Notes under the pieces: model-generated | Told to the model about the DNA's origin: nothing | What the model saw: only the letters and a program-made list of their open reading frames with translations | Databases searched by the model: none | In this document: piece by piece, positions 1 to 49,068 of the stretch | Layout of the letters: each line of letters starts with the position of its first letter | How positions within the stretch are numbered: the stretch's first letter is position 1 | Made by a program: the position numbers and the translations under genes | From: an uncultured Clostridia bacterium | Lineage (GTDB): Bacteria > Bacillota > Clostridia > Christensenellales > UBA1242 | Length of the DNA stretch: 49,068 nucleotides | Assembly (NCBI GenBank): GCA_944376905.1 | Contig: CALWEA010000009.1 | Coordinates: forward strand, 1 to 49,068 | Reading direction: 5' to 3'

Positions 1-75
1 ACGCGCTTTACGCGTTGCTAGAACAAGGGGTTTTACCCCAATTTGAAAAACCACGGGTTTTACCCGTGGATTTTT
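1..75. other. Cluster of three GC-rich hairpins, last one terminator-like
   Basis: Three consecutive perfect hairpins stand out from the AT-rich surroundings: ACGCG/CGCGT (1-15), GGGG/CCCC (27-39) and CCACGGG/CCCGTGG (51-69). All have a five-base loop of the form CTTTA or TTTTA. The third is flanked by AAAAA and ATTTTT and can act as a rho-independent terminator in either direction. The window begins inside this cluster, so its full extent is unknown. Confidence 0.6.
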
Positions 76-96
76 GTATTATTATTTATTTTTTTC

Positions 97-207
97 AAGA
101 TACACTAAAATACTTCTTTATCTTTATTTTTTTTAAGATATTCTAAAATACTTTTTTATCTTTATTTTTTTTAAGATATTCTAAAATACTTTTTTATCTT
201 TATTATT
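97..207. repeat. 38-bp tandem repeat, about 2.9 copies
   Basis: Near-identical units start at 97, 135 and 173, each beginning AAGATA and running through CTAAAATACTT to a poly-T stretch. The first copy carries a few substitutions and the last is slightly shortened. Positions 208-370 hold only low-complexity AT sequence. The repeat lies between the hairpin cluster and the 3' end of veg. Confidence 0.85.
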
Positions 208-370
208 ATTTAATTAAAAAATTTAATTATAATTTTATATAATATATTTTAGTATTTTTTATTTTTAATTTTTGAACCTTTTTTATATTACTTTTTTATA
301 TTCCTTTTTATATTTATTAAACAAAATATTTAAATAGAAATAATTGTTTTGTGATAAGTGTTCTATTCAT

Positions 371-610
371 CTAGGCATCTAAAATTTTAACATCTCCACA
401 CAATACATCTAGATATGAAAAAGTTTTATTTTTATTAATATTTTCTTCATTTGCTATAACTGTAAAAACACTTGGATATAAATCAGTTATAACAGCATCA
501 AATTTGTCTATTTTTCTTCGTCCTCTATTAATTTCTAATTTTATTGGTATACCTTTCAGTTCATTTAATTTTATCTTTATATCTTCAATACTTTGTTTTT
601 CTTTTTTCAT
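371..610 (-). CDS. veg: Veg family protein
   Basis: A 79-residue protein matching the Veg family, which is about 85 residues in Bacillus subtilis, highly expressed, and linked to biofilm and spore-outgrowth phenotypes. Recognisable features are the GRRK motif after a basic stretch (residues 30-33), the YPSVF motif near residue 45 and SYLDVL near residue 65. The ATG at 608-610 follows a purine-rich AGGGGGC ribosome site. It is divergent from the SipL-like gene, a neighbourhood also known from clostridia. The family is small and basic with an SH3-like fold, and its molecular function is poorly defined. Confidence 0.9.
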   Translation of the reverse strand: MKKEKQSIEDIKIKLNELKGIPIKLEINRGRRKIDKFDAVITDLYPSVFTVIANEENINKNKTFSYLDVLCGDVKILDA

Positions 611-711
611 GTTGCCCCCTGCGACATATTATTGACAAAAAATTAAAGTGTTAGTCATATTTAAAAAAATCAATTAATAAAATATAAAGAAACGCATTGT
701 GGAGGGTTAAT

Positions 712-2277
712 ATGTCGTTTGAAAAAAGTAAATGTAGTTTTCTTAATAAAACAAAACTAAAAGAAGAACAGGTGTCTCTTGATTGTATTATTAATGGGGC
801 ATCAAAAAGTGAAATACAACAAGTTTTATGGATAAATGCCGATGCACAAATTGATTCTGCTGAGCCTTTAACAAAAGAAGTTGTTATTTCGGGTAAGGCG
901 AATGTTGAATTACTTTGTCTAGATAAAGAAAATAAATTACAAACAATAAAAACTAATATTCCTTTTTTAACTAAATCACTAGACGATTGTATTTGCCCAA
1001 CATCTAAAATTAATATTGTAACAGAAATTGCGGATTGTGATTTTGATTTTGATTCTTCAAAAGCGAATATTGTTGTTGAATTTTCTATTGAAGCAATTAA
1101 TTTTGATGAAATTGAAATTTTAAATGGTGCAGATGAAAATATTTGTATAAAAGAGGAAGAAATATCCTCACAAAGACTTGTTAAAGATGATTGTGTTGAT
1201 TTTAATGAAGAAATAGAGTTGTCTTTTAATGAAGAAGTGGAAAAAATTTTGAGCATTAGTAGTGATGTTATTGTTAAAAATATTGATGTTGGTAATAACT
1301 TTATTGCTCTTCAAGGTGATATTCAAACTAAAATATTTTATTGTAAAGAAGAAGAAAATCATAAAATTTATTCTTATGTCCTAACAGAATCTTTTAAAAG
1401 AGAAATTGAAGCAGAAGGTGTTAACGAACAATGTAAGATAGATTTATTTGCTTGCGTAAAAAATGATAATCTTTCATATGAAAAAGTTGAAAATGAAGAA
1501 AATTCTTGTAAATTTGTTATAACTGTTCCTATTAATGTTTGTTATATAGCAATTGAGGAAATTAATATTCCTTGTGCGGTTGATATTTTTGCATTAAAAA
1601 ACAATTTAGAAATTGTAACAAATTCATATCAAAAATCAATTGTTTATGAACCAATTCATCTCGAAAATAAAATTGAAGGAAGTGTTACGTTATCAGAAGA
1701 CGAGCCAAGAATAGATAAAATTTGTGGTGTTTCAAAAGGTTATTTGAAAACAACTAACAAATACATAAAAGATGGTGAACTTTATATCGAAGGTGTTCTT
1801 GTTACACAAATTGTTTATCTTAACGATGAAATACAAGATTTATGTTCAATTAAAAAAGAAATTCCTTTTGTTATAAACGAAAAAATTAATCAAGATATAA
1901 GTAATGATTGTTGTGTATTTTTAAGAACTTTTTTGTTAGATGTTGATGCAACAGCAAGAAGAGGTCGAGAAATTTTTATAGATGCTAAAATAAAAGTTTG
2001 TGCTAAATTATTCAAGGTTGAAAATGGAGGTGTTATAACTGACGCAATAATGGGTGAACCTCTTATGCCAAAAGAAGAAGCTATTGAAATTTATTTCGGT
2101 AAAAAAGGTGATGATTTATGGCAAATAGCAAAAGATTTAAGAACTCAATTAAATATCATTTTAGAACAAAATCCTGATATTTCTAATCCATTAGAAGAAA
2201 ATAAAAATATTGTTATTTATCATCAAAAAATCCCTACTTCAACATCTATTTTGTCTAAAAAAGATTATGACTTTTAA
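712..2277 (+). CDS. SipL-like spore coat morphogenetic protein (DUF3794 and LysM domains)
   Basis: A 521-residue protein with repeated beta-rich DUF3794-type segments through the first ~450 residues and a C-terminal LysM-like module (about 460-505, with a GDDLWQIAKDL core and an NPDI motif). This is the architecture of clostridial SipL, which binds SpoIVA through its LysM domain and anchors the coat to the forespore. An upstream in-frame TTG (697) is possible, but the ATG at 712 sits six bases after GGAGGG (701-706) and is preferred. It is divergent from veg. Identity as the functional SipL orthologue is inferred from architecture and context; other DUF3794-LysM paralogues exist in the class. 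Confidence 0.8.
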   Translation: MSFEKSKCSFLNKTKLKEEQVSLDCIINGASKSEIQQVLWINADAQIDSAEPLTKEVVISGKANVELLCLDKENKLQTIKTNIPFLTKSLDDCICPTSKINIVTEIADCDFDFDSSKANIVVEFSIEAINFDEIEILNGADENICIKEEEISSQRLVKDDCVDFNEEIELSFNEEVEKILSISSDVIVKNIDVGNNFIALQGDIQTKIFYCKEEENHKIYSYVLTESFKREIEAEGVNEQCKIDLFACVKNDNLSYEKVENEENSCKFVITVPINVCYIAIEEINIPCAVDIFALKNNLEIVTNSYQKSIVYEPIHLENKIEGSVTLSEDEPRIDKICGVSKGYLKTTNKYIKDGELYIEGVLVTQIVYLNDEIQDLCSIKKEIPFVINEKINQDISNDCCVFLRTFLLDVDATARRGREIFIDAKIKVCAKLFKVENGGVITDAIMGEPLMPKEEAIEIYFGKKGDDLWQIAKDLRTQLNIILEQNPDISNPLEENKNIVIYHQKIPTSTSILSKKDYDF

Positions 2278-2313
2278 TTTGAAATATATTATTTTTTAAT
2301 TTACAATAATTTT

Positions 2314-2380
2314 AAAAACCTTTAATATTTTTGTGGTATATAAATAAAATATATCATATTAATTAAAGGTTTTTTTATTT
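2314..2380. terminator. Terminator between the SipL-like gene and spoIIR
   Basis: A 12-bp stem AAAACCTTTAAT (2315-2326) pairs with ATTAAAGGTTTT (2362-2373) and is followed by a T-run. The 35-base loop holds a smaller AT hairpin. It lies just after the SipL-like stop codon. The A-rich 5' flank lets it also serve the convergent spoIIR transcript. Confidence 0.65.
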
Positions 2381-2403
2381 TTTTATTTAAAATAAATGTT
2401 TAT

Positions 2404-2530
2404 GAAAAATTTTAAATTAGTTAAAAATATTTTAAATTAGTTAAAAATATTTTATCTTAATCAAAAATATTTTAAATTAGTTAAAAATATTTTATCTTAA
2501 TCAAAAATATTTTATCTTAGTCAAAAAAAT
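2404..2530. repeat. 20-bp tandem repeat, about six copies, entering the spoIIR 3' end
   Basis: Units of 20 bp alternate between two variants, TTAAATTAGTTAAAAATATT and TTATCTTAATCAAAAATATT. The last, more diverged copy overlaps the end of spoIIR and supplies its final codons and stop (2517-2519). The mixed order of the two variants suggests repeated duplication and gene conversion. Confidence 0.85.
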
Positions 2531-3047
2531 TATTTATTATTTCTAAAATTCTACTTTTAAATGTGTTAACATTATTTGAACCATTAACAAAACATAATGG
2601 GGGATAAACAACACACCACCAATTATCGCCTGTTCCAGTTCCTAATTCTAAAATCAGTGCATCATAAAAACCGCTTTCTAATGTTAAATCTCCATAAGTT
2701 CTAGTTGGAAAATTTTCATATGCTAATTTCGCTTTGCTTTTATAGTTAAAATTATTTTCCATAAGAATATTATCGGCAATATTTTCAATATAATTTAATT
2801 GATTTGATAATGTTTCATAAGCACTTTCTTTAGTTTGGCAATTTGATAATATAGGGATTAAAGCATCAACAATAGAATCTTTTATTTTGTATTTAACATT
2901 TTGGTCTATTTCTGAATTGGAATTTGCTCTAATGTGTATTCTAAGATACTGATTGTTATCGGTTGTTGATAAATTAGAATTTATTCCACCAAAAACTAAT
3001 ATACCAATTAAAATAATGGTGCATAATATTAAACTTATGTATTTCAT
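2517..3047 (-). CDS. spoIIR: Stage II sporulation protein R
   Basis: A 176-residue exported protein with a single N-terminal hydrophobic segment (about residues 4-22) and the family signatures RIHIRANSNSEIDQ, a PTRTYGDLTLESGFYDAL-type block and DNWWCVVYPPLCF. SpoIIR is the forespore-made signal that triggers SpoIIGA to process pro-sigma-E in the mother cell. The ATG is preceded by TAGGAGTT. The gene is convergent with the SipL-like gene, and its last codons come from a 20-bp tandem repeat, so the C-terminus is probably shifted or trimmed relative to relatives. The conserved core is intact. Confidence 0.93.
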   Translation of the reverse strand: MKYISLILCTIILIGILVFGGINSNLSTTDNNQYLRIHIRANSNSEIDQNVKYKIKDSIVDALIPILSNCQTKESAYETLSNQLNYIENIADNILMENNFNYKSKAKLAYENFPTRTYGDLTLESGFYDALILELGTGTGDNWWCVVYPPLCFVNGSNNVNTFKSRILEIINNFFD

Positions 3048-3153
3048 AATAACTCCTAAAATTTTTAAATTTTATTGTTAAGCAATTATTGACAATAAGT
3101 TTTTTTTTAAACATTTTAAATTTAAAGAAATATGAAAAATATTTTATTTTGTT

Positions 3154-3184
3154 TGAATAAAGTTTAAATTATTGTCGCATAATA
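3154..3184 (+). promoter_or_regulatory. Sigma-G-type promoter of sleB
   Basis: TGAATA (3154-3159), an 18-base spacer and CATAATA (3178-3184) match the forespore sigma-G consensus (TGAATA, 17-18 bases, CATACTA) at all but one position. It lies 20 bases before the ATG of sleB, a gene known to be sigma-G dependent in Bacillus. Confidence 0.75.
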
Positions 3185-3202
3185 GCAAATAAAGGAGAAA
3201 TT

Positions 3203-3889
3203 ATGAAAACAAAAAAAATTTTATCTTTTATAATGGTAGGAATTTTACTATTTAGCAGTTTAACATTTTTAGGATTTAAAGTTGTTAAAAATTATAACAA
3301 TACCGATTTAACACTCAACAATATTATTGAAACAGGTACAACATCTGAAAATAAGGCTGTTCAGCAAAAACTTAAAAATTTAGGTTATTACACTGGCAAT
3401 ATTGATGGAATTTTTGGACCGTTAACTAATCAAGCGGTAAGAAACTTTCAACGTGATTATGGTCTTCAAGTTGACGGAATTGTTGGGCCTCAAACTTTGC
3501 AAGCATTAGGTATTACAAGTGGTGGAAATTATCAGTCTAGCAGTGATTTGTATTTGCTTGCTAAGTGTGTGCATGCAGAAGCAAGAGGTGAACCTTATGT
3601 TGGTCAAGTTGCTGTCGCTGCTGTTATTTTAAATAGAGTTGCAAGTCCTGATTTTCCTAATACTATTAGTGGTGTTGTTTATCAACCTTGGGCTTTTACT
3701 GCTGTTCATGATGGCCAAATTAACTTAGAACCAAATGATACAGCATATCAAGCAGCAAAAGATGCTTTAAATGGTTGGGACCCAACTTATGGTTGTTTAT
3801 ATTATTATAATCCTGAAACTGCAACAAGTAGTTGGATTTTTAGTCGACAAACTGTTACAACAATCGGTAAACATGTTTTTGCAATATAA
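3203..3889 (+). CDS. sleB: Spore cortex-lytic enzyme SleB
   Basis: A 228-residue protein with an N-terminal signal/hydrophobic segment (6-27), a peptidoglycan-binding-1 domain (about 50-103, with the repeated GxFGPxT / GIVGPQT signature) and a SleB-type hydrolase domain (about 115-226). The HAEARGE motif (124-130) carries the expected catalytic glutamate of this lytic transglycosylase, which acts on muramic-lactam-containing cortex during germination. RBS AAGGAG is close to the ATG. ypeB follows 170 bp downstream, the usual pairing. The promoter looks sigma-G dependent. The intergenic stretch after it holds a (TTTAA)5 run around 3978-4002. Confidence 0.95.
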   Translation: MKTKKILSFIMVGILLFSSLTFLGFKVVKNYNNTDLTLNNIIETGTTSENKAVQQKLKNLGYYTGNIDGIFGPLTNQAVRNFQRDYGLQVDGIVGPQTLQALGITSGGNYQSSSDLYLLAKCVHAEARGEPYVGQVAVAAVILNRVASPDFPNTISGVVYQPWAFTAVHDGQINLEPNDTAYQAAKDALNGWDPTYGCLYYYNPETATSSWIFSRQTVTTIGKHVFAI

Positions 3890-4060
3890 ACTTAAATTTT
3901 ATATTTTGTTAAAATAATATTTATTTTTAAATTATTTTATAAAAACTATTCTATATGTAACAAAAAATTTTTTATATTTAATTTAATTTAATTTAATTTA
4001 ATTGATTAATTAATTTATTAATTATTTATTTAATAGAAATTTTTTAAATAGGAGATGTAA

Positions 4061-5494
4061 ATGAAAGAATCTAAAAAAATCAAAAATAAAGATAAAAATC
4101 TTAACAAAAATTCTAATATTTCAAATTGTAATTCGCAAGTTGTTACTCAATCCCAAAAAAACAACAATACAAAATTAATAATAACAGTTTTAATATTAGG
4201 GATATTGCTTGCATTGATGACAACTTTATTTGTTTTATCTTTGCAAGAAAATAGAAAAACTTCATTAAATTTAGAAGATTTTTATCAAAAAAATTTTTAC
4301 GAATTAGTTGATAATATTAATAACACTGAAACAAAATTAGCAAAGACAATTTCTGCTAATGATATAAATTATCAATCTAAATTATTGGAGGAAATTAGTA
4401 AAAATACAACTTTGGCACAAGTTAATTTGAATAATTTACCATATTCTATTAATGGTTTAGATAATACTGTTTCTTTTATAAATCAAACAAGCGGATATTG
4501 TGAAACCTTATCTAAAAGTTTAAAAAATGGTGAATCTTTAACAAATGAGCAACGCAAAACTTTAAATAATATTTATGATAGTATTTTAAATATCAAAGAA
4601 GTTTTAAATCAAATGAGCAAAGAAATGTGGAATGGTTACAGTATCATTGAAACCTCGGCTAGTTTTGACGGAGATTACAACTCTTTTACTATTAATTTGA
4701 GTCAAATTAAATCTAATGATGTTGAATATCCAACAATGATATATGATGGTCCCTTTTCTGATTCTGAAGTAAATAAAAAAGTAAAAGGATTAAATGGTGA
4801 ATTAGTAGGGCAAGAGCAAGCGAAACAAAATATATTAAAAATATTTTCTAATTATAATGAAAATATGGTTAAATATATAAATGAAACTAATGGTCGCTTT
4901 GCAACTTACAATTTTAATGTTTATGATAAAAATAACAATGAAATTGGTTATGTTCAAATGACTAAAATTGGTGGAAAACTATTAACTTTATCTTCATATA
5001 ATGATAAAAAATCAAAAAATTTAACCTTAAAAAATGCAGAGGCGATTGCTCTACAATTTGCACAACAGGCTCAAATAAATAACACAAAAGTTGTGTGGAG
5101 TGATATTGTTGGCGGTAATGCCTTTGTTAATTTGGCACCTGTTCAAAATAACATTATTTTATATCCTGATTTGATAAAATTAAAAATAGACCTTTCTGAC
5201 GGAACTGTTTTAGGTTTTGAAGCAAGTGCTTATTATACAAATCATGTTAAAAGAACATTATTAAAAGGCAATTACTCAATAGAAAATGCTAAAAATAAAA
5301 TAAATAAAAATTTTGTTATTCAAGAAGAAAGATTGGCTTTAATTCCATTAGATTATGGACAAGAAGTTTTATGCTATGAGTTTGTTTGTAAGCATGGGGG
5401 AGATGATTATTATTTTTATATTAATACAACAACTGGAGTTGAAGAAAACATATTAAAAATAATACAAACTGATAATGGTAGTTTGTTGATGTAA
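4061..5494 (+). CDS. ypeB: Germination protein YpeB
   Basis: A 477-residue membrane-anchored protein: a polar lysine/asparagine-rich cytosolic N-terminus, one transmembrane helix (39-61), then a large extracytoplasmic part with repeated PepSY-like segments towards the C-terminus. YpeB is mutually required with SleB for stability and localisation in the spore, and the two genes are adjacent here. The ATG follows AGGAGATG. The tyrosine/phenylalanine-rich C-terminal PepSY-type end (DYYFYINTTTGVEE) is typical. Assignment rests on architecture plus synteny. Confidence 0.93.
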   Translation: MKESKKIKNKDKNLNKNSNISNCNSQVVTQSQKNNNTKLIITVLILGILLALMTTLFVLSLQENRKTSLNLEDFYQKNFYELVDNINNTETKLAKTISANDINYQSKLLEEISKNTTLAQVNLNNLPYSINGLDNTVSFINQTSGYCETLSKSLKNGESLTNEQRKTLNNIYDSILNIKEVLNQMSKEMWNGYSIIETSASFDGDYNSFTINLSQIKSNDVEYPTMIYDGPFSDSEVNKKVKGLNGELVGQEQAKQNILKIFSNYNENMVKYINETNGRFATYNFNVYDKNNNEIGYVQMTKIGGKLLTLSSYNDKKSKNLTLKNAEAIALQFAQQAQINNTKVVWSDIVGGNAFVNLAPVQNNIILYPDLIKLKIDLSDGTVLGFEASAYYTNHVKRTLLKGNYSIENAKNKINKNFVIQEERLALIPLDYGQEVLCYEFVCKHGGDDYYFYINTTTGVEENILKIIQTDNGSLLM

Positions 5495-5564
5495 TGGTGT
5501 AATATAGATAAATTAACTTTTTAAGATAATCAATAAAATTAAATAAATATAATTAATAAATTTA

Positions 5565-5602
5565 AAAAGTTGTAAGTTGGTTTACAACTTTTTGTTTTTT
5601 TT
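5565..5602 (+). terminator. Terminator after ypeB
   Basis: An 11-bp stem AAAAGTTGTAA/TTACAACTTTT with a six-base GTTGGT loop is followed by TTGTTTTTTTT. Confidence 0.85.
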
Positions 5603-5881
5603 AGAATTATTTTATAATTTTTAAATCGAAATTTGTTGATTTTTATCGAAAATGATGTTATCATAAACTTTGTAATGATTTTTTAATAATAAAATTATAA
5701 AAAATTTATTTTTTTGTTAATTATAATATAATTTATAACACAAAAACTTTTAGTTTTTTCATATATTAAAAATATATTGGTGTATAATAATAATATAAAA
5801 ATATTTATATGAATATAAAGTTGATTTTTTATTTTTTGATAAAATTAAATTTTGTAAGTATTGGAAGAGGAAGAGTTTTTT
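5603..5881. other. AT-rich intergenic stretch before the Rho-like gene
   Basis: No coding sequence is supported. The stretch holds several TATAAT-like boxes around 5780-5800 that could drive the next gene, but no clear -35 partner. Confidence 0.4.
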
Positions 5882-6973
5882 ATGGATGGTAAAGAAATAG
5901 AAAAAAAACGTGCTGAATTGGAAATGATGGGTATACATGAATTAAGGGGCGTTGGTCGAATGTGGGGAATCCCATCACCAACTGTTTTGCGTAAAGAAGA
6001 TTTAATTAATGAAATTGTTTTGGTTATGACAGGTGAAAAACCTTTTATTTCTCGTCCTAAAATTGGGCGTCCTGCGAAATCTACTTTTTTATCTTCTTTT
6101 CAAGAAGATTTAATGCCTAAAGATTTTGAAAATTTTGTAGATATGCGTACTGTTGAAGATGCTATTGAAGAAAGAACAATTAGTTTTTCAAAATCAGAAG
6201 ACCAGGATTTTGCAACAATTTTAGAAGAAAAAACAGGATATTTGGTTAAATTTAATCAATATTACTATTTTTGTACAGAAGATGAGGAAATTGTTCAAGT
6301 TCCTAATTTGCCAATTGTTCAATATGGTTTAGTTAAAGGTGATTTATTGGTTGTTTTAGCATCTCCTTACAAAAAAAATAAATTGTTTATTGCAAGAGAA
6401 ATTGTTAGTATTAATGGAGAAAAAGCCGAAGAATCAAAAAGAGTTATGTGTAGAATGAAAGATGTAATTATTAAGTCTAATCCTGATGTTATTGATGATA
6501 TTAAAGAAGGAACAAAAATACATTTTACTCTTCAATATGGCGAGAATTATATTGATACTAATTTTTCAACTTTAAAAAAGTTTCAAGATAGTGGATATGA
6601 AATTTTGATTGTTGCAGTTGGATTACCCGCAGACGGACCATTAAAAATTCAAAAAAAATTAAATGCAAAATTATTTATTAGTTTGTTTGAAAATGAACCT
6701 TTAAATTCTTTTGAATCTATTATGAATGCCATTAATCATGCAACCGTTTTAACAACATTAGGGAAAAAAGTTTTAATTTTAATTTTAGATGTTGAAAATG
6801 TTACAACTGAGTTGAACTTGTATTTTGTTGCAAAAGGAGAAAAGGCGGAGAACGGATTTACTTATAGTACTTTAAAATATTTAAGAAGATTAACAGGATT
6901 AAATAGATGTTTGGAAAATGGTGGAAGTGCAACTATAATAACAACTTCAACTGAAAAAAATTTGAGATTTTAA
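5882..6973 (+). CDS. Rho-like protein with degenerate ATPase domain
   Basis: A 363-residue protein laid out like transcription terminator Rho: an N-terminal Rho_N/SAP-like helical domain (about 5-50), an IGRPAKS linker, a Rho RNA-binding-type beta domain (about 115-180, with a YGLVKGDLL segment resembling the FGLRTGD region of Rho) and a C-terminal part (about 190-360) that follows the Rho RecA fold. In that part VLILILDVENVTTEL lines up with the Rho VIILLDSITRLAR strand and LENGGSATIITTS with EEGGSLTIIATA. The Walker A region is not recognisable (about 216-224 read LQYGENYID), and the protein stops soon after the GGSATII strand, without the R-loop and arginine-finger end. The ATG at 5882 has a purine-rich GGAAGAGG site; an upstream TTG (5861) lacks one. 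The homology is inferred by eye. It is most likely a Rho-derived RNA-binding pseudoenzyme rather than an active helicase. Confidence 0.7.
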   Translation: MDGKEIEKKRAELEMMGIHELRGVGRMWGIPSPTVLRKEDLINEIVLVMTGEKPFISRPKIGRPAKSTFLSSFQEDLMPKDFENFVDMRTVEDAIEERTISFSKSEDQDFATILEEKTGYLVKFNQYYYFCTEDEEIVQVPNLPIVQYGLVKGDLLVVLASPYKKNKLFIAREIVSINGEKAEESKRVMCRMKDVIIKSNPDVIDDIKEGTKIHFTLQYGENYIDTNFSTLKKFQDSGYEILIVAVGLPADGPLKIQKKLNAKLFISLFENEPLNSFESIMNAINHATVLTTLGKKVLILILDVENVTTELNLYFVAKGEKAENGFTYSTLKYLRRLTGLNRCLENGGSATIITTSTEKNLRF

Positions 6974-7067
6974 ATTAAATTTTAAAATGTGATTTATACT
7001 TTTTATTATTTGTGAAAAACAGTAGATTTAGGTTAAATAATTTATAAACCAAAATAATTAATTAAAT

Positions 7068-7107
7068 AGAACTCTACAAATATATTAGAGTTCTTTTTGT
7101 TTTTTTG
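7068..7107 (+). terminator. Terminator after the Rho-like gene
   Basis: The stem AGAACTCTA (7068-7076) pairs with TAGAGTTCT (7086-7094) and is followed by TTTTGTTTTTTTG. Confidence 0.85.
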
Positions 7108-7201
7108 TTTATTAAGGTTTTATTTTTTTATTTTTTATTTTTAATACATTTTTAACATTTTGATTGCTTGTTCATATGATGATATTAGGAGATAACCAAA
7201 G

Positions 7202-7975
7202 ATGAAAGAATTGCTTAAGTTTTCAAATGTTAAATTAACTTATCAAACTTTAACCGACGAAATTGATGCCCTAAATAATATTAGTTTTTCAATAAATGAT
7301 TGTGAATTTGTTGCTATTGTTGGACCAAGCGGTTGCGGAAAAACAACTATATTATCGCTTGTTGCAGGTTTACTTTCTCCAACATCAGGAGAAATAATTT
7401 TAGATGGTAAATCTCCAAAAGAACAAAGCAATTTAATAGGATATATGTTTCAAAAAGACCATTTATTTGAATGGAGAAATATATGGCAAAATGTTATTTT
7501 GGGCTTAGAATTAAAAAAAGAGCATAAAAACATTGATAAACTTAATAAAATAGACGCATTGTTAGAAAAGTATGGATTAAAAGATTTTAAAAAAAATAAA
7601 CCCAGTCAACTTTCTGGAGGTATGCGTCAAAGGGTTGCATTAATTCGAACATTGGCAACAAATCCTAAACTTTTGCTTTTAGATGAGCCATTTTCGGCAT
7701 TAGATTTTCAAACTCGTTTAACTGTTTGTGATGATGTTCACAATATTATAAAAACGGAAAAGAAAACTGCATTGTTAGTAACCCATGATATATCTGAGGC
7801 TATTTCCTTGGCGGATAAAATAATTATTTTATCTAAACGCCCATCAACAGTTAAAAAAATAAAAGTTTTGCATCTACAAGATTATGGCTCACCTTTAAAA
7901 CGTCGTGATGCTAAGGAATTTAGATTACTTTTTGATGAAATTTGGAGGGATATTCAATACGATGAAAGCGAATAA
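7202..7975 (+). CDS. ABC transporter ATP-binding protein, nitrate/sulfonate/taurine type
   Basis: A 257-residue ATPase of the SsuB/TauB/NrtD group. Walker A GPSGCGKT is at 41-48, a Q-loop in FQKD near 83-86, the signature LSGGMRQR at 137-144, Walker B LLLLDEP near 157-163 and the H-loop VTHD with His195. RBS AGGAGAT precedes the ATG. It overlaps the permease start by 14 bp, so the two are co-translated. No periplasmic-type binding protein is encoded next to them, so the substrate (sulfonate, nitrate, thiamin precursor and others are all possible in this family) cannot be named. Confidence 0.9.
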   Translation: MKELLKFSNVKLTYQTLTDEIDALNNISFSINDCEFVAIVGPSGCGKTTILSLVAGLLSPTSGEIILDGKSPKEQSNLIGYMFQKDHLFEWRNIWQNVILGLELKKEHKNIDKLNKIDALLEKYGLKDFKKNKPSQLSGGMRQRVALIRTLATNPKLLLLDEPFSALDFQTRLTVCDDVHNIIKTEKKTALLVTHDISEAISLADKIIILSKRPSTVKKIKVLHLQDYGSPLKRRDAKEFRLLFDEIWRDIQYDESE

Positions 7976-8855
7976 AAATTCGATAAGTGATTCTTTGGAT
8001 AATGAAAAAGAAGTTTTAAATAAAAAAAAGTTGTGTTGTTTAAGTAAGAAAAAAAATTTAAAACAAAAAGATTTTTCGAAAGCACATACATTATATTTAA
8101 AACAAATTTCTAAAGAAAAAAGAATTATAAAAATTTCTCAAATTGTTATTTTAATTATTCTTTTAGGATTGTGGGAATTAACAACTCAAATAGGATTACT
8201 TGATGCTTTTTATTTCAGTTCTCCGTCTAGAATTTGTGTTGAATTAGGTGCTTTATTTAGTTCTGGGGAAATTTTCTTACACATGTGGGTAACCTTATAT
8301 GAAACATTAATTGGCTTTGCAATTGCCACAATTTTAGGAGTTTTTATTGCAATTATATTATGGTGGAGTGAAAGAACTCGAAAAATTTTAGAACCTTATA
8401 TAGTTGTTTTAAACTCTCTTCCTAAAATTGCTCTTGGACCAATTTTAATTATATGGGTTGGCTCTGGAACATCTTCAATAATAGCTATGTGTGTTCTGAT
8501 TTGCATAGTTATCACCATAATATCAATGTTAAATTCTTTTCTACAATGTGATAATGATAAGATATTGTTAATGAAATCTATGGGAGCAACAAAAACACAA
8601 ATCCTTTTAAAACTTATTCTTCCTTATTCAATTCCTGACTTTATATCTGTTTTAAAAATAACAATTGGAATGAGTTGGATAGGTTCAATAATGGGGGAAT
8701 ATTTAACAAGCAGTGAAGGTTTGGGATATTTGATAGTATACGGTGGGCAAATATTTGAATTAGATTTAGTCATGACTAGTATTCTTCTTCTTTGTGTGCT
8801 TGCGTGCGGAATGTATTACATTGTTGCTAAGTTGGAAGCACGTTTTAGAAGGTAG
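7962..8855 (+). CDS. ABC transporter permease, SsuC/TauC type
   Basis: A 297-residue inner-membrane subunit. After a highly charged cytosolic N-terminus (about 1-55) come about six transmembrane helices and the binding-protein-dependent-transport motif (an EAA-like loop around MKSMGATKTQILLKLILP). The longer reading frame starts at 7905, but the ATG at 7962 is preceded by TTGGAGGGA (7942-7950) and is the likely start. It overlaps the ATPase gene and pairs with it. Its 3' end overlaps the convergent YkvI-type gene by 90 bp. Confidence 0.85.
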   Translation: MKANKNSISDSLDNEKEVLNKKKLCCLSKKKNLKQKDFSKAHTLYLKQISKEKRIIKISQIVILIILLGLWELTTQIGLLDAFYFSSPSRICVELGALFSSGEIFLHMWVTLYETLIGFAIATILGVFIAIILWWSERTRKILEPYIVVLNSLPKIALGPILIIWVGSGTSSIIAMCVLICIVITIISMLNSFLQCDNDKILLMKSMGATKTQILLKLILPYSIPDFISVLKITIGMSWIGSIMGEYLTSSEGLGYLIVYGGQIFELDLVMTSILLLCVLACGMYYIVAKLEARFRR

Positions 8856-9848
8856 GCTAGAATGTATAAATTTATAAATTAAAATTATACCAAAAAGACC
8901 TATTAAAGGATAGCAATAATTAACAATTTTTTCAAAACTGAACAAACTTATAAGCAAAACAGTACTAAAACAAATAAGTGCTGTTTTGTTTTTATTTTTA
9001 AAACTAAAAGATGAACAAACGGTGTGAATACAACTAAACAAAGAAGTAATAATTCCCAAAAATAAAACTAGCATGAAAATAATTGGAAAGGGCTCCCCTA
9101 AACGAAGAGTTAGCAAAACAAATGGCATACTAGCATTCATAACAACGGCACCATTTGTTATAAGACAAATTATGCAAATTAAAATAACAAAACATATAAT
9201 AAAAGATGCAATAAAACTAGATTTTTGGATTTCTTTTTGAGATAAATTATATCCTGCTTGCGTTAAAATAAAGTAGGAAAGTAAAATATTCGCCATAACA
9301 TATATTATAATTGATACGGGAAGAATATATGCTTTTTCACTACTTGGAATGTAAGGAATATCAGTTATTGGATAAATAGTTGAATATAAAGAATATATTA
9401 TCAATAAAACAATAATTGTTGGTATTAAAAAGGCATTAATTTTAAAAAGTCCTTTTAAACCGTGTTTATAAACCCAAAAACTTAGTCCAAATACAAATAT
9501 GTAAAAAATTAAAACGGGAACTTCAATAAAAGCTGAACTTAAAACTTCAACGGAGCCAGAAAACATCGCTGATGAATATATTAAATATACTATAATAATA
9601 GTTAAATTAAAAAATATTGAACTATTGGTTGTCTTATTTACATCTAAAATATTTGTATATTTAATTTTTGAGCCAATTGTTAAAAATAATTTAAAAGAAT
9701 AATAAAACAATATAAAAACAATAGGTAAGAAATATAAACTAGCATATCCAAATTCTGCAAAAAAAAGAGAAAGTTCTCTTCCACTTGCAAAACCAGCACC
9801 AATTATACTTCCAACTATAAGAAAAACAACTTGCCAAATTTTTTTCAT
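8766..9848 (-). CDS. YkvI-type membrane protein
   Basis: A 360-residue, roughly 10-helix membrane protein. The N-terminal VGSIIGAGFASGRE motif is the hallmark of the YkvI family, a distant branch of the amino-acid/spore-germinant transporter fold. Substrate is unknown. The last ~30 residues (polar, Lys/His-rich) are encoded in DNA that also codes for the C-terminus of the ABC permease on the other strand. The overlap is either real or a stop-codon loss in one of the two genes. The 240 bp upstream (9849-10088) are AT-rich without a visible gene. Confidence 0.85.
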   Translation of the reverse strand: MKKIWQVVFLIVGSIIGAGFASGRELSLFFAEFGYASLYFLPIVFILFYYSFKLFLTIGSKIKYTNILDVNKTTNSSIFFNLTIIIVYLIYSSAMFSGSVEVLSSAFIEVPVLIFYIFVFGLSFWVYKHGLKGLFKINAFLIPTIIVLLIIYSLYSTIYPITDIPYIPSSEKAYILPVSIIIYVMANILLSYFILTQAGYNLSQKEIQKSSFIASFIICFVILICIICLITNGAVVMNASMPFVLLTLRLGEPFPIIFMLVLFLGIITSLFSCIHTVCSSFSFKNKNKTALICFSTVLLISLFSFEKIVNYCYPLIGLFGIILIYKFIHSSLPSKTCFQLSNNVIHSARKHTKKKNTSHD

Positions 9849-10088
9849 ATTAATTTATTATATGGTAGCATTTTTTTGTAAATAACCAAATTGTAATATT
9901 CGTAAATTTTTTATTTTATTTGTTTGTTTCTTTATTTATTTTATTATTTTATATTTATATAATAAACCAAATTTTGAATAAAAATATATTTAATAAGATA
10001 TAAATTATAAAAATTTTTTAAAAAAATCTTAAAAAATAATTATAAAATCTTTTTGTAATTAAAAATAATAAATAATATAATAAAAAAT

Positions 10089-11090
10089 TTAAACAAATAT
10101 CAAGCATAAAATAAAACAAATTATTATGGAAATCAATGTATGTGTTATTTTTTGACACATAAAAAACTTAAACCTCATACCAAATTTTTGCAAAAATGCA
10201 AATGCTTGCATCATTGTTGCTAAACCGCCAAATGTTATTAAACCACAACAAATACAACACAATAAAATAGGTGAAAATTGAAGATTGGCAATATCTAAAC
10301 AACCATGCGTCATCTCGAAAATTCCATTTAAAATACCAACAAAAATTTGAGTATCAATGCCAGTTAATGAATGTAAAAAATTGGCAATTGGGGTTATGAT
10401 ATAGAGATTATTAAGCATTTCTATTATAACAAAAAAAATACATATAAATCCACCAATAATTAAAATAGAGGTAACAGAATTCCACATTGATTCGCCAATG
10501 GAAAATGTAGAATTTATTTGAGATGATAAGATTTTGCTAGAAGTTTTATTTGTATAATTAATTAAGGGAAATTTATAAGAATATGTATTGAATTTTTCTT
10601 TGTGGTTTCTATATAATAAACCATTTAATAGCGCACCAATTATATGTGAAAAAAGCATAATAAAACCCAATGTTCTAGAACAAAGCATGCCAATTCCAAC
10701 CGAGCCTAGTATAAACATTGGCCCAGAATTTGAAGTAAATGTACAAATTTTAAATGCTTCTTCTTTATTAATAAAACCACTTTCATAAAGGTCGCAAACA
10801 ACTTTTGCACCAACAGGATATCCTGATAAAATGCTCATAGTAAAAGCGTAAGCACTAATTGGTGGAGTTTTATAAATTTTTGCAAATAATGTAAATTTAT
10901 TTGTAATAGTATTAATAACACCTAAATCCGTTAAAATTTTTGTAAAAAATAAAAAAGGAAAAATGGCAGGTAAAATAATTGTTGCCCAAACCAAAATTCC
11001 CTCACCGCTTGCTTTAATATAAATATTAGGGGATATGGCGAGGGCAATTATTATTATAAGAATTAATATAGAAAGAAAACCTTTTTTCAT
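10089..11090 (-). CDS. ylbJ: Sporulation integral membrane protein YlbJ
   Basis: A 333-residue polytopic membrane protein with the nucleoside-recognition (Gate) style repeats of YlbJ/SpoVV: ILPAIFPFLFFTKIL near the N-terminus, ILSGYPVGAKV, and CTFTSNSGPMFILGSVG. In Bacillus YlbJ (SpoVV) is needed for dipicolinic-acid transport across the outer forespore membrane, made under sigma-E. The ATG at 11090 is chosen; an in-frame TTG four codons upstream is an alternative, and neither has a strong ribosome site. It stands alone on the minus strand. Confidence 0.9.
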   Translation of the reverse strand: MKKGFLSILILIIIIALAISPNIYIKASGEGILVWATIILPAIFPFLFFTKILTDLGVINTITNKFTLFAKIYKTPPISAYAFTMSILSGYPVGAKVVCDLYESGFINKEEAFKICTFTSNSGPMFILGSVGIGMLCSRTLGFIMLFSHIIGALLNGLLYRNHKEKFNTYSYKFPLINYTNKTSSKILSSQINSTFSIGESMWNSVTSILIIGGFICIFFVIIEMLNNLYIITPIANFLHSLTGIDTQIFVGILNGIFEMTHGCLDIANLQFSPILLCCICCGLITFGGLATMMQAFAFLQKFGMRFKFFMCQKITHTLISIIICFILCLIFV

Positions 11091-11566
11091 TTTACTTGAC
11101 AATAAATATTATATTAATTATAATAATCGTATTATTACACTTGTTAAAATATTTAATAAACTTAAATGGAATTGTATTTTTATTAATTAAAAAAATTAAT
11201 AAAATTAATAAAATAATATTTTTTTTAATAAAAACAATTATATTTAACAAAGAATATTAATATTTTGTAGTAATAAATATTTTTAGATATTTTTTATAAA
11301 CATCAAAATTTGTAATTAAAAAAAATAAAATTGGAAATAAATTTAAATAGGAAATAGTTTAAAGTATAATTTTAATTTTATTTATAATTTTACATTTTTG
11401 TATTTAAAAATTTAAAATTAAGAATTACATGAATTTATATTATAGAACTAGCATAAAATTTTATTTATAAAAAACAATTAATAAAAATATTTTTGATATA
11501 TTTATTTAAATAACTTATATAATAATATTAGTGTAATTTTAATAATTATTGACTTTTGGAGTTTTT
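11091..11566. other. Long AT-rich intergenic region, no gene seen
   Basis: Nearly pure A/T low-complexity sequence separates ylbJ from the divergent phosphotransacetylase gene. Only the ribosome site TTGGAG (11556-11561) is recognisable. No hairpin or coding frame is convincing. Confidence 0.6.
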
Positions 11567-12559
11567 ATGAATATAAAAAAACAAATATTTAAAATGGCAC
11601 AACAAGATGCAAAAACTCTTGTTTTTCCAGAAGCTGGTTATAGCAATAGAATAGTTGAAGCTGTTAGAATTGGAACTTCCAAAAATCTGTTTAAAGCGAT
11701 TTTACTAGGTGATGAAAGTGAAATGTTTTTAAAACATGGCAGTTTGGCTAATGAAAATATAGAAATTATTAATTATGAGAAATCTAATTTAAAAGAAACT
11801 TTTGCAAAAGAAATTTTTCAACTTCGTCAACACAAAGGTTTAACAGAACAACAAGCACTTGATTTAATTGAAAATCCATTTTATTTTGCTTGTATGTTGG
11901 TTAGAGATGGTTATGCAGACGGAATGGTTTCTGGGGTTGAAAATACAACTGCGCAAACTTTTCGACCAGCTTTAGAACTAATAAAAGGGCAACAACCCAA
12001 TACTTTAATTTCAACAACAGAATTGTTTTTTGGAAGAAATCGTGCATTAAAAAATAAGCCTATTTTTGTTAGTGATTGTGCTCTTGTTGAAAATCCAACA
12101 GCGGAAGGATTGGTTGAAATAGCAAAAAATTCTGTTGACTTATGGAGAATGCTTTTTATAGAGGAGCCCAAAGTTGCTTTTTTATCATATTCAACCAATA
12201 AGAGTGCAGATAGTGAAAGTATTAACAAAATGAGAGAGGCAACAGAGTTGTTTAAAAAAAGGTATCCTGATGTTATTGCAGATGGAGAAATGCAATTGGA
12301 TACTGCTATTAATCCAACAATATCATTAAAAAAATTTCCAGATAACAAAATTAAAGGTGAAGCCAATATTCTAATAGTTCCAGATATAAATTCAGGAAGC
12401 ATATTGGCAAAATCTTTACAAATTATATCAGGTTTAACTTGTGTTGGACCAATATCACAGGGATTTAGTCGTCCAATCAACGATTGTGCGAGAAGTAGTT
12501 CTGTTGAAGAAATATTGCTTTTGTCGGCTATAACATCTATTCAGTCACAATTAGATTAA
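11567..12559 (+). CDS. pta: Phosphate acetyltransferase
   Basis: A 330-residue enzyme of the PTA_PTB family, converting acetyl-CoA and phosphate to acetyl phosphate and CoA. Matches include the N-terminal KTLVFPEAGYSNRIVEA, the ADGMVSGVENTTAQTFRPAL segment, and the C-terminal GPISQGFSRPINDCARSSSVEEI that is typical of Pta rather than butyryl transferases. The ATG follows TTGGAG at a good distance; the upstream TTG alternative lacks a site. ackA is not adjacent. The gene sits upstream of rpmF-plsX, as acetate-kinase/Pta genes commonly do in clostridia. Confidence 0.9.
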   Translation: MNIKKQIFKMAQQDAKTLVFPEAGYSNRIVEAVRIGTSKNLFKAILLGDESEMFLKHGSLANENIEIINYEKSNLKETFAKEIFQLRQHKGLTEQQALDLIENPFYFACMLVRDGYADGMVSGVENTTAQTFRPALELIKGQQPNTLISTTELFFGRNRALKNKPIFVSDCALVENPTAEGLVEIAKNSVDLWRMLFIEEPKVAFLSYSTNKSADSESINKMREATELFKKRYPDVIADGEMQLDTAINPTISLKKFPDNKIKGEANILIVPDINSGSILAKSLQIISGLTCVGPISQGFSRPINDCARSSSVEEILLLSAITSIQSQLD

Positions 12560-12707
12560 ACTATGAAATAAACTCATAAAACAAATTATAAATAATTTTA
12601 ATTAAACAAATAAATTAAAATATAATCTTTGATTATCTTATGTATAATAAAAATTTATTATAATAAAAGATATAGAATATTGATTTATAATAAATTAACA
12701 AAAAAAC

Positions 12708-12736
12708 TTGACAAATTGAAGAAAGTCTTATATACT
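12708..12736 (+). promoter_or_regulatory. Vegetative promoter of rpmF
   Basis: TTGACA (12708-12713), a 17-base spacer and TATACT (12731-12736) form a strong sigma-A promoter 51 bases before the start codon. Confidence 0.85.
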
Positions 12737-12787
12737 GTTTTGGTAATATTTTAAGTAACAATAGGATAACAAAAAGGAGAAATAAAT

Positions 12788-12988
12788 ATGGCAGTTCCAA
12801 AAATGAAGGTGTCAAAAGCACGCCGTAATACTCGTTGTTCAAATAACTCAAAAATAACACCTCCAACATTGGTTGAATGTCCTTCTTGTCACGAATTAAA
12901 ACAACCTCATGTGGCATGCCCAAAATGTGGATTTTATAAAGGCAAAAAAGTGATTGAAACCGAAAAGAAAAAAAATGAGGAAAAATAA
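12788..12988 (+). CDS. rpmF: 50S ribosomal protein L32
   Basis: A 66-residue protein beginning MAVPKMKVSKARRNTR, with a zinc-ribbon of two CxxC-type pairs (CPSCHE and CPKCGFYKG) and a lysine/glutamate tail. This is the zinc-binding form of L32. RBS AAAAGGAG precedes the ATG. The DUF177 (YceD) gene that normally precedes rpmF is absent from this locus. It has its own strong promoter and terminator. Confidence 0.97.
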   Translation: MAVPKMKVSKARRNTRCSNNSKITPPTLVECPSCHELKQPHVACPKCGFYKGKKVIETEKKKNEEK

Positions 12989-13010
12989 TAATATTTATAA
13001 AATAATATAA

Positions 13011-13044
13011 AAACGCAACATATTTTATTGTTGTGTTTTTTTTA
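13011..13044 (+). terminator. Terminator after rpmF
   Basis: The stem ACGCAAC pairs with GTTGTGT (one G-T pair) around an AT loop, followed by eight Ts. Confidence 0.85.
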
Positions 13045-13221
13045 ATTTAATACTTATTTTAGAAAATTTTTATAAATCTTAATAATTATTTTTAATAAAT
13101 ATTTTTATATAATTTATAAAATGGTAAATTTTGTTTTTTTTTATTAAATAATTTTTTTAAAAATAAAATGTATTTTTGTTTTTTAAGTTTTGTTAATATA
13201 ACAAAATAATTTGAAAATATG

Positions 13222-13250
13222 TTGATTTGATGTTATTAATATGATATAAT
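13222..13250 (+). promoter_or_regulatory. Promoter of plsX
   Basis: TTGATT (13222-13227), 17 bases and a perfect TATAAT (13245-13250) lie 56 bases before the plsX ATG. Confidence 0.7.
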
Positions 13251-13306
13251 ACATTTATTGTAAAAATTAAAATAAAATAAAAAATAAACAAAAAATTGAG
13301 GTTTAT

Positions 13307-14326
13307 ATGAAAATAGTTGTTGATGGATTTGGGGGGGATTTTTCACCAAATGAGATTGTTAAAGGCTGTGTTATGGCTGTTAATGAAATAAAAGATTTAG
13401 AAATTATTATAACTGGAAAAGAAGAAATAATAAAAAACTTACTTGCAGAATTTAAATATAAGGGAAATAAAATTAGTATTGCAAAGGCAGAAACAGTTAT
13501 AACTTGTGATGATGAAAATCCCGCTAGATTAATTCGAAGTATGCCAGATTCATCTATTGTTGTAGCTCTTGATATTTTGAAGCAAAATGAAGATGTTGTT
13601 GCGATGATTTCTGCTGGAAGCACAGGGGCAGTTTTGGCAGGAGGTTTTTTAAAATTAGGAAGGATTAAAGGTATTTCAAGACCAGCGTTAGCACCAACAC
13701 TACCAACTAAAATTTCCGGGAAAGGTGTTGTTTTGTTAGATTGCGGAGCAAATGCGGATTGTAAACCAATTAATTTGGCTCATTTTGCTATAATGGGAAG
13801 TATTTATAGTCAAACAGTTTATGGAGTTGAAAATCCTAAGGTTGCGCTTTTAAGTGTTGGTGTTGAAGATGCAAAAGGAAGTATGTTATCTAAGTCTGCA
13901 TTTAAATTGTTGAAAAATTTGCCTATAAATTTTGTTGGTAATATTGAAGCCAGAGATATGTTGACTGGTGATTATGATGTCATTGTAGCCGATGGATTTT
14001 CTGGAAATATTGCGTTAAAATCTGTTGAAGGTACAGCATCATTTGTTATGAGTAAATTGAAAAAATCTATAACTAGTTCAATAAAGTCAAAAGTGGGATA
14101 TTTGTTTATGAAAAAATCATTAAAAAATTTAAAAAATGATTTAGATTATAAACAGTATGGAGGTTCTCAATTTTTAGGATGTAAAAAACCTATTTTAAAA
14201 GCACATGGTAATAGTGATGCAAAATCAATTGTAGTTGTTATAAAACAAGCGTTAAAAGTTGCTCAAAATAATTACAATAAAAAAATAGAAGAAATGTTAG
14301 AAAAAATAAATTTAATTGAAGAATAA
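13307..14326 (+). CDS. plsX: Phosphate acyltransferase PlsX
   Basis: A 339-residue soluble enzyme that makes acyl-phosphate from acyl-ACP for phosphatidic acid synthesis. Family matches are the N-terminal KIVVDGFGGDFSPNEIVKG, a SAGSTGAVLAGG motif, LLDCGANADCKP, and the ADGFSGNIALKSVEG block. RBS TTGAGG precedes the ATG. It is followed after 33 bp by smc, with no acpP or rnc between, so the fatty-acid partner ACP must be encoded elsewhere. It appears to head a plsX-smc-ftsY operon. Confidence 0.95.
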   Translation: MKIVVDGFGGDFSPNEIVKGCVMAVNEIKDLEIIITGKEEIIKNLLAEFKYKGNKISIAKAETVITCDDENPARLIRSMPDSSIVVALDILKQNEDVVAMISAGSTGAVLAGGFLKLGRIKGISRPALAPTLPTKISGKGVVLLDCGANADCKPINLAHFAIMGSIYSQTVYGVENPKVALLSVGVEDAKGSMLSKSAFKLLKNLPINFVGNIEARDMLTGDYDVIVADGFSGNIALKSVEGTASFVMSKLKKSITSSIKSKVGYLFMKKSLKNLKNDLDYKQYGGSQFLGCKKPILKAHGNSDAKSIVVVIKQALKVAQNNYNKKIEEMLEKINLIEE

Positions 14327-14359
14327 TAAGAAGAATATTAATATAATAGAGGTTAAAAT

Positions 14360-17300
14360 ATGTATTTTAACAAAATGGAATTGGCAGGGTTTAAATCTTT
14401 TGCTGACAAAACGGAAATAAAATTTGATAATGGTGTAACAGCAATAGTTGGTCCTAATGGTTGCGGAAAAAGTAATGTTGGCGATGCAATTCGTTGGGTT
14501 TTAGGAGAGCAAAGTTCAAAAAGTTTACGTGGTAATTCCATGCAAGACGTTATTTTTAGTGGAACAGAAAAGCGTAAAAGTTTGTCTTATTGTGAAGTAA
14601 CTTTATATTTTAATAACCAAGATAGAATTTTTGATTTAGATTATGATGAAATTTCTGTAACAAGGAAATTATATAGAAGTGGTGAGAGTGAATATCAAAT
14701 CAACAAAAACCAATGTCGATTAAAAGATATTATAAATCTTTTTTTTGACAGTGGTATTGGTCGTGATGGATACTCTATAATAGGGCAAGGAAAAGTTGAA
14801 GAAATTATTTCAAGTAAGCCTGAGGCTCGAAGAAAAATTTTTGAAGAAGCTGCTGGAATTGCAAAATTTAAATCAAGAAAGGAAGAAGCAGAAAGAAAAT
14901 TAGAAAGAACTCGGGAAAATTTAACAAGAATTAGAGATATTATAAGTGAAATTGAAAGACAATTAGGACCTCTTAAAAAACAAGCTGAAACCGCCAAACA
15001 ATATTTAGCATTTAGAGATGCACTTAAAGATTTGGAAATAAATGCTTATATCTTTCAATACGAACATTCTGGTGAAGTAAAAGAGCAAATTAATGAGCGT
15101 ATGAATGGATTGTTGGAAGAATTATCTTTAAGACAAGCAGAAATTGTTGGTGCAAATCAAAAATATGATGATTGTATGGCTGACCTTTCTTCAATTGATG
15201 TTGAGTTAAAAAGATTAAATGACCAAATTTTAATATTAACTGTTGGGATGGAAAAGCAATCTGGTGAAGCAAAATTAATGCAGGAAAGAGTTAATAGTAT
15301 AAAATCTCAAAATGAAAAAATTAATTTAGATATTTTAAATTTAAAAAACTCAATAGCAAAAAATAATGCAGAAAAAGAATATAAATTAAAGCGTCAAATA
15401 GAGTTAAATTCAACAGCAAAAGAAATAGAAGAAAATTCAGGAGAGTATTCCGAAATAGTTCAAGAATATTCTAAATTGAAAGTTTTAGAAGTTAATGTTA
15501 ATGGTCAGATTAAGCAAACAGAGCAGAACTTAAACAATCTTAATGCTAAAATTCAAGTTTATGAAAATAGAAAGCGACTTTTGGAAGAGATGCAGGCGGA
15601 ATTTGAAGGATATGCTCATGCAGTAAAAAAACTTTTAAAAGATAGTGAGAAAAATACTGAAATAAAAAATAAAATAGTTGGAGTTTTGGCTTCGCTTGTT
15701 AAAGTTCCAGAAAAATTTGAAACAGCAATTGAAGTTGCTCTTGGTTCAGCAGTGCAAAATATAGTAACATTAAATGAAGAACATGCAAAAAGTTTGATTA
15801 ATTATCTAAAAACTAATAAAATGGGACGAGCAACTTTTTTACCTATAACTAGTATGAAACCTAGATATTTGTCACAAGAAACTAGAAATTTATTGACAGT
15901 TAAAGGTTGTTTGGGTATTGCTTGTGAAGTTATATCATATTCTCCTCAAATAAAAAATGTTGTTGAAAATTTGCTTGGCAGTACTGTTATTGTTGACACA
16001 TTGGAAACTGCTGTTAATTTAGCTAAAAATTCAAAATTTTCTTTTAAAATAGTTACATTAGATGGTGATGTTGTTAATCCAACTGGTTCAATGACAGGTG
16101 GGTCTCGTAAATCTGATGCTGTTAATTTAATAAGTAGAGATAGAGAAATAACGACATTGGCTAATGAAATTGAAAATGCCAAAGTTGATTTTTCAAATCA
16201 ACAACGTATTTTAAATACTTTAAATCAAAAACTTGATAGCGTACGAGAAAAACTAGAAGAATTAGATAAAAAGAAAAATAGTTCTGAATTAAATGAAGCA
16301 GTTAGAATAACAGAAATTAGAATGGAGTTAAACTCTATTGAAACAGATTTTAAACGAATTGATAGTGCAATAAATGAAGCGAAACATTTAATTGCAATTA
16401 ATCAACAACAATTAGAACAAAATAATTGCTATATCGAGCAAGAAGAACAAAATATAAAAACTTTTATAGAAAATAATAATAATATAGAAACAAAGACAAA
16501 ACTTGAAAGTATAAAACATGAACAAGGCAAAATAGAGGAAAAGAAAATTTCTCTTCAAGATTCTTTAAAAATAATATCTGCTAACAAAGAAAAAATAATG
16601 GCGGATATAAACTCAATAAATGATAAAAAAGTTCGTATTGAAGTTGAGTTGACTAAATTGCTTACTGATATGGAAACAATGCAAGAACGCATTTATGAAG
16701 AGTATGAATTGACATACACAACTTGTCAGGAATTTAAAAGAGATGATTTTGATTTTGAAAAAGCTCTTCCCGAAATAAGCAGATTGAAAAAAGAAATTAA
16801 TAAATTAGGATATGTTAATGTTAACGCGATAGAAGATAGTAAGGCTATCATGGAAAGATATAATGAACTTTCAACTCAAGCGGAAGATTTAGAAAAAGCG
16901 GAAGCAGACACAACAAAAGTTATTCAAGAATTAGCAGACGAGATGTCAACAAAATTTACAGAACAATTTGCTAAAATTAATGCTAATTTTAAAATAACAT
17001 TTAAAGAATTGTTTGGTGGAGGAAATGCGAGTTTAGAGTTGGTTGGTTCTGATGATGTCTTAGAAGCGGGCGTTGATATAAATGCAGAACCTCCGGGTAA
17101 AAAACTTCAAAATATAACATTGTTAAGCGGTGGAGAGAAAGCATTAACGGCGATTGCTATTTTGTTTGCTATTTTAAAATTAAGACCAATGCCATTTTGT
17201 TTACTTGATGAAATTGAAGCTGCGTTAGATGAAGCAAATGTTGAAAGATTTGCTCAGTATCTTCGTCGTTTTTCTAATGATACTCAATTTATAGTTGTTA

Positions 17301-17446
17301 CTCATAGAAAACCAACAATGGAATTAGCAGATAGTTTATATGGTGTAACAATGGAAGAAAAGGGTGTTTCGAGGTTAGTTTCTGTTAAATTAAGTGAAGC
17401 AATAGCAAATGAGCAAAAAGGAGAGGTATTAAATGGGGCTGTTTAA
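14360..17446 (+). CDS. smc: Chromosome segregation ATPase SMC (short form)
   Basis: A 1028-residue condensin subunit. The N-terminal head has Walker A GPNGCGKS (31-38). A first coiled-coil runs to about 400, a hinge occupies about 410-560 (with VTLDGDVVNPTGSMTGG at its end), and a second coil extends to about 850. The C-terminal head has the signature LSGGEKALTAIAI (from 922) and Walker B CLLDEIEAALD (from about 947). Bacterial SMC is usually ~1170-1190 residues, so the coiled-coil arms are shorter than normal while both ATPase halves and the hinge look intact. ftsY starts inside its 3' end. Confidence 0.95.
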   Translation: MYFNKMELAGFKSFADKTEIKFDNGVTAIVGPNGCGKSNVGDAIRWVLGEQSSKSLRGNSMQDVIFSGTEKRKSLSYCEVTLYFNNQDRIFDLDYDEISVTRKLYRSGESEYQINKNQCRLKDIINLFFDSGIGRDGYSIIGQGKVEEIISSKPEARRKIFEEAAGIAKFKSRKEEAERKLERTRENLTRIRDIISEIERQLGPLKKQAETAKQYLAFRDALKDLEINAYIFQYEHSGEVKEQINERMNGLLEELSLRQAEIVGANQKYDDCMADLSSIDVELKRLNDQILILTVGMEKQSGEAKLMQERVNSIKSQNEKINLDILNLKNSIAKNNAEKEYKLKRQIELNSTAKEIEENSGEYSEIVQEYSKLKVLEVNVNGQIKQTEQNLNNLNAKIQVYENRKRLLEEMQAEFEGYAHAVKKLLKDSEKNTEIKNKIVGVLASLVKVPEKFETAIEVALGSAVQNIVTLNEEHAKSLINYLKTNKMGRATFLPITSMKPRYLSQETRNLLTVKGCLGIACEVISYSPQIKNVVENLLGSTVIVDTLETAVNLAKNSKFSFKIVTLDGDVVNPTGSMTGGSRKSDAVNLISRDREITTLANEIENAKVDFSNQQRILNTLNQKLDSVREKLEELDKKKNSSELNEAVRITEIRMELNSIETDFKRIDSAINEAKHLIAINQQQLEQNNCYIEQEEQNIKTFIENNNNIETKTKLESIKHEQGKIEEKKISLQDSLKIISANKEKIMADINSINDKKVRIEVELTKLLTDMETMQERIYEEYELTYTTCQEFKRDDFDFEKALPEISRLKKEINKLGYVNVNAIEDSKAIMERYNELSTQAEDLEKAEADTTKVIQELADEMSTKFTEQFAKINANFKITFKELFGGGNASLELVGSDDVLEAGVDINAEPPGKKLQNITLLSGGEKALTAIAILFAILKLRPMPFCLLDEIEAALDEANVERFAQYLRRFSNDTQFIVVTHRKPTMELADSLYGVTMEEKGVSRLVSVKLSEAIANEQKGEVLNGAV

Positions 17447-18332
17447 AAAAATTGCTCAAGCTCTCGCCAAAACGCGAGATGCTTTTAGAAAAAAATTAGA
17501 TTGCCTATTTAGTGGCGGAGAATTAAATGATGAATTTTATGAAGAACTGGAAGATATACTTGTTTCTAGTGATGTAGGTGTTGCAACTAGTATAGAGATA
17601 ACAGAAGAATTGCAACGAGAAGTTCATAAAAATAAAGTTCGAAAAGCGGAAGATGCAAAAATTTTATTAAAAAAAATACTTGTTGATTTATTAAATTCTG
17701 TTCAACCAAAAGAAAATTTTGATTATCCTTTAATAATTACTGTTATTGGCGTAAATGGAGTTGGGAAAACAACGAGCATTGGTAAGTTGGCAAATTATTT
17801 TAAAAATCAAAAAAAAGAAGTAACATTGGTTGCTGGTGATACATTTAGAGCTGCTGCTTCCGACCAATTAACTGAGTGGGCGAATAGGAATAAAGTTAAA
17901 ATAGTTAAACATACAGAGGGCGCAGATGCAGGAGCGGTAGTTTATGATGGTATTTGTAGTGCAAAAGCAAAGAAAACTGATGTTTTAATTATAGATACCG
18001 CAGGTCGATTGCATACTAAAACTAATTTAATGGAAGAACTTGCCAAAATAGATAGAATTATAACAAGAGAATATCAAACAGCAAAAAAACTAACATTAAT
18101 TGTTTTAGATGCGACAACTGGTCAAAATGCTTTATCTCAAATTAATCATTTCAATGACTATATGAAAATTGATGGCATAATATTAACTAAACTTGACGGA
18201 ACAGCAAAAGGTGGTGTTGTTCTTGCAATTGCAAAAGAATATAAAAAACCTGTTTTGTTTGTTGGAGTTGGAGAAGGATTGAATGATTTAGAAGAATTTA
18301 ATGCTCAAGAATTTATAGATAATTTATTTTAA
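17433..18332 (+). CDS. ftsY: Signal recognition particle receptor FtsY
   Basis: A 299-residue SRP GTPase with an N domain (about 1-95) and a G domain: G1 GVNGVGKTT (106-114), DTFRAAASDQL, DTAGRLH, and TKLDGTAKGG near the C-terminus. It lacks the long acidic A domain, as in most Gram-positives. The ATG lies 14 bp inside smc, with AAAAGGAGAGG as ribosome site, so translation is coupled. ffh is not adjacent. Confidence 0.96.
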   Translation: MGLFKKIAQALAKTRDAFRKKLDCLFSGGELNDEFYEELEDILVSSDVGVATSIEITEELQREVHKNKVRKAEDAKILLKKILVDLLNSVQPKENFDYPLIITVIGVNGVGKTTSIGKLANYFKNQKKEVTLVAGDTFRAAASDQLTEWANRNKVKIVKHTEGADAGAVVYDGICSAKAKKTDVLIIDTAGRLHTKTNLMEELAKIDRIITREYQTAKKLTLIVLDATTGQNALSQINHFNDYMKIDGIILTKLDGTAKGGVVLAIAKEYKKPVLFVGVGEGLNDLEEFNAQEFIDNLF

Positions 18333-18462
18333 AATAAAAAATTTTAAAAATAATAATAAAATTTTCAAAACTTTTTAAATAAGAAAAAAAATAAAAAAAC
18401 AATTAATATTAAAAATCAAATAAATAGCGTACAAGCAAAATTTAATCTTTATAAGCATATAT

Positions 18463-18500
18463 AAATAACATACACAAAGTATGTTATTTTTATTTTTTTT
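18463..18500 (+). terminator. Terminator of the plsX-smc-ftsY operon
   Basis: A 10-bp stem AATAACATAC (18464-18473) pairs with GTATGTTATT (18479-18488) around ACAAA, followed by TTTATTTTTTTT. Confidence 0.85.
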
Positions 18501-18587
18501 AAATTTACTTGCTTAAAAATTAGTGTTTTTAATTTGTTAATTAAATATCTGTATATAAAAATTTTTTATTTTTTCTTGGAGGTTAGT

Positions 18588-19292
18588 TTGATTTTTGAAA
18601 ATTTTGTTTTATTTATGAATAAAATTTTACTTTTTTCTGCGTATATAAATAATGCATCAGGATTTCCTAAACCATTGACGCAAGAAGAAGAGCGGAAATA
18701 TTTTAAAAAATTTAAAGAAGGAGATAAAGAGGCAAAAGACATTTTAATTAATCATAATTTAAGGCTGGTTGCACACATTGTTAAAAAGTATTCAGGAGCA
18801 GGAGAAGCAGATGATTTATTATCAGTTGGTTCAATCGGTTTGATTAAAGCTATTAATTCATTTGAATATGGAAAAGGAACTCAACTTTCAACATATGCTG
18901 CAAGGTGCATAGAAAATGAAATATTAATGTTGTTAAGAGTTAATAAAAAACATAAAAAGGTTATTTCTTTACAAGAAAATTTAGGAGAGGATAAAGATGG
19001 AAATGAAGTTGAATTAATTGATATTATTCCTTCTCAAGATGAAGATATAATTGGAGTTGTTGAAAATAATATTATAACCGAAAAAATAAAAAATTTGATA
19101 GAAACAAAATTAACTAAAAGAGAAGGTGATATATTAAAAATGAGATATGGGATTGATAATCGACAAGTTTTAACACAACGAGAAGTTGCGGTTAAATTAG
19201 GAATTTCTCGTTCTTATATATCGAGATTAGAAACAAAAGCTTTATCAATAATAAAAGAAGAGTTAGAGAAAAATTATACATATTTAGAATAA
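18588..19292 (+). CDS. sigK: RNA polymerase sporulation sigma factor SigK
   Basis: A 234-residue sigma-70 factor matching pro-sigma-K: a hydrophobic pro-sequence-like N-terminus, FPKPLTQEEERKYF, NHNLRLVAHIVKKYSG (region 2), DDLLSVGSIGLIKAINSFE, STYAARCIENEILM, and a region 4 helix-turn-helix ending TQREVAVKLGISRSYISRLETKAL. SigK directs late mother-cell transcription. The preferred start is the TTG at 18588, five bases after GGAGG (18578-18582); the ATG at 18615-18617 would remove the pro-sequence. The gene is uninterrupted, with no skin-type element. Confidence 0.93.
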   Translation: MIFENFVLFMNKILLFSAYINNASGFPKPLTQEEERKYFKKFKEGDKEAKDILINHNLRLVAHIVKKYSGAGEADDLLSVGSIGLIKAINSFEYGKGTQLSTYAARCIENEILMLLRVNKKHKKVISLQENLGEDKDGNEVELIDIIPSQDEDIIGVVENNIITEKIKNLIETKLTKREGDILKMRYGIDNRQVLTQREVAVKLGISRSYISRLETKALSIIKEELEKNYTYLE

Positions 19293-19294
19293 AA

Positions 19295-19330
19295 AAACTC
19301 AATACATAAAGTATTGGGTTTTTATTTGTT
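19295..19330. terminator. Bidirectional terminator after sigK
   Basis: ACTCAATAC (19297-19305) pairs with GTATTGGGT (19311-19319) around ATAAA. A T-run lies on one side and an A-run on the other, so it can serve sigK and the convergent membrane protein gene. Confidence 0.8.
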
Positions 19331-19364
19331 TTTGTTAATTAATCAATTTATAGATTTGATAATT

Positions 19365-22300
19365 TTAATTATTATCATCTTTTAAAGATTCATCTTTTTT
19401 TATTTTATTTTCACTATTAGATTGATTAATTTTTTCGTTTTTTTCTTCTTCTTTTTTTTGATTGTTTTTTACTAATTTTTGTTGAGATTTTTCATTTTTA
19501 GGTTGATTAGATTTTTCCAAAGAAACAAGTTTTTCTAGTTTTAATAAATATTCAGGAGATTGTGCTTCTTTAATTTGTTGTTCTAATTTTTCAATGTCTT
19601 TAGTAATTCTGTTTCTATTATTAACATAATTTTTAAATTCTTTTTCCGCTTGTCGAGTTATTGTTTTTCCGTGTTCTTTTCTGTTTTCTTCAACACGCTT
19701 TTTATTTTCTTCTTCAAGTTCTAATAAATAATTCTCTAATTTTTTAATTTCATTTTTTAAGTTTGAAATATCTTCATCACGGCGTTTTTCTGCTTCTTTT
19801 ATTAAAGAATCTCGAATAATAGTTTTATTACGGTCATAAGAATTTGGTGTTACTTTTTTGCTTTCTAATTTTTTAAAGTCAATTTTTCTAATAAAGTATA
19901 ACACAATTGCGAGAATAATTGCGACTGTCATTATAATAGTTGAAATGGCAATCCAAATTTGTGCGTTATTACCTGAATTATCTTCATTTTCGCTATTATT
20001 GTCGTCATTATTATCTTCTGTAGATTTATCAACTGTTGAAAAAACTAAAACATTTTTACTTTCAACTGCGGAATCGTAATCTTCTTGTGTTATAGTTTCG
20101 TAAGAGAAATTGTCAAAGAATGCTGTTCCAATTGTTTGTAAATCTTCGCTTACAAATGCAAATTTAACATTAACAGTTGAAGCAGTGTCAATATATGCAT
20201 AAATTTCAAATTTTTCAAAATCATTAGTTATAATTTTGTTTAAAGAAGCACCATCTAAACCGCTTAGTTTAAATTGAGCACCATAATTTGTATCTGTTTT
20301 TTCGTCATCTTGTTGAGGTGTTCCATTCAAGACTGTTTTTATATAAACTGAAAATTTATAATAACTACTTGCAGAAAGAGAAATATCATATTGAGATGTT
20401 AAAGAGTATGTTGCAACACCTCTATTGGAGATGACTAGCATATTTTTTAAAATATTTGTATTAGTTTCTGGGAAATCTATATCAAATTGATTTTCTTCAT
20501 TAATGATTCCACCAAATGCGAGTTCATCACTTCCAGATGTTGTTGTTCCTTGTTCTAACTGTCCTTCAAACATCAAAGCGTCATAAACACCAAATTGATT
20601 AGGAGTGTCACCTTTAATATTAAAGCCCATATTTGACAAATCTATAACTTTTAGTAAAGGATTTTTAACAATCTCTTTATATTCGTCATCGGAATATGTT
20701 TTTGATGTTAAAGACAAATTATCTAAATAAACAACGCCTTGCGCTGGATTGTCAACAGTTCCAACTTCAAGAACTAATTTAATATCAGTAGAGTAGTATT
20801 CGGTCTTTAAAATAACTTCATAATTTTCCCATACACTACTTTCAACATTAAAATCTTCAAAAATTACATTATTATTAGCATCTTGAATATAAATATTTAA
20901 AATATTGGAAGAGTCTGCATTAAAGTTTATAGATTTAAAGTCAAAAGAAAGAGAAAAATAAGAATCTTTTTCAAGTGTTATTGTTGGACCAACAAGAGAT
21001 TGATAAGATTTAGATTTGTTGTAAACAATTAATATATTATTGGTGTCTGTTATTGGAGTTTGAATAAAAGAACCGTTGATATTGAAGTTTGGATTACGAG
21101 GATTTGCCAAATTTAAACCATTATTATTCCAAACATCTTGATTTGTATTTACTACACCCCAAATATTTGAATCATTTTCTTTAATAGTTTGATTCCACTT
21201 ATCAGCAGGAATAGGATATGTTAAATTACTATCTTGATTGATAACACTATTAAAATAACCATTATCAACGCTAGGACTTGAAGTTATAGTTGTTAAATTA
21301 ATTTTTTTATTTAAATCATTGGAAGTTGCGTTTGAAAATTGATTATAATCTATTTTTTCAACTGTAATGTTGTCAAAAACAACAGAACCAGAAGAAAGGT
21401 CATCTTCGCCACCTAAAAATAAACCTAATTTAATAGAAGTGTTGTAAAGTGGATGACCAGCGACATAAAAAGATGCGGTAGAGTATAGATTTTTTAATTT
21501 ATCACTACTATTTGAATTTATTTTTATTGATTCAGTTGTTGGTGTATAAAAATCAACATCTTCACCATAAAACAAGTTAACATCATTATTTTCAATTAAT
21601 TTAATGTAAGCATTGCCTGTTATATTTTCAACTTTAACATTAACTGAAATTTTATATAATCCAAATTGTTCAATTTCAATGTTTTGGTTGGATACAAAAC
21701 CAACAATTCCACTTTCCGTTGTTGATAAAACTAATCCATAAACATTGTTATAATAGTTATCAGTTCCTAAATTTGGTAAACCATATTGTTGAAGTAATGC
21801 TTCATCTGTCAAATTTGCAACTCGAGCAATTGTTTTTTGAGAATCAAATTCACCTTCAATTGTCCAAGAGCCAGCTGTTGTTCCTGTTTCAAAATCAAAA
21901 TTATATTCAGAAGATTGATATTGAGATTGATAATTAATTTCATTTTCAATAATTTTTGAATTTTCTAAATTTGCACTATTTAAATCTGTAAAGTAACGAT
22001 TATTAGACATTTCATAAACAAGTATGTTATCGAAAAAAACAACACCAATAGAACCGCGTTCAGAAGTTGCACCAAGATATAATTGAATTTTAGAAGTAAT
22101 AGAATTTTCGTTGGTTTGAATATAAAATGTCAATTCTTGCCAATTGGATTTTGTGTTAATATTTTCAAAAGAATTTGATGTAATACTTTCATCAAAACCA
22201 GACAAGTATACACTTGCATATGCATTTAAGTCCGTATAAACTAAAACTTTTACTTCATAAAAAGAATAAGAGTCAAATGTTATTTCACTACTTTCATAAC

Positions 22301-22694
22301 CCTGAGAAGTTTCGGTTGTTATTCCTTGTGAGTTTTTAGAATTAATCATCAAAATCTTATCATCGTAAGAATTGTTATATTTACCAGGATTTTGATTATT
22401 TTCTAATTGATATGTTGAAGAAACTGATGAAAATTTATCTCCTATATTAATAACTCCACTTGTTGCGGAACTACTAGTTTTAATTTTACCCCAACCAGAA
22501 GGATTTTTATCTAATGTTGTACTAGTAGGAGAAGAATTAAAATCTTTGTTAGTTAAAGAAATTTCTTCAAAATTAACGCTATTAATAGAATAAGCGTTTG
22601 ATATATTATTGTTTGAATTTGCATTAAAGCCAAAACAGCATAAAGCTAGAATTGAAAACGCAACAACATAAAATATTTTATTTATTTTTTTCAT
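19365..22694 (-). CDS. Exported, membrane-anchored protein with four jelly-roll domains and a cytoplasmic coiled coil
   Basis: A 1109-residue protein of unknown function. It has a signal segment (about 5-26), then four repeats each ending in a (F/Y)xDN motif: FFDNILVYEM near 220-229, VFDNITVEKI near 439-448, YLDNLSLTSK near 656-665 and FFDNFSYETI near 859-868. The spacing of ~200 residues and beta pattern resemble carbohydrate-binding-module-like jelly rolls (CBM4/9-type). An acidic linker leads to one transmembrane helix (913-935) and a highly charged predicted coiled-coil cytosolic tail (936-1109). An extracellular ligand-binding part joined to an intracellular helical part suggests a cell-wall sensor or tether. 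The ligand is not identifiable. RBS GAGGG precedes the ATG. Confidence 0.75.
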   Translation of the reverse strand: MKKINKIFYVVAFSILALCCFGFNANSNNNISNAYSINSVNFEEISLTNKDFNSSPTSTTLDKNPSGWGKIKTSSSATSGVINIGDKFSSVSSTYQLENNQNPGKYNNSYDDKILMINSKNSQGITTETSQGYESSEITFDSYSFYEVKVLVYTDLNAYASVYLSGFDESITSNSFENINTKSNWQELTFYIQTNENSITSKIQLYLGATSERGSIGVVFFDNILVYEMSNNRYFTDLNSANLENSKIIENEINYQSQYQSSEYNFDFETGTTAGSWTIEGEFDSQKTIARVANLTDEALLQQYGLPNLGTDNYYNNVYGLVLSTTESGIVGFVSNQNIEIEQFGLYKISVNVKVENITGNAYIKLIENNDVNLFYGEDVDFYTPTTESIKINSNSSDKLKNLYSTASFYVAGHPLYNTSIKLGLFLGGEDDLSSGSVVFDNITVEKIDYNQFSNATSNDLNKKINLTTITSSPSVDNGYFNSVINQDSNLTYPIPADKWNQTIKENDSNIWGVVNTNQDVWNNNGLNLANPRNPNFNINGSFIQTPITDTNNILIVYNKSKSYQSLVGPTITLEKDSYFSLSFDFKSINFNADSSNILNIYIQDANNNVIFEDFNVESSVWENYEVILKTEYYSTDIKLVLEVGTVDNPAQGVVYLDNLSLTSKTYSDDEYKEIVKNPLLKVIDLSNMGFNIKGDTPNQFGVYDALMFEGQLEQGTTTSGSDELAFGGIINEENQFDIDFPETNTNILKNMLVISNRGVATYSLTSQYDISLSASSYYKFSVYIKTVLNGTPQQDDEKTDTNYGAQFKLSGLDGASLNKIITNDFEKFEIYAYIDTASTVNVKFAFVSEDLQTIGTAFFDNFSYETITQEDYDSAVESKNVLVFSTVDKSTEDNNDDNNSENEDNSGNNAQIWIAISTIIMTVAIILAIVLYFIRKIDFKKLESKKVTPNSYDRNKTIIRDSLIKEAEKRRDEDISNLKNEIKKLENYLLELEEENKKRVEENRKEHGKTITRQAEKEFKNYVNNRNRITKDIEKLEQQIKEAQSPEYLLKLEKLVSLEKSNQPKNEKSQQKLVKNNQKKEEEKNEKINQSNSENKIKKDESLKDDNN

Positions 22695-22786
22695 TATACA
22701 CCCTCATACATAAATTAACTTGACTATTATATAACAAATCTCAAATAAAATCAAATAAAATTAAAAAATTTTCAAATAATAATTTT

Positions 22787-23164
22787 ATGAAAAAGAAAAA
22801 TAAAATTAAAGAGTTTGTTAAAGATGCTATATTTGGCTCTATAATAGGGTTTATAAATGGATTTTTAGGTGGTGGAGGTGGAATGGTAGCGGTTCCATTA
22901 TTAAAAAAAGCCAAAAATCTTGATAGCAAAAAATCACATGCAACTGCAATAGCGGTTATTTTTCCATTAACTATTGCAAGTTCCATAGTTTACGGTTTAA
23001 CAGTTGAATTGAATTGGTTAAATGTTTTGATATTATCAATAAGCGTTACAGTTGGTGGAATTGCAGGAAGTTTTTTGTTAAAAAAATTAAGTAATAGAAT
23101 AATAAGAATCGTTTTTGCTTGTTTAATGCTTTTTGCTGGAATTTTTATGATTGTAAAAATTTGA
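22787..23164 (+). CDS. Half-size TSUP (TauE/SafE) membrane protein, first copy
   Basis: A 125-residue protein with about three to four helices and the TSUP glycine-rich motif NGFLGGGGGMVAVPLL near residues 24-40. Full TauE/SafE anion exporters are ~250 residues made of two such halves. Here the halves are encoded by two consecutive genes, this one matching a repeat unit ending in FACLMLFAGIFMI. There is no clear ribosome site before the ATG. It is divergent from the large jelly-roll gene. Substrate (sulfite, sulfoacetate and similar anions in the family) is unknown. Confidence 0.85.
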   Translation: MKKKNKIKEFVKDAIFGSIIGFINGFLGGGGGMVAVPLLKKAKNLDSKKSHATAIAVIFPLTIASSIVYGLTVELNWLNVLILSISVTVGGIAGSFLLKKLSNRIIRIVFACLMLFAGIFMIVKI

Positions 23165-23276
23165 AAATTTAATATTGACCAATAATAATTTAATAAAATT
23201 ATGAATGTTGAAAAATTTTTATATAAAATTTAATTGAAACTAAGGAATGTAGATTTGTATAAAGCAAGGAGAAAAA

Positions 23277-23660
23277 ATGGAAATTGTTTTATTAATTAGT
23301 TTTGGAATAATTGGTGGTATTTTTGGTGGAATGGGAATGGGTGGTGGAACTGTTCTTATACCATTATTGACAATTTTTTTGTCAATTAATCAAAAACTTG
23401 CACAGGGATATAATTTATTGGCTTTTTTGTTAATGGCAATTTTTGCAATAATTATACATTCAAAAAATAAATTAATAGATTTGAAAAGTATTATAGTTTT
23501 AGATATTTTTGGAATTATTTTTTGTGTTTTAGGTTCTCTTTTAGTATCAGTTGTTGAAAATAAAGTTTTGCACTACGTGTTTGCAGTATTTTTGATAATT
23601 TTAGCCTTGATTGAAATTGTAAAATTAATAAAAGAAAATAAAAAAAATAAAGATATGTAA
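23277..23660 (+). CDS. Half-size TSUP (TauE/SafE) membrane protein, second copy
   Basis: A 127-residue partner of the preceding gene, with the same glycine motif (GGIFGGMGMGGGTVLIPLL near 13-31), a QGYNLLAFLLMA segment, an LGSLL segment and a final helix (YVFAVFLIILALIEIV) before a lysine-rich tail. RBS AAGGAG is ideally placed before the ATG. The pair most likely assembles as a heterodimer equivalent to a full-length TSUP exporter; this is inference from size and adjacency. Confidence 0.85.
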   Translation: MEIVLLISFGIIGGIFGGMGMGGGTVLIPLLTIFLSINQKLAQGYNLLAFLLMAIFAIIIHSKNKLIDLKSIIVLDIFGIIFCVLGSLLVSVVENKVLHYVFAVFLIILALIEIVKLIKENKKNKDM

Positions 23661-23963
23661 ATAATTTCATATTGATTAATTTGAATAATTTGAATAATTT
23701 AATTAATTCCAATAATTAGATGAAATAAATGAAATAAAAAAATAAAAATATAAGTAAGGAATAGGTTGTTAAACACAAATATTAAATTACAACGATATAA
23801 GAAGATACAGAAGATACAGGAGGTAATTATATATAAAATTTATAACAAAAAGTAATAAAAATAATGGAATTATTTAAGTAAAAAAAATAATTAATAATAT
23901 TTTTGTTTACAAATTAAAAAAATTATGATAATATATCTCATATAATTTAATTAGGAGAAAAAA
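23661..23963. other. Intergenic region with ferredoxin promoter
   Basis: AT-rich, with short GAAGATACA direct repeats near 23803-23818 and an orphan AGGAGGT (about 23818-23825) that is not followed by an open frame. A plausible promoter, TTTACA (23906-23911), 17 bases, TAATAT (23929-23934), lies 30 bases before the ferredoxin gene. Confidence 0.5.
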
Positions 23964-24167
23964 ATGATAGACAAAGATAAATGTATTGCTTGTGGACAGT
24001 GTGTTAATATTTGTCCAGTTGAGGCAATTAAATTTGAAAAAGATGGTAAACCTCAAATAGATAAAAATATATGTATAAAATGTGGCGCTTGTGAAAATTT
24101 GTGTCCAACACAAGCAATAAAAATTGATACAAAAGGGGAAGATAATGGAAAAAGCAGCCTTAATTGA
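23964..24167 (+). CDS. 4Fe-4S ferredoxin
   Basis: A 67-residue ferredoxin with two classic cluster motifs, CIACGQCVNICP and CIKCGACENLCP, each followed by an AI(K) segment, as in bacterial 2[4Fe-4S] ferredoxins. It carries low-potential electrons in the cytosol. RBS TTAGGAG precedes the ATG. Its last codons overlap the start of the Ppx/GppA-type gene by 23 bp, so the two are one transcription unit. Confidence 0.95.
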   Translation: MIDKDKCIACGQCVNICPVEAIKFEKDGKPQIDKNICIKCGACENLCPTQAIKIDTKGEDNGKSSLN

Positions 24168-25659
24168 AATTGGGCCTTCTTCATTAAAATTGATAACAAT
24201 AAGTTTGATAGGTGGTGGTTATCATAAAAAGGTTAATACTATAAAAGAAATAATAAGATATGATGAAGATATATTTGAACAACAAAGTATAGGCCTTCCT
24301 AAATTTACAGAAACTATTAAATATTTAAAATTATTTAAAGAAATATGCGAGGCGGACAATATTGTTAAAATATATTGTTATGCTTCTTCTGTTTTTTCTA
24401 GTTTAAGAAATTCTAAATCTTTTTTTGAAGATTTAACAAACAATACGGGATTTACTTTTTATGTTTTAAGTGAAGAAGAAGAATTGAAGTTTGCATATAA
24501 TGCTATTTTAAATTCAGTTGAACCTAATAAAGCATTATTATTTTATGTTAATCCACATAATACTTTACTTATTAATTTTGCTAAAAGAAATATATTGTCA
24601 TCTAATTGCTTTCCAGTTGGAGCAAATTTTTTGTCATATCAGTTTAAAGATTCATCAAAATCAGCCCAAGAAATTGTTGATAATATAACTCAAATAGCGA
24701 AAGACCAATTAAAAACAGTAACTCTTGATTATAATCCTGAAGAAATAGGATTTATAGGTGCTGGTGAATTTTTTGTTGTGTTAAGTAAATTGGTTAGAAA
24801 AATAACAAGGTATCCATTAGACCAAGATAATAATATGGTAATAACTAAGCCAATTTTTGATAAGGCATTTAATTTGTTGGTCGAACAAGGATTTGATAGA
24901 ACAAAAAAAATGTCTGCAATATCTGATGAAAGATTAGACAATTTGATTGCAGGATTTGCAATTATAAAAGCATTTTTTGAAGAATTTAATGTTGAAAAAA
25001 TTTATATATCTATTAAAGAAATAAGTGATGCAATTATATCTGCAAAAATAATTAAAGAAACTGCAAGTGAAACAAATTCTGCAGATGTTTTGGAAAATAG
25101 TCTTGAAACAATTAGATACTATTTTAATATTGAAGATTCTAATGCTGACTGGGTATACAATTTAACTATAAACTTATTTAAACAAATGTCAATTATTCAT
25201 AAATTAACAAGAAAACATGTTAAGGCATTAAAAATAGCTTCTTTCTTATATGATTGTGGAAAAAGAATAGAACTAGAAAATCACAGTAAATTTAGCAATG
25301 ATATAATTTTAAATCAAAGAATTTTGGGTGCAAACCATAAAGATATTATTATAGCCGCATTTGCATGTCAATGTCAAAATCAAGAAAATTTTCAATTAAG
25401 TGAGTGGATAAAATATAAGGATATAGTAAATGAAGAAGATTTAATTGCGGTTAGAAAAATTGGAATGTTAATCAAATTGGCAGAAAGTTTGGATTGTAAT
25501 AAACAGCGAAAAGTTTATGAAGTTAATTGCGATTTATTAGGCGATATTGTTATTATAAAAATAAGGACTAATGGCAACGCAATATATGAAATGCAAGAAG
25601 CAAACAAATTAGTAGGGCAATTTAAAAAGATATTTAAAAAGAATTTTCAAATTATTTGA
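24145..25659 (+). CDS. Ppx/GppA family phosphatase with HD-type C-terminal domain
   Basis: A 504-residue protein of the exopolyphosphatase/pppGpp-phosphohydrolase family. The N-terminal actin-like ATPase fold starts with IEIGPSSLKLI, which replaces the usual DIGSNS, and has a LSEEEELKFAYNA segment near 108-120. The C-terminal ~170 residues look like an HD domain (RKHVKALKIASFLYDCGK, then LGANHKDIIIAAFA). The catalytic loops are divergent: the usual DIGGGS-type phosphate loop reads YVNPHNTLL. It may therefore be an atypical or regulatory member. The ATG at 24145 with AGGGGAAG upstream is preferred over the TTG-type start at 24124, which would lengthen the overlap with the ferredoxin. Confidence 0.8.
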   Translation: MEKAALIEIGPSSLKLITISLIGGGYHKKVNTIKEIIRYDEDIFEQQSIGLPKFTETIKYLKLFKEICEADNIVKIYCYASSVFSSLRNSKSFFEDLTNNTGFTFYVLSEEEELKFAYNAILNSVEPNKALLFYVNPHNTLLINFAKRNILSSNCFPVGANFLSYQFKDSSKSAQEIVDNITQIAKDQLKTVTLDYNPEEIGFIGAGEFFVVLSKLVRKITRYPLDQDNNMVITKPIFDKAFNLLVEQGFDRTKKMSAISDERLDNLIAGFAIIKAFFEEFNVEKIYISIKEISDAIISAKIIKETASETNSADVLENSLETIRYYFNIEDSNADWVYNLTINLFKQMSIIHKLTRKHVKALKIASFLYDCGKRIELENHSKFSNDIILNQRILGANHKDIIIAAFACQCQNQENFQLSEWIKYKDIVNEEDLIAVRKIGMLIKLAESLDCNKQRKVYEVNCDLLGDIVIIKIRTNGNAIYEMQEANKLVGQFKKIFKKNFQII

Positions 25660-25662
25660 TAA

Positions 25663-25705
25663 AAAATATAAGGTTTTGTTATTTTTAACCTTATATTTTT
25701 ATTTT
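25663..25705. terminator. Terminator after the Ppx/GppA gene
   Basis: AAATATAAGGTT (25664-25675) pairs with AACCTTATATTT (25687-25698), followed by TTATTTT. The A-run before the stem allows use by the convergent gene as well. Confidence 0.85.
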
Positions 25706-25725
25706 AAATAAATACAAACAAGAAA

Positions 25726-26901
25726 TTAAATTAAACTAAGAACAAAAGCGGGACGCACGGCGCGGGACTCATAGACATAGGGGCTACCCACACTTCCAGA
25801 CGAATTGACTAATATCGCAAAGTAATAGGCGTAGACATAACCCGAACGCAACCACCAATCATACGCACTATAACTGTCAGGACTATCTTGCATTCCTCCT
25901 GATGAGTATGCCGTTTCTTTTGCAACTCTATTAGATTGATCTGTATCAGTTGTTGGTTTAAAATATGTTCCTAAACTATATGAATCTGTCGCGTTATTTA
26001 TATGATCACCATTATAATTTCTATTTGAACCCAATAAAAACATGTTATATCCTACATCGTTATATTTTGTTGAGTTGAATCCATTTTGTCCTGCGCTCTG
26101 AGTTCCATTATAATAACTTGTTATTGGCATTGTTTTTGGTATTATTTTTGTTCTTTGATTATCTGTAAACATTGTGTTATATAAACTATTTGCATTATCC
26201 TCATCATTTAAAACTTTGTTTATATCTGATATAGAAAAATGGTTATATGGTGATGTATAATAATCAAATCTATATGTTGAGCGTAGTAAACTATATTCAC
26301 TTAAAACTAAAACTTCACTCGCATTTTGCCATTCTCCACTTGTTGTTGTTCTATATTTGAATGTGTTTGTTGCTTCGTTATACAACCATAAGCCTGAACT
26401 TGATGATTCATTTCCTGCTTGATTACCTGTCGTGAATAAAACATGTTGTCCTCCGCTATAAACTCCGTTTGTTACTCCTATTACTATCCAACGTACTGGC
26501 TCGACATTATAAAAATTTGTTCCTTGTTTGGCAAATTTTTGCCCTGTTGTTTTATCTTCATATAAAGCAGGTTTAATAATTCCACTGGAACCAAAATTGT
26601 AATAATAATCAGCAGTTATTTCATATTCGCTTTCTGCCTTTGGCAATGATGTTCCATAATATGTTTGTGGATATTCTCCCATTTCTATATAATGAACATA
26701 GCGGTTTGATGTGTCATCATTATCATATACTGGACCTGTTTCTCTATCGTATTTATGCACTGTATAAGGTGCTTCTTCAAATTTAATATTAATCTTTAAT
26801 GCTCCTAAAAGAGCAGGGTTATCGGCTGTAACGCCAGTTTGTATAGATAATTGAGTCGCAGTTGTTTTAATGTTTGTGTTTTTTCTGTTGTTTCTCCACA
26901 A
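25726..26901 (-). pseudogene. Secreted DUF6273/lectin-like protein, 3' part of a frameshifted gene
   Basis: The open frame (391 codons) continues the protein begun at 27293 after a one-base shift. It carries a domain typical of DUF6273 (a fold related to C-type-lectin/formylglycine-enzyme domains): GEYPQTYYG near the start, an EPVRWIVIG strand, and a C-terminal block AYDWWLRSGYV ... AVRPAFVLSLI. No independent start is credible; the TTG at 26899-26901 has no ribosome site. The last 120-150 bp are strikingly GC-rich and adenine-poor on the coding strand. The paralogous gene at 33247 has a different C-terminal domain. Joined, the two parts would make an exported protein of about 520 residues. 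Confidence 0.75.
25735..25890 (-). other. Candidate variable region at the C-terminal end of the DUF6273 domain
   Basis: Over 25741-25860 I count 61 G/C in 120 bases, about twice the local level. Only 16 of 120 bases are A on the coding strand. The codons here (GTC, TAC, GCC, AGC, CCC, TCC, CGC, GCC) mostly end in C, unlike the rest of the window, where such codons are rare. The encoded block starts at the WWLRS motif and ends at RPAF. Location, composition and fold fit a diversity-generating-retroelement variable region with A-to-N changes at AAC/AAT codons. No template repeat or reverse transcriptase is in the window, so this is an inference. Confidence 0.45.
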
Positions 26902-27293
26902 TTAACACTTGCAAAAATATTTTTTGTTTCACCATTTAGAATATAAAACTTAAAATAAACTAAACCTGTTGAATCTGGCGTTAAACTATTTGCCTCTAAT
27001 CTTATTGTATCACTAGAAATACTTTGAATATACATTCCATTTGAAACAGGGTTTAAACTGTTATATATTTCAACATATTCATTTTCTTTAATTGTTTGGT
27101 CATCTGTTCCGTCATTCGCTCCGTCTATTCCCATTTCAACTTTAACTAAATATTCCGGTTGGTATGTTATACCAACATTAAACATTGAATTCTTTGTTAT
27201 AGTTAAAGCGTAAACTCCCATAAAACCCATTAAGCAAATTGTTAAAATAAAACTTGTTGTTAAAAATATTATTTTTTTCTTTGATTTTGTCAT
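26805..27293 (-). pseudogene. Secreted protein, 5' part of a frameshifted gene
   Basis: The frame encodes a signal segment (about 6-30), then a beta-rich domain closely related to the N-terminus of the gene at 33247 (shared EYLVKVEMGIDGAN, VEIYNS, NPVSNGMYIQS). The homology ends near codon 136 (VNCGETTEK). After that the frame reads through 25 unrelated residues to a stop, while the -1 frame carries on the paralogous sequence (ALKINIKF). The shift falls at an A6 run (T6 at 26879-26884 on the plus strand); one extra A would restore a single frame. Either a real inactivation, a phase-variable tract or an assembly error. RBS AAAGGAGTTATATT before the ATG matches the paralogue. Confidence 0.8.
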
Positions 27294-27522
27294 AATATAA
27301 CTCCTTTATTCTCTTTATAATTTTTTAATTAAAACTTGAAAATTTGTTAAAGACTTTTATTTGTATAATATAAATTTAAAAATATTATTTTTATAATTTT
27401 TGTAAATAAAATTTATATTTATAACAGTCAGCAAAACTAAAATTTGTATTTATAAAAATTGTAATAATTTTTAAAAAACTCCTTTATTTATAAGACTTTT
27501 TTTAAATTTTAATCCCCCTTTC
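27294..27522 (-). promoter_or_regulatory. Duplicated leader of the left secreted-protein gene
   Basis: AT-rich leader, similar in inverted orientation to 32981-33246 upstream of the paralogue, including the blocks AAAGGAGTTATATT, TTATAAATATAAATTTTATTT and TCTTATAAATAAAGGAGTTTTT. Conservation of non-coding sequence between the two loci shows that leader and gene were duplicated together. Confidence 0.6.
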
Positions 27523-27722
27523 AACTGCGTATTTAATGTATAAATACGCAGTTTTTTTTCAATATGAGTGAATTATTTTAGTAAATAAAAACATAAAAAG
27601 CATAAAACAAAATAAAAACATATAAAATTTTTAAAAAATATTTGATATTTATGTTTTATTATGCTAAAATATTATTGTTGAAATAAGAAAAAACTGCGTA
27701 TTTATACATTAAATACGCAGTT
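27523..27722. repeat. 200-bp palindrome-bounded element, copy 1
   Basis: Bounded by two hairpins that are reverse complements of each other: AACTGCGTATTT, loop AATGTAT, AAATACGCAGTT (27523-27553), and the same palindrome inverted (27692-27722). Both have T-runs or A-runs outside, so they can act as terminators. The interior is also an imperfect inverted repeat (ATTTTAGTAAATAAAAACAT near 27575 against a TTTATGTTTTATTATGCTAAA block near 27650). It is MITE-like, with no open frame. An inverted copy lies at 32783-32980. Confidence 0.8.
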
Positions 27723-28146
27723 TTTTAAATGTAAACTTAGAGAATCTATTTAATTTAGAAATTAACCATTATTAATATATTTTGTTATAATAAATTAATT
27801 TTAACTATTTTACTTTTTATTTTTTTATTTAAAATTAATTGGTAACATTTGTGATAATTACTTAATAAATAAATAAAGTTTTTCATTATTAATTATATAT
27901 ATTGTTCTTAATAAATATATTTAAAATATTTATATCTTTTTATTTAATATTTTTGTTATATTATAATAACCATTAATTATTAAAATAAAATAAACAAAAA
28001 TATAATTCCACTAAAAAGAGAATAGTCTTATTAGAACTCTACTTTGTATGACTTATTTATTATAGTTGTGTTCTTTAAAGTAGGTTGTTGTTTTTTCATA
28101 TATTCATATAATAAGTTTGTATAATTTTTATGGAGGATTTATTTTG
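27723..28146. other. AT-rich region upstream of degV, with possible pseudoknot leader
   Basis: Mostly low-complexity. At 28033-28083, AGAAC and CTACTTT can pair with GTTCT and AAAGTAG respectively in crossed (pseudoknot-like) order shortly before the degV ribosome site. No other feature is seen. Confidence 0.3.
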
Positions 28147-28983
28147 ATGAAAATTGCAATAACAACTGAAAGTGCGTCTGATATGCCAACGGACTTATTG
28201 AAAAAATATAATGTTAAAACTGTACCTTTTGGAGTAACAATAGGTGATGAATTTTTTTATGATGGTGAAATTTCAATTGATGAAATATTTGCAAAAGCGA
28301 AACATAAAGGTGTTTTGCCAAAAACAAATGCTGTTAATGAATTTCAATATCAAGAATTTTTTAATAATGTTTTAAAAGAAGCAGATTGTATCATTCATTT
28401 TTCTTTGTCTAGCACAATTAGTTCGGCTTATAATAATGCAAAATCGGTTGCTGATAAAATGAAGAATGTTTATGTTATAGATACATTAGGTATTTCTGTT
28501 TCTATATCACTTTTGATTATTAGAGCGTGTGAAATGCTTAAAGAAGGTAAAACTGTTGAAGAAATTATAAAAGAAGTTAATAATTTAATACCCAAAGCAC
28601 AAATTTCTCTTATTCCGGAAAAATTAAATTATTTATATAAAGGGGGTAGATGTAGCGCTATTGCTTATTTTGGGTCTAATATTTTAAAAATTCACCCTCA
28701 AATAGTTGTTAAAAATGGAAAATTAAGTGTTGGGAAAAAGTTTAGGGGAAATATGAATGAGAGTGTTAAAGGGTATTGTGAAACAGTTCTACACAATCAT
28801 CCTAATCCAAATCTTGAACACGCTTTTGTTGCATACACAACCGCGACAGATGATATGATAAAAATTGCAAAAAATAGTTTAATCAATCGTGGATTTAAAA
28901 ATATTTATGTTACACGTGCTGGAACTACCATTGCTTCACATACTGGAGAAAACACAATTGCTATTTTATTTTTAGATGAATAA
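28147..28983 (+). CDS. DegV family fatty-acid-binding protein
   Basis: A 279-residue DegV-fold protein: N-terminal IAITTESASDMPTDLLKKYNVKTVPFGV, the conserved KTNAVN segment, FSLSSTISSAYNNA, YVIDTLGISV, and NYLYKGGRCSA. DegV/FakB-type proteins bind fatty acids for FakA-dependent phosphorylation. fakA is not nearby. The ATG at 28147 follows GGAGG (28132-28136). An upstream in-frame start at 28117 would place this site inside the gene and is rejected. Confidence 0.9.
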   Translation: MKIAITTESASDMPTDLLKKYNVKTVPFGVTIGDEFFYDGEISIDEIFAKAKHKGVLPKTNAVNEFQYQEFFNNVLKEADCIIHFSLSSTISSAYNNAKSVADKMKNVYVIDTLGISVSISLLIIRACEMLKEGKTVEEIIKEVNNLIPKAQISLIPEKLNYLYKGGRCSAIAYFGSNILKIHPQIVVKNGKLSVGKKFRGNMNESVKGYCETVLHNHPNPNLEHAFVAYTTATDDMIKIAKNSLINRGFKNIYVTRAGTTIASHTGENTIAILFLDE

Positions 28984-29226
28984 GATTAATAAATTTAAAA
29001 TTTAATAAGATAAATAAATAATAAAAACTTTAATGTAATTTATTTTAAAAATTTTATTTTATGGTGGCATTTTTTAATTATTTTTTATAATCTAATAAAT
29101 TTTTAAATAAAAACAAATTTTGTTTATTTTTAATAAAAGAAAAAACTAATATAATAATATATTTAAATAAAATATTCGCTAAATAAACTTAGTTTGTAAA
29201 AATGTTTTATATATTTATAATTAAAT

Positions 29227-29264
29227 GAAAAAGAAACCTTAAATCATATAAGGTTTCTTTTTTA
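29227..29264. terminator. Bidirectional terminator between degV and the lipoprotein gene
   Basis: AAAGAAACCTTA pairs with TAAGGTTTCTTT around AATCATA. A T-run lies downstream and A-rich sequence upstream. It lies just beyond the 3' end of the minus-strand lipoprotein gene. Confidence 0.8.
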
Positions 29265-29282
29265 TAAAAATATTTTAAATAT

Positions 29283-29786
29283 TTATGCTGGTGTTGCTAA
29301 TGTTGCTGTTTCATCAACTGTTAATGTGTAGGTAATTTCTTCAAAGTCTTTATTCCATTTAATTTTAATTTGAACATCGTTATCTTTAGAAACGCTTGTA
29401 ACCCAAATAATAGAACCATCATTTTCTAAAGAATCTTTGTCATAGGAATTCCAACCATTTGTATTTGTGTCTTGATTATTAGTTGTTTTTATACTTGTTG
29501 TTTCGTCAGGTGTTATATTGTTAGTTGGTTTGAATTTAATTGCAACAATATTACCTGAATCGATTCCTAAAGTTCCATCAGAATATGGAATTGTTCCTTT
29601 TAAAACTAAAGTATTACCTTTTTGTTCTAATGAATAATTTGAGTTTGAAGTATTTGCTGTAAAGGTTGAATTTGCTTCATTATAACTGCCCAAAGTTATT
29701 GTTGTTTCTGGGGCTCCACAACCAACAACAAAAAAAGCACAACACAATGCTAATAAACTACCTGTTAAAAGTTTTAAAATTTTCAT
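29283..29786 (-). CDS. Small predicted lipoprotein
   Basis: A 167-residue protein with a type II signal peptide: a basic N-terminus, hydrophobic core and lipobox VVGC (Cys23). The remainder is a short beta-rich, threonine/asparagine-rich domain with no family I recognise. RBS AAAGGAGAT is well placed. It sits alone between degV and the T-box leader. It is anchored on the outer face of the membrane. Function unknown. Confidence 0.8.
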   Translation of the reverse strand: MKILKLLTGSLLALCCAFFVVGCGAPETTITLGSYNEANSTFTANTSNSNYSLEQKGNTLVLKGTIPYSDGTLGIDSGNIVAIKFKPTNNITPDETTSIKTTNNQDTNTNGWNSYDKDSLENDGSIIWVTSVSKDNDVQIKIKWNKDFEEITYTLTVDETATLATPA

Positions 29787-29906
29787 TTATATCTCCTTTT
29801 TTTTAAAATCAATTAATTATAATTTCTATTTTACAATTTTTCAATTTGTTTAAAAGTCGAAAATTAAGAATTTTTATATGATTATGTCAATGATTGAAAA
29901 ATTTAT

Positions 29907-29935
29907 TTGACAATTTTTACAAAAAGTATTATGAT
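29907..29935 (+). promoter_or_regulatory. Promoter of the T-box/glyQS unit
   Basis: A perfect TTGACA (29907-29912), a 17-base spacer and TATGAT (29930-29935) place the transcript start near 29942, just before the T-box leader. Confidence 0.8.
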
Positions 29936-29940
29936 ATTTT

Positions 29941-30105
29941 CAATTGCGTTGAAAAGGTGGAATCTGGGAGCAATTCGTTTATTTAGCGTTCTAAATAAAA
30001 AAAGTGAATTAAGTTTTATTGATAAAAATATTACTTGATTAAATAGGGTGGAACCGCGGTTTACTTAATCGTCCCTATGCTTTTTTAAGCATTGGGATTT
30101 TTGTT
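29941..30105 (+). promoter_or_regulatory. T-box leader, unusually short
   Basis: The hallmark T-box sequence AGGGTGGAACCGCG is at 30045-30058. It is followed by a terminator with stem TCCCTATGC (30072-30080) and GCATTGGGA (30089-30097) and a T-run. Only about 100 nt separate the promoter from the T-box. That space holds a short stem (AATTGC near 29941 with GCAATT near 29969) and an 8-bp TTTATTTA/TAAATAAA hairpin, but not the long Stem I usual in Firmicutes. Candidate glycine specifiers (GGT or GGA) occur in the loop near 29955-29962, but the reading is uncertain. Uncharged tRNA-Gly is expected to favour antitermination. Confidence 0.85.
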
Positions 30106-30293
30106 TTGGCAAATTTTTTAATTGATAATAATTAAATGGTTAATTAGTTATTTAAGTTTAATTTATTTAATTTGTTTAATTTATTTATCTTTTATTGTTA
30201 AATCTATTTCATCAATAAATATTAATATAATATTTTTGAAATATAAGTTTTATTTAATATTTTTATTAACATAATTTAAAATGGAGGAAAGAT

Positions 30294-31676
30294 ATGTCTA
30301 AAAATTCTAAAATAAATATGGAAAAACTTGTTAATCATTGTAAAAATATGGGAATTATTTTTCCTGGAAGTGAAATTTATGGGGGATTAGCAAATTCTTG
30401 GGATTATGGTCCAATAGGTTGTGAATTAAAGTTAAATGTTAAAAATGCATGGTGGAAGAAGTTCGTTTGGGAAAGTGAAAATTCGCAAGGAATTGATTCT
30501 GCTATTCTTATGAATCCAAAAGTTTGGGAGGCTTCGGGACATTTAGCTTCTTTCACTGACCCTCTTATGGATTGTAAGGAATGTAAAACTCGACATCGTG
30601 CAGATAAACTTATTGAAGAATTTACAAAAAATCAAGTTAATGCAGATAAAATGTCAAATAAAGAAATGGAAACTTTTATATTAACTAATAATATACCTTG
30701 TCCTAAATGCGGAAAATGTAATTTTACACCTATTAGACAATTTAATTTAATGTTTGAAACTAATAGAGGTGTTACAAAGGAAAGTGCGAATACTATTTAT
30801 TTGCGTCCAGAAACCGCTCAGGGCGAATTCGTTAATTTTATTAATGTTCAAAGAAGTTTAAGACTAAAAGTTCCTTTTGGAATTGGTCAAATTGGCAAAG
30901 CATTTAGAAATGAAATAACTCCTGGTAATTTTACTTTTAGAACTATTGAATTTGAACAAATGGAACATCAATGGTTTTGTAAAAAAGGAACAGACGAAAA
31001 ATATTATGATTTTTATAAACAATATTCTATGGAATTTCTTACGAGTTTAGGTTTGCCAAAAGAAAAATTAAGGTTTAAAGACCACGATAAACTTGCACAT
31101 TATGCTAAAAATGCTTGTGATGTTCAGTATGAATTTATGATGGGATGGGACGAAATTAATGGTATTCATAATAGAACTGATTTTGATTTATCTAGACACC
31201 AACAATTTTCTGGTAAAAATTTAGAATATCTTGATCAAGTAACAGGTGAAAAATATATACCTTATATTATTGAGGCATCTTACGGGCTAGACAGAATAAT
31301 TTTAGCACTCTTAGACAATGCTTTTGAAATTGAAATATTAGAAGATGGAAGTGAGAGAGAAGTTTTACATTTTAAACCAAGCATTGCTCCTATTAAGGTT
31401 GCAGTATTGCCTTTAATAAAGAAACTACACGGAGATGTTGCAAAAAAAATATATAATGAACTTAAATCTAAATTTCGTGCAATATATGATGATACTGGCA
31501 GTATTGGGAAAAGATATAGAAGAGAAGATGCAATTGGAACACCATTTTGTATAACAATAGATGATGAAACAATCAATCAAAATACTGTAACAATAAGAGA
31601 CCGCGATTCTATGAAGCAAGAAAAAGTAAAAGTTGATGATATTTTTAACTATTTAAATAATAAATTTCAAGGATAA
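30294..31676 (+). CDS. glyQS: Glycyl-tRNA synthetase (homodimeric type)
   Basis: A 460-residue class II synthetase of the alpha-2 type. Motifs include FPGSEIYGGLANSWDYGPIG at the N-terminus, a cysteine-rich insertion (CKECKTRH and CPKCGKCNF), YLRPETAQGEFVNF, GIGQIGKAFRNEITPGNFTFR (motif 2), and GLDRIILALLD (motif 3). The anticodon-binding domain follows. It charges tRNA-Gly in the cytosol. The T-box leader controls it, with about 190 bases between the leader terminator and the ATG (RBS GGAGG). Length agrees with the family. Confidence 0.97.
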   Translation: MSKNSKINMEKLVNHCKNMGIIFPGSEIYGGLANSWDYGPIGCELKLNVKNAWWKKFVWESENSQGIDSAILMNPKVWEASGHLASFTDPLMDCKECKTRHRADKLIEEFTKNQVNADKMSNKEMETFILTNNIPCPKCGKCNFTPIRQFNLMFETNRGVTKESANTIYLRPETAQGEFVNFINVQRSLRLKVPFGIGQIGKAFRNEITPGNFTFRTIEFEQMEHQWFCKKGTDEKYYDFYKQYSMEFLTSLGLPKEKLRFKDHDKLAHYAKNACDVQYEFMMGWDEINGIHNRTDFDLSRHQQFSGKNLEYLDQVTGEKYIPYIIEASYGLDRIILALLDNAFEIEILEDGSEREVLHFKPSIAPIKVAVLPLIKKLHGDVAKKIYNELKSKFRAIYDDTGSIGKRYRREDAIGTPFCITIDDETINQNTVTIRDRDSMKQEKVKVDDIFNYLNNKFQG

Positions 31677-31896
31677 GCAAGTACAATTTTAATAAAAATT
31701 TGTTTTAATTTAATTTAATTAAGTAATTTAATAAAAAATATTAATAATATTATGTATTATGTGGAAATATAAAAATTCTACTATTTTATAATATATTTGA
31801 AATTTTTATTTATATTTTATTTGTTAAATATTTTAAATTTTAAGTTTTGATATATTTTCAATATTTTTTATTATAAATTTTTAAATATTTTTAATA

Positions 31897-32391
31897 TTAG
31901 GAATTTATATTTAATATTTTAATAAATCTAAAATCTTTTGCATTATAAAGCGAAAGATTTTTATTTTTAACATTATTTGAATGAGCGGTAACAAAAATAT
32001 CATGTAAATAATTTGGAGGAGTATTTTTATTGATTTTTGTTACAATAACCGAATGGTTAAAAAATATGTTTTGGTTTAGTTGAATGATATCTCCTATTTC
32101 CAATTCATTTATATTACAAAGTTTGCCGGTTGGACCAATGCTTTGATTGTTAATTATAAATTTATAAAAATATTCAACACCAGTCCAACTAGGAGATTTA
32201 TTATTCGCATTTATATAATACCAGCCAAAAGTTTTAGTTAAATTCATAATTTTTGAACCGGCAAACAAACATTGTGAAATAAAATTGGTGCAATCACCAC
32301 CTAAATTATCATAATTAAAATAATTGGGGTTTGTTTTATTCCACCATTTTAGTGCATAGTCAGTTGCATTTTTACGATTATAAAATAACAT
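31897..32391 (-). CDS. Amidase-domain protein (amidase_6 type)
   Basis: A 164-residue protein that consists of one papain-like putative amidase domain: YNRKNATDYALKWWNKTNPNY at the start, the catalytic block GGDCTNFISQCLFAGS (Cys34), and FNHSVIV (His113). Relatives are common in spore-formers and often extracellular, but no signal peptide is visible here. It probably acts in the cytosol or spore compartment on a peptide or wall substrate. No strong ribosome site is visible before the ATG. The gene is convergent with glyQS. Confidence 0.8.
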   Translation of the reverse strand: MLFYNRKNATDYALKWWNKTNPNYFNYDNLGGDCTNFISQCLFAGSKIMNLTKTFGWYYINANNKSPSWTGVEYFYKFIINNQSIGPTGKLCNINELEIGDIIQLNQNIFFNHSVIVTKINKNTPPNYLHDIFVTAHSNNVKNKNLSLYNAKDFRFIKILNINS

Positions 32392-32557
32392 ATAAAATTA
32401 TATTCATAATAATTAAAAATTGTAATTAAAAGGTTTTTAAATTAATAAATGTATGATATTTACAAAAACTAAAAAAAACTGACAAAATAAATGATAAAAA
32501 AATAATTTAAAATGAATAATATTTGAGATTTTACACAAGTTATAACAGGAGGTAAAT

Positions 32558-32719
32558 ATGAATTCAAATAAATGGCGCCCAGGTGAAGAAGCCCCTTGCA
32601 CAGGCAATTATGTTGCATATGATGCTGAAGGTCACAACGGCGGAACAGTTCACCTAGAAAAGGGTCAAAGATTTCCTGCTACTCAACATAGCGGAAGTTA
32701 TTATGTTGCCGAAGAATAA
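32558..32719 (+). CDS. YjzC-like small protein
   Basis: A 53-residue protein beginning MNSNKWRPGEEAPCTGNYV and containing VHLEKGQRFPATQHSGSYYV. The RPGE.AP..G.Y pattern, then KGQ(R/K)FP near the end, matches the YjzC family, a small protein of unknown function in Bacillus spores. The ribosome site AGGAGG (32547-32552) is perfect, and a terminator follows the stop directly. Its base composition is notably less AT-rich than the surroundings. It belongs to the 5-kb core between the two inverted surface-protein loci. Confidence 0.8.
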   Translation: MNSNKWRPGEEAPCTGNYVAYDAEGHNGGTVHLEKGQRFPATQHSGSYYVAEE

Positions 32720-32740
32720 TAAAACATAAAACTTAAATAA

Positions 32741-32782
32741 AAAAACAAACATAGAACAATTGTAAATCTATGTTTGTTTTTT
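32741..32782 (+). terminator. Terminator after the YjzC-like gene
   Basis: AAACAAACATAGA (32743-32755) pairs with TCTATGTTTGTTT (32767-32779) and runs into TTT. It abuts the palindromic element that follows. Confidence 0.85.
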
Positions 32783-32980
32783 ACTGCGTATTTAATGTAT
32801 ATATACGCAGTATTTTTTTATTTTATCAAAGATATTTTAGCATAATAAAACATAAATAGCAAATAAATTTTTAAATTTTTTATATTTTTTACATTGATTT
32901 ATGCTTTTTATGTTTTTATTTACTAAAATAATTCACTCATATTGAAAAAAACTGCGTATATATACATTAAATACGCAGTT
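32783..32980. repeat. 200-bp palindrome-bounded element, copy 2 (inverted)
   Basis: The reverse complement closely resembles the element at 27523-27722, including both terminal palindromes (32783-32811 and 32950-32980) and the interior ATTTTAGTAAATAAAAACAT block. Homology stops at the outer palindrome on the core side and continues on the other side into the leader and coding region of the paralogous gene. Confidence 0.8.
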
Positions 32981-33246
32981 GGAGGGGGAGTTAAAATTTA
33001 AAAAAAGTCTTATAAATAAAGGAGTTTTTAAAAAATTATTACAATTTTTATAAAATACAAATTTTAGTTTTATCTTACTGTTAAAAATACAAATTTTTAG
33101 TTTACTTACTGTTATAAATATAAATTTTATTTACAAAAAATTTTAAAATTATATTTTTAAATTTATATTATTTAACAAATAAAAGTATTGAATAAATTTA
33201 CAAATTTTAATTAAAAAAATTATAAAGAGAGAAAAGGAGTTATATT
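32981..33246 (+). promoter_or_regulatory. Duplicated leader of the right secreted-protein gene
   Basis: Similar in inverted orientation to 27294-27522. It has a short local duplication (two copies of a TTTTAGTTT...TTACTGTTA-type block near 33064-33115). It ends in GAAAAGGAGTTATATT, the ribosome site of the gene at 33247. Confidence 0.6.
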
Positions 33247-35031
33247 ATGACACAATCAAAGAAAATAATATTATTAACAATAAGTTTAATTTCAACAATT
33301 TGTTTAATGGCATTTTTTGGAGTGTATGCACTAACAATATTAAAGAATTCAACATTTAATGTTGGGGTTAAATATGAACCAGAATATTTGGTTAAAGTTG
33401 AAATGGGTATAGACGGGGCAAATGGCGGAACAGTTAACCAAAACATTGAAGAAATTGAATATGTTGAAATATTTAATAGTTCAAACCCTGTTTCAAATGG
33501 AATGTATATTCAAAGTATGTCTAATGACACAATACACATAAACTCGCAAACATTAACACCAATAGGGGAGAATGGTGATGTTTATTTTAAAATAACATCT
33601 CTTGAAAATGAAACAAGCGGTAATAAAGACTTAAAATGCGTTATAGATTGTGGAAGTTCAACGGTAGATAGCGGAAAGTTGGTAATTGATACGCCAAAAA
33701 TTTTAAAAATTGCAACTGGAATAAATTCAACAAGCGGAACAGTAACAAGTAGTTTATTGGATATGATAGAAATAAATTTAAAATTTAGCGAATTTTTATT
33801 AGACCTAAAATATTTAGTTGGGAATGATGAAACAGGAATAGATTTTGGAGAAGCAGGTAAAATTGAAACAAATGTTATATCTGGAACAACATTTTATGTT
33901 TCAAATATAGACGGCTTATTAAATTTATCTGCGCTAGTTGGACAAATTAACACAACAACAACTGAATATGGCTTAGATTATGGCTACGATAATTCTGCGG
34001 GACCAGCAAGAACATTTTCAGGAGCAACAATACAGATGTTAAATGATATAGACTGCGAAAATGGAGATAATAAAGATAATTTTTCTAAAACTTTTATTTC
34101 TATTGGAAATAAAACAAATAGTTTTCAAGGAACATTTGACGGCAATGATAAAACAATAACAGGCTTGTATATTAATCAAACAACATATTACGCAGGGTTA
34201 TTTGGATATGTTTCAAATGCAGAGATAAAAGATTTAACAATGCAAAACTGTAAGGTCATCTCAACTACATGGTATGCAGGGAATTTTGTTGGTGGTGCAG
34301 ATGGTGTCATTATATCTAATTGTGGTGCTGAAGAAACAGAGGTTGTTGGTAATTGTAATATTGCTGGATTAATTGGGGTTATTGAAAATAAGACGATTAT
34401 CAATAATTGCTATAACTCAGGATATGTTAATAATATTTTATCTACAAGCGGTGGGATTGTGGCCTTTGTTAATACTGATAAAACAATTTTAATTAATAAT
34501 TGCTATAATACAGGAGTTATCAATGGCGCTCATCATGTAGGAGGAGTTATAGGTTGTATTAATTCTTCTGGAATAACAATAGTTACAAATTGTTATAATA
34601 CAGGAACAATTTTAGGTAACAATGGGGAGAGTAGTGGAGGAATTGTGGCTTATGTGATGACCAATTCAACTGGTAAATTGTCAAATTGTTATAATATAGG
34701 AAGCGTAAGTACAGGAAAGATTGTTGGCGGAATTATTGGTCTAGTCAATGGAAAATCTACAATAACAAATTGCCATTATTTAAAAACAAGTAGTGTTAAT
34801 TCTGGTTTAAATGCAATTGGAGAAAATAACGGAACAATAGTTAGTGGGTCTTATTATGGAACTTTTAGTTCTGGGACAAGTAATGTTGTAAAAACGAGTA
34901 GTGCAAATTTAGTTTATTCTGGAAATATATTAAGCGTTTTAAATGATTATAGAGATGCTAATCCAACTTATGAAGGAATAACTTTGAATGGATGGACTAC
35001 TGGTGAAAATGGTTATCCTGTTTTTGTGTGA
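33247..35031 (+). CDS. Secreted protein with GLUG-type beta repeats
   Basis: A 594-residue exported protein. A signal segment (about 6-30) precedes a beta-rich domain (about 30-175) paralogous to the frameshifted gene at 27293 (shared EYLVKVEMGIDGAN, NPVSNGMYIQS). A linker follows, then repeated GLUG-type units (GGIVAFV, GGVIGCI, GGIVAYV, GGIIGLV, each followed by an NCYN(T/S)G motif) over about 305-520, probably forming a right-handed beta-helix. The end (LNGWTTGENGYPVFV) is typical of such surface proteins. It is likely a surface-exposed adhesin-like protein. RBS AAAGGAG precedes the ATG. Confidence 0.8.
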   Translation: MTQSKKIILLTISLISTICLMAFFGVYALTILKNSTFNVGVKYEPEYLVKVEMGIDGANGGTVNQNIEEIEYVEIFNSSNPVSNGMYIQSMSNDTIHINSQTLTPIGENGDVYFKITSLENETSGNKDLKCVIDCGSSTVDSGKLVIDTPKILKIATGINSTSGTVTSSLLDMIEINLKFSEFLLDLKYLVGNDETGIDFGEAGKIETNVISGTTFYVSNIDGLLNLSALVGQINTTTTEYGLDYGYDNSAGPARTFSGATIQMLNDIDCENGDNKDNFSKTFISIGNKTNSFQGTFDGNDKTITGLYINQTTYYAGLFGYVSNAEIKDLTMQNCKVISTTWYAGNFVGGADGVIISNCGAEETEVVGNCNIAGLIGVIENKTIINNCYNSGYVNNILSTSGGIVAFVNTDKTILINNCYNTGVINGAHHVGGVIGCINSSGITIVTNCYNTGTILGNNGESSGGIVAYVMTNSTGKLSNCYNIGSVSTGKIVGGIIGLVNGKSTITNCHYLKTSSVNSGLNAIGENNGTIVSGSYYGTFSSGTSNVVKTSSANLVYSGNILSVLNDYRDANPTYEGITLNGWTTGENGYPVFV

Positions 35032-35393
35032 AAATAATTTTTAAATAAGTTTAATTATGAATTAAATATTTTTAATAAAAAATGATATTATTTAATATTT
35101 TATCTTGTTTAGTATTATAATAATAGTTTTTAAAAATTGAATTGCTATTTACCTAATTTTGTTCATTATGTCTACATTGATTTATAATTAAAAATTTTAT
35201 CTAATGTTGTTAATTAATTTAAAATAAATGTAACTTACAAAATCTTATTTTATTTTTAATTTAATAAAATTTTTTTAATTTAAGTAATATATCTTGCTTA
35301 AACATCTATTTTTTGGTTTATGATATCTATATTAAATAAACTAATTTGTCAAATAAAAAATGTAAAAAGTTTTTTTATATGTTTAGTGTGATT
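35032..35393. other. AT-rich intergenic region, no gene seen
   Basis: Low-complexity A/T sequence between the GLUG-repeat gene and the cloverleaf element. No credible open frame, hairpin terminator or promoter was recognised. Confidence 0.6.
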
Positions 35394-35474
35394 ATGCTGG
35401 TATTATGTTGACGAAGTCAACATGGCATTTTCATTGATGAAAATGCTTGGCTTGTTAAAGCCAAATACCAGCAT
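35394..35474. other. 81-nt perfect cloverleaf-forming element, not a tRNA
   Basis: An outer 10-bp stem ATGCTGGTAT (35394-35403) / ATACCAGCAT (35465-35474) encloses three perfect hairpins with at most one unpaired base between them. These are ATGTTGAC-GAA-GTCAACAT (35405-35423), GCATTTTCA-TTGA-TGAAAATGC (35425-35446), and TTGGCTT-GTTA-AAGCCAA (35447-35464). There is no anticodon arm, TTCGA or CCA, so it is not a tRNA. Both strands can form the structure. It could be an RNA, a DNA recombination or replication site, or a small mobile palindrome. Confidence 0.7.
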
Positions 35475-35550
35475 TGTTATAGTCAAGAAACAATTTGGTT
35501 AAAAAAAATTAATTTAAATAACAAATTATAAATAAAAATTATTATAAATA

Positions 35551-35600
35551 AAATAAATAAAAATGAACTTTTATTTAGAATGATATCTCATAAAAGTTCG
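35551..35600 (-). terminator. Terminator of the tRNA-Arg gene
   Basis: Read on the minus strand, GAACTTTTA pairs with TAAAAGTTC (35591-35599 with 35565-35573) and is followed by ATTTTTATTTATTT. It lies 36 bases past the CCA end. Confidence 0.75.
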
Positions 35601-35630
35601 TTTTGTTTTGTTTTGTTTTGTTTTGTTTTG
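35601..35630. repeat. TTTTG microsatellite, six copies
   Basis: Six exact copies of the pentamer lie between the tRNA-Arg 3' end and its terminator, so they form part of the tRNA trailer. Confidence 0.9.
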
Positions 35631-35635
35631 TTGGT

Positions 35636-35712
35636 TGGTGCGTCGCAAGGGATTCGAACCCCTGACCTTTGGTTCCGTAGACCAACGCTCTATCCAGCTG
35701 AGCTAGCGACGC
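35636..35712 (-). tRNA. tRNA-Arg (anticodon ACG)
   Basis: On the minus strand the acceptor GCGTCGC pairs with GCGACGC. The D-arm GCTC..GAGC is present, the anticodon stem TTGGT/ACCAA encloses the loop CTACGGA (anticodon ACG), and a T-arm AGGGG-TTCGAAT-CCCTT follows. The discriminator A is followed by an encoded CCA (35636-35638). The wobble A is expected to be deaminated to inosine, reading CGU, CGC and CGA. Confidence 0.97.
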
Positions 35713-35977
35713 ATAAGATAACAAGAAAAAAAAGTTTTGTAATGCAAAATTCAAATTATATAAATAGATTATTATAAATAAATGTAATCAATACAACTTA
35801 TATATGATATCATAAATAAAAAAAAAGTCAAGAGAAAAATAACATTTTAATACAATTTATTTAAAAATATTTTTATAAAATAATTAATATTACAAATATT
35901 TTGATATGAAAATTATTTTTAAAATACTTAAAAAACTATTTATAGTGGTGATGTATTTATAATATACACAAAATGTT

Positions 35978-36009
35978 GTAAAAAAACAACCGCATTATTG
36001 GGTTGTTTG
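35978..36009 (-). terminator. Terminator of the SIMPL-domain gene
   Basis: AAACAACC (35984-35991) pairs with GGTTGTTT (36001-36008); on the minus strand it is followed by a T-run. Confidence 0.75.
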
Positions 36010-36036
36010 TTTAAAAAATTGTAAATTAATTGTATC

Positions 36037-37200
36037 TTATTTTTCACTACTTATATTATTTTTTATAATATTGTTATTTTGAATATTTTCTTTATTATTA
36101 TTTGTAAAATTTTCAACTTTATTTAAATTATTATTGGTGTCGCTGTTTACAGTTGGATAGTTTTTTATTAACATATCTTTATCAATATCCACATTATTTT
36201 CGTTTGAATTTGTTAAATTATTTGTGTTATCATTGGCTATGTTATTAGAATTAACAATAAATTTTGCTTTTAATCTTGCTTCAACACTTATTATTCCTTC
36301 TGCATTTGGTGCTGTATAAGTGTAGATACTAACTTCTTGTAATTCTTTTAAAACTGCATTAGTGTATAGTGCGGAAACTTTATTTAACGCATTTTCTTTT
36401 GCAATTTTTAGTGCTTCATTATAAGCGTTGGTTTTATTATCAATTGTATAACAAACATTATTATAACTATTTATACCTGCTTCACTTGCTTTTTTTATTA
36501 TATTATCTATTTGACTTAATTCTTTTGTTTTTATACTAAAATTACAATTAAACTGATATTCACAAACTGGTGAGTTTTGAACAGGATAAGCAGAGGAGTA
36601 GTTAATAACAAAACTTTGAGTTGATATATTATCAATCGAATTCAAAGTTTCAATAAATTTGTTGTATATTGATTTAATTTCTTCATAACCCTCAGCAATT
36701 GTTTTTGCTCTTGTTTGAATACCAAAAGAAATTTCTGCTGTATCTGGATTTGTTATATAAATTCCTTCGCCTAAAACAGTTATTAATTGAATGTTTTCTA
36801 ATATTTCAGCAAAACCTTTTGTATTTGTTGAGTTGAGTTCTAAATTTTTAACATTTGTTTCACTATTTTGTTCATTTTGTTGTTTATTTGATTGTGTATT
36901 TTCTAAATTTCCATCTTTGAGTAAATTTGTTGATTCAGAGTTTGTTAAATTACTCTTATTTTTTATTACTTCCTTATTTTCATTAAGTTTTGTTTGTTCC
37001 ATATCTTTATTAGAATTTGTCTTTTCGTTTTGCAACGAATTTATCTTGTCTAATGTTTGTATCTCTTTATCTTGAATTGCATTTTGTTGCAAGGTAAATG
37101 GTTGAATGTTAATTGGTTTATTATATGAATTATTGTTTACAAATAAAGTGCAAAAGCAACAAGCAACGACTAATACAAAAATTAAAATTTTATTTTTCAT
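36037..37200 (-). CDS. Exported SIMPL (DUF541) domain protein
   Basis: A 387-residue exported protein: an N-terminal hydrophobic segment (4-20, possibly a lipobox VVAC at Cys14), an asparagine/glutamine-rich linker (about 25-130), a SIMPL/DUF541 domain (about 135-325, beginning ITVLGEGIYITNPDTAEISFG), then an asparagine-rich tail. SIMPL domains form periplasmic or surface oligomers (Brucella BP26 is an example); function in Gram-positives is not established. RBS AAAAAGGAG precedes the ATG. Confidence 0.85.
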   Translation of the reverse strand: MKNKILIFVLVVACCFCTLFVNNNSYNKPINIQPFTLQQNAIQDKEIQTLDKINSLQNEKTNSNKDMEQTKLNENKEVIKNKSNLTNSESTNLLKDGNLENTQSNKQQNEQNSETNVKNLELNSTNTKGFAEILENIQLITVLGEGIYITNPDTAEISFGIQTRAKTIAEGYEEIKSIYNKFIETLNSIDNISTQSFVINYSSAYPVQNSPVCEYQFNCNFSIKTKELSQIDNIIKKASEAGINSYNNVCYTIDNKTNAYNEALKIAKENALNKVSALYTNAVLKELQEVSIYTYTAPNAEGIISVEARLKAKFIVNSNNIANDNTNNLTNSNENNVDIDKDMLIKNYPTVNSDTNNNLNKVENFTNNNKENIQNNNIIKNNISSEK

Positions 37201-37513
37201 TTTATTTCTCCTTTTTTACTTTTTTAGTTTTTGTAAAAATACATTTTTTATGTTAAAATATTTTAGTTTAATTTTAATTATAATTTATTTTTTTGTCACT
37301 TTTTAGTTTTATTATTTAATTTAATATTGACATTTAGTTTCATTTATCATATTATTATTAGTAGCATTTTGTATTTTATTATTAATACTTGTATTTTATT
37401 ATTAGTAGTAATAATTTTATATTAATAATATTTCATAATTTACATAATATAAAATAAATTACACAATAAAAGTGGTAAAATTTTATTTTTTATTTTTTTA
37501 AAGGGGGAGTATT

Positions 37514-38833
37514 TTGTCTAAAATAAAATTAATTAAACATAAATCTGGTTTGAAAATTTTTTATAAAAAATTAAGTATTAACAATGGTGTTTTTGTTAAA
37601 TTTTCTTTTAATGCAGGGTCTTATAATAATAAAAATAAGCCAGGACTTGCACATTTATTAGAACATTGCTTTAGTTTTGGAAATGATAAATATTCAAGAG
37701 AAGAGTTTAGAAATTTTAGATTTTCTTTAACTAATTCAAATTTTTATACATCTAGAAAAGATATGGTATTTTGGGGATATTTTTATAAACATGAAATTGA
37801 TAAATTTTTTGATATATACATGAGTGTTATAGGTAATTTAAAATTAAAAAATGAATATTTTTTAAATGAAAAAAAAGTTGTTAAACAAGAAATAACATAT
37901 AATAACAATGCTTTGATTCGAAGATTAACTTTGGCAATGGAAAGTGAACTTATTGAAGATAAACTTGTCAAAAGAGGTATTGCTGATGGTGGTTTGGGAA
38001 ATGTTGAAGATATAAATAGGTTAGTTTTAAAAGATTTAAAGGAATTTTATAAAAAATATTTTAAACTTTCAAATATGAATTTGGTTTGTGTTGGAAACAT
38101 TTCTAAACATAAATTACTAAAACTAGTTAAAAAATATGTTGTTAAAAATATTTCCAATGAAAAAATGAATGTGAAACCTGTCATAAATCCAAAACTTGTT
38201 TGGGATAAATCTAATCTTATTTTGATGTCGTCAGATGTTAAAGACCAATCACGAGTTAGATTGTTGTTTAAAATAAATTCACTTGATACATCAAATTTTG
38301 TGCATCACAAAATTGCCAATCTTATAGAAGAAGATACACAGAAGATTGCATTTAATATTTTTAGAATCCAACATGGCTTATGTTATAGTTGTGATTGTGG
38401 TATATTTTATTACACAAATCAGTTTTTCTTTTTTGTAGATGTAACTTGTCATGAAAATCAAGTTGTAGAAGTTTTAAATTGTATGCCTGAGTTAATGGAT
38501 ACTTTGCGTGATTTTAATATGACTGAAGAAAGAAAAAAAGAAATTATAGATTATTTTTATAAAATAAGAGAAACTTCTGTTCCTCATCCAAGAAATTTTG
38601 AAGAAATTGATGTCTTTTATGACAAGTATGGTTTTTTTATTACTAAAAAAATGGAAAAAACTAATAGAAAACTGTTGTTAAAAATGCCGGTAGAAGAAAT
38701 CAATAAAATTTTGCATGATATTTTAAAAACACAACCTAAATTATTTATTATAAGTAATATTGATAAATCAAAATTACCAAACTTTCAAGATTTTTTACAA
38801 TCTTTGTATAATACAGATAATAAAACCAACTAG
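37514..38833 (+). CDS. M16 family zinc protease homologue
   Basis: A 439-residue protein of the insulinase-like M16 family. The inverted zinc motif HLLEH is at residues 47-51 (His47, Glu50, His51), and a third ligand candidate, Glu126, lies in the KQEITYNNN segment about 75 residues later. The C-terminal half is the paired M16_C-type fold. The closest relatives are likely the YmfF/YmfH-type cytosolic proteins. No signal peptide is present. The start is TTG at 37514, seven bases after GGGGGAG. The two-component genes lie downstream. Confidence 0.85.
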   Translation: MSKIKLIKHKSGLKIFYKKLSINNGVFVKFSFNAGSYNNKNKPGLAHLLEHCFSFGNDKYSREEFRNFRFSLTNSNFYTSRKDMVFWGYFYKHEIDKFFDIYMSVIGNLKLKNEYFLNEKKVVKQEITYNNNALIRRLTLAMESELIEDKLVKRGIADGGLGNVEDINRLVLKDLKEFYKKYFKLSNMNLVCVGNISKHKLLKLVKKYVVKNISNEKMNVKPVINPKLVWDKSNLILMSSDVKDQSRVRLLFKINSLDTSNFVHHKIANLIEEDTQKIAFNIFRIQHGLCYSCDCGIFYYTNQFFFFVDVTCHENQVVEVLNCMPELMDTLRDFNMTEERKKEIIDYFYKIRETSVPHPRNFEEIDVFYDKYGFFITKKMEKTNRKLLLKMPVEEINKILHDILKTQPKLFIISNIDKSKLPNFQDFLQSLYNTDNKTN

Positions 38834-38958
38834 TGAATAAAAAATAATTTATACTTTCAAAGTGTTAAATTTTAGCATATAGGGTAAACAAATTTGTCGA
38901 CTTAATTTTATGACTTATTTCTTAATATACAAAAAAATATACAAAAGAGGTGTGTATT

Positions 38959-39642
38959 TTGTTTAATATTTTAGTTGTTGAAGATAATCAAAACATAAGG
39001 AAACTTATGGAAGTTCGCTTGCAAACTGAGGGTTATAACACTTTTTTGGCTGAAAATGGAATTGAGGCTTTAAAATGTTATGAGAAAAATTCTATTGATT
39101 TAATGATAGTTGACATAATGATGCCTAAAATGAATGGAATAGAATTAGTTCAAATTTTAAGAGAAACAAAAAGTCAAGTTCCTATTATTATGGTTACTGC
39201 AAAAGATAGTATGGAAGACAAGGCAAAAGGTTTCTTAGTTGGAATTGATGATTATATGGTTAAGCCCGTTAATTTTGATGAATTGGTTTTTAGAATAAAA
39301 GCATTATTAAGAAGAGCGCGTATAGTCAGCGAAAGAAAAATAGTGGTTAATGATATTGTTATAAATTATGATAATTTTTCTATATTACGAACTTCAACAG
39401 GACAAACTGTTAATTTGCCTAAAAAAGAGTTTAACATTCTTTTTAAATTGCTATCATATCCGGAAAGAGTTTTTACAAAAGCACAATTATTTGATGAGTT
39501 TTGGGGAATTGATAGTGAAAGTGATGAAGACACAATAAAAGTTCACATAAACAAAATAAGAAATAAAATTTCATGTTTTAAAGAAATAGGAATTGAAACA
39601 ATTAGAGGGCTTGGTTATAAAGGTGTCAAACATGAAAAATAA
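38959..39642 (+). CDS. OmpR-family response regulator
   Basis: A 227-residue DNA-binding response regulator. The receiver domain has phosphoacceptor Asp52 (VDIMMPKMNG), Thr80 and Lys102 (DDYMVKP). The winged-helix C-terminal domain has the ...VHINKIRNKI and TIRGLGYKG recognition motif. The TTG at 38959 lies eight bases after AAAAGAGG; the reading frame can be opened two to three codons earlier at a GTG (38950), but that would overlap the ribosome site. Its stop overlaps the kinase start by 11 bp. Confidence 0.93.
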   Translation: MFNILVVEDNQNIRKLMEVRLQTEGYNTFLAENGIEALKCYEKNSIDLMIVDIMMPKMNGIELVQILRETKSQVPIIMVTAKDSMEDKAKGFLVGIDDYMVKPVNFDELVFRIKALLRRARIVSERKIVVNDIVINYDNFSILRTSTGQTVNLPKKEFNILFKLLSYPERVFTKAQLFDEFWGIDSESDEDTIKVHINKIRNKISCFKEIGIETIRGLGYKGVKHEK

Positions 39643-40780
39643 GATAAAAAACGATAAAATAAATAAAAATAGCAAAGATAAAAATAAAATTAATGCAAAA
39701 AAATCTTATAAAGCAAAATATGCATTAAAAATAAAACAAGTTAAAAGAAGTTTGGCTTTATGGGTAACCGGATTCGTTTTTTTATGTTTGCTTTCTTCTT
39801 CAATTTTAACTGTTTTAGTTGCTGGTATTATAGAGTGGTCTGGAAATCAATTAGATGATTTAAGTACTTTAATTTATCTATTAATAGCATTGGCAGTCAG
39901 TTGTTTAATAGGAACTATAATTGCTTCTATTTTGTCTAATCTTGTAACAAAACAAGCGAGTATATTAAATGAATCTATTAATAAAGTTGCAAATGGTGAT
40001 TTTAATATTGAATTAGAAACTCCTAAAAATAAAGTTTTAAAAGAAACTATTGAGAATTTTAACAAAATGGTTAAAGACTTAAAATCGGTTGCAATGTTAA
40101 GAAATGATTTTATTTCTAATTTTTCACATGAATTTAAAACGCCTATTGTTTCTATTAATGGATTTGCTGAAGTTTTAAGAGATAATAAAAATTTATCCCA
40201 AGAACAAAGAGAAGAGTATTTGCAAATTATAATTGATGAAAGTGCACGTCTCTCAAAATTATCGCAAAACACTTTATTATTAAGTAAATTAGAAACTCAA
40301 AGTTCTGTTTTAGATAAGAATAAATATTTTTTAGATGAGCAAATTAGACAAATTGTTTTGTTATTACATAATGAATTAGCGAATAAAAACATAAATATAA
40401 AATTAAAACTAAATAAATTACCTTATTTTGCAAATGAAAATTTATTTCATCATGTTTGGTTAAATATAATAAATAATGCTTTAAAATATGCTAAATCAAA
40501 AATAACTATAACATCTGTTAAACAAGAAAATCAATATATTATAAAAATAGAAGATGATGGTTTGGGTGTTAATCAAGAAACATTGAAACACATATTTGAA
40601 AAATATTATCAAGGAGAGAATTCTTCTGTTTCATCTATGGGAAATGGTTTAGGTTTGTCAATTGCTCAAAAAATCATCCATTTACATAATGGAAAAATTG
40701 AAGCACAAAGTATATATGGAAAAAATATGATTTTTCTTATTTATTTGCCTTTAAATAATGTCGTTGAAAATAAAAAATAA
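39632..40780 (+). CDS. Sensor histidine kinase, intramembrane-sensing type
   Basis: A 382-residue kinase with a lysine-rich N-terminus and two transmembrane helices (about 42-67 and 78-104) joined by a very short outer loop. A HAMP-like linker follows, then HisKA with His166 (FSHEFKTP), an N-box (NIINNALKYAK), and G-boxes EDDGLGV and GNGLGLSIAQK. The near-absence of an extracellular domain is typical of intramembrane kinases that sense envelope stress, often via a neighbouring transporter; none is adjacent here. The ATG overlaps the response regulator gene. Confidence 0.93.
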   Translation: MKNKIKNDKINKNSKDKNKINAKKSYKAKYALKIKQVKRSLALWVTGFVFLCLLSSSILTVLVAGIIEWSGNQLDDLSTLIYLLIALAVSCLIGTIIASILSNLVTKQASILNESINKVANGDFNIELETPKNKVLKETIENFNKMVKDLKSVAMLRNDFISNFSHEFKTPIVSINGFAEVLRDNKNLSQEQREEYLQIIIDESARLSKLSQNTLLLSKLETQSSVLDKNKYFLDEQIRQIVLLLHNELANKNINIKLKLNKLPYFANENLFHHVWLNIINNALKYAKSKITITSVKQENQYIIKIEDDGLGVNQETLKHIFEKYYQGENSSVSSMGNGLGLSIAQKIIHLHNGKIEAQSIYGKNMIFLIYLPLNNVVENKK

Positions 40781-40944
40781 TAATATGAAAACTACTTTAC
40801 ATTTTTTTCATATAATAGTATAATAATTAACATATTATTTAATTAAGAAATTTGATTTAAAAATTAAAAATTAATATAAAAGTAATTGCAAATTAAATTT
40901 TGATAATATAAAAAAATAATAATTATTTTTAAAAGGATAAAAAA

Positions 40945-41901
40945 ATGTTATCAAGAAATATTGAAGACTTAAAAAATATGATTGGTCATACACCTTTGGT
41001 TAAAATTTTTTACAAATATCAAGGAAAAGAAAGAAGTTCATATTTTAAAGCAGAGTGGTTTAATTTATCAGGTAGTATTAAAGATAGGGTTGCTTTTGGA
41101 ATAATAGAAAATGCTTATAAAACTGGCAAATTAAAGCCAGGGCAAACCATTGTTGAAACAACAAGTGGAAATATGGGGCTTTCTTTTTGTGCAGTTGGCG
41201 CATTTTTAGGACATAAAGTCGTTATTTTTATGCCAGAATTTATGAGTAAAGAAAGAAAAGATTTGATTAGATTATATGGCGCAGAACTTGTTTTGGGCAA
41301 AAGTTTTACATCATGTTTTGAAATGGCAGAGGAGTATGCAAAAAACAATAATGCCTTTATGCCTAAGCAATTTGAAAATGAGTTTAATGTTTTAGCACAA
41401 ATGCACACAACTGCTGTTGAAATTGCTGAGCAGGCAGATGATTTTATTACAGGTTGCGTTGCTGGTGTTGGAACTGGTGGAACTATAATAGGTCTTTCTA
41501 AATATTTTAAATCTATAAATAATAATATAAAAGCTTTTGCAGTTGAGCCTAAACAATCTTCACTTTTAACTTTAGGACGTTCAAAAGGTAAACATAAAAT
41601 TCAAGGTTTATCAGATGAAATAATACCTGCTATTTATGACAAAAACTTTGTTGATGAAATTATTGGAGTTAATGATTATGATGCTATAGCGATGGCGCAG
41701 AAATTATCCATGCAACTTGGTTTGCCGGTTGGTATTTCTGGAGGGGCAAACTTTTTAGGCAGTGTGTTGACTGGACTAAACAACACTGTATCTGTTTTTG
41801 CAGATGATAATAAAAAATATTTGTCTTCTGATTTAGCAATTCCAACAAAGTCAGATTTTGTTGATGAAATTGAATTGATTGGTTATAAATCTTTTAGATA
41901 A
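40945..41901 (+). CDS. Cysteine synthase family PLP enzyme
   Basis: A 318-residue fold-type II PLP enzyme. The PLP lysine is Lys46 in NLSGSIKDR, the substrate loop is TSGNMG (73-78), and the phosphate loop GVGTGGT is at 174-180. The sequence fits O-acetylserine sulfhydrylase or cystathionine-beta-synthase-like enzymes (CysK/CysM). The TSGNMG loop instead of TSGNTG and the divergent C-terminus leave the exact substrate open. AAAAGGAT precedes the ATG. It is monocistronic. Confidence 0.85.
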   Translation: MLSRNIEDLKNMIGHTPLVKIFYKYQGKERSSYFKAEWFNLSGSIKDRVAFGIIENAYKTGKLKPGQTIVETTSGNMGLSFCAVGAFLGHKVVIFMPEFMSKERKDLIRLYGAELVLGKSFTSCFEMAEEYAKNNNAFMPKQFENEFNVLAQMHTTAVEIAEQADDFITGCVAGVGTGGTIIGLSKYFKSINNNIKAFAVEPKQSSLLTLGRSKGKHKIQGLSDEIIPAIYDKNFVDEIIGVNDYDAIAMAQKLSMQLGLPVGISGGANFLGSVLTGLNNTVSVFADDNKKYLSSDLAIPTKSDFVDEIELIGYKSFR

Positions 41902-41967
41902 TAAAAATATTAATATTAATAAAAATAAAACTATATATTTAATAAATAATAAATAAATTTTGTAAAC

Positions 41968-42025
41968 AAAAAACATCATATTATTGAATTGGTATTCAAT
42001 TATAAAATATGATGTTTTTTTATTT
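41968..42025. terminator. Long bidirectional terminator
   Basis: AAACATCATATT (41971-41982) pairs with AATATGATGTTT (42006-42017) and encloses a second stem ATTGAAT-TGGT-ATTCAAT (41983-42000), followed by a T-run. It separates the PLP enzyme gene from the convergent 938-residue protein gene. Confidence 0.85.
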
Positions 42026-42092
42026 AATATTTTTTATTTATTTCTATTTATTTTTTATTAACTTTTTATTAAATAATTATTAAGTTTTAACA

Positions 42093-44909
42093 TTACATTT
42101 CAAGTGTTGGCTCTTGTTGCTTATGTTTTAAAGATTCTGCTTGTTTATTTTCTTGTGTTGTTTTATTATTTTGAGTTTCTGTTTGAGTTTTATTTTGCAT
42201 TTGTTCTTCTTTTGATTTTGATTGATTTTGCTCCTGAGGTTTTATACTTTCGTTTGTAGTGGAAGGAGTTTTGGTTGTAGATGTTTTAGAAGTATGTGAG
42301 GAGTGTTGTTTATTGTTGTATACATGAGGGTCGTACCAATTAACTCCTAAATCAGAATCTTCTTTGTTTTTTATATTTAATCCTGAGTTATTGAGAACTG
42401 GATTATTTGTTCTTTTTTCAAGGGCAGGAGTGTGTTCCATTTTTCTTTGTAGATTTGTTTTTGTTGAAGATTCATTGTTTTTAAATTGTTTAAAGTAATC
42501 CTCACTTAAATTTGCAATTTTTTCATCTTCTGTCATATTTTTCCTTAAATCTCGCATAGCCAAGTCGGTTCGTGTAACTCTAAGATGTTCAGGAATTTTT
42601 TTGCCAGTTATAGATTCTAAAATTCCCGGTTTATATCTTTCTGGGTGATTTGTGTATTTATCCAAAAAAATCTTTTTTTCTTCTTTAGATAACTTTTCAA
42701 AGTCTTGAGGGGTCCTTACATTAAATTGATTTTGGTTATTATTGACATGTTCATTTTGATTTTCAATTGTGGAATTTATAGAAGCGACACTAGCAGTTTT
42801 TGTAGCATTATGAGTTGAATAAGGTTTGGTATTCTTATTTTCTTGTTTAAAAGGATTTGTTTTACTATTTAAAACTGTATAATAATCCACCATATTTTTT
42901 TCTTTGGCAAATTTTTTCAACATTTTCGCTTTTGCAGGATTAAAAACTAAGGCATTTAAATATTTTGTTTTGTTAGCAATCCAACTTCCTGCTTTTTTTG
43001 CACGATTTAAACTTGATAATAATATTGGTGAAAAAAGCTCTTCCGCAAAGATAAAAGCACCTAAACCAAGACCACCAACTATTGCAATGGGAATTGCTGA
43101 TGCTAACGGTATTGCACCCAATCCACCTGTTAAAAGAAGAATGACAAAAGTTGTAAAAAATGTTTTTGCACCTAATCCTACCAGAGAAGATGTGTTTTTC
43201 TTTATGCTTTTTACATTTTCTGAATAATTAGCATTTATTTCTTCTAAATACTTACTTTTATAAAGTGGAGGTATGTTATTATTTTGAACTGTTTCAGGGG
43301 CAGAATTAACTGTTGAATTATTTTCATTAACAGATTCACCTGGTGTTGGTAATTCAGTAGAGTTGTTTTGAGAGATATCATTTTGTTTTTCTTCTGTTTC
43401 TGTTTGTGATGAATTATTTTCTTGTTGAGAAGAAGATTTATCCTCATTTTTATCTGTTGATGGGTTGTTATTAGTTTCGTTAACTTGTGAATTATTGCTT
43501 TGAGATGATTCTTCATTGTTTTGTTGGTTGTCAGTTGCATTAGAATATAATTGATTATTTTCTAATTTTGATGTTGATTGTTCTTTTTGATTTTTATTAT
43601 TATCAAAATTTTCTGTTAAATGTATTTTTGATATTGTTCTATCACCATTTTTTATTTGTATTTCTTTTATTTCATCATTACCCAAACCAATTGTAAATTT
43701 AATAGCACCAATTTCAATTAAGTTTGATGCTGGATTTAATTTTATATCAGTAAATCGTTTGTTTATAACATAAATTTTATTATTTCCTGCAACAAAAATT
43801 ATTTTTTCTTTATCAGCATTTTCATACTTGGTTAAAGGTGTTTCATCTTCAATATTAAAATTTTCTTTATCTGTGTTTGTGTGATTATGAATAAACTCAG
43901 ATGCTTTAATTCTTGCTTCTTGTATGTCGTTAAAAATTGTTCCTCCGCCAACAAGTTTTGAGTTAATATTATCTTCTTGCTTTTGTTTTGAACTATTTAA
44001 AATCTTTTCATTGTCATTATCAGAAACTGGTTTATTATTGTTATTTGCATCATTTTCATTTTGTTGATGATTATCTTTATTTGTTTTTAAATTTCGATAT
44101 TCATAGTTATAATTTTTAATTTTTGTTAAATTATCAATTATGCTTTCAATTTCTTTTATGCTGTTTATTTTATTATAAAAATCTATGTTATCTTTGCTAA
44201 TATTTTCAATAAATTCATTTATAGATTTTAAGCGTTCCCAATGTTCATTATTAAAATTAATATCAATTAATTCTTGAGCTATTTTTTTGTCCAAAAGACA
44301 ATTTTTCAAAATATAAATTTTAAAATTTTCTATATCATTGATTAATTGATTATATAAATTAATAAGGTTTGTGATATCCGTTTTTTTGTTATTTAATTCA
44401 ACACTTTTTTCATAAGAATTCATTAAATTATTTATTTGAGTATTTAAAATTGCGTCTAATGTTGCTGTTTTTTCTTCTACTTCCTCAAGATTTACATTTT
44501 TTATATCTGCATTATCATAGTTATTTTTAATTGCTTGAATATTTTGTAATGTTTTTTCATTAAAATTTTTAATTTTTCTACTAATATCTTGAATATAATC
44601 TTTATTATCTATTTCATTAACAACTTTTTTTAAGTTTAATAATTCTTGTGTAATACCAGAAATTACGTTATTTATTTCTTGTGACATAAAAATAATATAT
44701 TCTTGGTCATCAGCAAATTTTTCTCTTTTGTAATTAATCAATGGTTTTAATGAAGAATAAGCGCCAACAATGGCTTCATGAGAAATATTAACATTATTTT
44801 GAAGAATAGATTTTTTTGAATTTTGCATGTCTATAAGGTTAATTAAACGTTGCAAATTTTCTGTTCCAAAATTATTTTCAACTTTTTCTAAAAATTGTAA
44901 AAATTGCAT
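42093..44909 (-). CDS. Large uncharacterised protein with helical N-terminus and central membrane hairpin
   Basis: A 938-residue protein I do not recognise. Residues 1-270 are predicted coiled-coil helices. A small beta domain (about 320-440, with KIIFVAGNNKIYVINKRF) follows, then a low-complexity asparagine/serine/glutamine linker. A hydrophobic hairpin (about 575-640, with VILLLTGGLGAIPLASAIPIA) is followed by a charged, asparagine/threonine-rich tail. There is no signal peptide, so both ends are probably cytoplasmic. RBS AAGGAGAA precedes the ATG, behind a consensus promoter. Neighbours give no functional clue. Confidence 0.7.
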   Translation of the reverse strand: MQFLQFLEKVENNFGTENLQRLINLIDMQNSKKSILQNNVNISHEAIVGAYSSLKPLINYKREKFADDQEYIIFMSQEINNVISGITQELLNLKKVVNEIDNKDYIQDISRKIKNFNEKTLQNIQAIKNNYDNADIKNVNLEEVEEKTATLDAILNTQINNLMNSYEKSVELNNKKTDITNLINLYNQLINDIENFKIYILKNCLLDKKIAQELIDINFNNEHWERLKSINEFIENISKDNIDFYNKINSIKEIESIIDNLTKIKNYNYEYRNLKTNKDNHQQNENDANNNNKPVSDNDNEKILNSSKQKQEDNINSKLVGGGTIFNDIQEARIKASEFIHNHTNTDKENFNIEDETPLTKYENADKEKIIFVAGNNKIYVINKRFTDIKLNPASNLIEIGAIKFTIGLGNDEIKEIQIKNGDRTISKIHLTENFDNNKNQKEQSTSKLENNQLYSNATDNQQNNEESSQSNNSQVNETNNNPSTDKNEDKSSSQQENNSSQTETEEKQNDISQNNSTELPTPGESVNENNSTVNSAPETVQNNNIPPLYKSKYLEEINANYSENVKSIKKNTSSLVGLGAKTFFTTFVILLLTGGLGAIPLASAIPIAIVGGLGLGAFIFAEELFSPILLSSLNRAKKAGSWIANKTKYLNALVFNPAKAKMLKKFAKEKNMVDYYTVLNSKTNPFKQENKNTKPYSTHNATKTASVASINSTIENQNEHVNNNQNQFNVRTPQDFEKLSKEEKKIFLDKYTNHPERYKPGILESITGKKIPEHLRVTRTDLAMRDLRKNMTEDEKIANLSEDYFKQFKNNESSTKTNLQRKMEHTPALEKRTNNPVLNNSGLNIKNKEDSDLGVNWYDPHVYNNKQHSSHTSKTSTTKTPSTTNESIKPQEQNQSKSKEEQMQNKTQTETQNNKTTQENKQAESLKHKQQEPTLEM

Positions 44910-44959
44910 TATTTTCTCCTTGATTTTTTAACTTGAAGAAACTTGTCTCTATATAATAT

Positions 44960-44988
44960 AATGTATCATATTTTGTAAAAAATGTCAA
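44960..44988 (-). promoter_or_regulatory. Promoter of the 938-residue protein gene
   Basis: On the minus strand, TTGACA (44988-44983), 17 bases and TACATT (44965-44960). Confidence 0.65.
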
Positions 44989-45004
44989 GATTTTTTATCT
45001 ATGC

Positions 45005-45036
45005 TTGACTAAAAGAACATTTATTAGTAATATAAT
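45005..45036 (+). promoter_or_regulatory. Promoter of rsfS
   Basis: TTGACT (45005-45010) with TAATAT after 17 bases (45028-45033) or TATAAT after 20 (45031-45036). Confidence 0.55.
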
Positions 45037-45079
45037 AAAGTTGGATGTAAAAATTAGTATGGAAAGGGATTGGTGAATA

Positions 45080-45532
45080 GTGAAAAAAGAAACAAAAATA
45101 AAAAATATAAAAAAAGAAGAAAAATTTGATACATTAAAAAAAGAAGAAAATTTAAAAATTGATAAAGAACAAGAATATATTAATTTTAATTATATAGATG
45201 TTGCAAAGGAAGTAGGTTATTTTTTAAAAGAAAAAAATGCAAAAAAAATAGAAATTTATGATGTTTCAAAAAAAACTAATCTTATGAAAATCATGATTTT
45301 TGCAACAGTTTCTAACAAAGAAAATTGCAAAGATTTGGCTATGGAATTAATATCTTTTATGCATGATAAAAATTATCCTTTGTTGCATGTTGATGGATTG
45401 TTAAAAGGTGAATGGATTGTTTTAGATTTTAATATTATTGTTGTTCACTTTTTTAATAATGCTCAAAGAATCAAATATAACTTAGAAAAATTATGGAAAG
45501 ATGCTAAAAATTTAATTTTATTTAAAAAGTAA
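45080..45532 (+). CDS. rsfS: Ribosomal silencing factor RsfS
   Basis: A 150-residue protein. After a lysine/glutamate-rich N-terminal extension (about 1-45, not usual in the family) comes the RsfS/Iojap domain: AKKIEIYDVSKKTNLMKIMIFATVSN, a glycine-tryptophan strand GEWIVLDFNIIVVHFF and YNLEKLWKDA. RsfS binds L14 and blocks subunit joining in starved cells. The GTG start at 45080 has a weak GGAAAGGG site. It normally follows nadD/yqeK; here it stands alone. Confidence 0.85.
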   Translation: MKKETKIKNIKKEEKFDTLKKEENLKIDKEQEYINFNYIDVAKEVGYFLKEKNAKKIEIYDVSKKTNLMKIMIFATVSNKENCKDLAMELISFMHDKNYPLLHVDGLLKGEWIVLDFNIIVVHFFNNAQRIKYNLEKLWKDAKNLILFKK

Positions 45533-45749
45533 AAATTTTCAATTAAAAACTTTATTTTAAATTTTTTTATTCATTAATTTTTTATATTATTAATTTTTTA
45601 TATTTTTAATTTTTATTAATTTTCTTAAATATTTTTTATTTATGATTTTACTAATAACAACTTTATTAATAATTTTTGATTTTGTTGGTTTATTTGGAGA
45701 AGTTTAGCAATTAAATATGGTAATTTTATATAGATAAAAAATTACACTA

Positions 45750-45777
45750 TTGACAAAATTAAAGTTTGTGATAAAAT
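45750..45777 (+). promoter_or_regulatory. Promoter of the 346-residue protein gene
   Basis: TTGACA (45750-45755), 16 bases and TAAAAT (45772-45777), just before an AAAGGAG ribosome site. Confidence 0.7.
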
Positions 45778-45797
45778 AGTAGAAAAGGAGAGAAAAT

Positions 45798-46838
45798 ATG
45801 GTAACCTCAGTTTTTCTTGTCGGTATACTATTTGGTGCTTTGCTTTATGCAGGTATTGGTTTAACAATATTTGCGTCAAAAGTTTTGGGATATGATACGA
45901 CATCTAAATATTATTATAAGAGAATGGCCAAAAAAGGAGCTCGAGAGGCTTCAAAAATAATGGATAAGAGTAGAACAAGTGAACCAACTTTTAGAGAAAT
46001 AAAAGCATGTGTTAAACATGTTCTTAAACCAAGGTACAAGTTGGGTAATTCTCATTTGAGAACTGTCAATACTTATTTCCCGAAATATTCACGTAAAGAA
46101 AAGAGATACCATCAATTAATTGAAAAAATAGAAAGCAACAGAGTAAATTATCAAATTGCACAAAAATTAGGTAATGATAGAGTTGCAAATAAGTATTATA
46201 AAAAGATTCAAAATTTGCAGGGTTTGAAGCGTAATATGGAGTTAGATGGAAATTATTTGAGTCATTTAGAAAGTCATGAGGTTGATTGGGTTGGTAAAAT
46301 AAAATTTAGTAAATTGGGCGTTGAATTTGCAGATCCAACAACTTACATTAAATGTTTTGATAAGGATATAGCAAATGAATATTTGCATTATCACTATGAT
46401 GGAAATGAAGCAAATGGTTTTCAAAGTAGGATAGTTAATCCAAAACATGATAAAGGTTCAGGATATCCTCATGTTGCAGAAATAAGATTTAACAATGCAA
46501 GCGAAAAGAAATCTCTTGGAGTTAGTGCTTTGAACAAATTTACATACGATAAAGGTCTTTCTCTTCTTGCAGATAAAACTATTGATATTTATAACGACAT
46601 GCCAGAAGAAAGAAAATCATCTTTATTCCCAATAAAAGTAACACAAATGGTTAGGGCTTCACAAGTTCCTAATGTATCCTTGGCAGATAGAATAAGATGT
46701 AATTTATTTTCAAGAGGTTTAATGCCTGTAACAAAATTTATTAAAAATATTAACGAATTACATGAATTTGCTAAGCAAACTAAACAACTTGTAGTCTCAA
46801 ATGAAAATGAAGAAAGATTGGAAAATGAAAAAAAATAA
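45798..46838 (+). CDS. Uncharacterised protein with N-terminal membrane anchor
   Basis: A 346-residue protein: an N-terminal transmembrane helix (about 3-28) followed by a large basic soluble part. This includes a helical region (about 85-145, rich in Lys, Tyr and Arg) and a mixed alpha/beta segment with HYHYDGNEANGFQSRIV and VAEIRFNNASEKKSLGV. No family recognised. RBS AAAAGGAG and the ATG are clear, and a consensus promoter precedes it. The basic, membrane-tethered design is compatible with nucleic-acid or phospholipid contact, but no motif supports a specific role. Confidence 0.7.
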   Translation: MVTSVFLVGILFGALLYAGIGLTIFASKVLGYDTTSKYYYKRMAKKGAREASKIMDKSRTSEPTFREIKACVKHVLKPRYKLGNSHLRTVNTYFPKYSRKEKRYHQLIEKIESNRVNYQIAQKLGNDRVANKYYKKIQNLQGLKRNMELDGNYLSHLESHEVDWVGKIKFSKLGVEFADPTTYIKCFDKDIANEYLHYHYDGNEANGFQSRIVNPKHDKGSGYPHVAEIRFNNASEKKSLGVSALNKFTYDKGLSLLADKTIDIYNDMPEERKSSLFPIKVTQMVRASQVPNVSLADRIRCNLFSRGLMPVTKFIKNINELHEFAKQTKQLVVSNENEERLENEKK

Positions 46839-47142
46839 TTTTTGTTTTAATTAATAAAGATAATTATTATAGTCAAAATTTTGTTTAAAATACTTTGATT
46901 TAATATTAAATTATTAAATGGTATTGTGTTTGTTTATAAATTGTTTGTTTGATTAATGTTAAATTCTTACTAAGTAATAGTTGTCTAATTAAATAATGAA
47001 TTTTTAAAATCAATAAAAATGAATTCTTAATAGAAATCTTATGTTTACTTTAATTTTGTTTAAATTTATTATACAAAAACATACTGAAAACAATTTATAA
47101 GTTTTTGGTATGTTTTTTTTAAAAAATAAATTTAAAAATTTC
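46839..47142. terminator. Intergenic region with terminator at 47075-47120
   Basis: AT-rich. AAAAACATAC (47075-47084) pairs with GTATGTTTTT (47108-47117) and is followed by TTT, ending the upstream transcript. The rest holds nothing recognisable. Confidence 0.65.
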
Positions 47143-47278
47143 TTGCATTTTTTTAACGAATATGTTATACTCATCAAGTCGTCATTGACAATAAACACTT
47201 AAAATATATTGCGCACCTTGCCTATATGGTTCAAACGCAAGTTTTAAAATTTTAAGGAAGACAAAAAAGGAGGAAAAA
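47143..47278 (+). promoter_or_regulatory. rpsB promoter and ~100-nt leader
   Basis: TTGCAT (47143-47148), 17 bases and TATACT (47166-47171) form the promoter. The leader is more GC-rich than usual here and can form CTTGC/GCAAG (47217-47243) before the ribosome site AAAGGAGG. It may be an S2-binding autoregulatory leader, as ribosomal leaders often are; this is inference. Confidence 0.55.
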
Positions 47279-48289
47279 ATGTCTGTTATATCAATGAAAC
47301 AATTATTAGAAGCGGGAGTTCATTTTGGACATCAAACAAAAAAATGGAATCCTAAAATGAAACCATATATCTTTTCTGCCCGCAATAATATTCATATTAT
47401 TAACTTGGAATTAACTTCAAATCAAATTGATAAAGCCTATTCTTTTATAAGGGATGTTGTCGCAAGTGGAAAAAACATACTATTTGTTGGAACAAAAAAA
47501 CAAGCACAAGATGCTGTTAAAGATGAAGCTTTAAGAGCAGGAATGTTTTATGTTAACACTAGATGGTTGGGTGGAACGTTAACTAATTTTAAAACTATTA
47601 AAACTCGTATTGAAAGATTAAATAAACTCAATCAAATGGAAAAGGTTGGCGAATTTGACCTTTTGCCGAAAAAAGAAGTTTTGCTTCTTAAACAAGAAAG
47701 AGATAAACTTGAAAAAAATTTAGGCGGAATTAAGGATATGCGAGATTATCCAGCAGCAATTTTTGTTGTTGACCCAACTCGCGAACATATTTGTATTAGA
47801 GAGGCGCAAGCGTTAAATATTCCTATTGTTGCAATAGTTGACACTAATAGTGACCCATCAGGTATTGAATATGTCATTCCTGCAAACGATGATGCAATTC
47901 GTTCTGTTAAATTGATAACAAGTGCAATTGCTGATGCTGTTATAGAAGCAAAAGAAGGAACAATAACAAAGCCTGCAACTGATGAAGAAGAAGTTGATAT
48001 TAAAACTGCATTAGTTGAAGCAGTTCCAATTGTTGAACTTGCAGAAAGTAGTGAAGAGGAAGTTTCTCATAAGCAGAAAAAAACAAAATCAATTGATGCT
48101 AAAAAAATTGATAAAAAAGTTAAAAGTGACGCCCAAGAAGAAATTAAAAATGACCAAAATCAAAAAAATGAAGATGTAAAAAAGAAAGAAACAAAAACAA
48201 AAAAGGAACCAGCAAAGGAAACAAAAACAAAAAAAACAACAACTAAAAAATCTGTTAAAAAAGAAGTAGAAGTTAAGGAGGAAAAATAA
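47279..48289 (+). CDS. rpsB: 30S ribosomal protein S2 with C-terminal extension
   Basis: A 336-residue S2. The core (1 to about 230) is canonical: [51 protein letters not shown], and [12 protein letters not shown]. Residues about 235-336 form a charged Lys/Glu/Thr-rich tail that most S2 proteins (about 235-260 residues) lack. Such tails occur in scattered low-GC lineages. RBS AAAGGAGG precedes the ATG, and the tsf start lies two bases after its stop, with the tsf ribosome site inside the tail coding region. Confidence 0.96.
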
Positions 48290-48291
48290 TT

Positions 48292-48939
48292 ATGTTTACA
48301 GCACAAGATGTAGCAAAATTACGCTCAATGACTGGTGCGGGAATGATGGATTGTAAAAAAGCATTAACTGAAAGTAACGGAGATATTGAAAAAGCAACTT
48401 CTTGGCTTCGTGAAAAGGGAATTGCAGCAGCGGCAAAAAAAGCAGATAGAATAGCAGCAGAGGGTGTTGTTAATTCTTATATTCATATGGGCGGAAAGAT
48501 TGGCGTTTTAGTTGAGGTTAACTGTGAAACAGATTTTGTTGCTAAAAGTGAACCTTTCCTTGCTTTAACTAAAGATATTGCAATGCAAATAGCAGCAGCT
48601 AAACCTTTATTTGTTAGTATTGAAGAAGTTGATCCTTCTGCTCTTGAACAAGAAAAAGAAATTTTGCGTAAACAGGCAGAAAATGAGGGTAAGCCTGCTA
48701 ATGTTGTTGACAAAATGGTTGAAGGTCGTGTTAAAAAATATTATGCTGAAGTTTGTTTGTTGGAACAACCATTTGTTAAAGATGGAAGTAAAACTGTTAA
48801 AGATATAATAAATGAAGCAATTTTGTCTATTGGTGAAAAAATAGCAGTTCGTAGATTTGTTAGATACGAAATGGGTGAGGGACTTGAAAAACGCAAAGAT
48901 AATCTTGCTGAAGAAGTTGCAAAACAAATGCAAGGTTAA
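48292..48939 (+). CDS. tsf: Translation elongation factor Ts (short form)
   Basis: A 215-residue EF-Ts: the N-terminal UBA-like domain with [18 protein letters not shown], the TDFVA motif ([14 protein letters not shown]), and the C-terminal core. EF-Ts recharges EF-Tu with GTP. The length matches the short form seen in many clostridia rather than the ~290-residue E. coli form. It is co-transcribed with rpsB. pyrH and frr, the usual next genes, are not seen because an apparent insertion element begins 30 bp downstream. Confidence 0.96.
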
Positions 48940-48967
48940 AATATAAAATAAAAAACCATAATTTATT

Positions 48968-49068
48968 TGAACAGCACCCAATAAAGTAGATAGTTTAAAA
49001 AAAAGACCTTCTGTGGTATAATGAAATTATCACAGGAGGTTTTTTGATATGGCTGGTAAAAAAGGTAT
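48968..49068 (+). mobile_element. Left end of a probable IS3-family insertion sequence
   Basis: TGAACAGCACCCAATAAAG (48968 onward) resembles the TGxxCTGxxCCC-type terminal repeats of IS3/IS150-like elements. It is followed within 80 bp by TATAAT (49017-49022), an AGGAGG site (49034-49039) and a new start codon. The window ends inside it. Recognition is from the pattern only. Confidence 0.5.
49049..49068 (+). CDS. Start of a probable IS transposase OrfA (truncated by the window)
   Basis: An ATG after AGGAGG encodes MAGKKG and then leaves the window. The position behind an IS3-like end, and the short basic N-terminus, fit the helix-turn-helix OrfA of such elements. Six codons cannot prove it. 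Confidence 0.4.

Follow-up and report, generated by a model that had tools for sequence, protein, structure and literature searches.

Seven dispersed DUF6273 gene tails in an uncultured Clostridia genome as probable targets of a diversity-generating retroelement

Targets of diversity-generating retroelements (DGRs) can lie far from the machinery that rewrites them. In Treponema denticola, as described in the excerpted text of PMC4891356, seven target genes dispersed over one chromosome are served by one template, and some isolates keep targets while the template or the reverse transcriptase is absent. Excerpts of two other reports describe DGR fragments from Nanoarchaeota that lack a reverse transcriptase (PMC4372165) and remote DGR targets with a matching template in the genome of Thiohalocapsa PB-PSB1 (PMC10907252). 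Surveys restricted to variable regions that adjoin a reverse transcriptase overlook such dispersed targets, as the part of PMC8144416 cited here states of its own approach. Targets that carry the DUF6273 domain are known from Faecalibacterium prophage DGRs, where the excerpted report places the variable region C-terminally in DUF6273 (PMC11792537), and from the tentaclins of gut phages, for which an excerpt names DUF6273 as DGR target (PMC10743442). These two papers were the only ones found in a literature search for texts naming both "diversity-generating retroelement" and "DUF6273". For the phage BPP-1, the text available from PMC12875486 locates the IMH directly 3' of the variable codons.

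Here, we analyzed a stretch of 49,068 nucleotides (the window; contig CALWEA010000009.1) from the draft genome of an uncultured Clostridia bacterium (1.37 Mb, 28 contigs, 96% complete).

A GC-rich gene tail and its six counterparts

The frame list and a domain scan place a 391-amino-acid reading frame with a DUF6273 match (residues 196-389) at 25726..26901 on the minus strand. The end of this domain, as a sequence-only reading had placed it, is encoded by a segment of unusual composition. Our recount over 25741-25860 returned exactly the 61 G+C and 16 coding-strand A in 120 bases given in that reading, and the runs of C-ending codons that it cited are present. The mean G+C content of the window is 25%, and its richest 120 bp (63 G+C) begin at 25747. 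Only two further regions of the window reach at least 45% G+C per 120 bp. One of them, 32544-32712 (up to 60/120), holds a short reading frame beginning MNSNKWRPGEEAPCTGNY, which in our view resembles small YjzC-type proteins; the other is accounted for by a tRNA gene (Rfam) at 35639-35712 on the minus strand.

Six further DUF6273 genes with the same 3' end were found on five other contigs of the draft, two on C1 (C1a and C1b) and one each on C2, C3, C4, and C12, indicating that the GC-rich stretch is more than chance composition. The seven tails contain 47-54% G+C and 10-21% A; immediately upstream, the values are 27-31% and 42-45%, respectively. In three remoter homologs encoded on C10, C4, and C3 of this genome, the tails consist of ordinary A/T-ending codons. 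The ends of contigs C14 and C12 overlap by 77 bp inside one DUF6273 gene copy, showing an assembly break within this family of genes.

The seven tails align codon by codon. Fixed GCG, GTC, TCG, GGN, GTG, TCC, and GCC codons are interleaved with codons that hold C or T as third base and whose first two bases take three or four different bases across the seven tails. In the seven-paralog alignment, the variable region of the window copy occupies 25759..25863 on the minus strand. It consists of 27 codons (25759-25839) flanked by fixed LRSG and RPAF codons, and of an extension in which the fixed TTGCGTTCGGGT (25840-25851) is followed by variable NNT codons just before WW, up to 25863. The high G+C content comes mostly from fixed framework codons (GCG, GTC, TCG, TCC, GCC, and CGT CCC GCT), so that loss of adenine, which had been offered as the source of the odd composition, explains it only in part.

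Mean pairwise differences among the seven copies in the 27 codons were 0.504, 0.409, and 0.132 at codon positions 1, 2, and 3, respectively, and 0.158, 0.166, and 0.129 in 169 upstream codons. We defined a contrast by subtracting the position 3 difference from the average for positions 1 and 2, and calculated it for the variable region and for 143 equally sized windows upstream. The variable region yielded 0.325, higher than every upstream window (maximum 0.148). Its third positions differ no less than those upstream (0.132 versus 0.129); with no extra conservation there, the signal is carried by the raised differences at the first two positions. Variation is focused on the first two positions of NNC/NNT codons within a fixed framework, as in DGR targets. 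The amino acids K, E, Q, M, and W occupy 18 of 345 AAY-type sites, compared with 1011 of 6577 upstream. The other tail sites are equally poor in them (18/377); thus, this exclusion test is unspecific and was not used as evidence.

A conserved sequence follows the variable codons. The motif (G/T)TGCGTCCCGCTTTTGT stands directly 3' of them in all seven copies. In the window copy, pattern searches and position identify GTGCGTCCCGCTTTTGT at 25742..25758 (minus strand) as a homing-signal-like (IMH-like) sequence, which matches the other six copies at 16 of 17 bases. A search of the genome with a 22-base form of the signal, allowing up to 3 mismatches, returned exactly seven sites, all of them in the seven copies. 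The sequence-only reading had suggested a homing signal near the stop codon, and such a conserved, signal-like sequence is indeed there in every copy. The sequence after the variable part is TTGCGTCCCGCTTTTGT, in place of which the window copy reads GTGCG... From there, five of the six other copies stay identical through TCCTTAATCTAGCGTAG and beyond the stop codon; C3 and the window copy have diverged, the latter over the gene end 3' of the signal (25726..25741, minus strand) as judged from the alignments. We also looked for a BPP-1-like stem-loop after the signal and rejected it, as no inverted repeat is conserved downstream of the seven copies. The repeats that follow the window and C3 copies are terminator-like. 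In the window, this is a perfect 14-nt inverted repeat with an 11-nt loop at 25662..25700, between the tail gene and the convergent gene 24124-25659, and it fits termination in both directions for the two convergent genes.

The gene of the window copy is divided between two frames, 25726-26901 and 26805-27293, both on the minus strand. The upstream frame (26805..27293), in another reading frame, encodes 162 amino acids with a hydrophobic, signal-like N-terminus, and its counterparts are intact at other loci. At the split (26805-26901, minus strand), the C1a paralog is identical over 95 bp, and the metagenome homolog P0007 starts in a shifted frame like the window gene; the C1b, C2, C3, and C4 copies have uninterrupted frames of 615-709 codons. 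Because the split is common to several copies, it is perhaps not a sequencing error. Decay, recombination, and phase variation are open as candidate causes.

An excerpt of PMC10743442 describes a C-type-lectin resemblance for a DUF6273-like domain. Two AlphaFold models were poor (pLDDT 39.6 and 59.3) and left the lectin fold unconfirmed, Foldseek gave no match at E ≤ 0.001, and a profile search of solved structures gave three weak matches (E 0.18-0.54) that were not used. We infer that the domain is secreted and C-type-lectin-like and that the tail makes up the face in contact with its ligand.

Retroelements and homologs related to the family

Of the 98 genomes of the family, 25 contain a reverse transcriptase. 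We fetched 28 of the 31 places (all but G073:C2, G046:C4, and G022:C37) and searched them for repeats whose mismatches fall on the adenines of one copy, requiring at least 85%. Ten of the 28 loci contain a template/variable pair; the 18 pairless loci include short stretches, outside which a pair could lie. In the ten extended pairs, 171 of 177 mismatches fall at template adenines, a share that arises partly by construction from the required 85%. DUF6273 is the target domain in four of the nine targets scanned (L039, L041, L042, and L044), and in all four the variable region is C-terminal; the L046 target, only 61 amino acids open at a contig edge, was left out of the scan. Fifteen of the family reverse transcriptases have invariant G, S, and Q residues in a GLPxGNQTSQ stretch, which we take to be the DGR form of the motif.

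The template at L041, from a genome of another genus in the same family (G091), gives a gap-free alignment with the window family that starts at the GCG codon. Three or more bases occur among the seven tails at 17 of 27 columns that are adenine in this template and at 6 of 45 other columns (Fisher p = 2e-5, with this related template standing in for the family's own). As a counterpoint, these six non-adenine columns are hypervariable in the seven tails as well.

A complete DGR is present in the window's own genus. In G026, a DUF6273 target, an Avd-like protein, a template, and a reverse transcriptase follow one another in this order on one strand (L042 247-11675). The best match of this reverse transcriptase among solved structures is 8ub7 (E 3.4e-21, labelled Reverse transcriptase), presumably the BPP-1 DGR enzyme, and the Avd-like protein matches phrog_3206 (E 5e-4). 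The reverse-transcriptase contig is identical, over the matched part, to Christensenella sp. UBA5489. The DGR adjoins a collagen-repeat tail-fibre-like protein, and from this neighbour we regard it as probably a prophage DGR. It resembles the window family in its DUF6273 target with a C-terminal variable region, but it has a single target beside tail-fibre-like genes and a different template; the template inferred from the seven tails has no match in G026. Among 58 other genomes of the family, the sole match to the inferred template is a template-like remnant inside the DGR locus of G052 (L054 5372-5412). This non-coding remnant lies some 0.8 kb away from the reverse transcriptase, is separate from the locus's template at 4728, and perhaps represents a decayed template.

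We then compared homologs from metagenomes. The set comprised 56 sequences including our own, and entropy was counted on the 33 with the same LRSG-type-to-RPAFVL spacing, the 23 others being set aside; these 33 hold 29 distinct tails, with tails of this genome among them. Entropy was 3.09 bits at 15 AAY-type sites and 1.34 bits at the other 13 tail sites. Over 528 pairs, mean identity was 0.73 in 200 upstream residues; within the tail it was 0.12 for the AAY-type sites and 0.55 for the remaining ones. Excess codon variation, which the sequence-only reading had named as a check between strains, was detected between paralogs as well as between metagenome homologs. Two observations count against constant activity: P0007, P0014, and P0020 have one common tail at 89-98% upstream identity, and in P0028, P0029, and P0031 the tail changes no faster than the upstream part.

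Origin of the tail variation

We consider it very likely that the segment is a DGR-type variable region, one of seven, each probably written through mutagenic retrohoming from a single adenine-rich template by a trans-acting reverse transcriptase missing from the draft. One such template would have served all seven tails, its RNA would have been copied with errors at adenines, and the mutated cDNA would have replaced the gene tails under the guidance of the GTGCGTCCCGCTTTTGT-type sequence, the putative homing signal. The reverse transcriptase would act in trans, and its seat may be in the missing 4% or so of the genome or on a mobile element, or it may have been lost. The sequence-only reading had proposed that the 3' end of a predicted surface-protein gene is a DGR variable region whose machinery acts from elsewhere. 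The codon signature, the signal-like sequence, and the DGRs with DUF6273 targets in the genus and family bear this out in large part.

The machinery was searched for in several ways. No reverse transcriptase was detected in the 96%-complete draft, window included, with the PF00078 profile, which was positive in control genomes, nor with a 15-sequence family alignment at E ≤ 1, a search run without a positive control. A single query, the Avd-like protein of G026, likewise returned no Avd from the draft at E ≤ 1, also without a positive control. For the template, the signal pattern yielded only the seven variable regions of the draft; a degenerate tail pattern found six copies (C2, with an extra codon, was missed) and no template; and BLAST with the inferred template recovered the seven copies (77-83%), with no further hit under E 0.3. 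The genome search proposed with the original reading therefore found neither a reverse transcriptase nor an adenine-biased template in this draft, which is not closed. With about 4% of the genome missing and an assembly break in the gene family, the absence is suggestive and not proof; action in trans and present activity are both putative.

Outside this genome, the signal pattern gave three single matches in 309 family genomes and three in 8 genus genomes. None of the six continues into a variable-region-like tail, and they were taken as chance. No machinery for the window family's template was seen in the family and genus genomes searched. In viral contigs, two exact patterns had zero matches and an alignment-based search found no relative; a shorter pattern had three matches, all rejected for their unrelated contexts. 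The 181-bp segment had no match in phage records, and the 391-amino-acid protein had no relative among named-genome contigs.

Could the tails vary without a retroelement? Diversifying selection is frequent on surface proteins, and a multigene family with recombination-like 3' flanks would reshuffle its tails by gene conversion among paralogs. Selection by itself, however, would not confine change to positions 1 and 2 of NNC/NNT codons beside fixed codons. The contrast in the tail exceeds all 143 upstream windows, and the variable sites tend to coincide with adenines of a real template from another genus. Furthermore, gene conversion would be expected to make a small number of tails common to several copies, whereas the seven variable regions are 57-72% identical. 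We therefore judge selection with conversion very improbable. Still harder to credit is composition alone, that is, the recent acquisition of a GC-rich piece or unusual codon usage at the end of the domain. GC-rich framework codons in so AT-rich a window would suit it, but it leaves the site-specific variation over seven copies unexplained, and the more distant DUF6273-type paralogs of the genome lack a GC-rich tail.

A more serious competitor, which we hold to be quite possible though not the favoured reading, is that the regions are orphans or fossils of a DGR since lost by the lineage, with tails now under ordinary mutation and recombination. A 96%-complete draft without machinery fits this account, as do the metagenome homologs with identical or slow-changing tails and, in the excerpted text of PMC4891356, the T. 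denticola isolates that retain 2-6 target genes while lacking template or reverse transcriptase. So do the window and C3 copies, which have diverged after the signal core and carry 6 and 5 private departures, respectively (counted at columns in which all copies but one are identical), the remaining five copies having 0-2. On the other side, 4% of the genome is unseen and five copies retain the signal core. Up to three of these share a 3' flank at 94-97% identity with tails at 62-65%: the flanks of C1b and C2 are 97% identical and those of C1b and C1a 94%, with variable regions only 62% and 65% identical. Near-identical flanks next to differing tails suggest that, set against those duplications, the writing has no great age. 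For the window copy itself, the largest number of departures, the diverged signal, and the frameshift point to possible retirement, and it may no longer be rewritten. Its ending alone is no mark of a dead copy, since the homologs P0005, P0009, and P0015, which share its SLI ending, bear differing tails.

Because the genus has a DUF6273 DGR beside tail-fibre genes and the draft has targets without machinery, we also considered that the seven chromosomal lectin-like surface proteins are rewritten in trans by the DGR of a transient prophage or mobile element, their diversity being on loan from phages. We regard this as an unlikely special case.

Comparison with known systems

DGR targets can be recognised from paralogs alone where the machinery is absent, and a small uncultured clostridial genome here maintains seven hypervariable DUF6273 tails. 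Two questions become testable: for how long tails persist after their retroelement is gone, and whether host surface genes can be written by phage-borne DGRs.

With the T. denticola and DUF6273 phage precedents, the kind of system is already known; particular to this case are its host, its seven chromosomal DUF6273 targets as a set, and the absence of machinery from the draft. As far as the excerpts describe the other systems, the window family resembles that of T. denticola in its seven dispersed targets and its targets without machinery. It differs in being made up of DUF6273 proteins of an uncultured Christensenella-named clade, for which template and reverse transcriptase were not found. 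Nanoarchaeota and PB-PSB1 share with it variable regions far from a reverse transcriptase, read in the excerpted accounts as fossils or trans targets, but have other hosts and other target folds. The Faecalibacterium phages have in common with it a variable region placed C-terminally in DUF6273. In the partial texts cited, however, their targets and the tentaclins are phage proteins beside the cassette, whereas the window family consists of seven chromosomal genes with a signal-like N-terminus.
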